DNA of 64,000 bases from Marinifilum sp. N1E240 (GTDB lineage: Bacteria > Bacteroidota > Bacteroidia > Bacteroidales > Marinifilaceae): the NCBI RefSeq assembly GCF_009295825.1, contig NZ_WHKF01000001.1, positions 585,088 to 649,087 of the forward strand. The letters are read 5' to 3'. Shown in pieces: positions 1 through 64,000 of the stretch (position 1 is its first letter; the number at the start of each line of letters is the position of its first letter). Position numbers and translations under genes: made by a program. The notes under the pieces are model-generated. The model had not been told where the DNA came from, made no database searches, and saw only the letters and a program-made list of their open reading frames with translations.

Positions 1-209
1 TACTCTAAACTAGTGGACGGACCTTTAAAAGGGGAGGAATTTGTTACAAGATGCGGGGAAATGTGAAATGAGTTGGAGAAAATGCCTCCGGAGTGCGGGA
101 AATTACATCAAAGCACAGGAAAACCACTCACAAGTGACAGAAAGTCAGACAAAAGTGAGGGGAATTGCTAAAAAGCTGGGGGAACTGCTAAAAAGTGACA
201 GAAAGTCAT
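1..209. repeat. Gene-free purine-rich stretch with short direct repeats
   Basis: No ORF is supported here. A 16-base word, aagtgacagaaagtca, occurs twice (132-147 and 193-208). Between them a second motif, ggaa(t/c)tgctaaaaag, occurs at 161-175 and 181-195. The + strand is strongly G/A-rich, with further ggggaa-type words at about 30-110. This looks like a degenerate dispersed intergenic repeat rather than coding DNA. The left edge is cut by the window, so the full element is not visible. Confidence 0.5.
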
Positions 210-240
210 AAAAAAAGAGCATCACCAGTTGTGAAGCTCT
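210..240 (-). terminator. Probable terminator of bioB
   Basis: Read on the minus strand, an imperfect hairpin (agagc/gctct plus cac/gtg arms at 216-240) is followed by a run of seven U, about 57 bases beyond the bioB stop. Confidence 0.6.
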
Positions 241-297
241 ATATTTGTTTTTGATGTTCCCACTTTAGGTGAGGATACCAATAATGAGTAATTATTT

Positions 298-1272
298 TTA
301 TTCTTCCAATGTTGTTAGTTCGTGATAACGAGTAGGAACCATTCCAATGGTATCCAATAAATGCTGATCTTCGTTAATGGTCATGTTTTCTACCGTTAGT
401 AGTTTGTCACCAAAGAAAATTGAGTTAGCACCGGCAAGGAAACAAAGCGCCTGACCTTCCTGACTGTAGTGAGTTCTACCGGCAGCAAAGGCAATTACCG
501 TTTTAGGCATTAGGATACGAGCTGTTGCAACTGCACGAACCATTTCAAAAATGCCAATGGTTTCTTTCCCGTAAAATGGAGTTCCTTCAACCGGAACCAA
601 AGAATTCAGAGGAACATTGTAAGGGTGAACTTCCTGGTTCGATAGGGTACGAAGCATTTCAATTCTGTCTTCGTCGGTTTCACCCATTCCTAAAATTCCA
701 CCTGAGCAATAAGAAATACCAGCTTCTTGTAAATTGGCAAGAGTCTCTAAACGATCGGCATAAGTTCTGGTTGTGGTAATGTTAGGATAATGACGCTCCG
801 AAGTGTCGATATTGTGATTTACGGCAGTAATTCCCAAATCAGCCAATTTCTTCGCTTTGTCTTTGTTGATCATTCCCATGGTACAACATACCTCCAATCC
901 CATTTTCTTAACTTCTGTAATCATTTCAGCCATTTCGTCGAAACGATCGTCACGATTTCCATCTCTACCAGCCGAGCTCAAACAAACACGTTTTACACCG
1001 TTTTCTTTTGCGAATCGGGCTTCTTCCAAAACCTTTTCCAAACTTAATTTTTCTGGTTTAACATGAGTGTTGTAACGAGCCGATTGTGCACAATACTTAC
1101 AATCTTGAGAACACGCTCCGGTACGAACCGAAATTAATGTGTTCATGTTCATTTTTGTAGAATCATGATATTGGCGATGCAGATTAGCTGCACGATTTAC
1201 TAAATCTAAAAGTGGAAGGTCATAAATTTCTTTAACTTCTTCGTAGGTCCAGTTGTTTCTAATGTCAGTCAT
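298..1272 (-). CDS. bioB: Biotin synthase (radical SAM)
   Basis: Biotin synthase inserts sulfur into dethiobiotin, the last step of biotin synthesis, in the cytoplasm. The radical-SAM cluster motif CSQDCKYC supplies Cys54, Cys58 and Cys61. Further along are the family signatures YNTHVKPEKL, the NHNIDTS strand and SYCSGGILGMGE. At 324 residues the protein has the normal family length and looks intact. The next gene upstream on the same strand ends 12 bases before this start, so the two are probably cotranscribed. No other biotin gene is in the window, so the rest of the pathway must lie elsewhere. Confidence 0.97.
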   Translation of the reverse strand: MTDIRNNWTYEEVKEIYDLPLLDLVNRAANLHRQYHDSTKMNMNTLISVRTGACSQDCKYCAQSARYNTHVKPEKLSLEKVLEEARFAKENGVKRVCLSSAGRDGNRDDRFDEMAEMITEVKKMGLEVCCTMGMINKDKAKKLADLGITAVNHNIDTSERHYPNITTTRTYADRLETLANLQEAGISYCSGGILGMGETDEDRIEMLRTLSNQEVHPYNVPLNSLVPVEGTPFYGKETIGIFEMVRAVATARILMPKTVIAFAAGRTHYSQEGQALCFLAGANSIFFGDKLLTVENMTINEDQHLLDTIGMVPTRYHELTTLEE

Positions 1273-1284
1273 AATAGAGGTTCT

Positions 1285-1644
1285 TTAATTTTTTAATTTA
1301 CGGGAATAAAAATGTGCCGAAAGAACCTTGCTAACTTTTTTAGAGGATGCTATTCGACCAATTGTACTATTGCTTGTGTTTTGCACAACAAGCATTTGAA
1401 TGAATTCTGCACTGAGTGCTTCCAATTCATCCGTTTCATTTTTCTCCCGTCCGTTTTCAGGTAAAAAGCAAAATCCGGAAAAACCGCATTCTTTCGATGG
1501 AACCAGTAGATTGTAACTGGTGTTCATGTTGGAAATTTTAATCTCTTGATTCATGCTGGCAAATGCCGCATACGATTTCCTGCTCCATCGTCTGAATACC
1601 TGTAAATCCGACCTTTGATTACCGATGTTTGATACAGACGTCAT
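1285..1644 (-). CDS. Small conserved-looking protein upstream of bioB
   Basis: This 119-residue ORF has no signal peptide or membrane segment. Its N-terminal half carries a basic, aromatic stretch (FRRWSRKSYAAFASMNQEIKI, about residues 17-37). From memory this resembles short Bacteroidota ORFs found ahead of cofactor or vitamin genes, but I cannot name a family. It ends 12 bases before bioB, which suggests an operon and perhaps a role as a translated leader or small regulatory protein. It could also be a chance ORF; the spacing and the motif argue against that. Confidence 0.5.
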   Translation of the reverse strand: MTSVSNIGNQRSDLQVFRRWSRKSYAAFASMNQEIKISNMNTSYNLLVPSKECGFSGFCFLPENGREKNETDELEALSAEFIQMLVVQNTSNSTIGRIASSKKVSKVLSAHFYSRKLKN

Positions 1645-2029
1645 AAATTCTTTTTTTTATTGAAGATAGTAAGATAATGATTCTTGCTAATTCGGAGTCA
1701 AAAGTATTATTTTTTTTCTTTTTGGATATGATTATACAACATATAGATCGCGATGATGAAGGAGTGTTATATTGCAGGGTGCCAAATATTATCAAAGGTG
1801 TTCAATGTGTTCTCATCATTAGTTTAGAACACTGTCGTGATTTTTTATTTGGGGATAATTCCCTATTGGATGTTTAATTAAAACATCTAATTTTAGCCTT
1901 CCAATTCACACTTTGTGATGTCAAAATCTTCTAAATACTCTCTTTTTTTCTGATTAAGAAATCATTTTAATCAGGTTACAGTTTGTATGAAAAGAGAAAT
2001 TGTTTTGCAACCTATTTTAAATTAGAAAA
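1645..2029. promoter_or_regulatory. Divergent intergenic region with inverted repeat
   Basis: This 385-base AT-rich gap separates the bioB unit from the phosphatase lipoprotein. The clearest structure is the inverted repeat ctgattaa (1950-1957) and ttaatcag (1967-1974), 8-base arms with a 9-base spacer, about 56 bases before the lipoprotein start. It could be an operator or a leader hairpin. A 66-codon open frame at 1677-1877 has no protein-like features and is not called. Confidence 0.35.
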
Positions 2030-3406
2030 ATGAGATACCTGAGTTTACTACTATTATTAGCGATAAGTTTATCGGCATGTAATTTACAAAGCCCCAATAA
2101 AAGCGAAATAGATAAACAGGGATTACTGGGTAAAGCAATTCAAGAAAGAGATAGAGATTTAGCCAATGGTTTAATTGAAAAGGGAGGTTCTGTGAATTTA
2201 GCAGATTCGTTAGGAATAACGCCTTTACATTGGGCTGCCAGAAGAGCAATGAAACAGGTCGCTTATACATTAATACAAAATGGAGCAGAGGTTAATACCG
2301 TTGACAGTTTTGGTTTTACAGCATTCGATTATGCAAGAAAAACGAACAGTAAGGAACTGGTTCGAATACTTTTGGAAAATGGAGCGTCTGCGTTTTGTAA
2401 TGAGGAAAACGATATTTTCGATGGACCGTTTGTAGATTTAAGACCGGAAGGTAGATATGCATACTATCTTAAAAATAATCCTACCAAAAAAAGTGTATTT
2501 CTGGAGGGGAAATATCTTGCTGATACTTGTTCAACTTTTACAAGTTGGTTAGGAAAACAAGAGGTTTATCCATTAATTAAACCTGAAATACCTGCATGGA
2601 AAACTAATACTAAAGAGCCAATTGTTGTTTTAGGTGACGTGCATGGAGAATTCGACCGTTTGATTAATACACTGCGAGAACAAAATGTAATTGATACAGA
2701 AAATAAATGGAGTTTTGGTAAAGGGCATCTTGTTTTTGTTGGCGATATATTCGATAGAGGAGCTAAAGTAACAGAGATTCTTTGGTTCATATATCGATTG
2801 GAGCACGAAGCTAAAAAAGCTGGTGGAAACCTGCATTTTGTCTTTGGAAATCATGAGTTAATGATTTTAAACAATGATAATCGTTACATTAATGATAGGT
2901 ATAAGAGTTTGTGTAAGCCATTAGGATTGGAATACGCTTCCTTATTTCATTCCAATTCGGTATTAGGAGAGTGGTTAAGAACCCGAAATTCCATTGTCCA
3001 AATTAATGATTATCTGTTTGTGCATGGAGGAATATCAGAAGATCTTTTAGATAATGATCATACTGCTGATAAAGTAAATCACACAACTCGTCAGTATTTG
3101 ACTGGTGGAATTAATGCTGATAATATGGAAGATTGTAAAGAAATTTTCTCTTCTACAGGTCCATTTTGGTATAGAGGCTATTTTATGGAACGATCAAAAT
3201 ACGACAAGATTAGTAAGGAAGGTGTTGATCGTATTTTAGAAAAGCTAAATGTTAAGACCATTGTGGTTGGACATACCGAAGTAGATCAGATATCTGAATT
3301 CTTTAGTGGGAAAATTATTGATGTGAACATTCCAATGCGAGATGGAGATTTGCCATTGCAGGCACTTTTAATTCAGGATGGAGAAATAGTAATAACGGGA
3401 AATTAA
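2030..3406 (+). CDS. Ankyrin-repeat / PPP-type metallophosphatase lipoprotein
   Basis: The start has a lipoprotein signal, with lipobox LSAC and Cys17. About three ankyrin repeats follow (residues 30-125; TPLHWAA and LIQNGAEVNTVDSFGFTAFDYA are diagnostic). A calcineurin-like phosphoesterase domain then runs to the C-terminus with all metal motifs: GDVHG (202-206), GDIFDRG (238-244), GNHE (273-276) and a late VVGHTEV. The core resembles the bacterial Shewanella-like PPP phosphatases, which act on phosphoserine, phosphothreonine or phosphotyrosine. Lipidation places it in the periplasm or outer membrane, an unusual place for a protein phosphatase. The ankyrin part may select a partner. The substrate is unknown; the gene stands alone. 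Confidence 0.88.
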   Translation: MRYLSLLLLLAISLSACNLQSPNKSEIDKQGLLGKAIQERDRDLANGLIEKGGSVNLADSLGITPLHWAARRAMKQVAYTLIQNGAEVNTVDSFGFTAFDYARKTNSKELVRILLENGASAFCNEENDIFDGPFVDLRPEGRYAYYLKNNPTKKSVFLEGKYLADTCSTFTSWLGKQEVYPLIKPEIPAWKTNTKEPIVVLGDVHGEFDRLINTLREQNVIDTENKWSFGKGHLVFVGDIFDRGAKVTEILWFIYRLEHEAKKAGGNLHFVFGNHELMILNNDNRYINDRYKSLCKPLGLEYASLFHSNSVLGEWLRTRNSIVQINDYLFVHGGISEDLLDNDHTADKVNHTTRQYLTGGINADNMEDCKEIFSSTGPFWYRGYFMERSKYDKISKEGVDRILEKLNVKTIVVGHTEVDQISEFFSGKIIDVNIPMRDGDLPLQALLIQDGEIVITGN

Positions 3407-3448
3407 AATCAATAGTTGACAAGCAATTTGATTAGAAATATATAGAAT

Positions 3449-3486
3449 GAAAAGAGTGATAGTGTGTAATCTATCACTCTTTTTTA
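3449..3486. terminator. Bidirectional terminator between convergent genes
   Basis: A 14-base-pair stem (gaaaagagtgatag against ctatcactcttttt) with an 8-base loop lies between the phosphatase stop and the Plug gene stop. A-tract and T-tract flanks let it work in both directions. Confidence 0.85.
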
Positions 3487-3490
3487 TTTG

Positions 3491-4780
3491 TTAAAAGTTT
3501 TTAGTAGAATTCAGTGTTTTCACGCCAATCAGCATGTCGTAATTTAGGGCGATATCGTGATAATATACATAAATCACATAATCATTCTCAGTTTCCCAGT
3601 GATTGCCTTCGATATAACCGGTATCTGGAATTTTACTGCCATGTTCAACCAATGCATATTGATAGTTGTAATATCCCTGTTTAAGGAAAATTGTAGCTAA
3701 ATAAGAACCGGAATCAAAATCGTAATGCATCTTGTTTCGTTCGTTGCATTGCCAGTTGTTAAAATTTCCATGAACGTAAAGGTCCCCGTGCTTCAATTCA
3801 TTATCGAATGGAAGTTGAAATGTAATGTATGCATAATCGGCTTCGGTGGCAGGCTCATCTCTTTCCTGTACTTCAACCAAATAGTTTCCATTTATATCCT
3901 GATCGAAAATGTATTGCTTAAAATGGCGATTATTTCCAGGCGAGGTTATAACATGAGTTGTATCGTCTTTTGTTGTAATTTCTCTAATAAAACGGGTTTG
4001 ATATCTAAAACTTTTAAGGTCGAAATGGCGAAATTCATTGCCTCCCGGAAATACATTTTCCGATTCGTAATCGAAAACCAATTCGTTTTTACGGATAAAA
4101 ATCGGTTTTAAAACTTTTTCGGTTCCATCAATTCGTCTGTTTTGTGTTAAAACCACATGCAAATCAAGATGAGGATTGTCAATCGAAAAACTTGGGTGAT
4201 GAATGCTAAAATCTACTTCCTGATGTGTTTCACGTTTATCTATCGCTATAGGATGCTTAATTTCTCCAGTGATTTCTACCTTTTTATCAATTATCTTGAA
4301 CCGTTGTCTAATCACTACTTTTTCAGGATCGTAGTCTTCGTATACTTCAATAACATAGTTGCCCGATAGTTTTAGTTGGATATCATCATTAGGGATTTTT
4401 AGTTGATAATGTACGTAATTGATATTGGTATTGAATGAATGTTCGTAATCTGTGATCTGATTTTCGGTAAATCCATCGATATAATCAAACTCACTTAATC
4501 CGGAAGAGTACCAATTTTTGTCACAATGGACGATTCTGTAAGAGTAATCCTGAATATTTTCTTTAATTTCATCAAAAGAAAAAAGGATTTGATTGTCTCC
4601 TTTTAGCTCAATTACTGCTTCGGCAAGCTCCCATCCTAAAGGATAAGCTTGAACAGTATAAATACTCTTTTTCTTTATTTGATTGGTGTAAATGAATTCA
4701 TTATCGTATTCGGAAGCAAATAAAGAAGATGATATTATGGTTAAATATAATATTGTTGATATAAGGAAAATATTACGCAT
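3491..4780 (-). CDS. Type IX secretion system Plug protein (DUF5103)
   Basis: The 429-residue protein has a signal peptide (about 1-22) followed by all-beta domains typical of the family first named DUF5103. Diagnostic parts are YTVQAYPLGWELAEAVIEL near residue 40, YRIVHCDKNWYSSGLSEFDYIDG near 80 and a C-terminal carbohydrate-module-like domain (GDLYVHGNFNNWQ). In the Flavobacterium T9SS the Plug protein closes the periplasmic side of the SprA outer-membrane translocon when no substrate is passing. The length is normal and the gene intact. It is a single gene, divergent from nqrA, with no other translocon gene beside it. Confidence 0.85.
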   Translation of the reverse strand: MRNIFLISTILYLTIISSSLFASEYDNEFIYTNQIKKKSIYTVQAYPLGWELAEAVIELKGDNQILFSFDEIKENIQDYSYRIVHCDKNWYSSGLSEFDYIDGFTENQITDYEHSFNTNINYVHYQLKIPNDDIQLKLSGNYVIEVYEDYDPEKVVIRQRFKIIDKKVEITGEIKHPIAIDKRETHQEVDFSIHHPSFSIDNPHLDLHVVLTQNRRIDGTEKVLKPIFIRKNELVFDYESENVFPGGNEFRHFDLKSFRYQTRFIREITTKDDTTHVITSPGNNRHFKQYIFDQDINGNYLVEVQERDEPATEADYAYITFQLPFDNELKHGDLYVHGNFNNWQCNERNKMHYDFDSGSYLATIFLKQGYYNYQYALVEHGSKIPDTGYIEGNHWETENDYVIYVYYHDIALNYDMLIGVKTLNSTKNF

Positions 4781-4924
4781 ATTGATATGTATATATATTG
4801 GTTAAAAATAAACTAAAAACTAAGAAATTAAGAAATTGCTTTATATATTTGTGTTCGAAAAAATTACATGTATTATAGAACATTTAAACAAACGTTTTAA
4901 AACACATGTACTTACTGCACTATA

Positions 4925-4955
4925 TTATGAATTAGTGTTTAATTTAGTAATTTTG
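4925..4955 (+). promoter_or_regulatory. Candidate promoter of nqrABCDEF
   Basis: A perfect Bacteroidota -7 box TAnnTTTG (taattttg, 4948-4955) lies 31 bases before nqrA. The -33 position holds only a weak match (ttatg at 4925). Confidence 0.45.
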
Positions 4956-4985
4956 TCGCAAATTAATAAAATCAAATAGTTTAAC

Positions 4986-6341
4986 ATGTCTGAAGTTAAA
5001 AAGATCAAAAAAGGCTTAGATATTAAGCTGATAGGAAAGGCTGAAAAAGTACTTGAAAAAGCTGATCGTTCTGAGACATACGCAATTAAACCTACCGATT
5101 TCCCCGGATTAACACCAAAATTAAAAGTTAAGGTTGATGCTGAAGTAAAGGCTGGAAGTCCTTTATTCTTCGATAAGTATTGCCCTGAAGTTAATTTTGC
5201 TTCGCCGGTGAGTGGTAAGGTAATAGCCGTAAACAGAGGAGAACGAAGAAAGATTTTAGAAGTAGTAATTCAAGCCGACGCAGAAATCCAGTACGAAGAG
5301 TTTAAAAAAGCTGATCCGAATGGTCTTTCTCGCGAAGAGATTAAAGAAGAATTGTTAAAAAGTGGTTTGTGGTCATTCGTGCGTCAGCGTCCTTACGACG
5401 TTATCGCGAATCCATCAGATACACCAAAGGCAATTTTTATCTCGGCTTTCGATACTGCACCATTGGCTGCTGATGTCGATTTCCTATTAGAGGGAGAAGC
5501 GGAAGCTTTCCAGGCTGGTATCGATGCACTTGCAAAACTAACCGATGGTAAGGTTCATTTGAATATTAATCCAAACATGAATCAGGCTAAAGTATTTTCT
5601 GATGTGAAAAATGCTAGCGTGAATCAATTCTCAGGAGCTCATCCTGCAGGAAATGCTGGAGTTCAAATTCACCACCTTGATCCAATCAATAAAGGAGAAA
5701 TTGCTTGGGTGGTAAGTCCACAAGAAGTTGTTTTCATCGGTCGTTTGTTCAATAAAGGTATTTACGATGTGAGTCGTAAAGTAGCTCTTTGTGGTTCAGA
5801 AGTAAAAACCCCATGTTATTTCGAAATGATTTCGGGTGCTTCGGTTCGCAATGTATTGAAAGGAAAATTGAAAGATGATGAAAAGATCCGTGTAATCTCA
5901 GGTAATGTTCTTACAGGAACTCATATTTCGGAAGACAATTATTTAGGAGCATACGATTCTCAAATTACTGTAATTCCTGAAGGAGATCAATTTGAATTTT
6001 TGGGATGGGCTATGCCAGGATTGAAGAAATTTTCAATGTCGAAAACTTTCTTCTCATGGATGACTCCAAAGCGTGAGTACAGATTAGATGCTAACCTTAA
6101 TGGTGAGCACCGTGCTTATGTTGTAACTGGAGAATACGAGAAGGTTCTTCCAATGGATGTATTACCAGTACACTTAATCAAATCTATTTTGATTGAAGAT
6201 ATTGATCAAATGGAGCAACTAGGTATTTATGAAGTAGCTCCTGAAGATTTTGCTCTTTGCGAATTTGTTTGTACGTCGAAAATTAATGTACAAGATATCA
6301 TTCGTAAAGGAATTGATCTGATGATTAAGGAAATGAGCTAA
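4986..6341 (+). CDS. nqrA: Na+-translocating NADH:quinone reductase subunit A
   Basis: NqrA is the cytoplasmic, membrane-associated subunit of the sodium-pumping NADH:quinone oxidoreductase. It has no membrane spans, as expected. The N-terminal GLDIKLIGKAEK, the IKPTDFPGLTPKLKVKVD segment and the barrel-sandwich GSPLFFDKYCPEVNFASPVSG are hallmark sequences, and the 451-residue length is standard. It heads a tightly packed operon with nqrB 23 bases downstream. All six structural genes follow in the usual order, so the complex should be complete. Confidence 0.97.
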   Translation: MSEVKKIKKGLDIKLIGKAEKVLEKADRSETYAIKPTDFPGLTPKLKVKVDAEVKAGSPLFFDKYCPEVNFASPVSGKVIAVNRGERRKILEVVIQADAEIQYEEFKKADPNGLSREEIKEELLKSGLWSFVRQRPYDVIANPSDTPKAIFISAFDTAPLAADVDFLLEGEAEAFQAGIDALAKLTDGKVHLNINPNMNQAKVFSDVKNASVNQFSGAHPAGNAGVQIHHLDPINKGEIAWVVSPQEVVFIGRLFNKGIYDVSRKVALCGSEVKTPCYFEMISGASVRNVLKGKLKDDEKIRVISGNVLTGTHISEDNYLGAYDSQITVIPEGDQFEFLGWAMPGLKKFSMSKTFFSWMTPKREYRLDANLNGEHRAYVVTGEYEKVLPMDVLPVHLIKSILIEDIDQMEQLGIYEVAPEDFALCEFVCTSKINVQDIIRKGIDLMIKEMS

Positions 6342-6364
6342 GAAAAAACGGATAATATTATATA

Positions 6365-7555
6365 ATGAAAGCACTAAGAAAATTTCTTGATAAAAAGAAA
6401 CCTTTATTTGAAAAAGGAGGGAAATATGCGAAGTTGCAGTCTACTTTCGAGGCTTTTGAAACTTTCCTATATGTTCCTGATATCACGTCAAAAACGGGTA
6501 CTCATGTAAAGGACGCTATCGATTTGAAGCGTACTATGTCAGTAGTTGTTTTGGCATTGATACCATCTTTGTTGTTCGGTATGTACAACATTGGATATCA
6601 GCACTTCCTTTCGACTGGAGAATTGGCTTCAGCTGGATTGGTTGAGTTGTTTGTATATGGTTTAATTAAAGTATTACCAATTGTTGTAGTCTCATACGTA
6701 GTTGGTTTGGGAATTGAATTTGCTTTTGCTCAGGCAAGAGGACACCAGGTTAACGAGGGTTTCCTTGTTTCGGGTATGTTAATTCCTTTGGTTATGCCTA
6801 TTGATGCACCACTTTGGATGGTTGCAGTTTCTACTGCATTTGCAGTTGTTATTGGTAAAGAAGTATTCGGTGGAACCGGAATGAACATTTGGAACCCTGC
6901 TTTGGTTGCTCGTGCATTCTTCTTCTTTGCTTATCCATCGAAAATGTCTGGTGATGCGGTTTGGATTGCAGAGAAAGCAGATAGTTTTTCGGGAGCAACT
7001 CCATTGGCACATGCTGCTTCTTTGGCAGATTTTAAAGGAGGAACAGATGCTGCTACCTCAATCATTGAACAACATTTAAGCAATTCATGGGATATGTTTG
7101 TTGGATTAATCCCTGGATCGATTGGTGAAACTTCTACAATTGCGATTCTTATTGGAGCAGTTATTTTAATTGCCTCAGGAATTGGAAGCTGGAGAATCAT
7201 GTTGTCAGTATTTGCTGGAGGTTTCGTAATGGGAACGATCTTTAATTTAATCGGATCTAATGCTTATATGACTGATATACCTGCCTATCAACACTTAATT
7301 ATGGGAGGATTTGCATTTGGTGCGGTATTTATGGCTACCGATCCTGTTTCAGCAACTCAAACAGCTCGAGGAAAATACATTTACGGATTTTTAATAGGTC
7401 TATTGGCTGTATTAATTCGAGTGGTGAATGCAGGTTTCCCTGAAGCTATGATGTTGGCTATACTTTTTATGAACACATTCGCTCCATTGATCGACCACTA
7501 TGTTGTTCAAGGCAACATTAAGAGAAGATTGAAACGTGTTAAGGTAAATGCTTAA
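6365..7555 (+). CDS. nqrB: Na+-NQR subunit B (FMN-carrying membrane subunit)
   Basis: NqrB is a polytopic inner-membrane subunit that carries covalent FMN and riboflavin and forms much of the Na+ path. The flavinylation motif Dxx(s/t)gAT is present as DSFSGAT, with Thr212 as the FMN attachment residue. About ten hydrophobic segments are visible, with conserved GKEVFGGTGMNIWNPAL and FMATDPVSATQT signatures. The length of 396 residues is normal. ApbE, encoded just after the operon, is the enzyme that attaches FMN at this site. Confidence 0.97.
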   Translation: MKALRKFLDKKKPLFEKGGKYAKLQSTFEAFETFLYVPDITSKTGTHVKDAIDLKRTMSVVVLALIPSLLFGMYNIGYQHFLSTGELASAGLVELFVYGLIKVLPIVVVSYVVGLGIEFAFAQARGHQVNEGFLVSGMLIPLVMPIDAPLWMVAVSTAFAVVIGKEVFGGTGMNIWNPALVARAFFFFAYPSKMSGDAVWIAEKADSFSGATPLAHAASLADFKGGTDAATSIIEQHLSNSWDMFVGLIPGSIGETSTIAILIGAVILIASGIGSWRIMLSVFAGGFVMGTIFNLIGSNAYMTDIPAYQHLIMGGFAFGAVFMATDPVSATQTARGKYIYGFLIGLLAVLIRVVNAGFPEAMMLAILFMNTFAPLIDHYVVQGNIKRRLKRVKVNA

Positions 7556-7574
7556 TTAAAAAAAACGTTTAAAA

Positions 7575-8279
7575 ATGAATACTCAAAGCAATACATATAC
7601 ATTTCTTTATGCTGCCATTATGGTAGTTGTAGTTGCGGCTGTGCTTTCTTTTACATCATTGTCATTGAAGCCACGCCAAAACATGAATAAAGAAATTGAG
7701 AAAAAGCAAAACATTCTTAAGGCTGTGAATGTTGCTTCGACTCCGGCAAATGCGGTTGAGCTTTACGACAAATACATTGTGAAAGCTTTAATTGTAAATG
7801 TTGAGGGTGAAACTACATCAAACGATAAGTCTGAAACTTTTAAAGTGGATTTGAAAAAGGAAAATAAGAAAGATCTTGCTGTAAGAAAACTTCCTGTTTT
7901 TGTTTTTAATAAAGAAGGAGTTGGCGAAAAATTAATTATTCCTGTTCGAGGTAAAGGTATGTGGGGTCCTATTTGGGGTTTCATCTCTATGGAATCGGAT
8001 CGTAAAACCATTTTTGGTGCTACTTTCGATCACCAAGGAGAAACACCAGGTTTGGGTGCTGAAATTGCAAATGCAGAATTTCTTGCTCCATTCACCGGAA
8101 AACAGATTTTTGATCAAGCTGGCGTGTTTACTTCACTAAAATTGGTGAAAGGAACAGCTTCTACTAATCCACATGCATTTGATGCTGTATCAGGTGGTAC
8201 TGTTACTTCAAAAGGTTTAGAAGCTATGCTTCAGGATAACCTAAGTAGTTATGAAAAGTTTTTAAAATCTTCAAAATAA
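7575..8279 (+). CDS. nqrC: Na+-NQR subunit C (FMN-carrying)
   Basis: NqrC has one N-terminal membrane span (about 10-28) and a periplasmic FMN-binding domain that relays electrons to NqrB. The flavinylation motif reads DAVSGGTVTS, so Thr209 should carry FMN; position -1 is Gly where the general consensus has Ala. The family segments RGKGMWGPIWGFISM and DHQGETPGLGAEI are present. It starts 19 bases after nqrB and ends 7 bases before nqrD. Length (234) is within the family range. Confidence 0.96.
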   Translation: MNTQSNTYTFLYAAIMVVVVAAVLSFTSLSLKPRQNMNKEIEKKQNILKAVNVASTPANAVELYDKYIVKALIVNVEGETTSNDKSETFKVDLKKENKKDLAVRKLPVFVFNKEGVGEKLIIPVRGKGMWGPIWGFISMESDRKTIFGATFDHQGETPGLGAEIANAEFLAPFTGKQIFDQAGVFTSLKLVKGTASTNPHAFDAVSGGTVTSKGLEAMLQDNLSSYEKFLKSSK

Positions 8280-8286
8280 GCAAAAG

Positions 8287-8931
8287 ATGAGCGATAAAGA
8301 ACCATTATTCTCAGCTAAGAATCGAAAATTGCTTACCAATCCGATTGGTACAGACAACCCGATTACCATTCAGGTATTGGGTATCTGTTCGGCCTTAGCT
8401 GTAACAGCAAAATTGGAGCCAGCGGTTGTCTTAACAATTTCTGTTATGGCCGTTTTGGCACTTGCTAATGTTATAGTTTCACTACTTAGAAATACTATCC
8501 CTTCACGAATTCGTATCATTGTTCAACTTGTAATTGTTGCAGCATTGGTAATTCTTGTAGATCAAATTCTTAAAGCATTTGCTTATGAGGTAAGTAAACA
8601 GCTTTCGGTATTTGTCGGTTTGATTATTACCAACTGTATTATCATGGGACGTTTAGAGGCTTTTGCTCTTGGAAACAAACCATGGCCAGCTTTTCTTGAT
8701 GGAATTGGAAATGCTGCTGGATACGGTATCATTCTTGTGATCGTAGCTTTTTTCCGTGAATTATTAGGATCTGGAACCCTTTATGGATATAAGGTAATTC
8801 CTGATGCTGTTTATGCAATGGGATACGAGAACAACGGGTTAATGATTCTACCTCCAATGGCTTTGGTAACTGTAGGTATTATTATCTGGGTTCAAAGATC
8901 AAGAGATAAATCTTTAATTGAGTCGAACTAG
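8287..8931 (+). CDS. nqrD: Na+-NQR subunit D
   Basis: NqrD is a six-span inner-membrane subunit related to RnfE/RsxE. With NqrE it holds an iron-sulfur centre between conserved membrane cysteines. Here these are the Cys in [12 protein letters not shown] near residue 34 and the Cys in [15 protein letters not shown] near 117. The inverted-repeat membrane topology and 214-residue length match the family. Close spacing on both sides shows it is cotranscribed with nqrC and nqrE. Confidence 0.96.
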
Positions 8932-8948
8932 TAAAGAAAAATCGAAAC

Positions 8949-9566
8949 ATGGAAAATCTGATTAATATATTTATCAAGTCGATTTTTATCGACAACATGG
9001 TGTTCGCATTCTTCTTTGGAATGTGTTCATATCTTGCAGTTTCTAAAACTGTAAAAACTTCTATGGGACTTGGTTTGGCAGTTATTTTTGTATTGGGTAT
9101 TACAGTACCTATGAATTACATGCTAAACAAATACATATTGGCTGAAGGAGCTCTTGTATGGCTTGATCCTTCAATGGCAGATGTTGACTTAAGCTTCTTA
9201 AGTTTCATCATGTTTATTGCGGTTATTGCCTCAATGGTACAATTGGTTGAAATGATTGTTGAGAAATTTGCTCCGGCACTTTACTCATCTCTAGGTATTT
9301 TCTTACCTCTTATTGCTGTAAACTGTGCAATTTTGGGTGGATCTCTTTTCATGCAAGAAAGAGACTATTCAACTTTGGCTGAAGCGACTTCATTTGGTCT
9401 TGGATCAGGTATTGGTTGGTTACTTGCAATTGTTGGTATTGCAGCTATTCGCGAGAAAATTCGTTACTCTAACATTCCTGCTCCTCTAAGAGGTCTTGGA
9501 ATTACATTTATTGTAACCGGATTAATGGGAATTGCTTTTATGAGTTTTATGGGAATTAAACTATAA
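8949..9566 (+). CDS. nqrE: Na+-NQR subunit E
   Basis: NqrE is the six-span partner of NqrD, related to RnfA/RsxA. The two conserved cysteine segments are [14 protein letters not shown] near residue 26 and [14 protein letters not shown] near 120. The start at 8949 follows the nqrD stop by 17 bases. Length (205) and hydrophobic pattern are as expected for an intact subunit. Confidence 0.96.
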
Positions 9567-9615
9567 GCTGATAAAAAACAGTAAAATTTAGTTTTAAAAA
9601 TTAATCGAACTAGAG

Positions 9616-10872
9616 ATGATATTATTAACAACACAGGGAACTGTTATTTCCATAAGTATAGCTGTATTCTTACTTGTGACCCTGATTCTAGTTTCTATAC
9701 TTTTGTTTGCAAAGAAGAAACTAACTCCATCAGGAGAAGTAACGATTGATATTAACGATGGTAATCAAAAATTAGTTGTAGAGCCAGGTAATACTCTATT
9801 GGGTACTTTAGGTGCTGCTAAAATCTTTCTTCCATCCGCTTGTGGTGGAGGTGGAACATGTGCAATGTGTAAGTGTCAGGTTCATGACGGTGCAGGTAGC
9901 ATTCTTCCAACAGAAGTTGATTACTTTACTCGTAAAGAAGCACAAACCAATTGGCGTTTGGCTTGTCAGGTAAAGGTGAAAGAAGACATGTCTATGTCGA
10001 TTCCTCAGGAAATTTTAGGAATAAAGAAATGGGAATGTGAAGTTGTTTCAAACGGAAACGTTGCTACTTTCATTAAAGAATTTGTTGTAAAATTGCCAGA
10101 AGGCGAAATTCTTGATTTTAAATCGGGTGGATACATTCAGATTGATGTACCAAAGATCGATGTTGATTTCAAGGATATGGACATAGAGGAACAGTATAGA
10201 TCTGATTGGGATCAGTTTAAGTTGTGGGATCTTAAGATGAAGAATCCAGAGCCAACTTATCGTGCTTACTCAATGGCTAACCACCCAGCAGAGGGAAATA
10301 TTGTAATGTTGAACATTCGTATTGCAACTCCACCTTGGGATAGAGTTAACAACACATGGCTGAATGTAAATCCAGGAATTTGTTCATCTTTCATCTTCTC
10401 GCGTAAGCCAGGGGATAAGGTAACAATATCGGGACCTTACGGTGAGTTCTTTATTAAAGAAACCAATAACGAAATGATGTTTATTGGTGGTGGTGCTGGT
10501 ATGGCTCCAATGCGTTCTCACATCTTCCACTTGTTCCACACTGTGAAAACGGGTCGTAAGGCGACTTTCTGGTATGGTGCTCGTTCATTGAAAGAGGTGT
10601 TCTATGCAGATCAGTTCGATGCTATCGCAGCTGATTTCCCTAACTTCGAATGGCATTTGGCACTTTCTGAGCCACTACCAGAGGATAATTGGGAAGGACC
10701 TACAGGGTTTATTCACCAGGTGATTTACGATAACTACTTATCTAAACATGATGAGCCGGAAGATATCGAATATTATTTGTGTGGACCTCCTATGATGAAT
10801 TCAGCTGTTGAAAACATGCTGTATGATATGGGAGTACCAGATGAAATGGTTGAGTTTGACGATTTCGGATGA
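9616..10872 (+). CDS. nqrF: Na+-NQR subunit F (NADH dehydrogenase, 2Fe-2S and FAD)
   Basis: NqrF takes electrons from NADH. It has an N-terminal membrane span (about 10-30) and a 2Fe-2S domain with Cys76, Cys82, Cys85 (CGGGGTCAMC) and Cys117 (RLACQV). A ferredoxin-reductase module follows, with FAD motif RAYSMANHP and NADH motifs FIGGGAGMAPMRSH and YLCGPPMM. The 418-residue length is slightly longer than the Vibrio protein. The operon ends 12 bases later in a strong terminator. Confidence 0.97.
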   Translation: MILLTTQGTVISISIAVFLLVTLILVSILLFAKKKLTPSGEVTIDINDGNQKLVVEPGNTLLGTLGAAKIFLPSACGGGGTCAMCKCQVHDGAGSILPTEVDYFTRKEAQTNWRLACQVKVKEDMSMSIPQEILGIKKWECEVVSNGNVATFIKEFVVKLPEGEILDFKSGGYIQIDVPKIDVDFKDMDIEEQYRSDWDQFKLWDLKMKNPEPTYRAYSMANHPAEGNIVMLNIRIATPPWDRVNNTWLNVNPGICSSFIFSRKPGDKVTISGPYGEFFIKETNNEMMFIGGGAGMAPMRSHIFHLFHTVKTGRKATFWYGARSLKEVFYADQFDAIAADFPNFEWHLALSEPLPEDNWEGPTGFIHQVIYDNYLSKHDEPEDIEYYLCGPPMMNSAVENMLYDMGVPDEMVEFDDFG

Positions 10873-10883
10873 TAAAAAATATA

Positions 10884-10917
10884 AAACAAGCCTCGAGAAA
10901 TCGAGGCTTGTTTGTTT
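10884..10917 (+). terminator. Strong terminator after nqrF
   Basis: A perfect 13-base-pair stem (aaacaagcctcga against tcgaggcttgttt) with a GAAA tetraloop and a following U-rich tract. It separates nqrF from apbE, so apbE is expressed from its own promoter or by read-through. Confidence 0.9.
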
Positions 10918-10959
10918 TACAGAGCTTGTGTATTTTCATAGCGAATTAAGAATTAAATC

Positions 10960-11967
10960 ATGAGAAAAACATTTCTTCTTACCCTTGTTGGTTTAAGTGT
11001 TCTTTTAGGAGCATGTCAGGATCAAAAGGAAAAATATCATTTTAATGAAGGTCAGATTTTTGGCACCTTCTATCATATCATTTATGAGTATCCACATCAG
11101 GAAGGATTACAAACTGAAATTTTAGAAAAACTAAATGAGTTTGATTATTCCTTATCAACTTATAAAGTAGAATCGGTAATTTCAAAAGTGAATAACAACG
11201 ATTCTACTGTTGTATTGGATCATTATTTTAAAACGGTTTTTGAAAAAAGTGAAGAGGTCGCTAAAATTACAGATGGCGCTTTTGATTGGACGGTTGCTCC
11301 TTTGGCTAATGCCTGGGGATTTGGATTTAAAAATAAGTTGGATCCAGACCAAATTCCGGTTGATAGTTTATTGGCTATAGTTGGATATCAAAAAGTGAAA
11401 TTAGAGGCTGGAAAAGTGATTAAAGAGGATCCTAGAATCATGTTTGATGCCAGTGCCATTGCCAAAGGTTATGGTGTTGATGTTGTAGCTGATTTTTTGG
11501 AAACAAAAGGGATTACCAATTACATGGTTGAAATTGGTGGTGAAATTCGAGCAAAAGGACTAAGTAATAAGGAAAGATTATGGAGGGTTGGAATTGATAA
11601 ACCAATCGATGATCCATCGAGCTTATCCCGACAAATTCAAGATGTAATAGAATTGGATAATGGCGCAATGGCTACTTCTGGTAATTACCGACAATTCTAC
11701 GTGAAGGATGGTAAAAAATATGCTCACACTATCGATCCAAGACTGGGATATCCTGTGCAGCACAGTTTGCTTTCTGCTTCGGTTATAGCACCTGAATGTA
11801 TGACGGCAGATGCTTATGCAACAGCATTTATGGTTCTGGGATTAGAGAAAAGTATTGAGATTGTAGAGAAAGATCCGCAAATGGAAGCTTATTTTATTTA
11901 TGCTGACGATAAAGGAAATCTTAAAGTTTACATTACCGAAAGTTTAAAGGGTAAAATTTTACAATAA
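10960..11967 (+). CDS. apbE: FAD:protein FMN transferase, lipoprotein (ApbE)
   Basis: ApbE moves FMN from FAD onto Thr of NqrB, NqrC and similar proteins on the periplasmic side. It has a lipoprotein signal (LLGAC, lipidated Cys near residue 19). Family motifs are GTFYHIIYEYP, the region around FDWTVAPLANAWGFG, DASAIAKGYGVDVVADFLE, NYMVEIGGEIRAKG and YAHTIDPRLGYPV. The later TADAYATAFMVLG segment contains metal-binding residues. The length of 335 is typical. Its location directly after nqrF points to NqrB and NqrC as substrates. Confidence 0.95.
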   Translation: MRKTFLLTLVGLSVLLGACQDQKEKYHFNEGQIFGTFYHIIYEYPHQEGLQTEILEKLNEFDYSLSTYKVESVISKVNNNDSTVVLDHYFKTVFEKSEEVAKITDGAFDWTVAPLANAWGFGFKNKLDPDQIPVDSLLAIVGYQKVKLEAGKVIKEDPRIMFDASAIAKGYGVDVVADFLETKGITNYMVEIGGEIRAKGLSNKERLWRVGIDKPIDDPSSLSRQIQDVIELDNGAMATSGNYRQFYVKDGKKYAHTIDPRLGYPVQHSLLSASVIAPECMTADAYATAFMVLGLEKSIEIVEKDPQMEAYFIYADDKGNLKVYITESLKGKILQ

Positions 11968-11976
11968 GATCTAGAA

Positions 11977-12061
11977 GTTATCGGTTTTCTGTCTGCCTAC
12001 GTCTGCAAAAATGTAGTTGTTATGAAATAATACAAACAGAGATCAACGGAAAACCGATAAC
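11977..12061. repeat. Long inverted repeat between apbE and small membrane gene
   Basis: Arms gttatcggttttc (11977-11989) and gaaaaccgataac (12049-12061) are perfect 13-mers, extendable to about 16 pairs with one G-U. They are separated by 59 bases containing no ORF. There is no U-tract after the distal arm, so this is not a standard terminator. It may be a palindromic dispersed element or a transcript-end stabiliser for the two convergent genes. Confidence 0.55.
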
Positions 12062-12074
12062 CATAATAGCATAA

Positions 12075-12242
12075 TTACTTTACTTCGCAATTTTCTGACT
12101 CTTCATCTTCACACCCACAAGAACTACATCCTCCACCTGTGAATTTTGCATTTTTGTCGAATAGTAGTTTAATTGCAAAACCAGCAAATGCAAGCAGCAA
12201 TAAGAAAAGCGAAAGCAATAATATTTTAAAAAATACAAGCAT
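12075..12242 (-). CDS. 55-residue cysteine-rich membrane protein, NqrM-like candidate
   Basis: The frame opens with ATG at 12240-12242 and stops at 12075. It encodes MLVFFKILLLSLFLLLLAFA, a single membrane span, then a short linker and a tail with TGGGCSSCGCEDEES plus one more Cys near the end. Four to five clustered cysteines behind one span recall NqrM (DUF539), the small protein that delivers iron to the NqrD/NqrE centre in Vibrio. The gene sits just after nqrA-F and apbE, convergent with them. NqrM identity is inference from layout and location; sequence similarity is not strong enough to assert it. It could instead be a metal-handling protein of another kind. Confidence 0.7.
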   Translation of the reverse strand: MLVFFKILLLSLFLLLLAFAGFAIKLLFDKNAKFTGGGCSSCGCEDEESENCEVK

Positions 12243-12346
12243 GGTTTTTAGTTTTGTACTACTAACTAATTACGAACTTAAATCGTGTAAGGTTGTATTT
12301 TGGAAAGAGATTTAGATCTTTTTAACTTTTAAGATTAGTTAAGTAC

Positions 12347-12592
12347 TTATAAAGATTGTAGTTCTTTATCAAGAAGACTCATTTTACTGCTCTGTTTAGC
12401 ATTTCTTCCTTTTGCTTGCTCCATTTTGTGCTGAGTAGTTGCACACGCAATTCCCCTCTTTTTCAGCTCTTCATTTTTTCCAATGTGTAGTTCAGGAAAT
12501 CTACCATTCTTTTTAATTAGTATAGATATTGCTAATCCTATAAAGGCAATTCCCAAAATAACTACAGTTATAAGTAAAACTTTTACAATCAT
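12347..12592 (-). CDS. Small single-span membrane protein, second candidate Nqr accessory
   Basis: This 81-residue protein has an N-terminal span (about 3-27) followed by KKNGRFPELHIGKNEELKKR and a single Cys in GIACATTQHKMEQ. I recognise this pattern (GRFP-x-H-x-G-x-N, then RGI-x-C) as a small Bacteroidota family that often sits near apbE. Its N-terminal span with following Lys-rich turn resembles the 55-residue protein encoded 104 bases downstream (AFAGFAIKLLFDKN against AFIGLAISILIKKN). The two may be distant paralogues. Function is unknown; assembly of Na+-NQR is the best guess from context. Confidence 0.75.
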   Translation of the reverse strand: MIVKVLLITVVILGIAFIGLAISILIKKNGRFPELHIGKNEELKKRGIACATTQHKMEQAKGRNAKQSSKMSLLDKELQSL

Positions 12593-12718
12593 TTGAATAA
12601 TTCTTAATAATTTAAAGGCAAAGATATCATTTCAGTCTTGTAAGACCAAATGAATGCAGATTTTAAGGTCTGAAATACTTGTTGAGAATTTTCTTATTTA
12701 GAATTATTCTTGCTAAAT

Positions 12719-12737
12719 TTGATTTTGATAAAATCAA
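12719..12737. promoter_or_regulatory. Palindrome upstream of E1 gene
   Basis: Perfect inverted repeat ttgatttt-gat-aaaatcaa, directly after a TAnnTTTG-like box (taaatttg, 12714-12721), about 85 bases before the E1 start. It fits an operator overlapping a promoter, but the -33 element is poor. Confidence 0.35.
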
Positions 12738-12822
12738 AATAATTCTGTTAAATAAACACACTAACATACTTAGGATATTGAAATAAGGGGGAAACTATTT
12801 CAAGTCCGACAAATACAAAAAT

Positions 12823-15267
12823 ATGTCTGAAACAATAAAGGAAAACAAAGAAGCGAATGATGAAAATTTATCCTTTGAAGATTTTACTTCCGAAGTTCTT
12901 AAGGATTATCGCATAGCAAATATTAGTCGTCAGTTAAGTATTTTGGGGCGGAAAGAAGTACTTACCGGAAAAGCTAAATTTGGAATTTTTGGTGACGGAA
13001 AGGAAATTGCTCAAATCGCAATGGCAAAATCGTTCAAGGAGGGTGATTGGAGATCTGGATATTATCGAGATCAAACATTTATGCTTGCATCAGGAATGCT
13101 AACTCCAGAGGAATTTTTCGCACAATTATTTGGAGAAACACAGCTAGACAAGAATCCTGCAAATGGAGGTCGCTTAATGAATAACCATTATGCTTCCCGA
13201 AGTTTAAATGAAGATGGGAGTTGGAAGAATTTAACCAAGCAGAAAAATTCATCTGCCGACATTTCTCCAACAGCGGGTCAAATGCCACGTTTATTGGGAT
13301 TGGCATATGCTTCTAAATTGTTCAGGGAAAATAAGGAATTACATCAATTTAACGAATTTTCTATAAAGGGAAATGAAGTTGCATTTGGAACCATTGGCGA
13401 TTCAAGTACATCTGAAGGACATTTTTGGGAGACCATTAATGCAGCTGGTGTTTTAAAAGTACCAATGGCAATGAGTGTTTGGGATGATGGTTGGGGGATT
13501 TCTGTCCCGAACAAATATCAAACAACCAAATCGAATATATCCGAAGTTTTAAAAGGCTTTGAGCAAGATGAAAAAGGAGATGGATATTTAATATACAAAG
13601 CTAAAGGATGGGATTATCCAGCTCTTTGTAAAATGTATGTAGAAGGAGTTGAACTTTGCCGTAGAGATCATACACCAACATTATTTCACGTGACTGAAAT
13701 GACTCAACCTTTAGGACATTCAACTTCAGGATCGCATGAAAGATACAAGACAAAGGAGCGATTGGAATGGGAGAAAGAATTTGATCCAATCAAAAAAATG
13801 AGAGAATGGATTCTTTCAATGGAGTTGGTTGAAGGTGCAAAATTGGATGAAATAGAAGCTGATGCCATCGAAGAAGTGAAACAAGCCCGTAAGGCGGCAT
13901 GGAAAACTTTTATCGATCCGATTAAAAAAGAACGTGATAATTTGATCAAGTTGGTTGAAAATGCCGGCTGTGATTGCAAAAAAACGGAAAGAATTGACGC
14001 TATCACCAATGGATTAAAGAAAATTATTAATCCGGTACGTAAAGATAATGTTAGTGCGGCAAAGAAAATTCTAAGACACATTTGTTCAACCTGTGAAAGT
14101 TTTAAACCATTAAAATCTCAGTTGCAAGAATGGTTAAAGAATACAATAGAAGAGAATCATGAAAGATACAGCAGTTACTTGTATTCTGAAACAGAATTAG
14201 GCATCCAGAATATAAAAGCTGTTGATCCAATATATAGTGATACCTCTAAAACTGTGAATGGTCGGGAAGTACTTCGTGATAATTTTGAGAAACTATTTAC
14301 TAAATATCCATTGCTTTTGACCTTTGGTGAAGATACTGGCTTTATTGGCGGTGTGAATCAAAGTTTAGAAGGAATGCAGGAAAAGTTTGGAGAGTTAAGA
14401 GTTACCGATACCGGAATTCGCGAAGCTACCATTCTAGGGCAAGGTATTGGCTTAGCTTTACGAGGAATGCGTCCAATTGCTGAAATTCAGTATTTTGATT
14501 ATCTATTGTATGCTTTGCAAACCATGAGTGATGATTTGGCAACCATGCAATATCGTACCAAAGGTGGTCAAAAAGCGCCGGTGATAATTCGTACGCGTGG
14601 TCATAGACTTGAGGGAATTTGGCATTCAGGTTCTCCGTTAAGTATGGTTATAAATTCTATCCGTGGGGTACATGTTTGTGTTCCAAGAAACATGACTATT
14701 GCCGCAGGATTATACAATACACTTTTAGAATCGGATGAACCAGCTTTGGTTATTGAACCATTGAATGGATATCGATTGAAGGAAAAGCTTCCTGACAATT
14801 TGGGAGAGTTTAAAACTTCGTTGGGAGTACCTGAGGTTTTAAATGAGGGTTCGGATATTACTTTGGTAACTTATGGATCATGTGTTCGAATTGCAGAAGA
14901 TGCAGTTAAGCAATTGAAAGATTTTGATATTTCAGTGGAACTAATTGATGTACAAACATTACTGCCATTTGATGTGAACAGTCGAATTCTTGAATCTGTT
15001 AAAAAGACAAATCGAATTGTATTTTTCGATGAGGATGTTCCAGGTGGAGCAACTGCATTTATGATGCAGAAGGTTTTGGAAGATCAGAAGGCATACTTTT
15101 ACCTAGATTCAGAGCCTAAAACAATTACAGCAAAAGATCATCGTCCGGCTTATGGAACAGATGGAGATTATTTTTCAAATCCTAACGCAGAGGATGTCTT
15201 TGAATTGATCTATGAGATAATGAGGGAATCAAATCCAGATAAATTTCCTTCGATATATATTAACTAG
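12823..15267 (+). CDS. 2-oxoacid dehydrogenase E1, fused alpha and beta subunits
   Basis: This is a thiamine-diphosphate-dependent decarboxylase of the pyruvate or branched-chain 2-oxoacid dehydrogenase type. Residues about 25-390 are the alpha part, with TPP/Mg motif GDSSTSEGHFWETIN beginning near 192. Residues about 470-810 are the beta part, with LTFGEDTGFIGGVNQ, ILGQGIGLALRGMRPIAEIQYFDY and the C-terminal transketolase fold. A Cys-containing linker (CDCKK, CSTCESF) joins them. Fused E1 of about 800 residues is common in Bacteroidota. The E2 at 30602-31906 is the likely partner. I cannot tell the preferred oxoacid from sequence alone. Confidence 0.9.
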   Translation: MSETIKENKEANDENLSFEDFTSEVLKDYRIANISRQLSILGRKEVLTGKAKFGIFGDGKEIAQIAMAKSFKEGDWRSGYYRDQTFMLASGMLTPEEFFAQLFGETQLDKNPANGGRLMNNHYASRSLNEDGSWKNLTKQKNSSADISPTAGQMPRLLGLAYASKLFRENKELHQFNEFSIKGNEVAFGTIGDSSTSEGHFWETINAAGVLKVPMAMSVWDDGWGISVPNKYQTTKSNISEVLKGFEQDEKGDGYLIYKAKGWDYPALCKMYVEGVELCRRDHTPTLFHVTEMTQPLGHSTSGSHERYKTKERLEWEKEFDPIKKMREWILSMELVEGAKLDEIEADAIEEVKQARKAAWKTFIDPIKKERDNLIKLVENAGCDCKKTERIDAITNGLKKIINPVRKDNVSAAKKILRHICSTCESFKPLKSQLQEWLKNTIEENHERYSSYLYSETELGIQNIKAVDPIYSDTSKTVNGREVLRDNFEKLFTKYPLLLTFGEDTGFIGGVNQSLEGMQEKFGELRVTDTGIREATILGQGIGLALRGMRPIAEIQYFDYLLYALQTMSDDLATMQYRTKGGQKAPVIIRTRGHRLEGIWHSGSPLSMVINSIRGVHVCVPRNMTIAAGLYNTLLESDEPALVIEPLNGYRLKEKLPDNLGEFKTSLGVPEVLNEGSDITLVTYGSCVRIAEDAVKQLKDFDISVELIDVQTLLPFDVNSRILESVKKTNRIVFFDEDVPGGATAFMMQKVLEDQKAYFYLDSEPKTITAKDHRPAYGTDGDYFSNPNAEDVFELIYEIMRESNPDKFPSIYIN

Positions 15268-15288
15268 GCTTATTTTTAAGTAAAGTTT

Positions 15289-15319
15289 TAATCCGTAAAA
15301 ATTTATTTACGGATTTTTT
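15289..15319 (+). terminator. Terminator of the E1 gene
   Basis: Hairpin aatccgtaaa / tttacggatt followed by T6, 22 bases after the E1 stop. It closes the E1 transcript before the small-RNA cluster. Confidence 0.85.
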
Positions 15320-15327
15320 GTGTTCCC

Positions 15328-15358
15328 TGTCACCCATTATTACTTGCAACTTGTTATA
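15328..15358 (+). promoter_or_regulatory. ECF-like promoter of tandem unit 1
   Basis: tgtcacc at 15328-15334, then gtt at 15353-15355 (offset 25). The same pair of boxes at nearly the same spacing precedes units 2 and 3. The form TGTCAC-N16/18-cGTy resembles extracytoplasmic-function sigma promoters. The assignment is inference. Confidence 0.5.
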
Positions 15359-15361
15359 TAA

Positions 15362-15508
15362 GTGTTCGAAAGATTTTAAGTAGTTTTTCGAAAAAACTTT
15401 TAGTTAGTAATAGTTGGATGTAATGTGGTAATTCTTACAACGATAATGACTAATCGAGCTCAAATATAAAGAGCAACAGCCGTTTCATTGAGACGGCTGT
15501 TTTTTGTT
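15362..15508 (+). ncRNA. Candidate small RNA, tandem unit 1
   Basis: No ORF is present. The unit starts after the promoter-like boxes. It contains a 5-prime hairpin with ttcgaaa (15365-15371) and tttcgaa (15386-15392) arms, then ttttagttagt at 15398-15408 and an atgtaatgtggtaatt core. It ends in a clear intrinsic terminator, aacagccgt / acggctgtt with T6 (15475-15506). Estimated length is about 145 nucleotides. The 5-prime end is estimated from the promoter position. Units 2 and 3 share its layout and core words, which supports a real RNA family. Confidence 0.6.
15475..15506 (+). terminator. Terminator of small-RNA unit 1
   Basis: Nine-base-pair GC-rich stem aacagccgt / acggctgtt with a 9-base loop and T6. 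No gene ends within 200 bases upstream on this strand after the E1 terminator, so it must serve an untranslated transcript. Confidence 0.9.
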
Positions 15509-15550
15509 TGTCAAGTTTTTTATTCTATGAATTGAAATTTTCCAATTCTT

Positions 15551-15580
15551 TGTCACCCATTTTTTAGATGAACCTGTTTT
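15551..15580 (+). promoter_or_regulatory. ECF-like promoter of tandem unit 2
   Basis: tgtcacc at 15551-15557 and gtt at 15576-15578 (offset 25, identical to unit 1). The word gttcga follows at offset 36 in both units. Confidence 0.5.
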
Positions 15581-15584
15581 AGTA

Positions 15585-15737
15585 TTGTTCGAGGCGAGAA
15601 TTAGGGGTCTTAAATCGAATGTTTTTAGTATGTAGTGCCTATGTAATTAGGTGATGTAAAAATATCAGGGCACAATTTTAAAGGCTATATTATATAGCAA
15701 TAAGCAGTCATTCTTAGGGGGAGTGACTGTTTTTTTA
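15585..15737 (+). ncRNA. Candidate small RNA, tandem unit 2
   Basis: Second copy of the gene-free unit. It has ttcga (15588-15592) and tcgaa (15615-15619) arms in the same place as the unit 1 hairpin, then ttttagta at 15623 and an atgtaattaggtgatg core that aligns with unit 1. It ends in cagtca / tgactg with T7. Estimated length is about 150 nucleotides. Sequence between core and terminator differs from the other units, so targets may differ. Confidence 0.58.
15705..15736 (+). terminator. Terminator of small-RNA unit 2
   Basis: Stem cagtca (15705-15710) with tgactg (15724-15729), followed by seven T. Weaker than the terminators of units 1 and 3 but well placed. Confidence 0.75.
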
Positions 15738-15809
15738 TGTGTAAATCTCAGTTATAAAATAGTTAGTACTAAGGCAAGCATGTTAAATTTTGTTAAAAAT
15801 GAATTTTCC

Positions 15810-15840
15810 TGTCACCTTTTTACAATTTTACACGTCTTTA
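15810..15840 (+). promoter_or_regulatory. ECF-like promoter of tandem unit 3
   Basis: tgtcacc at 15810-15816 with cgtc at 15833-15836 (gtc offset 24). This copy has the best match to a TGTCAC...CGTC extracytoplasmic-sigma promoter. Confidence 0.5.
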
Positions 15841-15842
15841 GG

Positions 15843-15973
15843 GTATAAGTTTTTAGTTAGTGTTGGTTTGATACATTGTGGTTAGTGGTAAAATTGTCGT
15901 AATAGATAATTACAAATCAACATAAAATATAAACCTGGCATTATTCTTTTCTGTAGAATGCCAGGTTTTTTGT
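15843..15973 (+). ncRNA. Candidate small RNA, tandem unit 3
   Basis: Third gene-free unit. ttttagttagt at 15851-15861 is identical to unit 1 and is followed by a related gtttgatacattgtggtta core. The distance from tgtcacc to ttttagt is 41 instead of 70-72 bases, which removes the 5-prime hairpin seen in units 1 and 2. It ends in a strong terminator 3 bases from the convergent antiporter stop. Estimated length is about 130 nucleotides. Confidence 0.58.
15932..15972. terminator. Terminator of unit 3, probably shared with the antiporter gene
   Basis: Stem aacctggcatt / aatgccaggtt with T6 on the + strand. On the minus strand the same hairpin follows the antiporter stop by 2 bases and is followed by a U-rich stretch. 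Confidence 0.88.
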
Positions 15974-15974
15974 T

Positions 15975-17912
15975 TTAATATCTTTTTCCAATAAATTTTA
16001 CAATTAAAAATAGAATAGTAAAGCCCAGTGGAATTAAAAGCCATGAAGAAACTCCGTAAGCTGCAGGTAATAAACCAGCAAATATTGCAACTGATCCAAC
16101 GGTTAATGCATATGGAAGTTGGGTTCTGACGTGTTCTATATGATTACATGAACTTGCTAAAGAACTTAGGATGGTTGTATCTGAAATAGGAGAACAATGA
16201 TCACCTAAAACAGAACCTGCCAGAATTGCTGAGACCGTTATATAGAAAATGTTCATACTCTCAATGTTATTCATTCCAGCGGAGTGACAAAGAGCCCAGG
16301 AGGCTGGTAATATTAAGGGATAAAGAATAGCCATCGTACCCCAGGATGATCCTGTCGAAAAAGCAATTAATGCGGATAATATAAATGTAAATGTAGGCAA
16401 GAATTCAGGTGGAACATCTGTGGCAATTAATAAATTGGATATAAAATCAGCAGTATGCATGTCTTTTGTAATATCAGCCAGAGCCCAAGCCAAAATTAAA
16501 ATAAGTATTGCTGTAAGCATAGTTTTAAAACCGCTTACCAACGCATCAATGGTTTTTTTAAGGTTTAAAATACCTTGACTAATACTTAATGCTGCAGCTA
16601 CCAAGACAGCAGAAAGTGATGACCATAATAAGGCTAAATAAGAATCGGAAGATCCTATGATATGGGATAGTTTGGTGCCAAATGCTATGTTTGAATCATT
16701 CCAAATAGTTGTATCCCAACCAGTATATATTAATCCTGCAAAAGTTCCTAATATTACTATTAATACAGGAATTCCAGCATTGTACCAACGCGTCGGTATA
16801 TTCTCTGATATATGGATGCTTTCTTCTTCATTTAATTTTTCTTTTGAGACTATATTTTCAGGATTTCTTTCACCGGTTCGACTTCTTTTTTCGGCTTTAT
16901 ACATTGGACCAAAATCCCTTTTCATGATAACTAACATTAGAATGAAAAATAGGGTAAAGAAAGGATAAAAGCGGGTCGGCAATGAATTCAAAAATATACT
17001 ATAAGGACTTTCGATGATATTTATTTGAGAGGTAGCTGATTGAATGTAACTTAACTCAATTCCAATCCAGGTTGTAATCATTGCAATAGAGGCAACAGGA
17101 GCAGCTGTAGAATCAACAATATAAGCCAATTTTTCTCTTGAGATTTTCAACTTATCGGTTACAGGTCTCATTGTATTACCCACTACCAAGGTATTTGCAT
17201 AGTCATCAAAGAAAATAAGTACGCCCAATATCCAGGTAACTAATTGTCCTGATCGGTGACTGTTTGCAAATTTTGATAGTTTATTTACTACACCTTGCAT
17301 TCCACCATTTTTTGTAATAAGGTTCACCATAGCACCTATTAACATTGAAAATACAATTATTGATATATGACCTGAGTCGGTTAAAGATTGAATGATATAT
17401 GTATCAGATATCGCAAAAATTGCTTTAAAAAATGCAGTTAAAATTGATCCTTCCTGAAAGGAATAAATAATCAAAGTACCTGAAAATAAACCTACAAATA
17501 AAGCTGAAAACACTTCCTTAAATAACAAAGCCATAACAATGGCAATTAAAGGAGGTAATATCGACATCCATAAGGGGATGGCTGAAAAAGATTTGGATTG
17601 TTCTATATTGTATATTTGAACATTCACCTGCTGTTTTCCTTTAAAAACATATGGAATATGAATGTTGTTTTTAGTTGGAACGAGCTTAAAATGTTTTTGA
17701 TTGACAACCACTTCTAAACTGTCATTCGTATTTTGCCATTCTTGATCAAGTAGAATTTTAATTTCAGAATTTATGTCGGCAACTATTATTTTCGGCAATT
17801 CTATTTCAAAAGATGTAATTTGTTTTTTTTGTTGAATTGTAGAGGAAAAAACATAGTGAAAATTGGACAATAAAAATAGAAGGAGTATAGTTCGGACTAA
17901 GTATTTGTACAT
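15975..17912 (-). CDS. NhaC-family Na+/H+ antiporter with exported N-terminal domain
   Basis: Residues about 115-645 form an NhaC-type antiporter with roughly eleven membrane spans. Signatures include FKEVFSALFVGLFSG, FFDDYANTLVVGNTMRP, DSTAAPVASIAMITTWIG, FSTGSSWGTMAILYPL and LGDHCSPISDTTILSS. The first 23 residues look like a signal peptide. Residues 24-110 are a hydrophilic, beta-like segment before the first transport span, so a small domain lies outside the inner membrane. Family members are usually near 450-530 residues, so the extension explains the length of 645. It probably expels Na+, in step with Na+-NQR. Substrate specificity is inferred. Confidence 0.9.
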   Translation of the reverse strand: MYKYLVRTILLLFLLSNFHYVFSSTIQQKKQITSFEIELPKIIVADINSEIKILLDQEWQNTNDSLEVVVNQKHFKLVPTKNNIHIPYVFKGKQQVNVQIYNIEQSKSFSAIPLWMSILPPLIAIVMALLFKEVFSALFVGLFSGTLIIYSFQEGSILTAFFKAIFAISDTYIIQSLTDSGHISIIVFSMLIGAMVNLITKNGGMQGVVNKLSKFANSHRSGQLVTWILGVLIFFDDYANTLVVGNTMRPVTDKLKISREKLAYIVDSTAAPVASIAMITTWIGIELSYIQSATSQINIIESPYSIFLNSLPTRFYPFFTLFFILMLVIMKRDFGPMYKAEKRSRTGERNPENIVSKEKLNEEESIHISENIPTRWYNAGIPVLIVILGTFAGLIYTGWDTTIWNDSNIAFGTKLSHIIGSSDSYLALLWSSLSAVLVAAALSISQGILNLKKTIDALVSGFKTMLTAILILILAWALADITKDMHTADFISNLLIATDVPPEFLPTFTFILSALIAFSTGSSWGTMAILYPLILPASWALCHSAGMNNIESMNIFYITVSAILAGSVLGDHCSPISDTTILSSLASSCNHIEHVRTQLPYALTVGSVAIFAGLLPAAYGVSSWLLIPLGFTILFLIVKFIGKRY

Positions 17913-18067
17913 TGTATAGGTATTTTAATAGGATGAAATAAATATACCGATTTTGTTTACTTTATGCTAATAAATTCTACTTATAGCTTAAGAAGTTTAC
18001 ATTATGAAATTCTTTTTTTCTTTGGTAAAATTGGTTATTTTGTAATCAGGAACTTAATTTAATAGGT

Positions 18068-18658
18068 GTGGACGAAACTTCAGATATTTTTAGAATCGAG
18101 AACAATAATATTAATCCGGAAAAGGGAAAAATACTTATAGCTGAACCTTTTTTAGAAGGACGTTATTTCAAGCGATCCATTATATTATTGGCAGAGTTTA
18201 ATGAAGACGGAGCTGTAGGTTTTGTTTTAAATAAGCCGATAAACTTATCGGTTGATGAGGTATTAATAAATATTGCCCACTTCGACGGTGATGTTTATAT
18301 AGGTGGACCCGTTGATACCAATCGAATTTACTACATACATACTATTCCAAAGCTGATACCGAATAGCATTCACATTTTTGATAGTCTCTATTGGGGAGGT
18401 GATTTTACTGTTTTAAAAGACCTTATAGAGGAGAAAAAGGTATTGCCGCATCAGGTTCGTTTTTTTGCAGGATATGCCGGTTGGAGTGCTGGTCAGTTGG
18501 GAGAGGAAATTCAAGAGCACTCATGGTTAGTTAGCCAAACAGAAGTGAATAAAATTATGAATCTGGAGAATCAGAATTTGTGGGAAGAATGTTTAAGAAA
18601 TTTGGGTGGGAAATATAGAATGTGGTCCAATTTCCCAGAAAACCCGAGTATGAATTAA
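18068..18658 (+). CDS. YqgE/AlgH family protein (UPF0301)
   Basis: A cytoplasmic protein of 196 residues with the family signatures KGKILIAEPFLEGRYFKRS, VGFVLNKPINL, VYIGGPVDTNRIYYIHT and FFAGYAGWSAGQLGEEI. The start is GTG; no in-frame ATG lies closer to the conserved N-terminus. Its biochemical role is not established in any organism I can cite with certainty. It overlaps the convergent aminotransferase gene by 4 bases at the stop codons. Confidence 0.92.
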   Translation: MDETSDIFRIENNNINPEKGKILIAEPFLEGRYFKRSIILLAEFNEDGAVGFVLNKPINLSVDEVLINIAHFDGDVYIGGPVDTNRIYYIHTIPKLIPNSIHIFDSLYWGGDFTVLKDLIEEKKVLPHQVRFFAGYAGWSAGQLGEEIQEHSWLVSQTEVNKIMNLENQNLWEECLRNLGGKYRMWSNFPENPSMN

Positions 18659-19509
18659 GAACTAAAAGCAGTTCTATTCAATTCTTCGATTAAAAGTTTA
18701 GCGGTTTTATTAAAAAACCTTCTTTCCTGAAAAGCAACAACCCAATTGATACCTACAATAGCATTGGTAAGGAAAATTTCGTCTGCATTTAGTAGGTCAT
18801 CAACGGATAAATCACAATCGTCGTAAATTGTTATTCCCAGATTAATTGCCGCTTCAATAATTTGCTCTCGCATTATTCCAGAAACCGCACCACTATCGGT
18901 ACCTGGTGTTAAAAGAATATTATCTTTTACAATAAACAGATTGGAGCTAATGCTTTCAACAAGATTTCCTCTCTCATTAAGTAACAAACAGTCATCCAAT
19001 TGTAATTTCTTTTTGTGATTTCCAGCCATTATAAACAGAAGAGAATTTCCTGTTTTAAACTGCGAAAGAATACCATTTGTTTTTTTTATATCCTGATAAA
19101 TATCAATTTGTAATCCTTTTTTATTAAGATGATAATGATCGTGATCCAGACGAGAAGTCTCAATTAAATAGGATATAGTATTGTCAGTAGGAGTGTATAA
19201 TCCACCATCATTTCTAAATACAGATAAACGAATTCGTGTTCCGCTAAAAGCTTTATTTTTATTGATTAAATAAGTAATATCTGTACGAACTTTCTCTTTA
19301 AAATTGGAAGGATAAACCATACCAATAGTTCTCATTGCCTTTGAAATTCGATTCAGGTGTTGATCTAGAAATTGAATTTCGGTGCCGTTGGCATGTATGG
19401 TTTCAAATAGCGAGTCTCCATACTTAAAAGCTCTGTTTTGAGCGCTAAAAATAGCTTCGTTTTTTAAAAATAATTCTCCGTTAAGACTGATGTATTCCTC
19501 AGGTTTCAT
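18655..19509 (-). CDS. Class IV PLP aminotransferase / aminodeoxychorismate lyase-like
   Basis: Fold type IV PLP enzyme of 284 residues. NRAFKYGDSLFETIHANG near residue 26, the probable PLP lysine in LSQFKTGNSLLF, LLLNERGNLVESISSNLF and SGIMREQIIEAA near 217 are the family landmarks. Members are either branched-chain or D-amino-acid aminotransferases or 4-amino-4-deoxychorismate lyase (PabC, p-aminobenzoate for folate). The short length and lack of branched-chain-specific motifs lean to PabC, but no pabB is near. It starts 1 base after the GmhB-like gene ends, so the two are cotranscribed. Confidence 0.85.
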   Translation of the reverse strand: MKPEEYISLNGELFLKNEAIFSAQNRAFKYGDSLFETIHANGTEIQFLDQHLNRISKAMRTIGMVYPSNFKEKVRTDITYLINKNKAFSGTRIRLSVFRNDGGLYTPTDNTISYLIETSRLDHDHYHLNKKGLQIDIYQDIKKTNGILSQFKTGNSLLFIMAGNHKKKLQLDDCLLLNERGNLVESISSNLFIVKDNILLTPGTDSGAVSGIMREQIIEAAINLGITIYDDCDLSVDDLLNADEIFLTNAIVGINWVVAFQERRFFNKTAKLLIEELNRTAFSS

Positions 19510-19510
19510 A

Positions 19511-20008
19511 TTAAATTTCTCCTCTTAGAATTTGATCGCAATACTTACTAATATTCTCGTTAGCATCAACTTTAATACCTTTTATACCAGCAGCTTCAGA
19601 TGCTTGCTTGTCTCTGGGACTATCTCCAATCATATAAGATTTTTCCTTATCAATGTCAAACTCATTTATTGCCTGCTGAAAGAAATAAGGGCTTGGTTTA
19701 CGACATTGACAAGCAGCAACACTATCGTGATGAGGACAAAAGTAGATTTTCTCAATTTTAATATTCTCCTTTTCCAGAATACATAGGAGGTGAGAATGAA
19801 CTTTGTTTACATCATCTTCCGTGTAAATACCTTTTGCTACACCTCCCTGATTGGTAACAATGAACAATAGGTAACCAGCATCAGAGAATTTTTTCAAAGA
19901 AGGAATTATACCTTCATTGATAAGAAAATCTTCAACACGGTAGATGTAATAATGACCAATATCGGAGTTTATTACTCCGTCTCGATCAAGAAATATAGCT
20001 TTTTGCAT
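19511..20008 (-). CDS. gmhB: HAD phosphatase, GmhB-like (heptose bisphosphate phosphatase)
   Basis: HAD-IIIA phosphatase of 165 residues. Catalytic DRDGVIN (nucleophile Asp in FLDRDG), motif II VTNQGG, lysine in CRKPSP and motif III MIGDSPRDKQAS are all present. The zinc-binding loop CPHH...CQCR is typical of GmhB, which removes the 7-phosphate from D-glycero-D-manno-heptose 1,7-bisphosphate in LPS core synthesis. Histidinol-phosphate phosphatases share this pattern, so the substrate is not certain. It lies 3 bases from the rhomboid gene, within a run of minus-strand genes. Confidence 0.85.
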   Translation of the reverse strand: MQKAIFLDRDGVINSDIGHYYIYRVEDFLINEGIIPSLKKFSDAGYLLFIVTNQGGVAKGIYTEDDVNKVHSHLLCILEKENIKIEKIYFCPHHDSVAACQCRKPSPYFFQQAINEFDIDKEKSYMIGDSPRDKQASEAAGIKGIKVDANENISKYCDQILRGEI

Positions 20009-20011
20009 GTC

Positions 20012-20617
20012 CTAAAAATTGAGAATCTTCTGCAAAAATACTGAGAATAATTGTGGATTAAGGAGGATTGGAAAGAGAAATCCAAACAAGGCACCATAGA
20101 AATGGGCACTGTGACCGATATTATCAATATTTTTTTTCCCCATGTAATAGGAGTAATAAAGATAAGCAGCTCCAAAAATAATACCTGGAATAGGTATCAC
20201 AAAGAACAAATAAACGGGTTGTAATGGAGCAAAAAATATAGTAGCAAATACAACTGCTGAAGTTGCGCCTGAAGCTCCAACCGCATTGTAATGATAATGA
20301 TCGCGATGTTTTCTTAAATCGTATAAGGTGGAAATTACAATGGCACTTAAATATAAAGTGAAAAAATAGAACACTCCAGCAGATCCAAAATTGTCAGTTA
20401 AATAGTATTCTATGGCATCACCAAAAAAATAGAGGACGATCATATTTACCAATAAGTGATCCCAATTTGCATGTAAAAAACCATAGGTAATTAATCGGTA
20501 CCATTGATTTCTTTTTAGAATTTGATACGCATTAAACTGATATTTGTACAGTAATTCATTGTTTTTAAATGCTGCAATTGAAGTTAATACTGTAATGGCA
20601 ATTATTATAATGGTCAT
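20012..20617 (-). CDS. Rhomboid family intramembrane serine protease
   Basis: Six membrane spans over 201 residues. The active site is intact: nucleophile Ser116 in GASGATSA and general base His172 in HFYGALFG. The L1-loop motif HANWDHLLVNM (residues 49-59) is also present. Rhomboids cut membrane proteins within or next to their spans; targets in this phylum are mostly unknown. The start at 20617 leaves 11 bases to the upstream OmpA-family gene, suggesting one transcript with the T9SS cassette. That linkage makes a surface-protein substrate conceivable, but this is speculation. Confidence 0.92.
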   Translation of the reverse strand: MTIIIIAITVLTSIAAFKNNELLYKYQFNAYQILKRNQWYRLITYGFLHANWDHLLVNMIVLYFFGDAIEYYLTDNFGSAGVFYFFTLYLSAIVISTLYDLRKHRDHYHYNAVGASGATSAVVFATIFFAPLQPVYLFFVIPIPGIIFGAAYLYYSYYMGKKNIDNIGHSAHFYGALFGFLFPILLNPQLFSVFLQKILNF

Positions 20618-20628
20618 ATATTTCTTTC

Positions 20629-22710
20629 TTAAAATGCTTCGACAAGTTTCACTGTAAGTGCCGATCTTCCTTGATCGTAACCTGCCGATTTGTATTGAAC
20701 TCTGTTATTGGTTATCCCTTTTGAAACAATATATTCAGATGCTTTTTTTGCCCTTTCTAAACTTAGGCTTTTATTTTCTCTCTTTCCTAGATCTGAATTG
20801 GTGCAACCAATTATTTCTATTGCAATATTAGGATTTACTTTTAACAAACCCGCCAAATTATTTAATTCATTTATTGTGTGTTCTCCTAAATTTGAAGAAC
20901 CATTTTCAAATTCTACACCATATAGCTGCATCAATTCATTTCGATTGAATTTTTGAAGTTCAATTTGCTCATATTTGTCTGATGTATATCTGTAATTGTT
21001 TAAGACTTTGGTGAAATAGCCTTCTTTATAGATGATAATGTCATATGATTTTGAAGGATCCATCTCTTTTTCAAAATCACCATAATCATCCGATTCGCAG
21101 AAACTATTGATTTTATAAGTTTGATTGATAATTTCAACACTTGCATTTTCAACCGATCGACCAGTATACTGATTAATTATGCTACCCTTGAATATTACCC
21201 AAGGAGTTTGTTCCATTGCAATATTTAATTGTTTGGTGTTTTGTGTTTGGTTGGCGAAATATAAAATTCGTTTGGTTTTGTAACCTGGTTTGCTCACTAT
21301 TAAGCTGTAATTTTTTCCTTTATAAATATCCAAGTTGAAAATGCCTTTCTCATTGGTAAGATCAATTTTTTCTTTCGAGAGATTATCAATAAGGACAACT
21401 TCAACACTATCTAAGGCTTGTTTGTTTTTAACATCTACAATTCTGCCTTTTAGAATTTTAATTTTATCCGGATTGCGCTCAAATAAGAAAATATCATCGT
21501 TTCCATCTCTATTGGAAGAAAAATAGCCCATTTCTTTATTTGCTTCGATAAGATATGCGAAATCATCTTTTTGAGAATTAAAAGGAGGACCTAAATTGAT
21601 TGGGTAGGTCCATTCGTTTTGAGTAAATGTAGTTTTAAAGATATCTAAACCACCAAAACCAATATGACCATCGGATGCAAAATACAAATAGTTATCAGCT
21701 GCAATAAACGGAAACATTTCGTTTCCGGAAGTATTTACAGCAGGACCAAGATTAATTGGTTTACTCCAAACAAAGCCTAATTTTCTACATACATAAATGT
21801 CAGTTCCTCCATATCCACCTTTCATATTAGATATGAAATAAAGGTTTCTACCGTCAGGAGAAATGCTTGGATGTCCTATTGAATAGTTTTGTCCTGAGAA
21901 GAGAAACAATTCTGGTTTGTCCCACGATTTGCCATTAAATCGAGCAGTATAGATATTTAATTCCGATTTTCCTTCCAAATTCAAATTCCCTTTGTTTCGA
22001 GTGAAGTAAACGAATTTTTCATTGGGTGTAAAACAAGCTGGTCCCTCGTGATATTTTGTGTTGAATGCGCCATTGAAAGGAACTGGCGAAAGAAACTTTT
22101 CATCGCTTCTTTCAGAATAATACAAGTCTAAATAATGCTCACCAGTTCTACCATCTTTTGTTCTGGATGTTTCATTTGGTCGTCCCGATACAATTACCAA
22201 TCCATCTTTAAATAGTGCAGATGGAAAATCGGATTGTGGAGTATTTATATTTAGAGAACTGACAGTGTACAATTCCTGATCTTCCAATTCTTTTATACGT
22301 TTACAAGACAGTATAAGATTGGCAATATTTTCATCTTTAGGATTGTATTTGATGTATTTGCTATACCAGATTAAAGCTTCAGTATAGTTTCTGTTTCTTT
22401 TTAATAAATTTGCATACATCAGAAAATCTTTTGAGTCAGCATTCTCTTGTCCAACCAAATTTTCTATTAAATTGATAGCTTTAGCATGATTATCGGTTTG
22501 AATGTAACAGCAGGCAAGCTTTCTTTTTACATCAATATTATTTGTAGTTTCAAGTACCTTCTTGTAATAATATTCAGCATTTGAATATTCTTCATTATTG
22601 AAAAAACGATCGCCTTTTTGTACAAGTTGACTTTGGGCAAAAACACTAAAGTTTCCTGCCAAAATTAGAAGTGTTGCAAATAGAAAATTCAATCCCGGGT
22701 TACTGTTCAT
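20629..22710 (-). CDS. TPR / PD40 / OmpA protein of a T9SS-associated cassette
   Basis: Exported protein of 693 residues with a signal peptide ending near 25 (SVFAQ). TPR-like repeats cover about 27-140. WD40-like PD40 beta-propeller repeats (FPSALFKDGLVIVSGRP, GHPSISPDGRNLYFISN, GLDIFKTT) cover about 155-400. A carboxypeptidase-regulatory-like domain and a second beta domain span about 410-570. A peptidoglycan-binding OmpA C-terminal domain ends the protein (SLERAKKASEYIVSKGI near 660). This architecture is that of PorE-like partners of PorP/SprF. It is 5 bases from the PorP/SprF gene, so the two work together. Confidence 0.9.
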   Translation of the reverse strand: MNSNPGLNFLFATLLILAGNFSVFAQSQLVQKGDRFFNNEEYSNAEYYYKKVLETTNNIDVKRKLACCYIQTDNHAKAINLIENLVGQENADSKDFLMYANLLKRNRNYTEALIWYSKYIKYNPKDENIANLILSCKRIKELEDQELYTVSSLNINTPQSDFPSALFKDGLVIVSGRPNETSRTKDGRTGEHYLDLYYSERSDEKFLSPVPFNGAFNTKYHEGPACFTPNEKFVYFTRNKGNLNLEGKSELNIYTARFNGKSWDKPELFLFSGQNYSIGHPSISPDGRNLYFISNMKGGYGGTDIYVCRKLGFVWSKPINLGPAVNTSGNEMFPFIAADNYLYFASDGHIGFGGLDIFKTTFTQNEWTYPINLGPPFNSQKDDFAYLIEANKEMGYFSSNRDGNDDIFLFERNPDKIKILKGRIVDVKNKQALDSVEVVLIDNLSKEKIDLTNEKGIFNLDIYKGKNYSLIVSKPGYKTKRILYFANQTQNTKQLNIAMEQTPWVIFKGSIINQYTGRSVENASVEIINQTYKINSFCESDDYGDFEKEMDPSKSYDIIIYKEGYFTKVLNNYRYTSDKYEQIELQKFNRNELMQLYGVEFENGSSNLGEHTINELNNLAGLLKVNPNIAIEIIGCTNSDLGKRENKSLSLERAKKASEYIVSKGITNNRVQYKSAGYDQGRSALTVKLVEAF

Positions 22711-22715
22711 AGTCC

Positions 22716-23669
22716 TTAAAAATAACGAGGTGAAGTAATTCGGCTCTTTTTTAATGATAGATTGTAATTTAATATTATTTCATGATTTGTGAAGCCTTTT
22801 GAACGATATTTTCCAAAATATTTTTCATAAGAATATGAAAATCTTAGTTTTTGACTTAATTGATATCCTAACAATCCAGCCCAGGAATCATCAGTTCTGT
22901 ATCCAGCTCCAATCGATACTCCTGATCTGTGCAAAAATTCAAGATTAACATTAGCAATAGCCTTACCCGAATGTTGTTTTACTAATAATAGTGATGGTGC
23001 TAATTTCAATTCATGATTTAAATCCAACTTTGTACCGGCACCAACATAAAAAGGAATATTTTTTGCTTCGAATTTCATATTTTCCGAAAAACCTTCCGTT
23101 GATGGTTGATCGTTGGATAACAATCGGGGAGCAGAAAATCCTACATAGAATTTTGGTGTATAGTAGTAAAAACCTATCCCAAAGTTAGGAACCCAAGTTG
23201 AGACATCCTGATCTGGAAAAGCAGGATCATCAGGCGAAGGAAAATTGGGATCAAAAGTTGTTAAATCACTCCACTTAATTTGTTTGTTAATAACTCCAGC
23301 CTGAATTCCCAGTGATAAAATTCCCTCATAACTTAACTGTAGATGATAGGCATAGTTTAGAAAAATGGCATTGTCTTTCTGAATTCCAAAGCTATTATTG
23401 TAGACAACTGCACCTAAGCCAAAATTGGTGCGGTTTATAGGAGCTTGAATTGAAACTACAGCAGTTTCAGGTGAGCCTTCAACATCAACCCATTGATTTC
23501 TGTATGCTAAAACAGCTTCCATAAACTGGCTACTTCCAGCATAGGCAGGATTGTAAAAAAGACGATTATATGTATAATTTGAAAAACGGATGTCCTCCTG
23601 TGCCACTGAGTTTTCAATGGATATAAGTAAACATCCGATATATAATACAGTTCTTAGGGTTCGATTCAT
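22716..23669 (-). CDS. PorP/SprF family type IX secretion outer-membrane protein
   Basis: Signal peptide (about 1-23) followed by a beta-barrel of 317 residues. Family hallmarks are QEDIRFSNYTYNRLFYNPAYAGS near residue 24, AYRNQWVDVEGSPETAVVSIQAPI near 54 and LGAVVYNNSFGIQ. SprF of Flavobacterium is needed to secrete the adhesin SprB, and paralogues serve individual type B substrates. The adjacent sorting-domain protein, 2 bases upstream, is the obvious client. The OmpA/PD40 gene follows. Confidence 0.93.
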   Translation of the reverse strand: MNRTLRTVLYIGCLLISIENSVAQEDIRFSNYTYNRLFYNPAYAGSSQFMEAVLAYRNQWVDVEGSPETAVVSIQAPINRTNFGLGAVVYNNSFGIQKDNAIFLNYAYHLQLSYEGILSLGIQAGVINKQIKWSDLTTFDPNFPSPDDPAFPDQDVSTWVPNFGIGFYYYTPKFYVGFSAPRLLSNDQPSTEGFSENMKFEAKNIPFYVGAGTKLDLNHELKLAPSLLLVKQHSGKAIANVNLEFLHRSGVSIGAGYRTDDSWAGLLGYQLSQKLRFSYSYEKYFGKYRSKGFTNHEIILNYNLSLKKSRITSPRYF

Positions 23670-23671
23670 TC

Positions 23672-24343
23672 TCAGTATTTAACAACGATATAACCACTTT
23701 TTACATACTCTTTATCTTTAATAATTAACTTAAAGAAATAGGTTCCTTTGGGCAGTTTGTCCCCAGGACCAAGTTTAACTCCGGTGCTGTTATAGCCACC
23801 ATCCCAAGCATCTTGGTTACTGTAGTTTCTTTTTTCAAAAACTTTTGTTCCCCAGCGTGAGAAAACGATAAACTCGTTTTCGGGATAGTTTTCGATACCC
23901 TTGATGTAAAATTTGTCGTTAATGTTATCGTTGTTAGGCGAAAACGAAGAAGGTATAAACAATTCAACCTGATTAGGATCTAACACATTTACCAAAATCA
24001 AAGCTTTATCGCACTGATTGGCTGCATTACACACTTCATAGTAAATGGTATCCGTACCAAAACTCATTTCGTAAGGATAGTATACCATTAGAGTATTATC
24101 TTCTATCAAATAAGCCTTTCCAAATTGATCTGTTTGTTTAAGAATGCTCGTTTCAATATCTCCATTATCTGATATTTTATCATTCTTAAGAAAATCAATT
24201 TCAATATAAACCACTTCATTGTTTGAACTTAGATTCGTAATAGATACGGTATCGTTACGTACAATAGGTGATTGCCCGAAACTTGCTTGTGCGCTAAGCA
24301 AAAGTACAAGTAGTAGTAGGTGAATGGGTAAATTTACTCTCAT
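23672..24343 (-). CDS. Small T9SS substrate with type B (CHU_C) sorting domain
   Basis: Signal peptide (about 1-23), a short beta-rich region (about 25-125) and a C-terminal gliding-motility-associated domain from FIPSSFSPNNDNINDKFYI to the end. The segments FSRWGTKVFEKRNY, WDGGYN and LPKGTYFFKLI are the CHU_C/type B signature, which directs export through T9SS and stays on the mature protein. At 223 residues it is very short for such a substrate. It may be a minimal anchor or structural protein rather than a large adhesin. It leads the cassette of PorP/SprF and PD40/OmpA genes. Confidence 0.92.
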   Translation of the reverse strand: MRVNLPIHLLLLVLLLSAQASFGQSPIVRNDTVSITNLSSNNEVVYIEIDFLKNDKISDNGDIETSILKQTDQFGKAYLIEDNTLMVYYPYEMSFGTDTIYYEVCNAANQCDKALILVNVLDPNQVELFIPSSFSPNNDNINDKFYIKGIENYPENEFIVFSRWGTKVFEKRNYSNQDAWDGGYNSTGVKLGPGDKLPKGTYFFKLIIKDKEYVKSGYIVVKY

Positions 24344-24390
24344 ATTAGGGTATTGCGTACAACTTAAGTTTTTTTAATGTTACGCTGCCT

Positions 24391-25392
24391 CTAATGGAGA
24401 ATCTTAAAAATTAATTCTTTTAATAGATCTCCATGTTTGGTACTTACATCGCCATATCCTTTCGATTTTAAATCGTACTCCCGCAACATCTCAATAATTG
24501 ATACCAATTTCTTGGGATTGTATTTTGCCGAAGCTTGTTTATAATCTTTTACGAAATACGGATTGATTCGTAAGCTTGAAGCAACAACTTTTTCGTTTGT
24601 TTTATTTTTTATAAAATAATACTTCAAAACTTTGGAGAAATACGAGTGCAATAGGGCAATGGTTACAACCATTGGATGATTTTTTTCGTTTGTCGAAAAG
24701 AAATTTATGATTTGATTGGCTTTAAACACATCTTTTTTACCTAATGCATTTTGGAGCTCAAAATTATTGTAATCCTTTGATATACCGATATTTTTCTCGA
24801 TGTCATCGGGAGTAATTGTACTTCTGTTGGTAATATTTATGGTTAACTTTTCAAGGGCATTAGTTATTTTGCCTAAATCGTTACCTAAAAACTCGGCAAG
24901 AAGGAATGCTCCCTTTGTATCTATATTGTATTTTAATCCTGATGCATATTTTTTTATCCAATCAGGAACCTGATTATCATAGATTTTTTTGGATTCGAAA
25001 AGTACTCCATTTTGGGCGACTTCCTTGGTGAAATTCTTTCGTTTATCTAATGATTTGTATTTGTAATTGATCACCAGAATAGTAGATTTCAAAGGATTCT
25101 TAACATAGGAAGATAATTGATCGATATTCTTAATATTTTGAGCCTCTCGAATCACTACCAACTGTTTTTCAGCCATCATAGGAAAACGTCTTGCGGTTGT
25201 CACAATGGTTCCTATATCAGTATCCTTGCCATAAAGAATGGTCTGATTAAAGTCCCGTTCCGATTCGGCAAGTGCATTTTCAATAATGTAATCGGTAATT
25301 TTATCAATAAAAAAACTTTCATCTCCCATTAAAAAATATACAGGAGCGTACTCTTTCTTTTTAAGGCTTCGTAATATCTCTTCGTAAGTCAT
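24391..25392 (-). CDS. holA: DNA polymerase III delta subunit
   Basis: HolA opens the sliding clamp as part of the clamp loader. The 333-residue protein begins with MTYEEILRSLKKKEYAPVYFLMGDESFFIDKI, which is the delta N-terminal signature (APVYFLMGDE). RRFPMMAEKQLVVIREAQNI and the C-terminal collar domain with LREYDLKSKGYG follow. The level of conservation is low, as usual for this subunit, but the order of motifs is right. It lies 10 bases after amn on the same strand. Confidence 0.93.
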   Translation of the reverse strand: MTYEEILRSLKKKEYAPVYFLMGDESFFIDKITDYIIENALAESERDFNQTILYGKDTDIGTIVTTARRFPMMAEKQLVVIREAQNIKNIDQLSSYVKNPLKSTILVINYKYKSLDKRKNFTKEVAQNGVLFESKKIYDNQVPDWIKKYASGLKYNIDTKGAFLLAEFLGNDLGKITNALEKLTINITNRSTITPDDIEKNIGISKDYNNFELQNALGKKDVFKANQIINFFSTNEKNHPMVVTIALLHSYFSKVLKYYFIKNKTNEKVVASSLRINPYFVKDYKQASAKYNPKKLVSIIEMLREYDLKSKGYGDVSTKHGDLLKELIFKILH

Positions 25393-25402
25393 TTTGCTGA
25401 TC

Positions 25403-26173
25403 TTAAAATCTAAGGTGTTTTACCGATTGACGGTTGTGCATGATTTCTTTTAAAGCTTCAATTCCCACTTCCAAATGTTCATTTACGAAATTACTGGTCA
25501 CATCAGCATCACTTTTATCTGTTTTAACACCCTCTGAAATCATCGGCTGATCTGATACTAAAAGCAAAGCTCCAACAGGAATTTCATTGTAAAAACCCAC
25601 TGTAAATATGGTTGCCGTTTCCATATCAATCGCCATAGCTCTTGTTTTGGTCAGATATTTTTTAAAACGCTCATCGTATTCCCACACTCTTTTATTTGTA
25701 GTAAATACAGTTCCGGTATAGTAATCTTTATTTCTATCGGATATTACCTGAGAAACTGCCATTTGAAGACTGTAGGCAGGTAATGCCGGTACTTCAGGTG
25801 GCAAATAGTCATTTGATGTTCCTTCGCTTCTAATCGCTGCTATCGGCAGTATAAGATCTCCTAATTTGTTCTTTCTTTTTAAGCCACCACATTTACCCAA
25901 AAACAATACTCCTTTAGGTTTAATCGCACTTAATAAATCCAAAACCGTTGCAGCATTCGGACTACCCATTCCAAAGTTGATAATCGTTATTCCATTTGCT
26001 GAGGCATTAGGCATTGCCTTATCCTCACCCACAATTTCACAATTATGCCATTCAGCAAACAACTCAACGTAATGGTTGAAGTTCGTTAATAGAATATAGG
26101 GTGTGAAATCAGCAAGCTCTCTTCCTGTATATCTGGATAACCAGTTTTTAACAATTTCTTCTTTAGTCTTCAT
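25403..26173 (-). CDS. amn: AMP nucleosidase (short form)
   Basis: Hydrolyses AMP to adenine and ribose 5-phosphate, trimming the adenylate pool. This is the 256-residue form of the nucleoside phosphorylase superfamily found in Bacteroidota, lacking the regulatory N-terminal half of E. coli Amn. Key parts are IINFGMGSPNAATVLDLL, GVLFLGKCGGLK and the nucleoside-binding AMAIDMETATIFTVG near residue 182. It is transcribed divergently from the HsdR_N gene across a 58-base gap. Confidence 0.93.
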   Translation of the reverse strand: MKTKEEIVKNWLSRYTGRELADFTPYILLTNFNHYVELFAEWHNCEIVGEDKAMPNASANGITIINFGMGSPNAATVLDLLSAIKPKGVLFLGKCGGLKRKNKLGDLILPIAAIRSEGTSNDYLPPEVPALPAYSLQMAVSQVISDRNKDYYTGTVFTTNKRVWEYDERFKKYLTKTRAMAIDMETATIFTVGFYNEIPVGALLLVSDQPMISEGVKTDKSDADVTSNFVNEHLEVGIEALKEIMHNRQSVKHLRF

Positions 26174-26231
26174 TTGTTGGAGTAATTTAAATAGGAATAA
26201 TCTTGTACCTTTAGCCTGTTAATGGCTTTTT

Positions 26232-26690
26232 ATGGAAAACTTAAATTTACCAACTTATTCCTTCAAAATAAAATCTGAGCTGCAAAGAAAACTAATTTTT
26301 GACAGTATTCGAAAGAAGTATATTGTATTAACACCAGAAGAATGGGTGAGACAAAATTTCATTCGATATTTGATTGAAGAAAAAGGTTATCCTGCCTCAT
26401 TAATAGCAGTCGAGAAAAAGGTAGATGTCAATCTTTTACCTCAACGTAGCGATATCGTTTTATACAATAGCAAAGCAAACCCTGTAATGATTGTGGAGTG
26501 CAAATCAGTAAAAATTAAAATTACGCAGGATGTGTTCAATCAGGTTGCACGATACAATATGAAACTTAGAGTTCCATTTTTAGTAGTGACGAATGGACTA
26601 AGACATTTTTGCTGTTATATGGATTATGAGAAGAAGAGTTTTCGTTTTTTGGAAGATATTCCTGAATACAAAACTATTAAAGATCTCTAG
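26232..26690 (+). CDS. Stand-alone HsdR_N (type I restriction N-terminal) domain protein
   Basis: 152 residues made almost wholly of the nuclease-like N-terminal domain of type I restriction subunits. WVRQNFIRYLIEEKGYPASLIAVEKKV and the catalytic-like D...ECKxxK segment (RSDIVLYNSKANPVMIVECKSVKI) are visible, so the PD-(D/E)xK core looks intact. No helicase, methylase or specificity gene is near. This small form is common beside amn/holA in Bacteroidota and is probably not a restriction enzyme. Function is unknown; a nucleic-acid role is inferred. Its end overlaps the GNAT gene by 14 bases. Confidence 0.85.
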   Translation: MENLNLPTYSFKIKSELQRKLIFDSIRKKYIVLTPEEWVRQNFIRYLIEEKGYPASLIAVEKKVDVNLLPQRSDIVLYNSKANPVMIVECKSVKIKITQDVFNQVARYNMKLRVPFLVVTNGLRHFCCYMDYEKKSFRFLEDIPEYKTIKDL

Positions 26691-27213
26691 AGTTTATTTT
26701 CTGTAGAAGGTATTCATCCAGCCAGCCATCAGAAGTACTGATCCAATCTTTTTTTGAACCAATAATCTCAAATCCATTGTTCTGAAATAACCTTAAGCTA
26801 TTTTCATTTTTAGAAGTTATATTGCAATACAATTGATGTAATTGAAGAACTTTAAACGCATACTCGCAAAGTGTTTGTAAAGCTTCCGAGGCGTATCCTT
26901 TTTGTTGGTTTTCTTTGTTGTGAATTAAAATGCCAACTCCTGCTCGACGATGGTATGGATCAAAATCAAAAATATCAATTAAGCCAACAGGATTTTCATT
27001 ATCAGCTCTTTCAATTACAAGTCGTAATTGTTTGGTTTCAAAAATATCAAGATGCGAACTTTCCAGATATTGTTTTAATACAAACAGAGAAAAGGGTTTC
27101 AATGTATGGCTAACCTCCCAAATAGAGGAATCGTTTTCCCATTTGTATAATAGTTTTAAATCGGTTGGTTCCAGTGCCCGCAGACGAATATTTTTATTGT
27201 TGAGAACTTGCAT
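26677..27213 (-). CDS. GNAT acetyltransferase, RimJ/RimL type
   Basis: 178 residues with the RimJ/RimL pattern: IRLRALEPTDLKLLYKWENDSSIW at the N-terminus, VGLIDIFDFDPYHRRAGVGILI for the acetyl-CoA strand, NKENQQKGYASEALQTLCEYAF as the pyrophosphate loop, then NENSLRLFQNNGFEIIG. Such enzymes acetylate alpha-amines of proteins or small amines with acetyl-CoA; the substrate here is unknown. The gene starts 2 bases after the large SPOR-domain gene ends, so it may be translated from the same message. Confidence 0.9.
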   Translation of the reverse strand: MQVLNNKNIRLRALEPTDLKLLYKWENDSSIWEVSHTLKPFSLFVLKQYLESSHLDIFETKQLRLVIERADNENPVGLIDIFDFDPYHRRAGVGILIHNKENQQKGYASEALQTLCEYAFKVLQLHQLYCNITSKNENSLRLFQNNGFEIIGSKKDWISTSDGWLDEYLLQKINSRDL

Positions 27214-27215
27214 TA

Positions 27216-30200
27216 TTAGTGTTTCTTATACCATTTAAGTTCACGGGTAAAGGCATCTAAATAACCTTTTTTGGTTACCGATGACAATCGACTTTTAGCC
27301 TGAGAAAGAGAAGAGAATTTTTGGAAGGTATACCTCGATAAACCATCATTTCCTTTATAGACTGACATGTTACTTTGATCTAAATTTTTAAAATAATTTA
27401 ATGGGCGGGCATTTTGCAATGCCATTACCTGTATGGTATAATAATTCGAATTATTACCCACTTTATTTTCAGGTAAGCTTTCACCGTGTAACGATTTTCT
27501 CACGAAAGCATCCCAATACCCATTTTTAAGAGCAGTTCCCAAATCTCTTATAGCCTCACTCTTGGAAGAATATGATCCAAAGGTATATCTGTACAGACCG
27601 TTTTGGTCAACGAACATATTTACATTACCCAAATCTTTAAAATAGGACAAAGGGCGAGGATGTCTTAGGGCCATTAACTGAATGGTATAGTTTGAGTTTT
27701 CGCGATATTTCATACCCGAATACAGTAATTGATCATTGATCACCGTACGAACAAAAGCGTCCCAATATCCCATTCGAATCAAACGATTCATTTCTTGAAT
27801 AGCTTTGTGATATGACTTGAATTTACGATAGGTATATCGTGTAAATCCATCACTACCTTTAAAAACTTTTACATTGTCAAGATTATCGAAAAATTCAGCT
27901 TCAATTGGCAGGTTTAATGCCATAATCTGAATGGTATAATAGGTTTCACCACCAGATTTTTCTTTCACCAAATTGTTTTTAGATAAAATTCTGATTTTTG
28001 TAGTTTTAAACCCTTTTTTAACAATTGTTTTTTGCGCTTTTGAGGCTTCTTTATAATTTTTAAATTTTCCGTAGGTATAATGATAACGCTTATTAGGACC
28101 AAGCGTTTCGATAACTCCAGCAAGTTCTTCAAACAATTCTGGTTGAGGCGAATTAAAGTTTCCTAAGTCCAAAGTAAAGGCAAGATCACCTGCTGCAATT
28201 GCTTCCACATTTGCTTTTTGATTGTCAATAGCGGAACCTTTACTCAGTTTTTTATCAGTAATTATTTTCTTCTTATTGATTGTCTTTTTCTTTTCTTCCT
28301 CTTTTCTATTGGTATTTGTTTTTTTCTTGTTTGCTCCAATTACAGGAAGTCCAGGAGTAACTTTTGGGACTATTGGAGTAAAAGTTTTTGTATCACTTCC
28401 ACTAGTTGTCGATTTCTGATTAGGTGTATTAGTTTCCTTTTTATCCTCAACTTTTGTAATAGGTTTTTTAACCGAAGTTAAACTGTCTTTTTGAACCATA
28501 TTGTTGATGATCTCATCCACAGCTTTTGTGCTAGGTTCAGTCAAAATACTGTCTTTTGTTAATGGTTCAGTAAATGTTTTATCCTCAGGAATTGAATCTA
28601 CCTTGGAAGCAATAGAACCAACTTCATTCAATTTACTCTCTTCAAAATCGATCAACTCAATAGTTTGAGGATAATCTGGTTCATCCTTAGTTCTTAATGT
28701 GAGTGGCAATAAGGTAATTACACTGTGGTTTTCCTTATTGGCAAACTCAGGTGGAATATTTAAAACTGTACGAAGCGTACGATATCCTTCGGCTACAATT
28801 TCAATATCATATTTTTTTCCAGCATCGATAATAAACAGGAATTTTCCTGTTGCTGAATTCGGAGTATAAATTCCAATGGTTTGATTGTTTTGACTTACCG
28901 TAATCTTGGAATTTCCAACAGGAGTACCATTTGAGGTCACAATTTTTCCTTTTAAAACAAATAATCCAACCTTATCGGCGTCGGGAGTTTTTATTAGGAA
29001 AATATCGGTTCGTCCCAAACTACCTTTTCTATAAGAAGCGAAATAAGCTCGCTTTCCATCAGGTGTTGGCGTGTAATAAATATCGTCATCAGTCGAATTA
29101 ATTGGATAACCAATATTTATAGGAGTTGTCCATCTTCCCTTAATTTTCACACTTTTAAAGATATCTAAACCACCCATAGTTTTATGACCGGCTGAACTAA
29201 AGTAAAGTGTCTTCCCATCAGGATGAATAAAAGGAGCATCATCGTTGTATTCAGTATTGATTGCGGGACCTAGATTTTTGGCTTTTCCCCATTTTCCGTT
29301 AGGAAGTTTGGTAACAGTATAGACATCCATTCCACCATATCCGCCAGGACGGTCGCTCGAAAAATAAATGGTTCTACTATCAGCCGAAACAGAAATATGA
29401 CTCTCTTTACTTTTAGAGTTGATGTTTGGTCCAAGTTTTTTAGGATCAGACCATGTACTACCATTTAATTTACTCACATAAATGTCTCCACCTTCAGATT
29501 CTTTTCGATTTAAATATCCTGCTTTGTATATATATAGTTCTTGTCCGTCAGCGGATATTGAGATAGAGGCATCGTGATCGATGGTATTTAAATTGGCGAT
29601 ACCTGTTGGCATGGACCAGGAGCCATTTACCAAATGTGAAATGTAAATATCTTCGAAATATTGTCCATCTATGTCAATTTTACTACCGGTTCCGTTTCTT
29701 CTTGAAGTAAAAACCATTGTACTTTCATCAGCAGTAACTCCAGGACTGTGTTCAGCAAATTCAGTATTAATTTTATTTCCCAGATTTACGATAGAGATAT
29801 TGATCGGATTTTTGACCAATTCCAATCCATTCTTACACATTTTAATTTCACGTTGAATTTCATTTCTGAAACTGGTGTTTTGTGGTGAAATGATTTGTAG
29901 TAAATCTTTGTAAACCCTTAATGCTTCTCTAAATTGATAGTTGGTATGATATGCTTTTGCAAGATTGTAGTACACATCCATTGAAACATTGTTCTTTGAG
30001 TTAGTGTACTGAATTGATTTTTCAAGGTAGGCAACGGCTTTTCCTTTTTCCGATACGATGTTTAGGTAGCAAACACCTAATTTAAAATTAAGATCTGCAT
30101 TTCGCGAGGATTGCTCTAAAAGTTCTCTGTATATACCAGCAGCTTTGGAATAATTTCCATTTTCTAGAAATCTTTCTGCTAATTGATACCTTCTCTTATC

Positions 30201-30359
30201 TGCAATCTTTTGTTTTTTGGGACTGGCATTAAGAGAGTATGGGGTACACACCCCTATTAAAATAGAGAGTAGGACCATAAACAAGAACTTCGTAAGTGAA
30301 GAATTCTTATTCAAACAAAGGTCTGTAGGGCAGTTTATATGGTTTAAATTAATTAACAA
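27216..30359 (-). CDS. TPR / PD40 envelope protein with four SPOR-like repeats
   Basis: Exported 1047-residue protein. After a signal segment ending near 46, TPR repeats cover about 55-180 (YQLAERFLENGNYSKAAGIY). PD40 propeller repeats run about 205-440 (SISADGQELYIYKAG, DSRTIYFSSDRPGGYGGMD). A carboxypeptidase-regulatory-like domain spans about 465-555. A long Lys/Thr-rich linker covers about 590-730. Four SPOR-like repeats end the protein; repeats 2 to 4 each begin YTIQ-x-MAL, and all contain RYTY/RYTF. SPOR domains bind denuded septal glycan. The N-terminal half matches PorE-like proteins, so this may tie a T9SS-linked propeller to peptidoglycan. Confidence 0.88.
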   Translation of the reverse strand: MLINLNHINCPTDLCLNKNSSLTKFLFMVLLSILIGVCTPYSLNASPKKQKIADKRRYQLAERFLENGNYSKAAGIYRELLEQSSRNADLNFKLGVCYLNIVSEKGKAVAYLEKSIQYTNSKNNVSMDVYYNLAKAYHTNYQFREALRVYKDLLQIISPQNTSFRNEIQREIKMCKNGLELVKNPINISIVNLGNKINTEFAEHSPGVTADESTMVFTSRRNGTGSKIDIDGQYFEDIYISHLVNGSWSMPTGIANLNTIDHDASISISADGQELYIYKAGYLNRKESEGGDIYVSKLNGSTWSDPKKLGPNINSKSKESHISVSADSRTIYFSSDRPGGYGGMDVYTVTKLPNGKWGKAKNLGPAINTEYNDDAPFIHPDGKTLYFSSAGHKTMGGLDIFKSVKIKGRWTTPINIGYPINSTDDDIYYTPTPDGKRAYFASYRKGSLGRTDIFLIKTPDADKVGLFVLKGKIVTSNGTPVGNSKITVSQNNQTIGIYTPNSATGKFLFIIDAGKKYDIEIVAEGYRTLRTVLNIPPEFANKENHSVITLLPLTLRTKDEPDYPQTIELIDFEESKLNEVGSIASKVDSIPEDKTFTEPLTKDSILTEPSTKAVDEIINNMVQKDSLTSVKKPITKVEDKKETNTPNQKSTTSGSDTKTFTPIVPKVTPGLPVIGANKKKTNTNRKEEEKKKTINKKKIITDKKLSKGSAIDNQKANVEAIAAGDLAFTLDLGNFNSPQPELFEELAGVIETLGPNKRYHYTYGKFKNYKEASKAQKTIVKKGFKTTKIRILSKNNLVKEKSGGETYYTIQIMALNLPIEAEFFDNLDNVKVFKGSDGFTRYTYRKFKSYHKAIQEMNRLIRMGYWDAFVRTVINDQLLYSGMKYRENSNYTIQLMALRHPRPLSYFKDLGNVNMFVDQNGLYRYTFGSYSSKSEAIRDLGTALKNGYWDAFVRKSLHGESLPENKVGNNSNYYTIQVMALQNARPLNYFKNLDQSNMSVYKGNDGLSRYTFQKFSSLSQAKSRLSSVTKKGYLDAFTRELKWYKKH

Positions 30360-30550
30360 TAACTAAATATAACAGATACGAGTTAATATTCAATAGAGAT
30401 TTAGTAAAAAATACCAATTTGTTAATAAAAAAGTACCTTTTACCAGCTATTTCTAAAATCTTATAAAAGTAAGGAACATAAAACTACTTTCGATTGCAAT
30501 TCGGATAAAAAAATTACAATTTTTGAGTAATTGCTTAATTCGGGGCAATA

Positions 30551-30585
30551 AAAAACCGCTGAACTAGGTTCAACGGCTCTTTTTA
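30551..30585 (-). terminator. Terminator of the E2 gene
   Basis: On the minus strand, agccgttgaac / gttcagcggt hairpin with a short loop and a run of U, 17 bases after the E2 stop. Confidence 0.82.
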
Positions 30586-30601
30586 TAGTGTATTTGTAAG
30601 A

Positions 30602-31906
30602 TTATACAGTTCTGCTGATATCGAAATTCTCCAGGTATTCAGCAATTCTTTTTAGGAACATTCCACCTAAAGCACCATCTACCACGCGATGATCGTAAGA
30701 AAGAGAAAGAACCATAATATTCCTGATTCCAATTGTGTCTCCTTGCGGTGTTTCAATTACAGCAGGTTTCTTTTTTATTGCTCCAACGGCTAAAATTGCA
30801 ACCTCAGGCTGATTAATAATAGGAGTACCAGTTGTGCTACCAAAAGCACCTAAATTGGTAATGGTAAATGTACTTCCTTTAATTTCATCCGGTTGTAGAT
30901 TGTTTGAACGAGCTCTGTCTGCTAAATCATTAACCGTTTTGGTAATGCCGGTCAGGTTTTTCTCATCTGCAGATTTAATAACTGGAACAATTAAATTGCC
31001 ACTTGGCAGCGCAGTAGCCATTCCAATATTGATGAATTTTTTACGAATGATTTTATCTCCATCAACCGAAACATTAACCATTGGATAGTCTTTCAAAGCT
31101 TTAGTAACAGCTTCAACAAAAATAGGAGTGAAGGTTAATTTCTGACCTTCTTTCTGCAAAAATTCATTCTTTACTTTATTTCTCCATTGTACCAAACCAG
31201 TAACATCAACATCAATAAATGAAGTGACATGAGGCGAAACTTGTTTAGAATTGACCATGTATTGCGCAATTAATTTACGCATACGATCCATTTCAATAAT
31301 TTCCACATTTTCACCATCATAAGATTTCTGAACAGGAGCAACAACTGAAGAACTTACAGGAGCAACAATAGGCTCTTTCACTATAGGAGTCGACTTTTTA
31401 TCTTCGATAAATTGCAGAATATCCTTTTTTGTAATTCTCTTGTGTTCCCCCGAACCTTCTAAGGAATTCAATTCTTGTAAACTGATGTTTTCTTCTTGAG
31501 CAATTTTGCGGACTAAAGGAGAAATGAACGATCCGTTCTCGGTTTTGCTTGTTAGTTTTGGTTCCGATTCTGAATTCGAAATTTCCTTCGGAATTTCAAA
31601 TACTATTTCTTCTTCAACTGGCTTTTTTACAGAAACAGTAGCTTCCTCTTCATTTAGATCTTCTCCTTCAGGTACTATAATTGCGACTATCTCACCAACT
31701 TGGGCAACATCTCCCTCTGCAACAAGGAATTTTGCGATTTTACCACTTTGTGGTGCAGGAATTTCAGAGTCAACTTTATCAGTTGCAATTTCCATTAAGG
31801 ATTCTTCTTCTTCTACAAAATCACCCTCTTTTTTTAGGAATTGAGTAACGGTTGCTTCAGTGATTCCTTCCCCCATAGCAGGAATCAGAATTTCTATTTT
31901 AGCCAT
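30602..31906 (-). CDS. Dihydrolipoamide acyltransferase (E2)
   Basis: Core component of a 2-oxoacid dehydrogenase complex. Residues 1-77 form one lipoyl domain with the lipoylated Lys44 in EIATDKVDSEI. A charged linker leads to the E1/E3-binding domain (SPLVRKIAQEENISLQELN, about 131-168). The catalytic domain (about 205-430) ends with the active-site HRVVDGALGG. Length (434) is normal. The fused E1 at 12823 is the probable partner. No dihydrolipoamide dehydrogenase gene is in the window. Acyl specificity (acetyl or branched-chain) cannot be decided from sequence alone. Confidence 0.93.
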   Translation of the reverse strand: MAKIEILIPAMGEGITEATVTQFLKKEGDFVEEEESLMEIATDKVDSEIPAPQSGKIAKFLVAEGDVAQVGEIVAIIVPEGEDLNEEEATVSVKKPVEEEIVFEIPKEISNSESEPKLTSKTENGSFISPLVRKIAQEENISLQELNSLEGSGEHKRITKKDILQFIEDKKSTPIVKEPIVAPVSSSVVAPVQKSYDGENVEIIEMDRMRKLIAQYMVNSKQVSPHVTSFIDVDVTGLVQWRNKVKNEFLQKEGQKLTFTPIFVEAVTKALKDYPMVNVSVDGDKIIRKKFINIGMATALPSGNLIVPVIKSADEKNLTGITKTVNDLADRARSNNLQPDEIKGSTFTITNLGAFGSTTGTPIINQPEVAILAVGAIKKKPAVIETPQGDTIGIRNIMVLSLSYDHRVVDGALGGMFLKRIAEYLENFDISRTV

Positions 31907-32182
31907 GTGTGATTGTTTTTTTGATACCTATGAAGATAGGCAAAGCCGATGGATATTTAAAATTGTTAATCACAGAATCTAAATACAAATCGGAGTTAGT
32001 GTTGTTTATGATTGTGTTTATTTAGTCTAAATACTATGCGAATTTAATAAAAATGCAGAAAAAGACAAACGTATCTTAAGATTCTATTTATCGATAAGCA
32101 GATAGTAAAAAGTTATAAGATGAAAGCAAAAAGTTGGTGGGGCTATTAGGAACCTTACGAATTACTGAATTTTTAGAATTGT

Positions 32183-32806
32183 TTATTTTAAATTCTGATC
32201 AAAAGGAGTTCTATGAAGAATTGATCTACCTAAAGTAATTTCATCGGTATATTCCAATTCGTCACCAATGGAAACACCTCGTGCAATTGTAGTGATATTC
32301 AGTTCGAATTTGTTCATCTTTTTGTAAAGAAAAAAGTTGGTAGTATCGCCTTCCATTGTGGTGCTTAAAGCTAAAATTACTTCTTTCATTTTACCTTCTT
32401 TGGCTTTTTTAATAAGGGGATCAATTTGCAAATCGCTAGGACCAACACCATCCATTGGTGAAATAATGCCACCTAATACATGATAAATTCCATTGTATTG
32501 CTGAGTTCTTTCTATAGACATTACATCTCGAATACTTTCTACAACACAGATTGTTTCGTGATCACGTTTTGGATTGGCACAAATGTCGCAAACCTCAGTA
32601 TCTGAAATGTTATAGCAGGAAGTACAATGTTTTATTTCATCGCGAAGTTGGGTGATGGATGCGCCAAAACGATGTACATCTTCCTTGGGTTGGTTTAGCA
32701 AATGTAAAACCAAGCGCAGAGCTGTTTTTCTTCCAATGCCAGGAAGTTTTGAAAATTCAGCAACTGCATTCTCAAGCAATTTAGAAGGAAAATTAGTGTA
32801 GCTCAT
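32183..32806 (-). CDS. recR: Recombination mediator RecR
   Basis: RecR with RecF/RecO loads RecA on gapped DNA. The 207-residue protein has the N-terminal helix-hairpin-helix ([17 protein letters not shown]), a C4 zinc finger ([16 protein letters not shown], about 57-72) and a Toprim domain with [14 protein letters not shown] and [16 protein letters not shown]. The C-terminal Walker-B-like segment TLGRSI is present. It is intact and of normal length. A 129-base gap separates it from the divergent symporter gene. Confidence 0.96.
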
Positions 32807-32881
32807 CTGTCATCAATTCGTTTCTGTCACCAAAAGTAACAATTTATACGAAAATCGTAGGATTTTCTCTAATCCATGGGA

Positions 32882-32912
32882 TTTGATTAAATCAACGCTT
32901 TGCCTATTTTTG
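32882..32912 (+). promoter_or_regulatory. Promoter of the Na+/solute symporter gene
   Basis: Near-perfect Bacteroidota promoter: tttg at 32882-32885, 19 bases, then TAnnTTTG as tatttttg at 32905-32912. The predicted start near 32918 leaves a leader of only about 18 bases before the GTG start. Confidence 0.65.
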
Positions 32913-32935
32913 AGATTCATTCTAAAATTTAGCCT

Positions 32936-34387
32936 GTGTCACCAATTACCATTCTATCTGTAGTTGTTGGGTATTTTGCCCTTTTACTGTTGATTTCATA
33001 TTTCACCGGAAGAAAAGCTGATAACAAAGGATTTTTTGTGGGTAACAAACAATCGCCTTGGTATGTTGTGGCTTTTGGAATGGTTGGCGCTTCCTTATCT
33101 GGTGTTACTTTTATTTCGGTTCCTGGCTGGGTAAAGTCTATTGATTTTACATACATGCAAATGGTTTTGGGATACATGTTAGGATATATAGTCGTAGCTA
33201 ATATTCTATTGCCGCTTTATTACAAATTAAATCTTACTTCAATCTATACTTATTTAGATGGGAGATTTGGCAAAATAGCTTATAAAACCGGTGCGTCTTT
33301 TTTCTTACTCTCACGAACCATTGGAGCTTCTTTTCGGTTGTTTTTAATGGCAAATGTATTGCAAATTACAGTGTTCGATGCCTGGGGAATTCCTTTTGCC
33401 GTAACAGTAATCATAACAATTTTACTGATTTGGCTGTACACTTTTAAAGGTGGGATTAAAACGATAGTATGGACAGATACTTTACAAACGCTTTTCATGC
33501 TATTAGCTGTTGGTGTGAGTATTTATTTGATAATGGATAAACTTCAACTCGATATATCTGGCTTAAGCGCTATGATTAGTAAAAGTGAATATTCGCAAGT
33601 ATTTATATTTGATGATTGGCAAAGTAAACAGAATTTCTTTAAGCAGTTTTTAACTGGAGCCTTTATTACAATTGTAATGACTGGATTAGACCAGGATATG
33701 ATGCAAAAAAACTTGAGTTGTAAAAATTTAGGTGAAGCCAAAAAGAACATGTACTGGTATGGATTTGCTTTTATACCAGCAAACCTATTATTTTTAGTAT
33801 TAGGAGCTCTTCTTATTCTTTTTGCTCAACACGAAGGCATTGCCATTCCTGAAAGAGGAGATGACTTGTTTCCGATGTTAGCAACTCAGCATTTAGGACC
33901 TGTTGTAAGTCTTTTCTTTTTAGTCGGTTTAATGGCTGCGGCATACTCAAGTGCCGATTCGGCTTTAACTTCCTTAACAACTTCCTTTACGGTTGATATT
34001 TTAGGAGCAGATGAAAAGGATGAGGCAAAAACTCGAAAACTGCGTCGACAATCACATATTTTATTTTCAGCTTTATTACTTGTTGTAATAATGATTTTTA
34101 GAATTATAAATGACGATTCGGTAATTGCAGCCATATTTACTGTTGCCGGATATACTTACGGTCCTTTACTTGGTTTGTATGCATTTGGCTTGTTTACTAA
34201 ATTAAAAGTAAAGGATCAATTGGTTCCATATATTGCAATTTTGTCACCTATTGTCTGCTACATTTTAAAGGATAATTCTATGGACTGGTTTGGCATTTCA
34301 ATTGGATTTGAATTGCTAATGATTAATGGACTATTAACCTTTATTGGTTTGTTGTGTATTAGTAAAAAAGCAAATCAAATTTCTTGA
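32936..34387 (+). CDS. Sodium:solute symporter (SSS family)
   Basis: A 483-residue transporter with about 13 membrane spans. It starts with GTG at 32936, which fits the very close upstream promoter. SSS hallmarks are the N-terminal GRKADNKGFFVGNKQSPWYVVAFGMVGASLSG, TGLDQDMMQKNLSCKN and the Na+-site region VGLMAAAYSSADSALTSLTTSFTVDILG. It couples uptake of an organic solute to Na+ entry. The substrate (sugar, proline, sialic acid and so on) cannot be told from sequence. The gene appears monocistronic. Confidence 0.92.
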   Translation: MSPITILSVVVGYFALLLLISYFTGRKADNKGFFVGNKQSPWYVVAFGMVGASLSGVTFISVPGWVKSIDFTYMQMVLGYMLGYIVVANILLPLYYKLNLTSIYTYLDGRFGKIAYKTGASFFLLSRTIGASFRLFLMANVLQITVFDAWGIPFAVTVIITILLIWLYTFKGGIKTIVWTDTLQTLFMLLAVGVSIYLIMDKLQLDISGLSAMISKSEYSQVFIFDDWQSKQNFFKQFLTGAFITIVMTGLDQDMMQKNLSCKNLGEAKKNMYWYGFAFIPANLLFLVLGALLILFAQHEGIAIPERGDDLFPMLATQHLGPVVSLFFLVGLMAAAYSSADSALTSLTTSFTVDILGADEKDEAKTRKLRRQSHILFSALLLVVIMIFRIINDDSVIAAIFTVAGYTYGPLLGLYAFGLFTKLKVKDQLVPYIAILSPIVCYILKDNSMDWFGISIGFELLMINGLLTFIGLLCISKKANQIS

Positions 34388-34524
34388 AACTTGTATAAGT
34401 TTTTCTTTTTTGATGCGATGGTTTATTATTCATATCGAAAAAATTCGATTGTAAATATTTATCTTTTTGTTTATCAGGTCGACTTTTCCTAAATTCAAAC
34501 TTTACGAATCAAAACTCCAAAATA

Positions 34525-35253
34525 ATGAGAATTTTTCTTCTAAGCTTATGCCTTGTTTTAGTGACATCTTGTTATGACAAAACTGAGGTCGTGTTTAATC
34601 AATCAGATAAAGATAATTCTGAAAACATTGCATTAACAAATGATAATAAAATCCTTTCGAGTTTGCCTTTTACTTTCGAAGATTTGGATTATTTGTATTT
34701 TCCAATTGGTTATTCTGAAGAAAGTTTTCGTAAAAGTGTAAGGTTGAAAGGATCTTATTCAGGGAGTAGTGGATCATATAAAATGGGTTATGTAAGTGGG
34801 AATTATTTAGGAGGGATATTGGATAATTTAATGATCAGATCCAAAGGGAAACAGGAATTTAAATTGCTTACCAATAAAACTCTTAAGATTGATGGAGTTA
34901 ATTACCTGTATCGTTTAGATACCATTCATGCAAAAGATCGATTTGTATATCGGGTTATTGAAAATGATACAAGCATGGATAACATTCTTGATGAAAATGA
35001 TATGGCTGTATTGTATTTATCGGCATCGGATGGTAGTAATTTTAAAAGATTAAGTCCATCATCGGAGCATTTGAAAGATTGGAGTGTTAAACCCGTATCA
35101 GGCTTAATGTACTTTAGAACAATGATTGATTTAAATAAAAATGGAAAATTCGATAAAGGAGATGGAATCAATTTATACGAATACAATTTACTAACCGAAG
35201 AGGATCCAATCGTAATTTTTAACGATGAGGTTTATGAAGAACTAATAAAATAA
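34525..35253 (+). CDS. Lipoprotein of unknown function with EF-hand-like loops
   Basis: Lipoprotein signal with lipobox LVTSC (Cys near residue 16). The 242-residue body is not a family I recognise. Two calcium-loop-like motifs are visible: DTSMDNILDEND (about 151-162) and DLNKNGKFDKGD (about 202-213), the second with the dockerin/EF-hand spacing D-x-N-x-N-G-x-F-D-x-x-D. A Ser/Gly stretch (GSYSGSSGSYKMGYVSGNYLGG) lies near 75. Such acidic loops in exported Bacteroidota proteins often bind Ca2+. The gene stands alone with its own terminator. Confidence 0.85.
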   Translation: MRIFLLSLCLVLVTSCYDKTEVVFNQSDKDNSENIALTNDNKILSSLPFTFEDLDYLYFPIGYSEESFRKSVRLKGSYSGSSGSYKMGYVSGNYLGGILDNLMIRSKGKQEFKLLTNKTLKIDGVNYLYRLDTIHAKDRFVYRVIENDTSMDNILDENDMAVLYLSASDGSNFKRLSPSSEHLKDWSVKPVSGLMYFRTMIDLNKNGKFDKGDGINLYEYNLLTEEDPIVIFNDEVYEELIK

Positions 35254-35276
35254 AAAGCACAGTATTTTTTATCCAC

Positions 35277-35305
35277 TGCCCATGAATTAATTCAAGGGCA
35301 TTTTT
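35277..35305 (+). terminator. Terminator of the EF-hand-like lipoprotein gene
   Basis: Palindromic arms tgcccatgaatt / aattcaagggca followed by T5, 23 bases after the stop. Confidence 0.7.
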
Positions 35306-35326
35306 ATTAATATTTTCAATATCTTA

Positions 35327-35347
35327 GATAGGTTCATAAAACCTATC
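35327..35347 (+). promoter_or_regulatory. Hairpin in the leader of the ChaN-like gene
   Basis: Seven-base arms gataggt (35327-35333) and acctatc (35341-35347) with a 7-base loop end 4 bases before the ATG. In RNA this would sit across the ribosome entry region. In DNA it could be an operator. Confidence 0.4.
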
Positions 35348-35351
35348 ACCA

Positions 35352-36209
35352 ATGAGAAAAATCTTATTCCTCGCTATCATTTGTTTTGCTTTCAGTAATG
35401 GAAATCCTACTTACAGAATATTTAAAGAGAACGGTAAACCGATCCGTTATCAGAAAATGATTAAGCAGATTGCCGATGTCGATGTGGTTCTGTTTGGAGA
35501 ACTGCACAACAATGCCATTGCTCATTGGCTGGAATTGCAGGTTACAAAAGATTTGTTTGAGTTAAAAGAAGAAAGTCTGGTGCTTGGAGCTGAAATGTTC
35601 GAAACGGATAATCAGGAACTTCTTACGGCTTATTTGAAAGAAAAGTTATCGGTAGAGGAATTTGTAGATACTGCTCGTTTGTGGAAAAATTTCAAGACCG
35701 ACTATAAGCCATTGCTAGATTTTGCAAAAGATAACAATCTGCATTTTGTAGCAAGCAATGTTCCAAGACGATATGCATCTAAAGTATTTAAAGGTGGATT
35801 TAAAGTACTTGAAGAACTAAGCGATGAGGAAAAAGCATGGATAGCTCCTCAACCAATTGCTTACGATGCAGAATTGCCAGGCTACAAGGCAATGAAAGAA
35901 ATGGACATGCACATGAGTAGCGAAATGATGGATAATTTCCCAAAAGCACAGGCAATAAAAGATGCTACTATGGCACATTTTATATTGGCGAATTGGAAGC
36001 AAGGTCAGCAATTCCTCCACTACAATGGAGCTTATCATTCAAATAACTACGAAGGTATTGTTTGGTACTTGAAGCAGGCGAATCCAGATTTGAAAATTGC
36101 AACAATTTACACCGCAACAGCCGATCAACTTAAAAAAATGGATTCCAAACTAAAAGGCAAGAACAATTATGTGATTGTAGTTCGCGAGGATATGACAAAG
36201 ACTTATTAA
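35352..36209 (+). CDS. ChaN family protein (haem-binding / TIKI-like)
   Basis: Signal peptide (about 1-17) and a 285-residue protein of the ChaN/EreA superfamily. VDVVLFGELHNNAIAHWLEL with the conserved ELH, LGAEMFETDNQELLTAYL and the His-rich DATMAHFILANW...GAYHSNNYEGIVWYL segment mark the family. Campylobacter ChaN binds two haems and is linked to iron uptake; other members may be proteases. Here there is no lipobox Cys, so it is probably a soluble periplasmic protein. No haem gene is adjacent. Confidence 0.88.
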   Translation: MRKILFLAIICFAFSNGNPTYRIFKENGKPIRYQKMIKQIADVDVVLFGELHNNAIAHWLELQVTKDLFELKEESLVLGAEMFETDNQELLTAYLKEKLSVEEFVDTARLWKNFKTDYKPLLDFAKDNNLHFVASNVPRRYASKVFKGGFKVLEELSDEEKAWIAPQPIAYDAELPGYKAMKEMDMHMSSEMMDNFPKAQAIKDATMAHFILANWKQGQQFLHYNGAYHSNNYEGIVWYLKQANPDLKIATIYTATADQLKKMDSKLKGKNNYVIVVREDMTKTY

Positions 36210-36493
36210 GAAACCCGGTTGGTATAATTTGTTACGTGTTCTAAAAATATTTAAATCAAGCCTTGATAATATTTTAAGCGTGATGTTTGTGTATGGAGCT
36301 GAAAACATGAAGTATAGATAAAAAATATTGCTGAGTTTTCCAATTAAATTGTTATATTAAGTTAGTGTTTTTAATAAATGAAAACTAACTGTACCGACCC
36401 CTATTCTTCTGATACAAGAGAACTGACTAGTTTAAGTTGGTAATCTGTGTATAACCTAAATATTGTTTGTAAAAGAGCACCGAAATTAAGGAT

Positions 36494-38524
36494 GTGGTTA
36501 TGAAATCCAATAAACAGAAACCTAAAGAAGCCGAACAAAAATTAATAGTAGCCTATCAAAAGTTAGAAGAGAGCGAGGAACGATTTAAGCTTGCTATGAA
36601 AGCTACAAATGATGGATTATTCGATTGGAATCTTAAGGACAATTCTATTTATTTTTCGCCGGGTTGGAAAAAGATGTTGGGATATGAGGATCATGAGCTT
36701 TCAAATGTTTTTTCTGTTTGGGAAAATTTAACCGACCCTGAAGATGTTAGAAAATCATTAGAATTAACCCAAAAGCTTATTGCAAAGGATATTGATCGTT
36801 TGATTCTCGAATTTAAAATGAAACACAAGGCAGGGCATTGGGTCGATGTTTTATCACGATCTGAGGCTATTTTTGATGCTACCGGGGTGGCTATAAGAAT
36901 TGTTGGAACACATACCGATGTAACAGAACGTAACAAGGCTGAAATTAAACTAAAGGATAGTCAGAATTATTTGTCCGCAGTTTTTAATAACACACAGGAT
37001 GCACAACTTTTATCAGAATATGAGGGGTACAAAAGGTTTATTGTTGTGGCAGCAAACAAGTCTTATATCAATACTGTAAATCGGTTTGGATTAAATGTAT
37101 TGGAGCAGGACTTGGTTGGGAAAAATTTGAAAGAAGTGCTCGTGGATATCTTACATCTTGATGAAGAGGTTTTTGAATATACCCTCAACTATTATCAAAA
37201 AGTTACAGATACTCAAAAACAGATCAAGTATATCGAAAGTATCGACCTAAATGATAAACCTTATCATTCAGAAACATCATATACTCCTATTCATAAAGTA
37301 GAAGATGAAACAAAATTTGTTCTTTTCACTTCTCATGATATTACAAAAGAGACTGAATCGTATAAACTACTAAGAAAAAGCGAAGAAACGCACCGCCTAG
37401 CCATGGAAGCAACTACTGATGGATTGTGGGATTGGGATGTGCCAACCGGTCATGTTTATTTTAATCCGGCTTATGCAAGAATGTTAGGCGAGCAGGATAT
37501 CGCACCCAAATATGAATCGTGGGGAGATAGAATTCATCCTGATGATAAAGAGTTAATATTACGAAGTTTGAATGAACACATGGTGGGAAAGAAAGAGTTT
37601 TGGCAAGAGGAACACCGCCTAAAAACAAAATCGGGTAAATGGAAATGGGTGTTGGGACGTGGAAGTGTTGTAAAGCGGCATACCAGTGGGCAGGTATTGC
37701 GCATGGTAGGAACCATGACAGATATTTCGGAAAGAAAGAAGACAGAATCAGAAATGATTAAAGCCAAGAACAGAGCTGAAGAAAGTGACCGTTTAAAATC
37801 AGCATTTTTGGCGAATATGAGTCACGAAATACGCACTCCAATGAACGGTATTTTAGGTTTTGCCGATCTATTGAAAGGACACAAATTAAGAAAAGATAAG
37901 AAGGAAAAGTATATTGATATTATTGAAAAAAGCGGAAATAGAATGTTGAATATCATTAATGATATTATTGATATTTCGAAGATTGAATCCGGATTAGTGG
38001 AGGTGGAATTAGCTGATTCAAATATCAACGAACAAATGGAATATATCCATACATTTTTTAAGCCCGAAGTTGAAGAAAAGGGAATAAAACTAAATTATAA
38101 AAATGAATTATTAGATAATGAGTCGATTATTACGACCGATAGGGAAAAGTTGTTTGCAATTTTAACCAATTTGGTTAAAAATGCGATTAAATACACGACA
38201 AAAGGCACTATTGAGTTTGGTTATAATAAGAAAGGTGATGAACTTGAATTTTATGTGAGAGACACTGGTTACGGAATCGCTTCAGATCGTATTGATGCCA
38301 TTTTTGAACGCTTTATTCAAGCTGATATTAAGGATGTAATGGCACGACAGGGTGTTGGTTTGGGTTTATCGATTACTAAATCGTATATTGAGATGTTGGG
38401 GGGTAAAATTTGGGTTAAAAGTGAGGAAGGAGTAGGCTCTATCTTTTATTTTACGTTGCCATATCAATCACATTCGAATAGTAAAGCAATTGTTAATGTC
38501 GATAAACGAAGGAGTGTTCAATAG
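36494..38524 (+). CDS. Cytoplasmic PAS-domain sensor histidine kinase
   Basis: 676 residues with no membrane span. A short coiled coil (about 8-30) leads into three PAS domains: about 31-150 (FKLAMKATNDGLFDWNLKD), 155-290 (a divergent one) and 298-420 (HRLAMEATTDGLWDWDVPTG), the first and third of PAS_3 type ending in DVTERNK and DISERKK. The HisKA helix has phospho-acceptor His444 in NMSHEIRTPMNG. The ATPase domain has NLVKNAIKY, DTGYGIA and GVGLGLSITKSYIEMLGG. No receiver domain is attached and no response regulator is adjacent, so it is an orphan kinase sensing an internal signal. A second ATG two codons on is equally possible as start. Confidence 0.93.
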   Translation: MVMKSNKQKPKEAEQKLIVAYQKLEESEERFKLAMKATNDGLFDWNLKDNSIYFSPGWKKMLGYEDHELSNVFSVWENLTDPEDVRKSLELTQKLIAKDIDRLILEFKMKHKAGHWVDVLSRSEAIFDATGVAIRIVGTHTDVTERNKAEIKLKDSQNYLSAVFNNTQDAQLLSEYEGYKRFIVVAANKSYINTVNRFGLNVLEQDLVGKNLKEVLVDILHLDEEVFEYTLNYYQKVTDTQKQIKYIESIDLNDKPYHSETSYTPIHKVEDETKFVLFTSHDITKETESYKLLRKSEETHRLAMEATTDGLWDWDVPTGHVYFNPAYARMLGEQDIAPKYESWGDRIHPDDKELILRSLNEHMVGKKEFWQEEHRLKTKSGKWKWVLGRGSVVKRHTSGQVLRMVGTMTDISERKKTESEMIKAKNRAEESDRLKSAFLANMSHEIRTPMNGILGFADLLKGHKLRKDKKEKYIDIIEKSGNRMLNIINDIIDISKIESGLVEVELADSNINEQMEYIHTFFKPEVEEKGIKLNYKNELLDNESIITTDREKLFAILTNLVKNAIKYTTKGTIEFGYNKKGDELEFYVRDTGYGIASDRIDAIFERFIQADIKDVMARQGVGLGLSITKSYIEMLGGKIWVKSEEGVGSIFYFTLPYQSHSNSKAIVNVDKRRSVQ

Positions 38525-38598
38525 TTTAAAAAAGAATGGTATTTGGTCAATAATTGTTTAGCTTTTATTGTTATCATAGAGTGTTGAAATTACTATTA

Positions 38599-38629
38599 TA
38601 AGAAACAGCTCCACCAAGCTGTTTCTTAT
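38599..38629. terminator. Shared hairpin between convergent kinase and unknown gene
   Basis: Eleven-base arms aagaaacagct / agctgtttctt with a 6-base loop. The T-run is weak on both sides, so it is a modest terminator. Confidence 0.65.
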
Positions 38630-38653
38630 TTCTATGCAATTGTAAATGTATAA

Positions 38654-39436
38654 TTAGTATAAAATTGATTGAAGATCTTCATCTAACTTTAGGGTTTTAC
38701 GTCTACGGACTTTAATGTTCAAATTATCGATTTCTTCACAAATATTATTAAAGGTTTCCTCATATACTTTTGGAAAAACAATTGATGAGTTTTCAAGATG
38801 AGGAATCAGATTTTCATTTATAATTTTGCGAACCGTATTTTTTTGAATAGAGGGAGTTATCACACTTCTTGTTTTAGAATTATGTTTGTTAATTTTAGAA
38901 TAGGCATCTTCTAGTTTAGCTGTAGATTCTGAAAATTTATTAATTCTTTCCGCAATACCTATTAAACGATCAGTTTTGGACTTAAATTTATCGCTTTGAA
39001 GGTTGGCTAATAGGGTATTACTTAGGGATATTTGTCTTTCGAAACTCAATTTATGCAGCATTAAATCATGCGAACTGGTTAACTCCCAAAGGTCCATTGC
39101 ATCCTTAGCCATTTCTTTATCGGGCAAGTAAGTGTTTGCTTTCACAAACTTTTTATAACAAACAAAATCATCATTGGCAATTTCGTTTTCTACTCTTAAA
39201 TTTTCTTTTAGAACATCCTGGCAGGTTTGCTGGATGGCAAAATTTAGGCTTTCTTTCTCGGTGGTAAGTTCTTTAATAATATTGCTAATGATAAGATCTG
39301 ATGACCAATTTTTACTGTTAAGCTCTGTAAGTATATAACTAGCTAAAGTTTCAATTTCATTGCTATCGCAATAACTCAATATGGACTTGTCCATTAAAAT
39401 CATGTTTTGTGAATCGAATTGCCTCATGTTAGTCAA
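38654..39436 (-). CDS. Unknown mostly helical protein
   Basis: 260 residues, no signal peptide, no membrane span, strongly helical and charged. I do not recognise a family. Visible features are a DLWELTSSHDLMLHKLSFERQISLSNTLL helix (about 115-143), a possible coiled coil (GIAERINKFSESTAKLEDAYSKI) and a basic C-terminal patch KVRRRKTLKLDED. The codon use resembles the neighbours. It stands next to a decayed outer-membrane gene, so this segment may be variable between strains. An internal ATG at residue 13 could be the true start. Confidence 0.65.
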   Translation of the reverse strand: MTNMRQFDSQNMILMDKSILSYCDSNEIETLASYILTELNSKNWSSDLIISNIIKELTTEKESLNFAIQQTCQDVLKENLRVENEIANDDFVCYKKFVKANTYLPDKEMAKDAMDLWELTSSHDLMLHKLSFERQISLSNTLLANLQSDKFKSKTDRLIGIAERINKFSESTAKLEDAYSKINKHNSKTRSVITPSIQKNTVRKIINENLIPHLENSSIVFPKVYEETFNNICEEIDNLNIKVRRRKTLKLDEDLQSILY

Positions 39437-39544
39437 ACTAGGATTAATTCTTTTCTGGTGAATGTATAATATTAATATTTCGGGTAATCGATACTCAATT
39501 TAAGAAAAATATACATAACAATAAAAAATAATTATTTATCAATT

Positions 39545-39865
39545 TATGATTTGTTAGGACAATATCTTGGCAGAAATGGTCGAATCTCAATAGGAAGAAC
39601 ACTTGAAAATACTAGCTTTTATATGGGAAATAAACAGTATAGTAAGGATGTGTTGAAATATAGCCAACTTAAAATTATGAGTGGAATAAAATATTAACAC
39701 CGCATAAACAAATACTTGATCGCGACATTTCAAGGAGGGGTACAAAAAATTCTAGATTCTAGAAGAATTAAAAAAGGGAAGTCCTCCAGTGATGCTATTT
39801 ATGAGAACAGTCAAAATATGACTGGATATCTTAAGATCGGAATTTCTATCAATCCGTTTGATTAA
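39545..39865 (+). pseudogene. Remnant of an outer-membrane beta-barrel gene
   Basis: One continuous reading frame (39545-39865, interrupted by a single in-frame TAA at about 39695) encodes amphipathic strand-like segments: YDLLGQYLGRNGRISIGRTL, YSQLKIMSGIKY, then after the stop NKYLIATFQGGVQKILDS and the ending GYLKIGISINPFD. The alternating pattern and the terminal strand are typical of a barrel C-terminus. The frame reads open back to 39488 with no start codon or signal peptide, so the N-terminal part is lost. A degraded hairpin with T-run follows at 39877-39913. Calling it a barrel is inference. Confidence 0.5.
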
Positions 39866-39876
39866 AGAATTCAAAT

Positions 39877-39913
39877 AAAAACAACCTCACTTCAAGAGTA
39901 GGGCTGTTTTATT
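39877..39913 (+). terminator. Weak terminator after the barrel remnant
   Basis: Imperfect hairpin aaaacaacctcac / gtagggctgtttt with short T-run, 12 bases past the remnant stop. It is consistent with the former end of that gene. Confidence 0.4.
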
Positions 39914-39942
39914 TGGTTTCGATTTACAGGTAAGATTATACC

Positions 39943-40242
39943 TTATAAACTTTTATTAATTTTTGAAAGTGTTTCGTTAATTTCAAATACTCTTCCCCTA
40001 ATATTGGTGTAGCCCATTTTTGAAAGTCTTTCGGAATGCATTGCTAAATATTTCTTTGCATTTTCTCTTGTGTCAAAAGAATAAACTCCACCTGCAGTTC
40101 TTGCCTTTTCATCCTGCGTCCAGTATTTCCAAATAAAACCAGGTTCTTCGTTAATACTTCTAGCTAAGTCTCCTAACATTGCCGACATTTCCTCTCCGAA
40201 TGGTCCTGCATGTGGAAAATCTACGTACATAATTACTGCCAT
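39943..40242 (-). CDS. YdhR-like putative monooxygenase
   Basis: 99-residue ferredoxin-fold protein of the ABM/YdhR type. MAVIMYVDFPHAGPFGEEM, GFIWKYWTQDEKARTAGGVYSFDTRENAKKYL and the C-terminal GRVFEINETLS match the family. Members are dimeric, small cytoplasmic proteins linked to oxidation of aromatic or quinone-like compounds, although activity is rarely shown. It follows the nitroreductase gene by 69 bases on the same strand, opposite an HxlR regulator. That trio is typical of an electrophile or quinone response. Confidence 0.85.
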   Translation of the reverse strand: MAVIMYVDFPHAGPFGEEMSAMLGDLARSINEEPGFIWKYWTQDEKARTAGGVYSFDTRENAKKYLAMHSERLSKMGYTNIRGRVFEINETLSKINKSL

Positions 40243-40311
40243 TTTTTTCTAAATTTTAATTGTAAAACTATAATTTTTTAATTTGAATATTGCTCCATGT
40301 GAAATAGGATA

Positions 40312-40914
40312 TTAAAAGCCTAGCCATCTTGATTTAGACTCAGGCTCTTCTCTTGGCGTGGGTGCCAACTCCATGTCCGCATAGCCAATTGGAATAATAC
40401 CAGCAATTTTTCTGTTATTAGATAATCCTAGAATACTCTTTACTTTTTCAGAATGATTCAACCTACTTCCAATCCAAACTGTAGCCAAACCTATATCATT
40501 TGCTTGTAAGAGCAGATTTTGGATAGCTGCAGAACTTGCTTTTAAAGCTTCTTCTCTTTTTACATCATCATCAAAATTTGGGTAGCTAACAATTATGTGA
40601 TATGGAGCACCACCAAAATTTTCAGCATATTTCAACATCATTTTTTTCTTTTCTTCAGGAATATACGATGCAGTAGGAATATAATCTTTTGCAAAGTTGT
40701 AGAACTCATGACAGATTTTTTCACGGAATTCACCTTTGATAATTGTGAATTCCCATGGTTGACTGTTACCTGCCGATGGAGCCATACTTGCTGCTTGTAA
40801 CACTTCTTTTATTAATTTGGTATCAGGTTCTATATTCTTGTACTTTCTAATACTTCTTCTATTCCGAATCACCTCTAACATTTCCTTCATCTCTAATTTC
40901 TGTTTTGATATCAC
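40312..40914 (-). CDS. Nitroreductase family flavoprotein
   Basis: FMN-dependent oxidoreductase of the nitroreductase superfamily. IRNRRSIRKYK and AASMAPSAGNSQPWEFTII at the N-terminus contact FMN. SSAAIQNLLLQANDIGLATVWIG and the C-terminal IIPIGYADMELAP complete the fold. The length is 200 residues from the first ATG. The ATG 8 codons later (MKEMLEVIRNRRS) better fits homologues, giving 192 residues. It probably reduces quinones or nitro compounds with NAD(P)H. It lies divergent from the HxlR gene, its likely regulator. Confidence 0.92.
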   Translation of the reverse strand: MISKQKLEMKEMLEVIRNRRSIRKYKNIEPDTKLIKEVLQAASMAPSAGNSQPWEFTIIKGEFREKICHEFYNFAKDYIPTASYIPEEKKKMMLKYAENFGGAPYHIIVSYPNFDDDVKREEALKASSAAIQNLLLQANDIGLATVWIGSRLNHSEKVKSILGLSNNRKIAGIIPIGYADMELAPTPREEPESKSRWLGF

Positions 40915-41045
40915 ACAAAAATATCTTTGTAATTTTCTGCATTCTAGTGTGTTTGTAATTTCGATTTCAAAATTAAGGAAGAATAGTATACTTTTGCTAT
41001 GTGTTTCCCTTAGGAAACTAGTTACTTAAAGGATACTACTCTGTA

Positions 41046-41414
41046 ATGATTAAAATAATGAATAAGAAAAGTGATCAAATAATATCGGAGCAATGTCGTC
41101 AGCAGATAAGAGCTCTTACAGATACAATGGAACTGTTATCAGGTAAGTGGAAAATCGTAATATTGGGAACTTTATTGCGGAATGGCACTCTACGATTTAT
41201 GGAATTGAAAAGAGTTTTGGATGGTATTGCACCTAAAAAACTTTCTAAGGATTTACAAGAGTTAGAATTAAACCAATTAGTAAGAAGAGAGGTGAAAGAT
41301 ACAAAACCAATTACAGTGGAATATTCATTAACAGATCATGGTAGAACTTTAGATGTATTTATAGGAGAAGCAATTCATTGGGGATTAGAGCATCGTAAAG
41401 AGATTATAAAGTAG
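41046..41414 (+). CDS. HxlR family transcriptional regulator
   Basis: 122 residues with a winged helix: SGKWKIVILGTLLRNGTLRFMELKRVLDGIAPKKLSKDLQELE is the HxlR DNA-binding region. It is preceded by a Cys at about residue 19 (SEQCRQQI), the position used for redox or electrophile sensing in HypR/YodB-type members. The wing carries VEYSLTDHGRTL. The start may be the second ATG at 41058. Its divergent position to the nitroreductase/YdhR genes suggests that it controls them through the shared 131-base gap. Confidence 0.92.
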   Translation: MIKIMNKKSDQIISEQCRQQIRALTDTMELLSGKWKIVILGTLLRNGTLRFMELKRVLDGIAPKKLSKDLQELELNQLVRREVKDTKPITVEYSLTDHGRTLDVFIGEAIHWGLEHRKEIIK

Positions 41415-41560
41415 GATAGGAATTTATATTGTGTCCATCGTGACAAAGAGTTTAATGATGTTCTTGCAGATCCTGTAATCCCTAATGATGATTTTAAATT
41501 GATTATAAAAATTTACTGAATTGAACTTGCAATAATTTGCACTAGTTTTTTTTTTGTACA

Positions 41561-41588
41561 AAAAAGAGACGCATTTGCGTCTCTTTTT
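41561..41588. terminator. Bidirectional terminator after HxlR and CcsBA genes
   Basis: Palindromic agagacgca-tt-tgcgtctct flanked by A5 and T5. Confidence 0.88.
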
Positions 41589-41612
41589 GATATTATTCAT
41601 ACAAAGTATCTA

Positions 41613-44600
41613 TTATGCCTCAGACTCTTCGGGCACATAGTTGTGTTTTTTGTAACTAAAGAAAGCTGCAATACTTAGTGCTAATACAATAATTACAGTA
41701 TAGTAAACCCATGTTGGCACCGGAACCGGATCCCCTTTTGCGTAAGAATGTAATCCTGCCAAATAATAGTTTACCCCAAAGTAGGTCATTAAAATGGCAC
41801 TGTATCCCCAAACCGATGCAATATTAAATGCATAAACCGATTTTAATCCAGGAATAAAACGCATGTGTAGTATAAAGCTGTAAACTAAAATACTTACAAG
41901 TGCCCAGGTTTCTTTTGGGTCCCAGCCCCAGTAGCGTCCCCATGATTCATTTGCCCAAATACCACCAAGAAAAGTTCCAATGGTAAGGAAATACAAACCA
42001 ATAGTCATGGTCATCTCACTTATTCGACTTAGATCGTTGATATTGTTTGTTATACGATCAATGTTTACCTTGTTTTGTAAATTGTATAATACCAGATTGA
42101 TAATTCCTAAAATAGCCGCTAAAGCCAGAAACGAATAGCTCGAAGTAATAATTGCTACGTGTATAGTCAACCAGTAAGATTTTAGTACAGGAACCAGATT
42201 GGTTACTTCGGGGCTCATCCAACTAAGATGAGCAACAAATAAAGCTAAACCAGCTAAAATTGCAGTGGCAGCTAAAGCAAAATCTGATTTTTTCACAAAT
42301 ATAAATCCTGCTAATAGGCAACCCCAGGCAATAAAGGTCATGGTCTCAAAACCATTACTCCAGGGAGCATGACCTGAAATGTACCAGCGAGCAGCCAAAC
42401 CTCCGGTATGAAGAATAAATCCGACACCTAATATCAGCATGGCAATTCGAACCATCCACTTAATTGGAAATCCGGGTTTCATTAAATGCACGACAAGAAA
42501 AATGATTAGGAAGAATCCGACCATTAAGTAAATAGGGAAGAGTTTCTTAAAAATGTTGATGTTGTTGTATTGAATTTCGATATTCTGTTTGGTTGCCGAT
42601 GGCATAACCTCGCTACCAAATTTTTGTTGATATTTTTTAATACCCGAAATGTAGCTATCTGCTCCAGCCAAGTCGTTATGATTTAAGGCTTGCCCCAGCA
42701 TGACGATAGATTTTTTAATGAATAAGGAATCATCGCCTCTAACATCAATCTGTGCTGTTGGGTTGTACCATTCTCCCATACTATCATTTGGATTAGGGAA
42801 TATTTTAAGGAATTCACCAGTAAACACCATGTAGGTAATGTTAATTCGTTCGTCAACTGATATAATTTCTTTATCGTACCCTTTGCGCTGTGCAGGTTTT
42901 TTTGAGTAAGCATCTTGTACCTTCTTGCTTAGCTTGTATTGACCTTTTTCATCTAAAAAGTCGGTAAATGAGGCATATTTTCCACTTACACCTAGCTCTC
43001 GAGCCAACTCGCTATTCCCAACTTTAATCATTTGCACCTGTTGCCACTGTTGAGGGCTGGCAATCATACTCAAAAATACTTGTTCGGCAGGATATCCTTT
43101 AAATTGTCCTTTTTTAGTGATTTTTCTAATTACTTCGCTTGCTAAAGTATTTACGGGTTCGAATCGTCCACCTTTGTCTTGGACTACAATTTTACCAAAG
43201 CTTTTAGCCTGTTCTAAAGGTACAACTTTTAGATCTTGAGCTGATGCAGGTAGCAAGCTTCCACTCATAATGCAGGCTATAACGGCAAGTGTTTTAATTT
43301 TTCTTGACTGACGACCCAAAAGTTTGAATCTAGTATATGGGTTAAATAATGACCAAGCCATTCCCAACATCAATATACCATAACCAAAATAGGTAACCAT
43401 CATTCCCCAAAGATCATGATTTACCGAAAGAATTGTTCCTTTTTCATCCGTATCATACGATGCCTGGAAAAAACGGAATCCTTCATGTTTCAAAATATTA
43501 TTCATATAAATACGATAATCTTTCTCTATGGATTTTCCTTCGTCGTAAAGAGTTACTTCACTTGCAAAAGATGAAGGACTGTTTGAACCAGGATATCTTT
43601 CCAAAATAAAATCGTTTAATTTGATAGAGAAAGGAAGATCAATAATTTTTGATCCATAAGCAACAGAAACATTCATATCGTTAAAAGCAATGGTGCTGGC
43701 ATTTCCAACGTAATCTTTCTGTCCTTTCACCATTAACTCTTTACTTTCATTTCCTTTTTTTACATCAAATACCAATATGTTTGGAGCATTTTTATCTTCT
43801 CCCTGTACATATCTGTAAATTGCTGCAGGATAAAAATTCTTAATTACTAATTTGGTTCCACCAATATCATATAGTTTTCTTGGCACAATGGAATGCCATT
43901 TTTTTGCTTCCATTGGAATTGGATCTCCGCCCATCATACTAACTTCCTGCATAGGCATTGGTGACATCATGCGTAAACTATCCGTATAATCGATAAGAAT
44001 TGCATTGGGATGAGGATTCGTGCCAAAAGCCAGTAAATGATCTCCAACCATTCTGTTTCCTCGGTACTCTATGGTAAAATTTTGCATTCCCGACATGCCT
44101 GCACTTCCTACGGCAACCATCTCTAAAACTGGAGCACCTTTGGCATCTTGAACCAAAGTGGTTTGAGCATTTGGAATAAAAGTTCTCAGTTTCAATTCTA
44201 CCTCTTCGTTACCAAGCTTAAGTGTTTCATCGTATTTTACTTCCTTAACTGTAGAGAAACTAATTTTTTCGCTTTCGCGGATATGTTTACCATTTTTATC
44301 AAGAATCACATCTATATAGGAATCCATACTTGTGATTTTGTTGGTAGTTTGTCCTTCACGAATGTGCATGTTTCCTTCATAGCCAACATATCGTGTGATA
44401 GCAGAACCAATAAATATGACAATAAATGAAACATGAAATAAAAAGATTGACCACTTTTCTCTTTTGTATAGGTTGTATCTAAAAATATTGGCGACCAAAT
44501 TTGCTACAATTAGTGTAAGCATAATTTCAAACCAAAGAGCATCATAAACAAGGGCTCTTGCAGCAGGTGTACCAAAATCATTTTCGATAAAAGTTGCCGC

Positions 44601-44678
44601 TCCAATCGAGAAGGCAAATAAAATGATGAGAACACCCATCATTTGCATAGAGAAAAGAAAATTCAGAAACTTCTTCAT
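41613..44678 (-). CDS. CcsBA-type cytochrome c synthase (ResB-CcsA fusion)
   Basis: System II haem lyase that exports haem and joins it to CXXCH motifs outside the inner membrane. Residues about 1-455 are the ResB/CcsB part: four spans and a large periplasmic beta domain. About 470-700 is an extra exported segment with a signal-like start (GSLLPASAQ). About 705-1010 is the CcsA part with the tryptophan-rich WWD motif WGRYWGWDPKETW near 912 and flanking His. At 1021 residues it resembles the fused NrfI/CcsBA of epsilonproteobacteria. It lies divergent from the nrf operon across 496 bases, so it probably matures NrfH and NrfA. Confidence 0.9.
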   Translation of the reverse strand: MKKFLNFLFSMQMMGVLIILFAFSIGAATFIENDFGTPAARALVYDALWFEIMLTLIVANLVANIFRYNLYKREKWSIFLFHVSFIVIFIGSAITRYVGYEGNMHIREGQTTNKITSMDSYIDVILDKNGKHIRESEKISFSTVKEVKYDETLKLGNEEVELKLRTFIPNAQTTLVQDAKGAPVLEMVAVGSAGMSGMQNFTIEYRGNRMVGDHLLAFGTNPHPNAILIDYTDSLRMMSPMPMQEVSMMGGDPIPMEAKKWHSIVPRKLYDIGGTKLVIKNFYPAAIYRYVQGEDKNAPNILVFDVKKGNESKELMVKGQKDYVGNASTIAFNDMNVSVAYGSKIIDLPFSIKLNDFILERYPGSNSPSSFASEVTLYDEGKSIEKDYRIYMNNILKHEGFRFFQASYDTDEKGTILSVNHDLWGMMVTYFGYGILMLGMAWSLFNPYTRFKLLGRQSRKIKTLAVIACIMSGSLLPASAQDLKVVPLEQAKSFGKIVVQDKGGRFEPVNTLASEVIRKITKKGQFKGYPAEQVFLSMIASPQQWQQVQMIKVGNSELARELGVSGKYASFTDFLDEKGQYKLSKKVQDAYSKKPAQRKGYDKEIISVDERINITYMVFTGEFLKIFPNPNDSMGEWYNPTAQIDVRGDDSLFIKKSIVMLGQALNHNDLAGADSYISGIKKYQQKFGSEVMPSATKQNIEIQYNNINIFKKLFPIYLMVGFFLIIFLVVHLMKPGFPIKWMVRIAMLILGVGFILHTGGLAARWYISGHAPWSNGFETMTFIAWGCLLAGFIFVKKSDFALAATAILAGLALFVAHLSWMSPEVTNLVPVLKSYWLTIHVAIITSSYSFLALAAILGIINLVLYNLQNKVNIDRITNNINDLSRISEMTMTIGLYFLTIGTFLGGIWANESWGRYWGWDPKETWALVSILVYSFILHMRFIPGLKSVYAFNIASVWGYSAILMTYFGVNYYLAGLHSYAKGDPVPVPTWVYYTVIIVLALSIAAFFSYKKHNYVPEESEA

Positions 44679-45174
44679 CTGTTTAGTATAGTTATATGAA
44701 TATTTAGTGTGCTTACGCGGATAAACAAGTTGTAAAGATCTTGTAAATTGGAGTTCAAGATACGCTTTTCTTTATAAATTCAAAATAAGCAATTGGCTAA
44801 GCTTTTAGCTTAAATTTTTATTGTTTTTTTTATTGAAAGGTGTAACTTATTGCTAATTAGAGATTCTTTAATTTAAGATGACATATTCCATTATTTACAT
44901 CGGAATATGTCTTTAAATTTTTAGAAATGAAGGAATCAATTAGTATTCTTATTAAGACTAAAAATAAATTGATTTTTTTCATATTCTGTTTCATCAATAT
45001 GAAATGATTGAAAACCAAGCGTAGAAAAGGATAAAAAGGTATTAAAATTTAAATATAATGAATTCAAATAATCCCTTAATCTTGAAATAATTCAAGAATT
45101 CGGTTAGTATTGCAGTGTTATCACTTAATTATTGAATTGAAAAACAGATTTTTAATTTAAAATCTAACCTAGCT
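44679..45174. promoter_or_regulatory. Divergent control region of the nitrite-ammonification block
   Basis: A 496-base gap without ORFs between the CcsBA fusion and the porin-nrfHA operon. It contains a 10-base-pair hairpin (gacatattcc 44880-44889, ggaatatgtc 44902-44911), a perfect 16-base palindrome tttcatcaatatgaaa (44989-45004) and a promoter near 45082-45112. The palindrome has the size of a Crp/Fnr-family site but not the classic TTGAT half-site. Confidence 0.4.
45082..45112 (+). promoter_or_regulatory. Candidate promoter of the porin-nrfHA operon
   Basis: ttg at 45082, then tagtattg at 45105-45112 (one mismatch to TAnnTTTG) at the usual 20-base spacing, 62 bases before the porin start. 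Confidence 0.45.
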
Positions 45175-46452
45175 ATGAAAAAACTATTTCGCCTATTTTT
45201 AGTCCTGTTTTTGGGCTTGGTGCCAACTGTATTAATGGCTCAGCTTACCTTTACAGGGGAAATCCGTCCGAGAACAGAGTATCGTCACGGATTAAAATCA
45301 TTGTTTGATTCAGCAGATGATGCTGCTTTTGCAACTTCACAAAGAACTCGTTTAAATTTAAATTACGGAGAAGAGAAATTCCGTGTTGGTTTATCGGTTC
45401 AGGATATACGTACCTGGGGTGACGTGAAGCAATTAAATATGTCTGATAAAAACCAGTTGATGCTTCATGAAGCATGGGGAGAGCTTATTTTTAATGAAAA
45501 CTTTTCATTGAAAGTGGGGCGTCAGGAATTGGTTTATGATGACTCTAGAATTCTAGGTAATGTAGGTTGGGCTCAACAAGCGAGAAGCCACGATTTGGCA
45601 TTATTAAAATTCAAAACTGATGAGAAAGGGAAATTTCATTTAGGTTTTGCTGTGAATAACGATGCTGAAACATTATCAAGACAACTTTACACAACTAATT
45701 ACAAGAGCATGCAATTCGCATGGTACAACAGAAAATCAGAGAAATTTGATTTTAGCTTGTTGTTCATGAATGTTGGACAGGAAAGAGATGCGGATGCTAC
45801 AGATGCTGTTGATCGTGATACAAGATACAGTCAAACTTTCGGTACGCACATGAATTACCGTCCTGGTAAAATTTCTTTTACAGGTTCTTTATATGCACAG
45901 TCAGGTAAAGATGCAGGGGATAATGATTTAAGTGCTTACATGTTTAATGTAGGTATGAAATTTCCTGTTGCCGATACTTGGAAAGGTAATGTTGGAGTAG
46001 AAATGCTTTCAGGTTCTGATTATGATGGAGCTAGTAATTCTCGTTTAGATTCAGATAATGACTCATTTACTCCACTTTTTGGAACAAATCATAAATTCAA
46101 TGGTCATATGGATTACTTCTATGTAGGTAATCATGTTGGAAGTGCAGGGTTAACAGATATTTATGGTGGATTGAATCACTCAAAAGGACAATGGTCTTTC
46201 GGATCAACAATTCACTTGTTCTCAACTGCAGCTGATTTGTATTTAGGTTCTGAAAAACAAGATAAATATTTAGGTACTGAGGTTGATCTATCAGTTGGAT
46301 ACAAATATTCGAAGAGCGTATTGATTAAAGCTGGATACTCTCACATGTTCGCAACCGATTCTATGGAAGCATTAAAAGGTGGTGATAGTGGAGAAATTCA
46401 GAACTGGGGATGGGTAATGTTAGTATTCAAACCAAATTTCTTGAAAAAATAA
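45175..46452 (+). CDS. Alginate-export-like outer-membrane porin
   Basis: Signal peptide (about 1-22, ending VLMAQ) followed by a beta-barrel of about 400 residues. GEIRPRTEYRHGLKSL, SQRTRLNLNYGEEKFRVGLSVQDIRTWG and WGELIFNENFSLKVGRQELVYDDSRILGN resemble the alginate-export/OprE-like porin family. Members form channels for anions and small organic solutes. It is the first gene before nrfH, 30 bases apart, so nitrite or nitrate entry through the outer membrane is a reasonable role. That role is inference from the operon. Confidence 0.82.
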   Translation: MKKLFRLFLVLFLGLVPTVLMAQLTFTGEIRPRTEYRHGLKSLFDSADDAAFATSQRTRLNLNYGEEKFRVGLSVQDIRTWGDVKQLNMSDKNQLMLHEAWGELIFNENFSLKVGRQELVYDDSRILGNVGWAQQARSHDLALLKFKTDEKGKFHLGFAVNNDAETLSRQLYTTNYKSMQFAWYNRKSEKFDFSLLFMNVGQERDADATDAVDRDTRYSQTFGTHMNYRPGKISFTGSLYAQSGKDAGDNDLSAYMFNVGMKFPVADTWKGNVGVEMLSGSDYDGASNSRLDSDNDSFTPLFGTNHKFNGHMDYFYVGNHVGSAGLTDIYGGLNHSKGQWSFGSTIHLFSTAADLYLGSEKQDKYLGTEVDLSVGYKYSKSVLIKAGYSHMFATDSMEALKGGDSGEIQNWGWVMLVFKPNFLKK

Positions 46453-46482
46453 GGCAAACTCCATACATCAAAACTTTTGCTA

Positions 46483-47082
46483 ATGGTAAGATTATTTAAA
46501 TTTTTAACACCACCTCCAAAATGGAAGCTTCCGGTATATGTGTCGCTTGGAATATTTTTCGGGTTGGGATTTTATGTGCTTTATTTATCTAAAGCCGCAT
46601 CCTACCTGTCAGATGCTCCCGAGACATGTGTGAACTGCCACGTTATGGCTCCTCAGTATGCTACCTGGGGTCACAGTTCACATCGTGAAGTTGCCACTTG
46701 TAACGATTGTCATGTTCCACACAACAATGTATTCAACAAATACTTTTTTAAAGCGAAAGACGGTTTGCGTCACGCGAGTATGTTTGCATTGAGAATGGAG
46801 CCTGAGGTAATCTTTATTTTGGATGAAGGTAAGGAAGTAGTTCACAATAACTGCGTCCGTTGTCACAGTCAACAGCTGACTGATCCGAAACTGGCAGCTA
46901 AAGTGCCAAACCACGCTCACAATACTCAGGATAGAGTATGTTGGGAATGTCACCGTGAAGTTCCTCACGGAAGAGTGAACAGTTTATCTAGCGTTCCGAA
47001 CGCAAGAGTTCCACTTCCTGAAAGTCCGGTGCCAGACTGGTTAAAAGAGTATTTGAAAGAAACAGAATTAGAAAACGAATAA
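46483..47082 (+). CDS. nrfH: Cytochrome c nitrite reductase membrane subunit NrfH
   Basis: NrfH takes electrons from menaquinol and passes them to NrfA. One N-terminal span (about 16-35) is followed by four haem motifs: CVNCH (49-53), CNDCH (73-77), CVRCH (124-128) and CWECH (153-157). This is the NapC/NirT-type tetrahaem layout. The ATG at 46483 is preferred over a TTG two codons upstream. The 199-residue length is slightly longer than Desulfovibrio NrfH because of a C-terminal tail. nrfA follows 19 bases later. Confidence 0.96.
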   Translation: MVRLFKFLTPPPKWKLPVYVSLGIFFGLGFYVLYLSKAASYLSDAPETCVNCHVMAPQYATWGHSSHREVATCNDCHVPHNNVFNKYFFKAKDGLRHASMFALRMEPEVIFILDEGKEVVHNNCVRCHSQQLTDPKLAAKVPNHAHNTQDRVCWECHREVPHGRVNSLSSVPNARVPLPESPVPDWLKEYLKETELENE

Positions 47083-47101
47083 AACTTAAACTAAATATAC
47101 T

Positions 47102-48613
47102 ATGAAACCAATACAAGAATCTGTAGGCAAAAAACCAATGTTGGGATGGCTTATCTTCCTGGTAACTTTGGTTGTTGTATTCCTACTTGGGTTGTTAGCT
47201 TCATCGATTATGGAGAGAAGGGCAGAATCTGTATATGCCTATACTCCTCAGGTAAAGTACGATCAGTGGGAACCACGTAACGAAGTTTGGGGCGAAAATT
47301 TCCCAAAAGAATTTCAATCTTACTATGAAACTGCTGATACTATGTTCCGCAGTAAATTTAACGGTGGAGCAATGATCGATATGCTTGAAGTTGATCCTCG
47401 TTTAGTAGTGCTTTGGGCTGGATATGGTTTTGCTAAAGACTACAACCAAGGTCGTGGTCACTATTATGCAGTGGAAGATCTTAGAAATACTTTAAGAACA
47501 GGTGGTCCTGTTGATGATAAGACTGGTCCTATGCCATCTACTTGTTGGACATGTAAATCTCCTGATGTACCTCGTTTGATGAACGAAATTGGAGTAGCAG
47601 AATACTATAAGGGAAAATGGTCTTCGAAAGGTCACGAAGTAGTTAATCCTATTGGTTGTGCAGATTGTCACGATGCTGAAACCATGAACTTAAGAATTTC
47701 TCGTCCATATTTAATCGAGGCTTTCGAACGTCAGGGAAAAGACATTAATAAGGCAACTCATCAGGAGATGCGTTCATTGGTTTGTGCTCAGTGTCACGTT
47801 GAGTACTACTTTAACAAAAATCGTGTTAAAGGATCTGCTTTTGTTCAGTTACCATGGGATAAAGGTATGGGCGTTGAAGAAATGGAAGAGTACTATGATG
47901 AAATGGATTTTAAAGATTGGACTCATAAGTTAAGTAAGGCTCCAATGTTGAAAGCTCAGCATCCAGGATACGAAGTATATCTAAAAGGTATTCATGCGGA
48001 TCGTGGTGTTTCTTGTGCTGATTGTCATATGCCATACAAATCAGAAGGTGGACAGAAATTTACAGATCACCATATTCAATCTCCTTTGAATAATGTTGCT
48101 AATTCATGTCAGGTATGTCACCGTGAGGAAACTGATAAGTTGATTGAGAATGTTTATACTCGACAGGATCAGATTATTGAGAACCGAGATAAGCTTGAAG
48201 AATTGTTAGTACGTGCTCACGTTGAAGCTAAGAAAGCCTGGGATTTAGGTGCCAATGAAAATGAAATGAAGCCAGTATTAAAAATGATCCGTCACGCACA
48301 ATGGCGTTGGGATTATGCAGCTGCTTCACATGGTGGATCTTTCCACGCTCCAACAGAAATTGGTCGTATTATTACTACTGGTGTTGATCGCGCACAGGAA
48401 GCTCGTATTGCTTTGGTTAGAATTTTCCACAAGTATGGTTTTGATGGAGAAGTTCCTTATCCAGATATCGCAACAAAAGCAAAAGCTCAGAAGTTTATTG
48501 GTTTAGATATGGATAAACTAAATGCTGAAAAAGAAACATTCAAGAAGAATCTTCTTCCGGAATGGGATAAAAAAGCAAAAGAACGTGAAGCTACTTATCA
48601 GGTTAAAAAGTAA
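47102..48613 (+). CDS. nrfA: Ammonia-forming cytochrome c552 nitrite reductase NrfA
   Basis: Pentahaem enzyme that reduces nitrite to ammonium with six electrons. Haem motifs are CWTCK (148-152, the lysine-ligated catalytic haem), CADCH (186-190), CAQCH (228-232), CADCH (305-309) and CQVCH (336-340). The active-site Arg/Tyr/His region around CAQCHVEYYFNKNRVKG is conserved. Residues about 12-34 are an uncleaved-looking membrane anchor or signal. The length of 503 is normal. The lysine-ligated haem needs a dedicated or tolerant haem lyase, and two lyase modules flank the operon. Confidence 0.97.
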   Translation: MKPIQESVGKKPMLGWLIFLVTLVVVFLLGLLASSIMERRAESVYAYTPQVKYDQWEPRNEVWGENFPKEFQSYYETADTMFRSKFNGGAMIDMLEVDPRLVVLWAGYGFAKDYNQGRGHYYAVEDLRNTLRTGGPVDDKTGPMPSTCWTCKSPDVPRLMNEIGVAEYYKGKWSSKGHEVVNPIGCADCHDAETMNLRISRPYLIEAFERQGKDINKATHQEMRSLVCAQCHVEYYFNKNRVKGSAFVQLPWDKGMGVEEMEEYYDEMDFKDWTHKLSKAPMLKAQHPGYEVYLKGIHADRGVSCADCHMPYKSEGGQKFTDHHIQSPLNNVANSCQVCHREETDKLIENVYTRQDQIIENRDKLEELLVRAHVEAKKAWDLGANENEMKPVLKMIRHAQWRWDYAAASHGGSFHAPTEIGRIITTGVDRAQEARIALVRIFHKYGFDGEVPYPDIATKAKAQKFIGLDMDKLNAEKETFKKNLLPEWDKKAKEREATYQVKK

Positions 48614-48640
48614 TAATTTACAGTTCAAATTATAGGTTCA

Positions 48641-48676
48641 AATATGCCGTCCAATTTAGGGCGGCATATTTTTTAA
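48641..48676 (+). terminator. Terminator of the porin-nrfHA operon
   Basis: Stem aatatgccg / cggcatatt with T6. The ResB-like and CcsA genes follow 160 bases later and so may need their own promoter. Confidence 0.88.
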
Positions 48677-48831
48677 TAACTAAATGGTTGAATTAGGATA
48701 AGATATGTATTCCTGGTTTTATTAAAGTCAGATAGAAATTGTATATACTGTTTAGAATTGTTTTTGAGCTACCATAATTCAAAAATTGTTGCGATCTTAA
48801 CGGAACTTGTTGAAAAAAGAAATACGATCAT

Positions 48832-50070
48832 ATGAATAAACCTACCAAACCATTTTGGCAAACACCCTGGGGGTATGCCGAAGCTTTTTTGATTGCCTTT
48901 GGCTTATTGGTCATTGGATTCTTTCTTGAAATTGCAATTCAAACTTCCTCTGACACGCAAATAAGGTATCCTTTCAATTTGATATTAGGAGGAGGTTTTT
49001 TACTTGTCTTAATGTCTTTTTACTTTTTCATTAGAAAAACAAAGCTGTATCAATTCCTATCTGGAATTCCTGCTTCAGTGGGGGCGATAGTTGCCTTAAC
49101 TTTTTTGGTGATTATAATGGGGATCTTACCTCAGGTACCCATGCAAGAAGAGAATTTGATAACTAAACTAAGTTTGAATCAACTGACCACTTCCTGGCCA
49201 TTTCTTTTAATCAATTTCTACTTGTTGATTGTTTTAGGATTGGTAATTATCCGTAAATGTATTCCATTTAAATTAAAGAACTGGGGTTTTGTTTGTAGTC
49301 ATTTGGGTTTATGGATAACTGTATTTGCAGCAGGACTGGGATCTGGTGATTTAATGCGCCTAAGAATGGATTTGCACGAGAATAAAACCGAATGGAAAGC
49401 TTACGATGATAAGGGCAACTATTACGAATTACCTTTAGCCATAAAGTTAAACGATTTTATTATCGAGGAGTTCAATCCAAAAATGGCTGTGGTTGAAAAT
49501 ACAACCGGTAATTTGTATGAGCCTACCAAACCATCAATGATTATGATTGAAGACGAACTTACGTGTCAATTGCACGATTGGTCGGTGAAGGTAGATGAGT
49601 TTTTGGTATTGTCGGGAAGGGCAGGAGATAAGTATCACCCATTGCACGATTTTGGTGCTGCTCCGGCTGCAAAGGTTCAGATTTATTCCAATTCAAATGA
49701 TACCATATCTGGATGGATATCCTGCGGAAGCTTTAACCGTCCTCATGAATCATTAAAGATTAACGACGACTATTCTCTGTTGATGACGGTTCCTGAACCG
49801 AAGAAATTTTCATCGGAAGTAACCATTTATACACCCGATGGATCAAAGGAAGATCAGGTGTTGGAAGTAAATAAATCGCATACGGTAAACGGATGGAAGA
49901 TTTACCAATTGAGTTACGATGAGAAGATGGGTAAATACTCTACTTTGAGTGTAGTTGAGGTGGTAAAAGATCCCTGGCAAATTTATGTGTACATCGGTAT
50001 TTTCATGATGATGATAGGATCTATTTATATGTTTTGGCGTGGAAATAAAGTAACAATTAGCAGTGAGTAG
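48832..50070 (+). CDS. ResB-like cytochrome c biogenesis protein
   Basis: 412 residues with four N-terminal spans (about 14-195, TPWGYAEAFLIAFGLLVIGFFLE at the start), a large periplasmic beta domain and one last span (about 380-400). LPLAIKLNDFIIEEFNPKMA and KIYQLSYDEKMGKYSTLSVVEVVKDPW match the ResB/CcsB part of the 1021-residue fusion (LPFSIKLNDFILERYPG there). ResB keeps the apocytochrome ready for the CcsA haem lyase encoded next. The pair forms a second, split System II module beside nrfHA. Confidence 0.87.
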   Translation: MNKPTKPFWQTPWGYAEAFLIAFGLLVIGFFLEIAIQTSSDTQIRYPFNLILGGGFLLVLMSFYFFIRKTKLYQFLSGIPASVGAIVALTFLVIIMGILPQVPMQEENLITKLSLNQLTTSWPFLLINFYLLIVLGLVIIRKCIPFKLKNWGFVCSHLGLWITVFAAGLGSGDLMRLRMDLHENKTEWKAYDDKGNYYELPLAIKLNDFIIEEFNPKMAVVENTTGNLYEPTKPSMIMIEDELTCQLHDWSVKVDEFLVLSGRAGDKYHPLHDFGAAPAAKVQIYSNSNDTISGWISCGSFNRPHESLKINDDYSLLMTVPEPKKFSSEVTIYTPDGSKEDQVLEVNKSHTVNGWKIYQLSYDEKMGKYSTLSVVEVVKDPWQIYVYIGIFMMMIGSIYMFWRGNKVTISSE

Positions 50071-50115
50071 TAATACTACTGATAACTGTTTACTGATAAC
50101 TGTAAACTGAGAAAG

Positions 50116-50901
50116 ATGATTTGGAATTACTTTTTATTGACAGCAGGTGTAAGTTCTGCAAGTTGGATTTTATCTGCTTTTGTGCCTAAAAAAGATGTGA
50201 TAAGAAATGCACTGGTTCTTATCGGCATACTGAGTATGGCGATCTATATCGGCTTTTTATGGACTAGCTTGGAGCGTCCACCATTGAGAACATTGGGAGA
50301 AACAAGATTGTGGTATTCACTTTTTGTATCCATTATAGGTTTGATTACTTACTTTAGATGGAGATATCTTTGGATGCTTTACTATTGCTTGTTTATGTCT
50401 CTGTTATTTTTGTTCATTAACTATTTACACCCAGAGAACTTTTCTAAAACCTTAATGCCAGCCTTGCAGAGTCCTTGGTTTGTACCTCATGTGGTAGTAT
50501 ATATTATTTCCTATGCGTTTCTCGCGGCTTCTACATTGGTTGCCATATACGGATTATACCAGATTAAAAAGGAAAAGTTTGACAAGAACTTAATGTTTGT
50601 TGCCGATAATTTGGTTTATCTGGGATTTGCCTTCCTTACTTTAGGCTTGTTATTCGGTGCTCTTTGGGCAAAAGAGGCTTGGGGACATTATTGGACCTGG
50701 GACCCGAAAGAAACCTGGGCATTCATCACCTGGATGGGCTATTTGGTATACATCCACCGCCGATATCAAATGCCATCGAAATATGTATCATCTCTTTGGA
50801 TATTGGCTTTGGCATTTGTGATACTAATGGTGTGTTGGTTTGGAGTAAATTATCTGCCATCTGCTCAGTTTAGTGTGCATACTTATAGTCAGCAACCTTA
50901 G
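50116..50901 (+). CDS. ccsA: CcsA-type haem lyase
   Basis: 261-residue membrane protein with about eight spans. The tryptophan-rich haem-binding motif WGHYWTWDPKETWAFITW (starting near 190) and flanking His residues in PHVVVYIISYAFLAAS and GYLVYIHRR are those of CcsA/ResC. With the ResB-like protein 45 bases upstream it makes a complete split lyase. It ends the plus-strand block. Whether it serves ordinary CXXCH haems or the CXXCK haem of NrfA cannot be told from sequence. Confidence 0.92.
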   Translation: MIWNYFLLTAGVSSASWILSAFVPKKDVIRNALVLIGILSMAIYIGFLWTSLERPPLRTLGETRLWYSLFVSIIGLITYFRWRYLWMLYYCLFMSLLFLFINYLHPENFSKTLMPALQSPWFVPHVVVYIISYAFLAASTLVAIYGLYQIKKEKFDKNLMFVADNLVYLGFAFLTLGLLFGALWAKEAWGHYWTWDPKETWAFITWMGYLVYIHRRYQMPSKYVSSLWILALAFVILMVCWFGVNYLPSAQFSVHTYSQQP

Positions 50902-50954
50902 GTTTACTTTAACAGAAAACGAATTTACACTGAGGGTATCTGATGGTATCGAAA

Positions 50955-50982
50955 AAACGCCAATTCAATTGAATTGGCGTTT
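50955..50982. terminator. Bidirectional terminator after ccsA
   Basis: Perfect palindrome aaacgccaattc-aatt-gaattggcgttt between the convergent ccsA and DUF5684-like genes. Confidence 0.88.
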
Positions 50983-51007
50983 CGTATTTTATATAGAGTG
51001 TTTACTA

Positions 51008-51370
51008 TTATTTTAGACCAGCTGGTCCTTGATAAGTTGCACTTCCTAAGCCAAGAATTGGATAGAAAATGAAAGGTAAAAAGATCAAACCAAAGGTGAA
51101 GCCTGTGCCTTTTCCAAAACTTTTAGAAAGTAGGTTTACCATCCAAATCAACCAAATTAAATTAATTCCTGGTAAGAAGATGATTAATAAAATCCACCAC
51201 CATGGCTTACCAATAATTTCTAGTGTAACAATTGCGCTATAAATTGGGATTAAACATGCCCAACCCGGTTGATTAGCTTTGGTATTGATCTTCCATGCTG
51301 AAGCAATCATCAAGACAACAAATCCAAGGTAAAAAAGAATTCCTATTATCGATAGCATCTTATAAAACAA
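51008..51370 (-). CDS. Small membrane protein, DUF5684-like
   Basis: 120 residues with three to four spans. The segment KANQPGWACLIPIYSAIVTLEIIGKPWWWILLIIFLPG is the signature of a widespread family of small integral membrane proteins (DUF5684 type). Function is unknown in the family. The gene stands alone between two strong terminators. Confidence 0.8.
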   Translation of the reverse strand: MFYKMLSIIGILFYLGFVVLMIASAWKINTKANQPGWACLIPIYSAIVTLEIIGKPWWWILLIIFLPGINLIWLIWMVNLLSKSFGKGTGFTFGLIFLPFIFYPILGLGSATYQGPAGLK

Positions 51371-51552
51371 TTAAATTCCTACTCGTAAGGCTTTTCGGAT
51401 TCGCCCCGTTCTGTGGTTTCTGGTCTCCATTAAAATTAGCAGGCGCGAAAGTAATAAATTTAATTATTATGCTTGGTAATGATTTGTTGATTTATCTTAA
51501 ATTACTGTATTTATGGACCCTTTAGTTGATAAAGTCAGATTCCCATATAAGT

Positions 51553-51585
51553 AAAAACGCCGACTCAATAGAATCGGCGTTTTTA
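51553..51585. terminator. Terminator of alaS
   Basis: Stem aaaacgccga / tcggcgtttt with flanking A and T runs, about 40 bases beyond the alaS stop. Confidence 0.85.
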
Positions 51586-51624
51586 ATATTTTCAATTATA
51601 AGCTTGTGACTTGTAGCTGATAAT

Positions 51625-54258
51625 TTATTCTTCAATTTTGTGTAATACCATTTTCTTGGCAACTTCGATAGCTTGATCCAATCCTTTAGGGTCTTTACCA
51701 CCAGCTGAAGCGAAGAATGATTGTCCACCTCCACCACCTTTGATTTCTTTGGCAGCTTCGCGAACAATATTTCCTGCATGCAGGTCGTACTCTTTCACTA
51801 AGTTATCAGAGAACATGATGGTAAGATTTGCTTTTCCACCCAAATCGGCACCAGTTATGAATACCAAATTGTCAATTTCTCCTTTCAATTGGAATGCGAT
51901 ATCTTTTAAATCTGCGGCACTTGAAACAGTTAAGGCTTCTGTAATAAAGTTCACACCTTTAGTTACTGATACATTTCCTTTAAGATCATTTTTCATCACC
52001 TTTAAACGATCTTTCATGAACCCATCCAAATCTTTCTTCAATCCTGAATTTTCAGACATGATGTCTTCAATGTTCTTAAGTAAGTTTTGGCTTGATTTAA
52101 ATATCTTTTCGATATTACGTAAAGTGTTCAACTTATCGTTGATATAATTTTCAGCCTTGTCAGCAGTTATAGCTTCGATACGACGAATACCAGCCGAAAT
52201 AGCACCTTCTGATGTTATTTTGAAGAGCCCAATTTGTCCGGTAGCATCAACATGAGTACCACCACACAACTCAACAGAATCGTTATATTTTACTACACGA
52301 ACCAAATCGCCATATTTCTCTCCAAATAAAGCCATAGCACCCATATTTACCGCTTCGGTCATCGGAATGTTATTCTTTATCTCAACAGCAATATTTTCTC
52401 TGATTTTTTGGTTTACGATTGCCTCCACTTTTGCAATTTCCTCTTCGCTTACTTTCTGGAAGTGCGAGAAGTCAAAACGCAAATGATCAGGATTTACCAA
52501 TGAACCCTTCTGCTCAACATGATCACCCAAAACTTCACGAAGTGCATGATGCATTAGGTGTGTTGCTGTATGGTTATTTGCAGTTAAGGTTCTGTTTTTA
52601 TTACTCACAGCAGCTTTAAATGTAGCTGTAGGATCGGTTGGTAATTGTTTAGCAATATGAACAATTAAACCATGTTCCTTTTTGGTATCGACAATAGAGA
52701 TTTTTTCTCCATTCGATTCAATATATCCAGTGTCTCCAACTTGCCCACCACTCTCACCATAGAAAGGTGTAATGTTGAATACCAATTGGAATAAATCTTT
52801 TCCTTTTTGTGTGATTTTTCTGTAACGGGTAATTCTTACATCAGTTGAAAGGTAATCGTAACCGATAAACTCTTCAACATCATCTTTCAGGATTTCAACC
52901 CAGTCACCAGTATCAACAGAAGTTGCAGAACGTGAACGATTCTTTTGTTCTTCCATTTCAGCATTGAATTCTTTACGATTTACAACTAAATCTTGTTCCT
53001 TAAGAATCAATTCAGTTAAATCTAATGGGAATCCGTAGGTATCGTACAATTCAAAAGCAAGTTTGCCTGATACCACTTTAAAATCGTCTGCTTTTGTCTT
53101 TTCAATAATTTGATCCAACAAACGAATGCCATTTTCTAAAGTTCTAAGGAAAGAGTTTTCTTCTTCCTTAACCACTTTCTCGATTAAAGTTTGCTGCTTG
53201 ATTAGCTCCGGGAAATGTTTGCCCATTACTTCAATCATTACAGGAATCAAACGATACATGAAAGGCTCCTTAAATCCTAAGAAAGTATATCCGTAACGAA
53301 CCGCTCTACGCAGAATTCTACGAATTACGTAACCTGCTTTGTTGTTCGATGGTAAAGTTCCGTCGGTAATAGCAAAAGCAATAGTTCTAATATGATCGGC
53401 AATTACACGCAGTGCAATGTCAATTACTTCATCTTTACCATATTCTTTACCACTCATTTTAGCAATGGCTTGAATAATTGGTTGGAATACATCTGTATCG
53501 TAATTAGAGGTTTTACCTTGCATCGCCATACACAAACGTTCAAATCCCATTCCCGTATCAACATGTTGATGAGGAAGAGCTTCTAGTGAACCATTCGCCT
53601 TACGGTTGAATTGCATAAATACAAGATTCCAGATCTCAATCACCTGAGGATGATCCATGTTTACAAGATCTCTACCAGATGTGATTTTTCTTTCTTCATC
53701 GCTTCTAAGGTCGATGTGGATTTCTGAACAAGGTCCGCAAGGTCCTGTTTCACCCATTTCCCAAAAGTTATCTTTCTTGTTTCCATTTATAATATGGTTT
53801 TCAGGAAGATATTTCATCCAGTAACCTGCAGCTTCATTATCGCGATCCAGATTGTCTTCTTTGCTACCTTCAAAAACAGAGGCATACATTCTGTCAACAG
53901 GAAGTTTATACACTTCAGTTAAAAGTTCCCAGGCCCAGTCGATGGCATCTTTTTTAAAGTAATCACCAAACGACCAGTTTCCCAACATTTCGAACATAGT
54001 ATGATGATAGGTATCATGACCTACCTCTTCTAAATCGTTATGTTTTCCCGATACACGAAGGCATTTTTGGGAATTTGTAATCCTGTTATACTTGATTGGT
54101 GAATTCCCAAGGAAAATATCCTTAAACTGGTTCATCCCTGCGTTTGTAAACATTAAAGTAGGATCATCTTTAATTACCATCGGTGCCGATGAAACTATTT
54201 TATGTTGTTTTGAATTGAAAAAATCCAAAAATGCTTGTCTGATTTCGCTAGAATTCAT
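51625..54258 (-). CDS. alaS: Alanyl-tRNA synthetase
   Basis: Charges tRNA-Ala in the cytoplasm. The 877-residue enzyme has the catalytic domain ([36 protein letters not shown] at the N-terminus, [14 protein letters not shown]), the tRNA-recognition part, an editing domain with [16 protein letters not shown] and [13 protein letters not shown], and the C-Ala domain ending in [16 protein letters not shown]. All domains are intact and the length is standard. It is divergent from the M23 peptidase gene, an arrangement common in this phylum. Confidence 0.98.
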
Positions 54259-54300
54259 GAGTCTATTATGTTTTAAATAGATGAGATTTCAATACTTAGC

Positions 54301-54330
54301 TTGCAAAGTTAGATTAATTCCTTAATTTTG
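54301..54330 (+). promoter_or_regulatory. Promoter of the M23 peptidase gene
   Basis: ttg at 54301-54303, 19 bases, then a perfect TAnnTTTG (taattttg, 54323-54330). The predicted start near 54336 gives a leader of about 54 bases. Confidence 0.65.
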
Positions 54331-54389
54331 TTGACTTAAATGAGCAAAAATTTAGGCTTTTTCTTTAAAAATTAACCTAAGAACACTAC

Positions 54390-55358
54390 ATGGCGAAGAC
54401 GAAGTATCAGTTTAATCCTGAGTCTATTAGCTACGAAAAGGTAGAAATCAACATTAAGACTCGAATTGTTAACGGTCTTAAACACATGGCTTCCAGTTCA
54501 GTACTTGCAATTGTAATGGTGGCAGTCTTGTTCTATTTTTTCGGATCTCCCAAAGAAAGATCACTTCAAAGGGAAAACCAAAAGCTTCTTACTCAATATA
54601 ACCGGTTGAATACCGAATTGCAACAAGTGCAAACCGTACTTGGTGATTTAGAACAGCGAGATGACAATATATATCGTGTGATTTTTGAAGCGGAACCTAT
54701 TCATTCAAATATCCGAAAGGCTGGAGTGGGAGGTGTTAACCGCTACAAGCAGCTCGAGAATATGGAGAATGCTGATCTGGTTATAAAAACGACTAAAAAA
54801 CTGGATCAATTATCGAAATCTTTATATGTTCAAACTAAATCTTACGACGATGTTGAAGAGATGGTGAAGAATAAGTTTAAGTTGCTTTCAGCTATTCCTG
54901 CCATTATGCCATTGGCGATAAAAGATTTTGGAAGAATATCTGCTGGTTATGGATGGAGAATTCACCCAATTTACAAAACGAAAAAGTTCCACGATGGAAT
55001 GGATTTTACCGGAAAAATTGGAACACCTATATATGCTACAGGAGATGGAGTTGTTAAAGTTGCCAAAAAGGAGAGAGGTTACGGAAAAAAAGTAGTTATC
55101 GATCATGGATATGGTTATACTACAGTTTATGCTCACCTGGATAGTTACAGAGTAAAAAGGGGACAAAAGGTGAAAAGAGGTGAAATTATAGCCGAACTTG
55201 GAAATACTGGAGTTTCAACAGGACCTCATTTACATTACGAGGTTAGAAAAAATAGAAAAACTTTAAATCCGATTAATTATTATTTTAATGATATTACAGC
55301 CGATGAATATGACAGTATGGTAGCCTACGCTGAAAACACCGGTCAAACAATGGATTAG
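54390..55358 (+). CDS. M23 (LytM) peptidoglycan endopeptidase, membrane-anchored
   Basis: 322 residues: cytoplasmic tail, one span (about 35-52), a coiled coil (about 55-95) and a C-terminal LytM domain. The zinc ligands are intact: His201 and Asp205 in HDGMD, and His282 in HLHYE, with His280 as catalytic partner. It should cleave peptide cross-links of the wall, or activate amidases if regulatory; intact ligands favour catalysis. The start is supported by the promoter 60 bases upstream. Confidence 0.94.
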   Translation: MAKTKYQFNPESISYEKVEINIKTRIVNGLKHMASSSVLAIVMVAVLFYFFGSPKERSLQRENQKLLTQYNRLNTELQQVQTVLGDLEQRDDNIYRVIFEAEPIHSNIRKAGVGGVNRYKQLENMENADLVIKTTKKLDQLSKSLYVQTKSYDDVEEMVKNKFKLLSAIPAIMPLAIKDFGRISAGYGWRIHPIYKTKKFHDGMDFTGKIGTPIYATGDGVVKVAKKERGYGKKVVIDHGYGYTTVYAHLDSYRVKRGQKVKRGEIIAELGNTGVSTGPHLHYEVRKNRKTLNPINYYFNDITADEYDSMVAYAENTGQTMD

Positions 55359-55388
55359 TTCTACCGATAAAAAATAGGAAAACATAAA

Positions 55389-55423
55389 AAAATGGCACAG
55401 AAAATCATATTCTGTGCCATTTT
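55389..55423 (+). terminator. Terminator of the M23 gene
   Basis: Fourteen-base arms aaaatggcacagaa / ttctgtgccatttt with a 7-base loop, 30 bases after the stop. Confidence 0.88.
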
Positions 55424-55505
55424 ATTTATTACTTTAGGTAATAAATTATTCCGTTATAATTATTTATCTCTTCATGAGATTTGAAATTTTATAAAATCAA
55501 ATAGA

Positions 55506-55841
55506 GTGCCTTATAAAGAACAGAAAATAGAAAAGCTATATTATTCGATTGGAGAAGTGGCTGAAATGTTTAAGGTTAACACATCTTTGATTCGTTTTTG
55601 GGAAAAAGAATTCAATATTATAAAGCCCAAAAAGAATAAGAAAGGCAATCGTTTTTTTACTCAGCTTGATATTGAGAACTTTCACTTGATTTTTCATCTG
55701 GTGAAGGAGAGAGGAATGACATTAAAAGGTGCAAAACAGAAGCTAAAGGAAAATAAAGAGGATACCGAGAATAATTTTAGCGTGGTAACTCGTCTGCAAG
55801 AAATAAAAGATCTTCTGCTTGAAATTAAAGAAGCCCTATAA
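55506..55841 (+). CDS. MerR family regulator
   Basis: 111 residues starting at GTG. The helix-turn-helix and wing are LYYSIGEVAEMFKVNTSLIRFWEKEFNII followed by RFFTQLDIENFHLIFHLVKERGMTLKGAKQKL, typical of MerR. The C-terminal helix for dimerisation is short and there is no effector-binding domain or metal-binding Cys. It leads a probable operon with the Nif3 gene (18 bases apart) and the zinc-ribbon gene. What it senses is unknown. Confidence 0.9.
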   Translation: MPYKEQKIEKLYYSIGEVAEMFKVNTSLIRFWEKEFNIIKPKKNKKGNRFFTQLDIENFHLIFHLVKERGMTLKGAKQKLKENKEDTENNFSVVTRLQEIKDLLLEIKEAL

Positions 55842-55859
55842 TCATTAAATTTATTAAAA

Positions 55860-56954
55860 TTGAGAATACGAGATATTGTTTCATCTATTGAGCAGATTGC
55901 TCCCATGTCGTATCAGGAATCATATGACAATTCTGGCTTAATTGTAGGAGACTACAATCAGGAAGTAAGTGGTGTTGTGATCTGCTTAGATGTTATAGAG
56001 AGTGTAGTGGAGGAAGCAATTCAGTTGGGGGCGAATATGATTATCGCTCATCATCCTATTGTTTTTAAGGGATTGAAAAGGTTTAATGGAAACAATTATG
56101 TGGAGCGTACAGTAATGTTAGCCATTAAAAATGATATTGCAATTTATGCAGCTCACACTAATATTGATTCAGTTCGTGGTGGAGTGAGCGAAAAAATTTG
56201 CGATTTAATAGGATTGAAAAACAAGAAGATTCTTTCTCCAGTGAGTGAAGATTTGAAGAAACTAGTAACATTTGTTCCTGTTGATCATGCAGATAAAGTT
56301 CGAGAGGCTTTGTTTATTGCAGGTGCTGGGAATATTGGGAACTATGATGCTTGTAGTTATAGCACAGAAGGTATTGGAACCTTTCGAGGAGGCGAAGATG
56401 CTAAACCTTTTGTAGGAGAAAAGGGAGAAGTGCATCAAGAGATAGAAGTACGATTCGAAACAATATTTCCAAAACATTTAAAAGGAAAAATTATTGGTGC
56501 ATTATTAGATCATCATCCATATGAGGAGGTAGCTTACGACATTTATGCACTCGAAAATAACAATTCTCAGGCAGGATTAGGAATGATTGGAGAGCTTGAA
56601 ACTCCTGAAAATTCAGTGGATTTTTTGAAGCGAATCAAGGAAATCTTCCGTTCTGGTTGTGTGAGACATACCGAAATTGTAAAAAAAGAGGTAAAAAAAG
56701 TTGCTGTTTGTGGTGGAAGTGGAAGCTTTTTGCTACATAAAGCTATGTCAGCAAAAGCAGATATTTTTGTTACCGGAGACTTTAAATATCACGAGTTTTT
56801 CGATGCTGAGGGCAAATTGATAATTGCTGATATTGGACATTATGAAAGTGAACAATTTACTCGAGATATTTTTTATGAGATAGTTACAAAAAAATTCCCT
56901 AACTTTGCGGTTCATATTTCTGAGATAAATTCGAATCCAATAAATTATTTGTAA
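55860..56954 (+). CDS. Nif3-like dinuclear metal protein
   Basis: 364-residue member of the NIF3/YbgI family with an inserted middle domain (about 125-230), the long form. Metal ligands are in MIIAHHPIVFKG (His pair near 62), AAHTNIDS and the C-terminal IGHYESEQ. The start is TTG; MRIRDIVSSIEQIAPMSYQESYDNSGL aligns with family N-termini, and there is no better start. Biochemical function is not settled (metal-dependent hydrolase or chaperone suggestions exist). It lies 4 bases before the zinc-ribbon gene. Confidence 0.93.
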   Translation: MRIRDIVSSIEQIAPMSYQESYDNSGLIVGDYNQEVSGVVICLDVIESVVEEAIQLGANMIIAHHPIVFKGLKRFNGNNYVERTVMLAIKNDIAIYAAHTNIDSVRGGVSEKICDLIGLKNKKILSPVSEDLKKLVTFVPVDHADKVREALFIAGAGNIGNYDACSYSTEGIGTFRGGEDAKPFVGEKGEVHQEIEVRFETIFPKHLKGKIIGALLDHHPYEEVAYDIYALENNNSQAGLGMIGELETPENSVDFLKRIKEIFRSGCVRHTEIVKKEVKKVAVCGGSGSFLLHKAMSAKADIFVTGDFKYHEFFDAEGKLIIADIGHYESEQFTRDIFYEIVTKKFPNFAVHISEINSNPINYL

Positions 56955-56958
56955 ACAT

Positions 56959-57795
56959 ATGACAACAAAAGATCCAAAAGCTTCAGATTTTAAGGATATT
57001 TCAGTTGAAGAAAAATTACGCACATTGCATGAAATGCAATCTGTTGATTCTGAGGTAGACCAAATTAGAACGCTAAGGGGAGAGCTTCCTTTGGAAGTGC
57101 AGGACTTGGAAGATGAGATTGCCGGACTTGATACCAGAATCGCGAATCTAAATAGTGAAGTAAAAGAGCTTGTTGAAACTGTTGCGAAGAAGAAGCAAGA
57201 GATTAAAGAAGCTGGTTTGCTGATTAAAAAGTACGAAGCTCAACAAATGAATGTTCGTAATAATCGTGAGTTCGATTCTATTTCAAAAGAAATCGAATTT
57301 CAGAACCTTGAAATTGAATTGTGTGAGAAGCGCATCAAGGAGTTTACTGCGGAGATGAATAACAAAAAAGCTTTAATCGAAAATTCAGAATCGAATTTCA
57401 CAGAGAAAAAAGCTGATTTGGAATCTAAAAAAGGAGAATTGGATGAGATTGTATCTGAAACTCAAAAAGAAGAGGACAAATTAATTGAGAGGTCAGAATC
57501 TTTCCAAGGTAAGATTGAAGAAAGATTGCTTACTGCTTATTCAAGAATTCGTTCTAATGCTAGAAACGGATTAGCTGTTGTAACAGTTGAACGTGATGCT
57601 TGTGGAGGTTGTTTTAATAAAATTCCACCACAGCGTCAAATGGATATCCGTTCTCGTAAGAAAATTATTGTATGTGAGTATTGCGGACGTATTTTAGTTG
57701 ATAAGTATATTTGCGATTACGATCACAGTTTGGAGGAAGCTGATAAAGCTGCTGCAGCTGCTAAGCCAAAGAGAAGAACTCGTAAAAAAGAATAA
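56959..57795 (+). CDS. C4 zinc-ribbon coiled-coil protein
   Basis: 278 residues: a long antiparallel coiled coil (about 15-190) and a C-terminal C4 zinc ribbon with Cys pairs CGGC and CEYC (about 214-241). A Lys/Arg/Ala-rich tail follows. The family includes Chlamydia CdsZ-type and Helicobacter HP0958-like proteins, which bind RNA or act as chaperones. In Bacteroidota it is habitually linked to Nif3, as here. Role in this organism is unknown. Confidence 0.92.
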   Translation: MTTKDPKASDFKDISVEEKLRTLHEMQSVDSEVDQIRTLRGELPLEVQDLEDEIAGLDTRIANLNSEVKELVETVAKKKQEIKEAGLLIKKYEAQQMNVRNNREFDSISKEIEFQNLEIELCEKRIKEFTAEMNNKKALIENSESNFTEKKADLESKKGELDEIVSETQKEEDKLIERSESFQGKIEERLLTAYSRIRSNARNGLAVVTVERDACGGCFNKIPPQRQMDIRSRKKIIVCEYCGRILVDKYICDYDHSLEEADKAAAAAKPKRRTRKKE

Positions 57796-57814
57796 TACGA
57801 TTTCAAGATATTAT

Positions 57815-57847
57815 AAAAGGGTCATCTTACTTAAGATGACCCTTTTT
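57815..57847 (+). terminator. Terminator of the merR-nif3-zinc ribbon operon
   Basis: aaagggtcatctta / taagatgaccctttt hairpin with T5, about 20 bases after the stop. Confidence 0.9.
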
Positions 57848-57859
57848 GTTTAAATGATA

Positions 57860-58254
57860 AGAGTTGATTAAAATCATATCAAAAGAGATGATTTCACCTA
57901 TTGATTTTAAAAATATTTCCTATATTGCGCACACAAATTCAAGCCATTAGTTTGAAATGAGATTCAAGAAAGAATTAAGAAAAAGATACCCATGAATTCT
58001 TCAAGGATGTTTCCATAACATCCACTGCTAAGTCATATCTGTACTTGGCATTTATTTTCAGATGACAATTTTATGAATATATAGGATGCTTTTTTAGTAT
58101 CATAAATTATTCAAGTGTATAGATTTAGTATTGCAATCAGAATAATTGATTCAATAATTCGACTAATTTACGCGTAAAAGCAATTAAATCATTCATTTAA
58201 TTGTCTCAAAGTTGTATTTTTAATCCACGATATAAATAAACACAAAATACTATC
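57860..58254. other. Gene-free region upstream of hutU
   Basis: About 395 AT-rich bases. The only structures seen are a short inverted repeat ggatgtt / aacatcc (58005-58011, 58017-58023) and scattered T-runs. No ORF, convincing promoter or terminator is found. It should contain the hutU promoter. Confidence 0.4.
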
Positions 58255-60267
58255 ATGATAACGACAAAAACTGAATTTCAGCAAATGATTTTGGAAGGAA
58301 TTCCAGAACAATTGCCAGCTCCTCAGAAGTACGATCCTGAAATCAATCACGCACCAAAGCGTAAGGAAATCTTAAATGGAGAAGAGAAAAAGCTTGCATT
58401 AAGAAATGCATTGCGTTATTTCGATCCTAAAGATCATGCAGAATTGATTCCTGAGTTTGTTAAGGAATTGGAAACCTACGGTAGAATTTACATGTATCGT
58501 TTGCGTCCTACCTATGAAATGAAAGCTCGCTCTATTAATGACTACCCAGGTAAATGTGATCAGGCAAAGGCAATCATGCTAATGATTCAAAATAATTTGG
58601 ATTATGCAGTTGCTCAGCATCCACATGAGTTAATTACTTATGGTGGAAATGGTGCTGTATTCCAAAACTGGGCTCAGTATCGTTTGTGCATGAAATATTT
58701 GTCAGAAATGACTGATGAGCAAACCTTGGTGATGTATTCAGGACATCCAATGGGATTGTATCCATCTCATAAAGATGCTCCTCGTGTTGTTGTTACCAAT
58801 GGTATGGTGATTCCTAACTATAGCAAGCCAGATGATTGGGAAAAAATGAATGCTTTGGGAGTTTCTCAGTATGGACAAATGACTGCAGGTTCTTATATGT
58901 ATATCGGACCACAGGGCATTGTTCACGGAACAACTATCACAGTACTAAATGCTGGTAGAAAAATTAGTGAAAACGGAGAGGGTTTAGAAGGTAAACTTTT
59001 TATTACTGCTGGTTTAGGTGGTATGTCTGGAGCTCAGCCTAAGGCTGCTAATATTGCTGGATGTATTTCTATCACAGGAGAAATCAATCCAAAAGCAACC
59101 ACTACACGTCACTCGCAAGGTTGGGTTGACGAGAAAATTGATAATCTGGATGAGTTGATGACAAGAGTTTGTAAAGCGAAAGCTGATAAGGAAGTTGTTT
59201 CAATCGCATATCAAGGTAATATTGTTGATGTTTGGGAGCGTTTTGCTGAAGATGATGTAAAAGTTGATTTAGGATCGGATCAAACTTCATTACACAATCC
59301 ATGGGCTGGTGGTTATTATCCTGCTGGGGTTGGGTTTGAAGAAGCCAATGATATGATGGCAAATAATCCTGAGTTATTTAAAGAGAAGGTTCAGGAATCA
59401 CTTCGTCGTCATGTTGCAGCAATCAATAAGTGTGTAGATAAATTTGGAACTTATTTCTTCGATTACGGAAATGCATTCCTTTTAGAATCTAGTCGTGCTG
59501 GCGCTGATATTATGGCTGAAGGTGATAAATTCAAATATCCTTCTTACGTTCAGGATATTATGGGACCTATGTGTTTCGATTATGGTTTTGGACCATTCCG
59601 TTGGGTATGTGCAAGCGGCAAACCGGAAGATTTGGCTGAAACGGATCGTATTGCAACTGAAGTATTGGAAGAAATTCGCAAAAATTCGCCTGTGGAAATT
59701 CAGCAGCAAATGGCTGATAATATCCGTTGGATAAAGGGAGCACAGGAAAATAAATTGGTTGTTGGATCTGAGGCTCGTATCTTATATGCTGATGCAGAGG
59801 GTCGTATCAAAATTGCTGAGGCTTTTAATAAAGCAATTGCAGCTGGTAAGATTGGTCCTGTTGTATTAGGTCGCGATCATCACGATGTATCAGGTACTGA
59901 TTCTCCTTTCCGCGAGACTTCAAATATTTATGATGGATCAAGCTTTACATCAGATATGGCAATCCAAAATGTAATTGGAGATTCATTCCGTGGTGCTACT
60001 TGGGTATCTATTCACAATGGTGGTGGAGTAGGTTGGGGTGAAGTAATCAACGGTGGATTCGGTATGTTACTGGATGGAACTGATGATGCTGATCGCAGAT
60101 TGAAAAACATGTTATTTTGGGATGTAAACAATGGTATTTCTCGTCGTTCATGGGCAAGAAATGAAGAGGCTGTGTTTGCAATTAAACGTGCAATGCAAGC
60201 TGAGCCGAACTTAAAGGTAACTCTTCCTAATTTTGCAGATGATAAATTGATTGACGGAGCTTTCTAG
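58255..60267 (+). CDS. hutU: Urocanate hydratase (long form)
   Basis: Second enzyme of histidine breakdown, converting urocanate to imidazolone propionate with NAD+ as electrophilic cofactor. Landmarks are ITYGGNGAVFQNWAQYRL, YSGHPMGLYPSH, TAGLGGMSGAQPKAANIAG and the catalytic-region QDIMGPMCFDYGFGPFRWVC near 430. The 670-residue length is about 110 more than the Pseudomonas type, but matches the long form in Bacteroidota. No hutH, hutI or formiminotransferase is in the window, so the pathway genes are split. Confidence 0.96.
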   Translation: MITTKTEFQQMILEGIPEQLPAPQKYDPEINHAPKRKEILNGEEKKLALRNALRYFDPKDHAELIPEFVKELETYGRIYMYRLRPTYEMKARSINDYPGKCDQAKAIMLMIQNNLDYAVAQHPHELITYGGNGAVFQNWAQYRLCMKYLSEMTDEQTLVMYSGHPMGLYPSHKDAPRVVVTNGMVIPNYSKPDDWEKMNALGVSQYGQMTAGSYMYIGPQGIVHGTTITVLNAGRKISENGEGLEGKLFITAGLGGMSGAQPKAANIAGCISITGEINPKATTTRHSQGWVDEKIDNLDELMTRVCKAKADKEVVSIAYQGNIVDVWERFAEDDVKVDLGSDQTSLHNPWAGGYYPAGVGFEEANDMMANNPELFKEKVQESLRRHVAAINKCVDKFGTYFFDYGNAFLLESSRAGADIMAEGDKFKYPSYVQDIMGPMCFDYGFGPFRWVCASGKPEDLAETDRIATEVLEEIRKNSPVEIQQQMADNIRWIKGAQENKLVVGSEARILYADAEGRIKIAEAFNKAIAAGKIGPVVLGRDHHDVSGTDSPFRETSNIYDGSSFTSDMAIQNVIGDSFRGATWVSIHNGGGVGWGEVINGGFGMLLDGTDDADRRLKNMLFWDVNNGISRRSWARNEEAVFAIKRAMQAEPNLKVTLPNFADDKLIDGAF

Positions 60268-60289
60268 TCAACTTAAAATATAGAATTTA

Positions 60290-60316
60290 AAAGGAGACCT
60301 TGTGTCTCCTTTTTTG
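60290..60316 (+). terminator. Terminator of hutU
   Basis: aaaggaga / tctccttt hairpin with T-run, 22 bases after the stop. Confidence 0.82.
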
Positions 60317-60345
60317 TTATACTTGCATTTGATATATTATGAATT

Positions 60346-60669
60346 ATGGGAAAATTAGATCTGGAAAAACTACAGGAATTACAAGATGATCAACAATCAT
60401 TTTTCATCTACTTTTCAGCACCTAATTGTGGAGTATGTGAAATTCTAAAACCAAAAATATTTGAAATGTTCCAGCAGTGTTTTCCTAAATTGGAGGCATA
60501 TCACGTTGATACGGCATTGCAGCCTGAATTAGCTGCTCAATTAGGTTTGTATACTAATCCTTCTCTATTGGTCTTTATTTCCGGTCAGGAAGTGTTAAAA
60601 CGTAGCAGAGTTATTGGTGTTGATGAGGTGGAAAAATCCTTGGAAAGATATTATAAAATGATTTTTTAA
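60346..60669 (+). CDS. Thioredoxin-like protein
   Basis: 107-residue thioredoxin-fold protein. The redox motif is CGVC in FSAPNCGVCEILKP (about residues 29-32 for the motif), replacing the usual CGPC; the cis-Pro is in YTNPSLLVF. No signal peptide, so it acts in the cytoplasm. The loss of the Pro between the cysteines would change its redox potential, suggesting a specialised reductase or peroxidase-linked partner. It is monocistronic. Confidence 0.9.
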   Translation: MGKLDLEKLQELQDDQQSFFIYFSAPNCGVCEILKPKIFEMFQQCFPKLEAYHVDTALQPELAAQLGLYTNPSLLVFISGQEVLKRSRVIGVDEVEKSLERYYKMIF

Positions 60670-60678
60670 CAAATGAGC

Positions 60679-60709
60679 AATGCATAGTACCAACCTGATA
60701 CTATGCATT
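60679..60709. terminator. Hairpin between convergent thioredoxin-like and CoA-binding genes
   Basis: Eleven-base arms aatgcatagta / tactatgcatt with a 9-base loop. Confidence 0.7.
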
Positions 60710-60723
60710 TGTGATTTAATCTT

Positions 60724-61083
60724 TTAATATACCCCAGTATTTAGCATTACCAACGGACATGCTTCTTCTGTTTCAATGCCGTGAGCATTTGCTTTTTTAT
60801 AAAATTCAGGATTTTCTGTTCCAGGAGGAAACAATATTCTTTCTGGTTTTAAGCCAATAATATAATCGTAGAATGACTCCTGGTTTTTCGGAGAAAGATA
60901 AATGGCTACCGTTTCTACTTTAGATTCACAAGGTCGTCCTGTTTGAATCTCTACATCCTCTATTTTACCTGATCTGTTTCCTACTGCAATGGTTTCTATG
61001 TTGTGTTTACGAAGAAGTTTAATGCATTTGTAGGAATATCTGTCTTCTTTAGTACTTGCTCCAATAACTACTGTTTTTCTCAT
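60724..61083 (-). CDS. CoA-binding (YccU-like) Rossmann protein
   Basis: 119 residues forming a CoA-binding domain: VVIGASTKEDRYSYKCIKLLRKHNIETIAVG at the start, VETVAIYLSPKNQESFYDYIIGLKPERILFPPGTENPEF and a conserved late Cys in EEACPLVML. Related to succinyl-CoA synthetase alpha N-domains but lacking the rest. YccU-like proteins bind CoA; their role is unclear. Intact and of normal length. Confidence 0.9.
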   Translation of the reverse strand: MRKTVVIGASTKEDRYSYKCIKLLRKHNIETIAVGNRSGKIEDVEIQTGRPCESKVETVAIYLSPKNQESFYDYIIGLKPERILFPPGTENPEFYKKANAHGIETEEACPLVMLNTGVY

Positions 61084-61173
61084 ATCATTATATTTTAACG
61101 TATTCAGATATGTGAATATACTAAATGAACTTGATTCGTACTCAATAAATGCATTTTAACTTTAATTATTTAT

Positions 61174-63951
61174 TTAAAAATCATCTTTAGCATTACCGAA
61201 TAGTTTGAAGTTGTATGTAACTGTTACTATAGGTTTACCAAATATTGACATTTTGTATCCATTAACTTTCTCGCCTTCGGTTCTGAAGAAGATGTTATAT
61301 GCATTTTGACGACCAAGTACATTGTAAACAGCTATTGTCCAAGAACTATGATTTAGTTTTTTGGCTTTTAAATTTCCATTTATGGTTGCTGCTATATCTA
61401 ATCTTACATAGTCAGGCATTCTCATTGAGTTTCGATCCGAATAGTGTACCTTATCTGTGCCTGCAAAGTTATAGTAGGCAACAGGGGCTGTAAAAGGTCT
61501 TCCTGTACTGTATGAGAAATTGGTTGATACATTCATTCTTCGACCTAATTTGTAATTGGCAACAAATTTAAAATCGTGAGGTTTATCGTAATTAGCAGGA
61601 AAGTAATCACCATCATTAACTTTTTCTTCATCAAATTCACTATCTATTTTATGCAATATTTTTGAATAAGTGTAATTAACCCACCCTGTCAATTTACCTC
61701 TTTTCTTTTGAAACATTAATTCTAAACCATATGCTTTTCCTTTGCCATTTAATACGTCGGTTTCAAGGTGTTCGTTCATTACCAATTTGGCTCCACCTTT
61801 GTAATCCAAAACGTTATCTAATTTTTTATAGTAAGTTTCAATCGAAGCTTCAAATTTATTTTGGTTTATTTTTCGATATAATCCTATGGAGTATTGATGA
61901 CTTTTTTGAGGTTTCAAGTATTTGTCACTAAGTTTCCATATATCTGTTGGAGTCATTGATGCAGTGTTTGAAATCATTTGAACATACTGACTCATTCCAT
62001 TGTAACTTGCTTTTAAAGAACTATTGGATCCAAGTCTTACGTTTGTAGAAATTCTAATTTCAGGCTCAGAATAAGTTGATATGAATCCTGATTTATGGTA
62101 GGTTGATCCATCCATTGATTCAAGGTTTCTAGGTTGACCTTTTATGTAATTGTATTCAGTTTTTGGACCAAGATTTCCATAAAAGGAATAGCGTAGACCA
62201 ACTGATAGTGACATAAAATGAGAAAGTTCAAATTCATCACTAATATAAGCTGCCATTTCTAAGGCTTGTTCGCCTTCAAGTTTCTTTGCATTTATTAAAG
62301 ACTCAGGATTGCTTGGCTTTTGATCTCCAGGGGCTAAGTCGTAATAGGTACTATTGATTCCAAAATCAATTTTATGATTCAAGCTAGATAGATAGGAAAA
62401 ATCTGCGTTAAAAATATACTGATCGAATTTATATTTAACGGAGTAAGATTGACTCTGTTCTTGTCTTGATTCTGTAGTGTAATCATATTTACTAATTGCT
62501 GCTGAAAAAGTGGAAAATAATTTTGGACTAAATATATGTTTCCACTTAATTGTAGATGCAATAGTATTGTATTCAAACTTATCTTCTTGATAATAATCAA
62601 ATTTATCATGGCTGTAGTAGCCAGATAAATATAGACTGTTTTTTTCATCTAAGTCCCATGAGAAATTTCCTTGAAAGTCATAGAAGTTTGCACTACTTTT
62701 TTGAAGTTTTTTGTCATCCAAAAGTTTAAGAACCCAGTCAGAATATGTTGTACGTCCAGCAAGTATAAATGAACCTTTGTCTTTTTTTAGTGGTCCCTCT
62801 ATTGTTAGTCTTCCAGATACAGGGCTAATTCCACCGTTAACACTATATTTTTTTCTATTACCATCCTTTAAACTAAGGTCCATTACTGAAGATACCCTAC
62901 CTCCATATTTTGCTGGGATTCCACTTTTATAAAGAGTGATGTCCTTAATGATATCTGAATTAAAGCCTGAGAAGAATCCAAAAAAGTGAGAGGTATTATT
63001 TATTGGAGCTTGGTTTAATAAAACTAAATTTTGATCTGTATTTCCGCCTCTAACGTTAAATCCACTTGAAGCCTCACCTACACTCTGTACGCCAGGTAAT
63101 AATAATGTACTTTTTATGATATCTGCTTCACCCATTCCTAGAGGTAATTGCTTTAATGCTTTAACAGTAATTTTCTCCATTCCCATTCTTAGGTTACGAA
63201 CGGGATCTTCAGTTTTAGCCGTTACAACTACTTCCTTTAAAGAGGTAGGTTTGTTTTTCATTTCGACGTTCAATTTTCCATTAGAATGAATTACGATATT
63301 ACGAAATGTAGTTTTCATTCCAACAGATCGATATTCTACTTTATACTTTCCAATAGGGATTGAAATTGAGTATTGCCCATATTGATTTGTAACAGTTCCT
63401 TTTTGGATATCCTTAATGTAAATTACGGTACCAATTAAAGATTCTCCACTTTCAACATCTGTAATTTTCCCACCAAAAGTTACCTTAGTTTTATTTGGAT
63501 TGTGGGCTCTATCACCAATTGTAAATAGTTTATATTCATTACCAATTTTATTGTTTATCTGTTTTTTTATTATTGGTGATTTATAAAAAATAGTATCGAT
63601 TTCTTTTATTTTGTTTTTTGAAAGATAATTATTGTATGCTTGGGCATAATTAGTCTTTATGCGATAGTTTTTAGTAAAAACAACTTTGGTTTCTTTTATT
63701 ATTTGATAATTCAAATTACTTTTTTTTCCAAGCCAGTTAATTATTTTTTTGACATCTGTATTTTTAAAGTTTGGATTAAAATTTTGATCTTCAACCCAAT
63801 TAGATATGTAGTAAAATTTATAGGTGGAAGATTTTTCTATTTTTGAAATAATCTCATGGAATGAGATTGAATCTTTTTGTAGTGTGATTGATTGCCCTAT
63901 TACTGTCAAGTGAAATGACACAATTAGCAATGTGATAAGTATTTTACGCAT
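61174..63951 (-). CDS. TonB-dependent receptor with STN domain
   Basis: 925-residue outer-membrane transporter. A signal peptide (about 1-19) is followed by a secretin/TonB short N-terminal (STN) domain (about 20-95), the signalling module of FecA-type receptors. A carboxypeptidase-regulatory-like domain (about 152-235, GGKITDVESGESLIGTVIYI) comes next. The plug (about 240-360, GFNVRGGNTDQNLVLLNQAPI) and a 22-strand barrel complete it. It lacks the RagA-type SusC signature and no SusD-like partner is downstream. The STN domain predicts a FecR-type anti-sigma gene, which would lie beyond the right edge. The transported compound is unknown. Confidence 0.92.
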   Translation of the reverse strand: MRKILITLLIVSFHLTVIGQSITLQKDSISFHEIISKIEKSSTYKFYYISNWVEDQNFNPNFKNTDVKKIINWLGKKSNLNYQIIKETKVVFTKNYRIKTNYAQAYNNYLSKNKIKEIDTIFYKSPIIKKQINNKIGNEYKLFTIGDRAHNPNKTKVTFGGKITDVESGESLIGTVIYIKDIQKGTVTNQYGQYSISIPIGKYKVEYRSVGMKTTFRNIVIHSNGKLNVEMKNKPTSLKEVVVTAKTEDPVRNLRMGMEKITVKALKQLPLGMGEADIIKSTLLLPGVQSVGEASSGFNVRGGNTDQNLVLLNQAPINNTSHFFGFFSGFNSDIIKDITLYKSGIPAKYGGRVSSVMDLSLKDGNRKKYSVNGGISPVSGRLTIEGPLKKDKGSFILAGRTTYSDWVLKLLDDKKLQKSSANFYDFQGNFSWDLDEKNSLYLSGYYSHDKFDYYQEDKFEYNTIASTIKWKHIFSPKLFSTFSAAISKYDYTTESRQEQSQSYSVKYKFDQYIFNADFSYLSSLNHKIDFGINSTYYDLAPGDQKPSNPESLINAKKLEGEQALEMAAYISDEFELSHFMSLSVGLRYSFYGNLGPKTEYNYIKGQPRNLESMDGSTYHKSGFISTYSEPEIRISTNVRLGSNSSLKASYNGMSQYVQMISNTASMTPTDIWKLSDKYLKPQKSHQYSIGLYRKINQNKFEASIETYYKKLDNVLDYKGGAKLVMNEHLETDVLNGKGKAYGLELMFQKKRGKLTGWVNYTYSKILHKIDSEFDEEKVNDGDYFPANYDKPHDFKFVANYKLGRRMNVSTNFSYSTGRPFTAPVAYYNFAGTDKVHYSDRNSMRMPDYVRLDIAATINGNLKAKKLNHSSWTIAVYNVLGRQNAYNIFFRTEGEKVNGYKMSIFGKPIVTVTYNFKLFGNAKDDF

Positions 63952-64000
63952 AGGATTTGATTTATAAAGTTTCTGCGTATTTGATTAATTCAACGAATCG

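Follow-up and report, generated by a model that had tools for sequence, protein, structure and literature searches.

Three consecutive units without long ORFs, lying between an E1 gene and a convergent antiporter gene of Marinifilum sp. N1E240, are probably paralogous trans-acting sRNAs (about 140, 150 and 130 nt) which are controlled by an ECF sigma factor and silence another SusC, a reading in which both expression and regulation are inferred. The leader of a susC mRNA pairs strongly with units 1 and 3 and weakly with unit 2, an observation of complementarity only, and the 5' hairpin of the units resembling unit 1 (type A) covaries as RNA.

Three tandem units and their relatives

Coordinates are positions in the window, i.e., the whole stretch of 64,000 nt that was analysed, and refer to the + strand unless stated otherwise. 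The features of the locus are as follows:

12823-15267: E1 gene (2-oxoacid dehydrogenase-type), upstream of unit 1
15290-15315, +: E1 intrinsic terminator (terminator scan), insulating unit 1
15328-15358, +: unit 1 promoter, TGTCACC at 15328-15334 and TGTTATA at 15352-15358
15365-15506, +: unit 1, predicted sRNA of type A (match to model R1, fold, family recurrence)
15365-15392, +: 5' hairpin P1 of unit 1, 11 pairs (fold)
15398-15440, +: unit 1 core, antisense to the susC leader (TTTTAGTTAGTAAT ... GATGTAATGTGGTAATTCTT; pairing energy)
15475-15506, +: unit 1 terminator (terminator scan)
15551-15581, +: unit 2 promoter, TGTCACC at 15551-15557 and TGTTTTA at 15575-15581
15588-15737, +: unit 2, predicted sRNA of type B (match to model R1, fold)
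15622-15669, +: unit 2 core, weak pairing with the susC leader
15702-15736, +: unit 2 terminator (terminator scan)
15782-15797, +: GTTAAA N4 GTTAAA box upstream of unit 3
15810-15839, +: unit 3 promoter, TGTCACC at 15810-15816 and CGTCTTT at 15833-15839, spacing one base shorter
15842-15973, +: unit 3, predicted sRNA of type C (match to model R2, fold, family recurrence)
15850-15897, +: unit 3 core, antisense to the susC leader (TTTTTAGTTAGT ... TGTGGTTAGTGGTAA; pairing energy)
15924-15975, +: unit 3 terminator, abutting the antiporter gene (inverted repeat, fold)
15975-17912, -: convergent antiporter gene

The initial annotation had placed the units correctly, and their lengths come out at about 142, 150 and 132 nt. 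Its statement that they hold no ORF stands in the sense that none of at least 80 aa lies wholly between the E1 and antiporter genes on either strand; the + strand has three small frames, of 21, 41 and 31 aa, with TTG or GTG starts, none of which covers a core in full, the 31-aa frame (15790-15885) overlapping that of unit 3. Each unit also has its own terminator, as had been proposed: the terminator scan returned stems at 15475-15501 and 15702-15732 in addition to that of E1 at 15290-15315 (three found against 0.9 in shuffles, sd 1.0), and the terminator of unit 3, missing from the scan because its loop is too long, is an inverted repeat (15924-15942/15957-15975) which is also present in the fold. 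Compared with dinucleotide shuffles, the folds of units 1, 2 and 3 reach z values of -4.6, -3.7 and -4.2, terminators included.

On direct reading of the sequence, the shared motifs TTTTAGT(TAGT) and ATGTAAT/ATACATT..GGT are present as previously described, and ungapped repeats link unit 1 to unit 3 (43 nt at 72% and 29 nt at 79%); a further one, of 47 nt at 70%, joins the promoter region of unit 1 to that of unit 2. Blastn matches were obtained in 10 of 39 genomes, that of the window (G000) included, one of the ten being a 35-nt match in G001 which looks like chance. From these matches two covariance models were built, R1 from 11 aligned type A (unit 1-like) sequences and R2 from seven aligned type C (unit 3-like) sequences. 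Within the family, R1 matches 18 of 56 genomes (Marinifilum, Labilibaculum and kin) and R2 matches 16 of 56, G000 being counted in both, and in an order-wide search with R1, in which ten candidates were scored per genome, the only one of 295 genomes drawn to give a match was again G000. R1 places unit 1 at 15363-15505 (115.7 bits) and R2 places unit 3 at 15840-15973 (125.8 bits), both sequences being part of the respective models. More independent are the cross-matches, run over 42 sources with near-identical or overlapping loci left out: R1, which contains no type B or C sequence, detects unit 2 at E 3.7e-4, and R2, which contains no type A sequence, detects unit 1 at E 5.4e-5. As the models and the units they detect are of different types, the three units are to be regarded as paralogues, which bears out the earlier view of them as diverged duplicates.

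A pattern scan of named genomes returned 29 stretches, of which 18 are in Marinifilum, Labilibaculum or Marinifilaceae records; the remaining 11 belong by name to other phyla or families and may be due to chance. Gene order is partly kept, as judged by eye, in the sequence E1, type A, type B or a second type A, type C and antiporter, and in some genomes a gene that by eye alone appears acetyltransferase-like precedes type C. Three R1 matches (L042:2173, L058:1389 and L067:1196) were dropped because by eye they resemble terminators or coding sequence; these, together with cut and duplicate L098 rows, are excluded from the counts used below (34 type A, 8 type B and 17 type C units). R2 also gave 16 weak matches, spread over g17, G010 and G001, of which the eight inspected were by eye terminator-like or otherwise not homologues, the other eight (E 4 to 8) remaining outside that inspection; one of those inspected resembles what we take to be an FMN leader.

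Evidence for an RNA-level structure comes from P1, evaluated in 25 selected type A units with an alignment made by sequence and not fitted to structure. In this alignment 89.8% of the P1 cells are paired, compared to 32-56% in slid controls, and 32 cells are changed on both sides, compared to at most 12 in the slid controls (at most 56.1% paired). Three of five P1 measures exceed all 500 shuffles and the other two do not go beyond them (58 and 140 of 500), and in 22 of the 25 units P1 lies beyond 2 sd of the shuffles. A helix around the core (P3) beats the shuffles in 20 of 25 units and is not claimed, since it exceeds 2 sd in only two of the 25.

The initial annotation had named covariance-model and Rfam searches as ways of checking a small-RNA family. 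The former yields the recurrence in 18 of 56 family genomes together with the covarying 5' hairpin, and with Rfam 15, applied to the whole window, no family reaches its gathering score at the three units; at 15250-16050, up to E 5, only far sub-threshold matches (12) were returned. The only gathering-score match in the window is a DUF805 RNA (RF03081) at 51372-51435 on the - strand. Nor is a tandem sRNA family of this kind described in the titles and opening parts of abstracts that were covered (few of them from subscription papers or preprints), so that the absence of a named Bacteroidota family with such a layout agrees with both Rfam and this literature. The family itself, for which there are no transcript data, is supported by conservation, by the covarying hairpin and by the units' own terminators.

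Promoters and the ECF sigma factor

In all three units the second promoter element begins 23-24 bases on. The promoter pair first described for the units is upheld on its -35 side and resembles the promoter between the genes for an ECF sigma factor and FecR, although its exact pattern taken alone gave 15 matches against 14 in the reversed control, i.e., no enrichment. A generic sigma-70 scan misses the TGTCACC sites (5 found, 7.5 expected), as is to be expected for promoters of another type. A strict pattern, GTCACCC N15-16 TGTYWWA, run over ten genomes, gave 15 matches against one in the control, and a second, looser pattern says little by itself, since it gave 10 matches against 7 in controls. 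All but two of the strict matches are located either at sRNA units or at the junction of a FecI-type ECF sigma gene with FecR, and one of the two others also precedes a gene-free unit. In two genomes of the Marinifilum genus, at L124 (G018:C36:28087) and L189 (G062:C2:238797), the same ECF-type promoter is followed by a short unit without a gene, which reaches a GGCCACAGGCC terminator after ~50 nt.

The ECF operon of G000 encodes the sigma factor (TIGR02985), FecR (PF04773, PF16344), SusC (TIGR04056), SusD (PF14322) and a lipoprotein (TIGR04549), and of the nine FecR genes of this genome only the one in this operon has the promoter box. Orthologs of the sigma factor with at least 70% identity are present in 16 of the 56 family genomes, exactly the set matched by R2, and in all 16 of these systems the box is found between the ECF and FecR genes, reading GTCACCT in G006. 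Four g17 genomes (ECF identity 56-60%) have the same junction box; the sigma factor, its promoter and the susC leader described below are present there, but type A, B and C units were not found. Other genomes depart from the pattern in different ways: G010 has a type A unit with neither a close ECF ortholog nor TGTCACC, and in the fragmented assembly of G058 there are type A units plus one type C unit that is cut off at a contig end, and no close ECF ortholog was found, which makes the 16-to-16 co-occurrence imperfect. This co-occurrence, as well as the partner switch described below, rests on few evolutionary events within one clade.

When a weight matrix derived solely from 12 ECF-FecR junction promoters was scanned over 464 kb of G000, the promoter of unit 2 came first with a score of 31.8, the next being 15.1; that of unit 1 ranked sixth (14.4) and is thus considered degenerate, and that of unit 3 was outside the 15 best. 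Likeness to the junction promoter is therefore clear for unit 2 and less so for units 1 and 3. Across the family, the strict TGTCACC form precedes 8 of 34 type A, all 8 type B and 2 of 17 type C units, and a loose form 20 of 34, 8 of 8 and 16 of 17, respectively.

These mixed counts leave some room for an explanation that we consider unlikely, namely that the sRNAs are real and not under this ECF sigma factor, the TGTCACC-like boxes belonging to a different one or serving several, and many copies having other promoters. Many type A and C promoters are indeed degenerate, 14 of the 34 type A units lacking even the loose form, and a further RNA-like unit with the same target (type D, see below) has a primary-sigma box, TACTTTTG; against this, the unit 2 promoter stands out of 464 kb with a matrix to which only ECF-FecR junctions contributed, and ECF orthologs of at least 70% identity occur in the same 16 genomes as the R2 matches. 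Given the matrix ranks and the box counts, control by the ECF sigma factor would appear likely for unit 2, as judged from promoter likeness and co-occurrence only and without expression data; for unit 1 it may be called plausible and for unit 3, where the case is weaker than for either of the others, merely possible, and in neither is it proven.

Other elements were observed upstream of some copies. A GTTAAA-spacer-GTTAAA box is present within 110 nt of 15 of 17 type C and 6 of 34 type A units, and it also precedes the promoter region of the target susC (L245); being common to type C and this gene, it is possibly the site of a shared activator. At L061, L063, L091 and L114, separate type A copies are preceded not by the ECF box but by a palindrome, TTGTTAGACAAT..ATTGTCTAACA or a variant of it, which suggests another regulator.

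The leader of a susC mRNA as candidate target

The screen for candidate targets covered 325 mechanically called ORFs, taken from twenty 20-kb samples of G000 as well as from the window and the ECF locus. Together these amount to about 480 of the 4983 kb of G000; better targets may therefore exist. The candidate that emerged is a susC gene (G000:C11:1100951) located 500 kb from the units and followed by susD (TIGR04056, PF12771). With short loops it took first place for both type A and type C, and fifth place for type B. The full type A core placed it first of 325 with a z of -6.7 (next gene -3.1), and so did the full type C core with a z of -5.2 (next gene -3.0). Pairing energies with the susC leader are -36.0 kcal/mol for the core of unit 1 and -37.6 kcal/mol for that of unit 3, none of 1000 leader or sRNA shuffles being as good in either case, and the pairing spans nearly the whole leader, from about -60 to -8 of the start codon. 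Types A and C likewise pair with their own leaders in G022, G006, G018 and G008 (0 of 300 shuffles as good in each), as does the type A unit of G010 (1 of 300).

Unit 2 is different. Its core reaches -20.4 kcal/mol, with 8 of 1000 leader and 51 of 1000 sRNA shuffles as good, and for the full unit the figures are 67 of 1000 for leader shuffles and 34 of 1000 for sRNA shuffles; with its core, the target susC is outside the top 8 of the 325 ORFs, and for type B units against their own leaders 2 of 300 shuffles in G018 and 25 of 300 in G006 were as good. The unit with the best ECF promoter thus has the weakest susC pairing. The expectation that the units act together on overlapping targets can consequently be retained for units 1 and 3, which were computed to pair with the same leader, and only weakly for unit 2.

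Other candidates fared less well. The susC of the ECF operon ranked 168 (unit 1) and 188 (unit 3) of 325, and the ECF gene itself 68 and 8, both being weak leads at best; the leader of the former holds a conserved ACTAACC stretch, and the start region of the latter pairs with type C in some genomes. Further ACTAACTAAAA sites in G000 (three SusC leaders and the type D complement) ranked third of 326 at best with the cores and are not claimed, secondary targets at such sites being possible. As a separate observation, the stretch between fecR and susC of the ECF operon, at L129 (about 10177-10300) and in its orthologs, contains a hairpin (CCGGGATTTGCTGCCACAAACCCCGG) as well as a leader, ACTAACCAAATCACA, whose conservation is strong.

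The target leader is common to 20 of 21 SusC matches from six genera, compared after selection by ORF start, and is in most of them nearly letter-for-letter the same, the SusC proteins that share it being as little as 45% identical; the few changes are in g17, where it reads ATTATTACCATTAAACC, and in G010. In one other conservation line the last 11 columns were fixed by the way leaders were selected. The reverse complement of the leader, TTTTTAGTTAGTAATT..GATGCAAAATGGTTAATGGTAATTCT, looks as if the cores of types A and C had been superimposed. Although the leader and sRNA loci are unlinked, one position switches in step: a leader with AAGAATT is accompanied by an sRNA with AATTCTT in G000, G006, G010 and four Marinifilum genomes, and a leader with TAGAATT by an sRNA with AATTCTA in six genomes of genus g12 and in G008, the exception being G011. 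The mean identical run is 10.9 with the own leader compared to 9.3 with those of other genera, on the basis of 21 of 25 copies, three of the others having no leader to compare and one (G008b) lacking the motif.

Complementarity does not by itself decide what pairing would do. That the sRNAs activate or stabilise the susC mRNA, or that the leader serves as a decoy, is in our view improbable: pairing over almost all of the leader could shield the 5' end, and the sign of the effect cannot be told from sequence, but the leader, which folds only weakly when alone (-2.0), offers little structure that could be opened, and in the case of FopS start-codon-proximal pairing represses, as far as the accessible part of that report goes (PMC11697453).

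Besides types A, B and C, an RNA-like unit with a core antisense to the same leader was observed outside the window in three genera (G000, G006 and G018). This type D unit, found on the minus strand of L277 at about 1620-1455 (G000:C21, near 845.7 kb) and also at L281 and L284, is about 148 nt long and comprises, apart from its primary-sigma box, an unpaired TTTTTAGTTAGTTGGTTAATGG and a terminator, its hairpin having an AGGGG-type loop (GGGG in G006) that is G-rich like those of types A and B. Its energies against the leader are -31.1, -30.2 and -34.5 in G000, G006 and G018, mononucleotide shuffles averaging about -14 and 0 of 500 being as good; the match is in part due to selection, because the search pattern is contained in type D. 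R1 and R2 barely detect it, and its common descent with types A, B and C thus remains open. About 100 nt downstream of type D in G000 and G018, but not seen in L281, is a FopS-like RNA (L277:1282-1359, minus strand, RF04319 with 33.7 bits against a gathering score of 56, and L284, + strand, near 1650-1750, by eye), which if real would extend FopS beyond the Bacteroidaceae.

Two explanations without a trans-acting RNA remain to be considered. Very improbably, the units are elements that work as DNA or in cis (arrays of protein-binding sites, attenuators, or leaders whose genes have been lost) and resemble the susC leader because both contain the same protein-binding sequence; the conservation of that leader in g17, without A, B or C units, fits such elements and means that it may have a role of its own, but each unit has its own terminator with no sense gene after it, the 5' hairpin covaries as RNA, and the sequence that is antisense in units 1 and 3 lies between the promoter and the start codon of susC. 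That the units encode short peptides is hardly credible, for although three small frames overlap the stretch, they have TTG or GTG starts and none covers a core in full, and the indels between aligned units are not multiples of three (frame conservation was not scored).

Proposed circuit and comparison with known systems

The preferred reading, ECF-controlled sRNAs acting on the susC leader, would work as follows. The units are inferred to be driven by an ECF sigma factor of the FecI type, the same promoter being present in that factor's own FecR-SusC-SusD operon; the conserved cores of units 1 and 3 would then pair with nearly the whole leader of the other susC, and the duplex may block ribosome entry and so repress the target SusC-SusD importer. 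Switching one importer on would in this way switch another down, with repression, trigger and nutrient being the inferred parts. More tentatively, and with somewhat less than even confidence, the system can be read as a SusC receptor, FecR and a FecI-type sigma factor that act through a tandem sRNA array to silence a competing importer, each sRNA corresponding to an imperfect copy, in antisense, of another SusC's leader. Several signals would then converge on one nearly invariant leader, since type D and the palindrome-preceded type A copies of Labilibaculum meet the same leader. The SusC of the ECF operon is a probable signal transducer by virtue of an N-terminal extension seen by eye, no such Pfam domain having been named.

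Genomes of Bacteroidota often encode numerous SusC importers along with numerous FecI-type sigma factors, and how their cells rank one importer against another is largely an open question. A circuit of one sigma factor, three sRNAs and one leader in culturable marine genera would make such ranking testable; no sensor-to-silencer circuit of this kind is described for Bacteroidota in the portions of the literature that were searched.

Among known systems, sigma-E, an ECF sigma factor, drives the enterobacterial sRNAs MicA and RybB, which silence outer-membrane proteins. The units would resemble these as ECF-driven sRNAs silencing an outer-membrane protein, the first property being inferred here from promoter likeness and co-occurrence only and the second from complementarity, and differ in having a FecI-type sigma factor with ties to a SusC operon; to our knowledge, Hfq is mostly absent in Bacteroidota. 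Qrr and OmrA/OmrB, to which the units had originally been likened, are adjacent or paralogous sRNAs with common and separate pairing regions, but belong to a different phylum and have different sequences and regulators.

Within the Bacteroidota, the available part of a study of Flavobacterium psychrophilum (PMC9723704) describes Rfp11, a regulatory RNA downstream of the ECF-type motif SM6, and gives TAnnTTTG as the primary-sigma consensus; Rfp11 is thus likewise an RNA behind an ECF-type promoter motif, with no target named in that part.

The closest comparison is with FopS/GibS (RF04319) of Bacteroides thetaiotaomicron. According to the part of the report accessible to us (PMC11697453), these are multi-copy paralogous sRNAs of about 65-70 nt, encoded at many loci, 9 of 14 of them intergenic, and preceded by sigma-ABfr promoters, which pair with the translation starts of susC mRNAs and repress them, as demonstrated experimentally for a susC of B. 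thetaiotaomicron; they are bound by the RRM protein RbpB. The present units are likewise from Bacteroidales, multi-copy and paralogous, and units 1 and 3 match a susC start region by computation. Unlike FopS, they are 130-150 nt long and arranged in tandem, with ECF-type promoters (TGTCACC-type boxes), a covarying 5' hairpin and a different seed, so that they lack the length and the primary-sigma promoter typical of FopS. RF04319 is not among the 12 matches up to E 5 at 15250-16050 and has no gathering-score match in the whole window. The best reading of the sequences may therefore be of sRNAs that are FopS-like in their working but not FopS by sequence, which would suggest that multi-copy antisense control of susC, here by RNAs unrelated to FopS, is a wider habit of the phylum.
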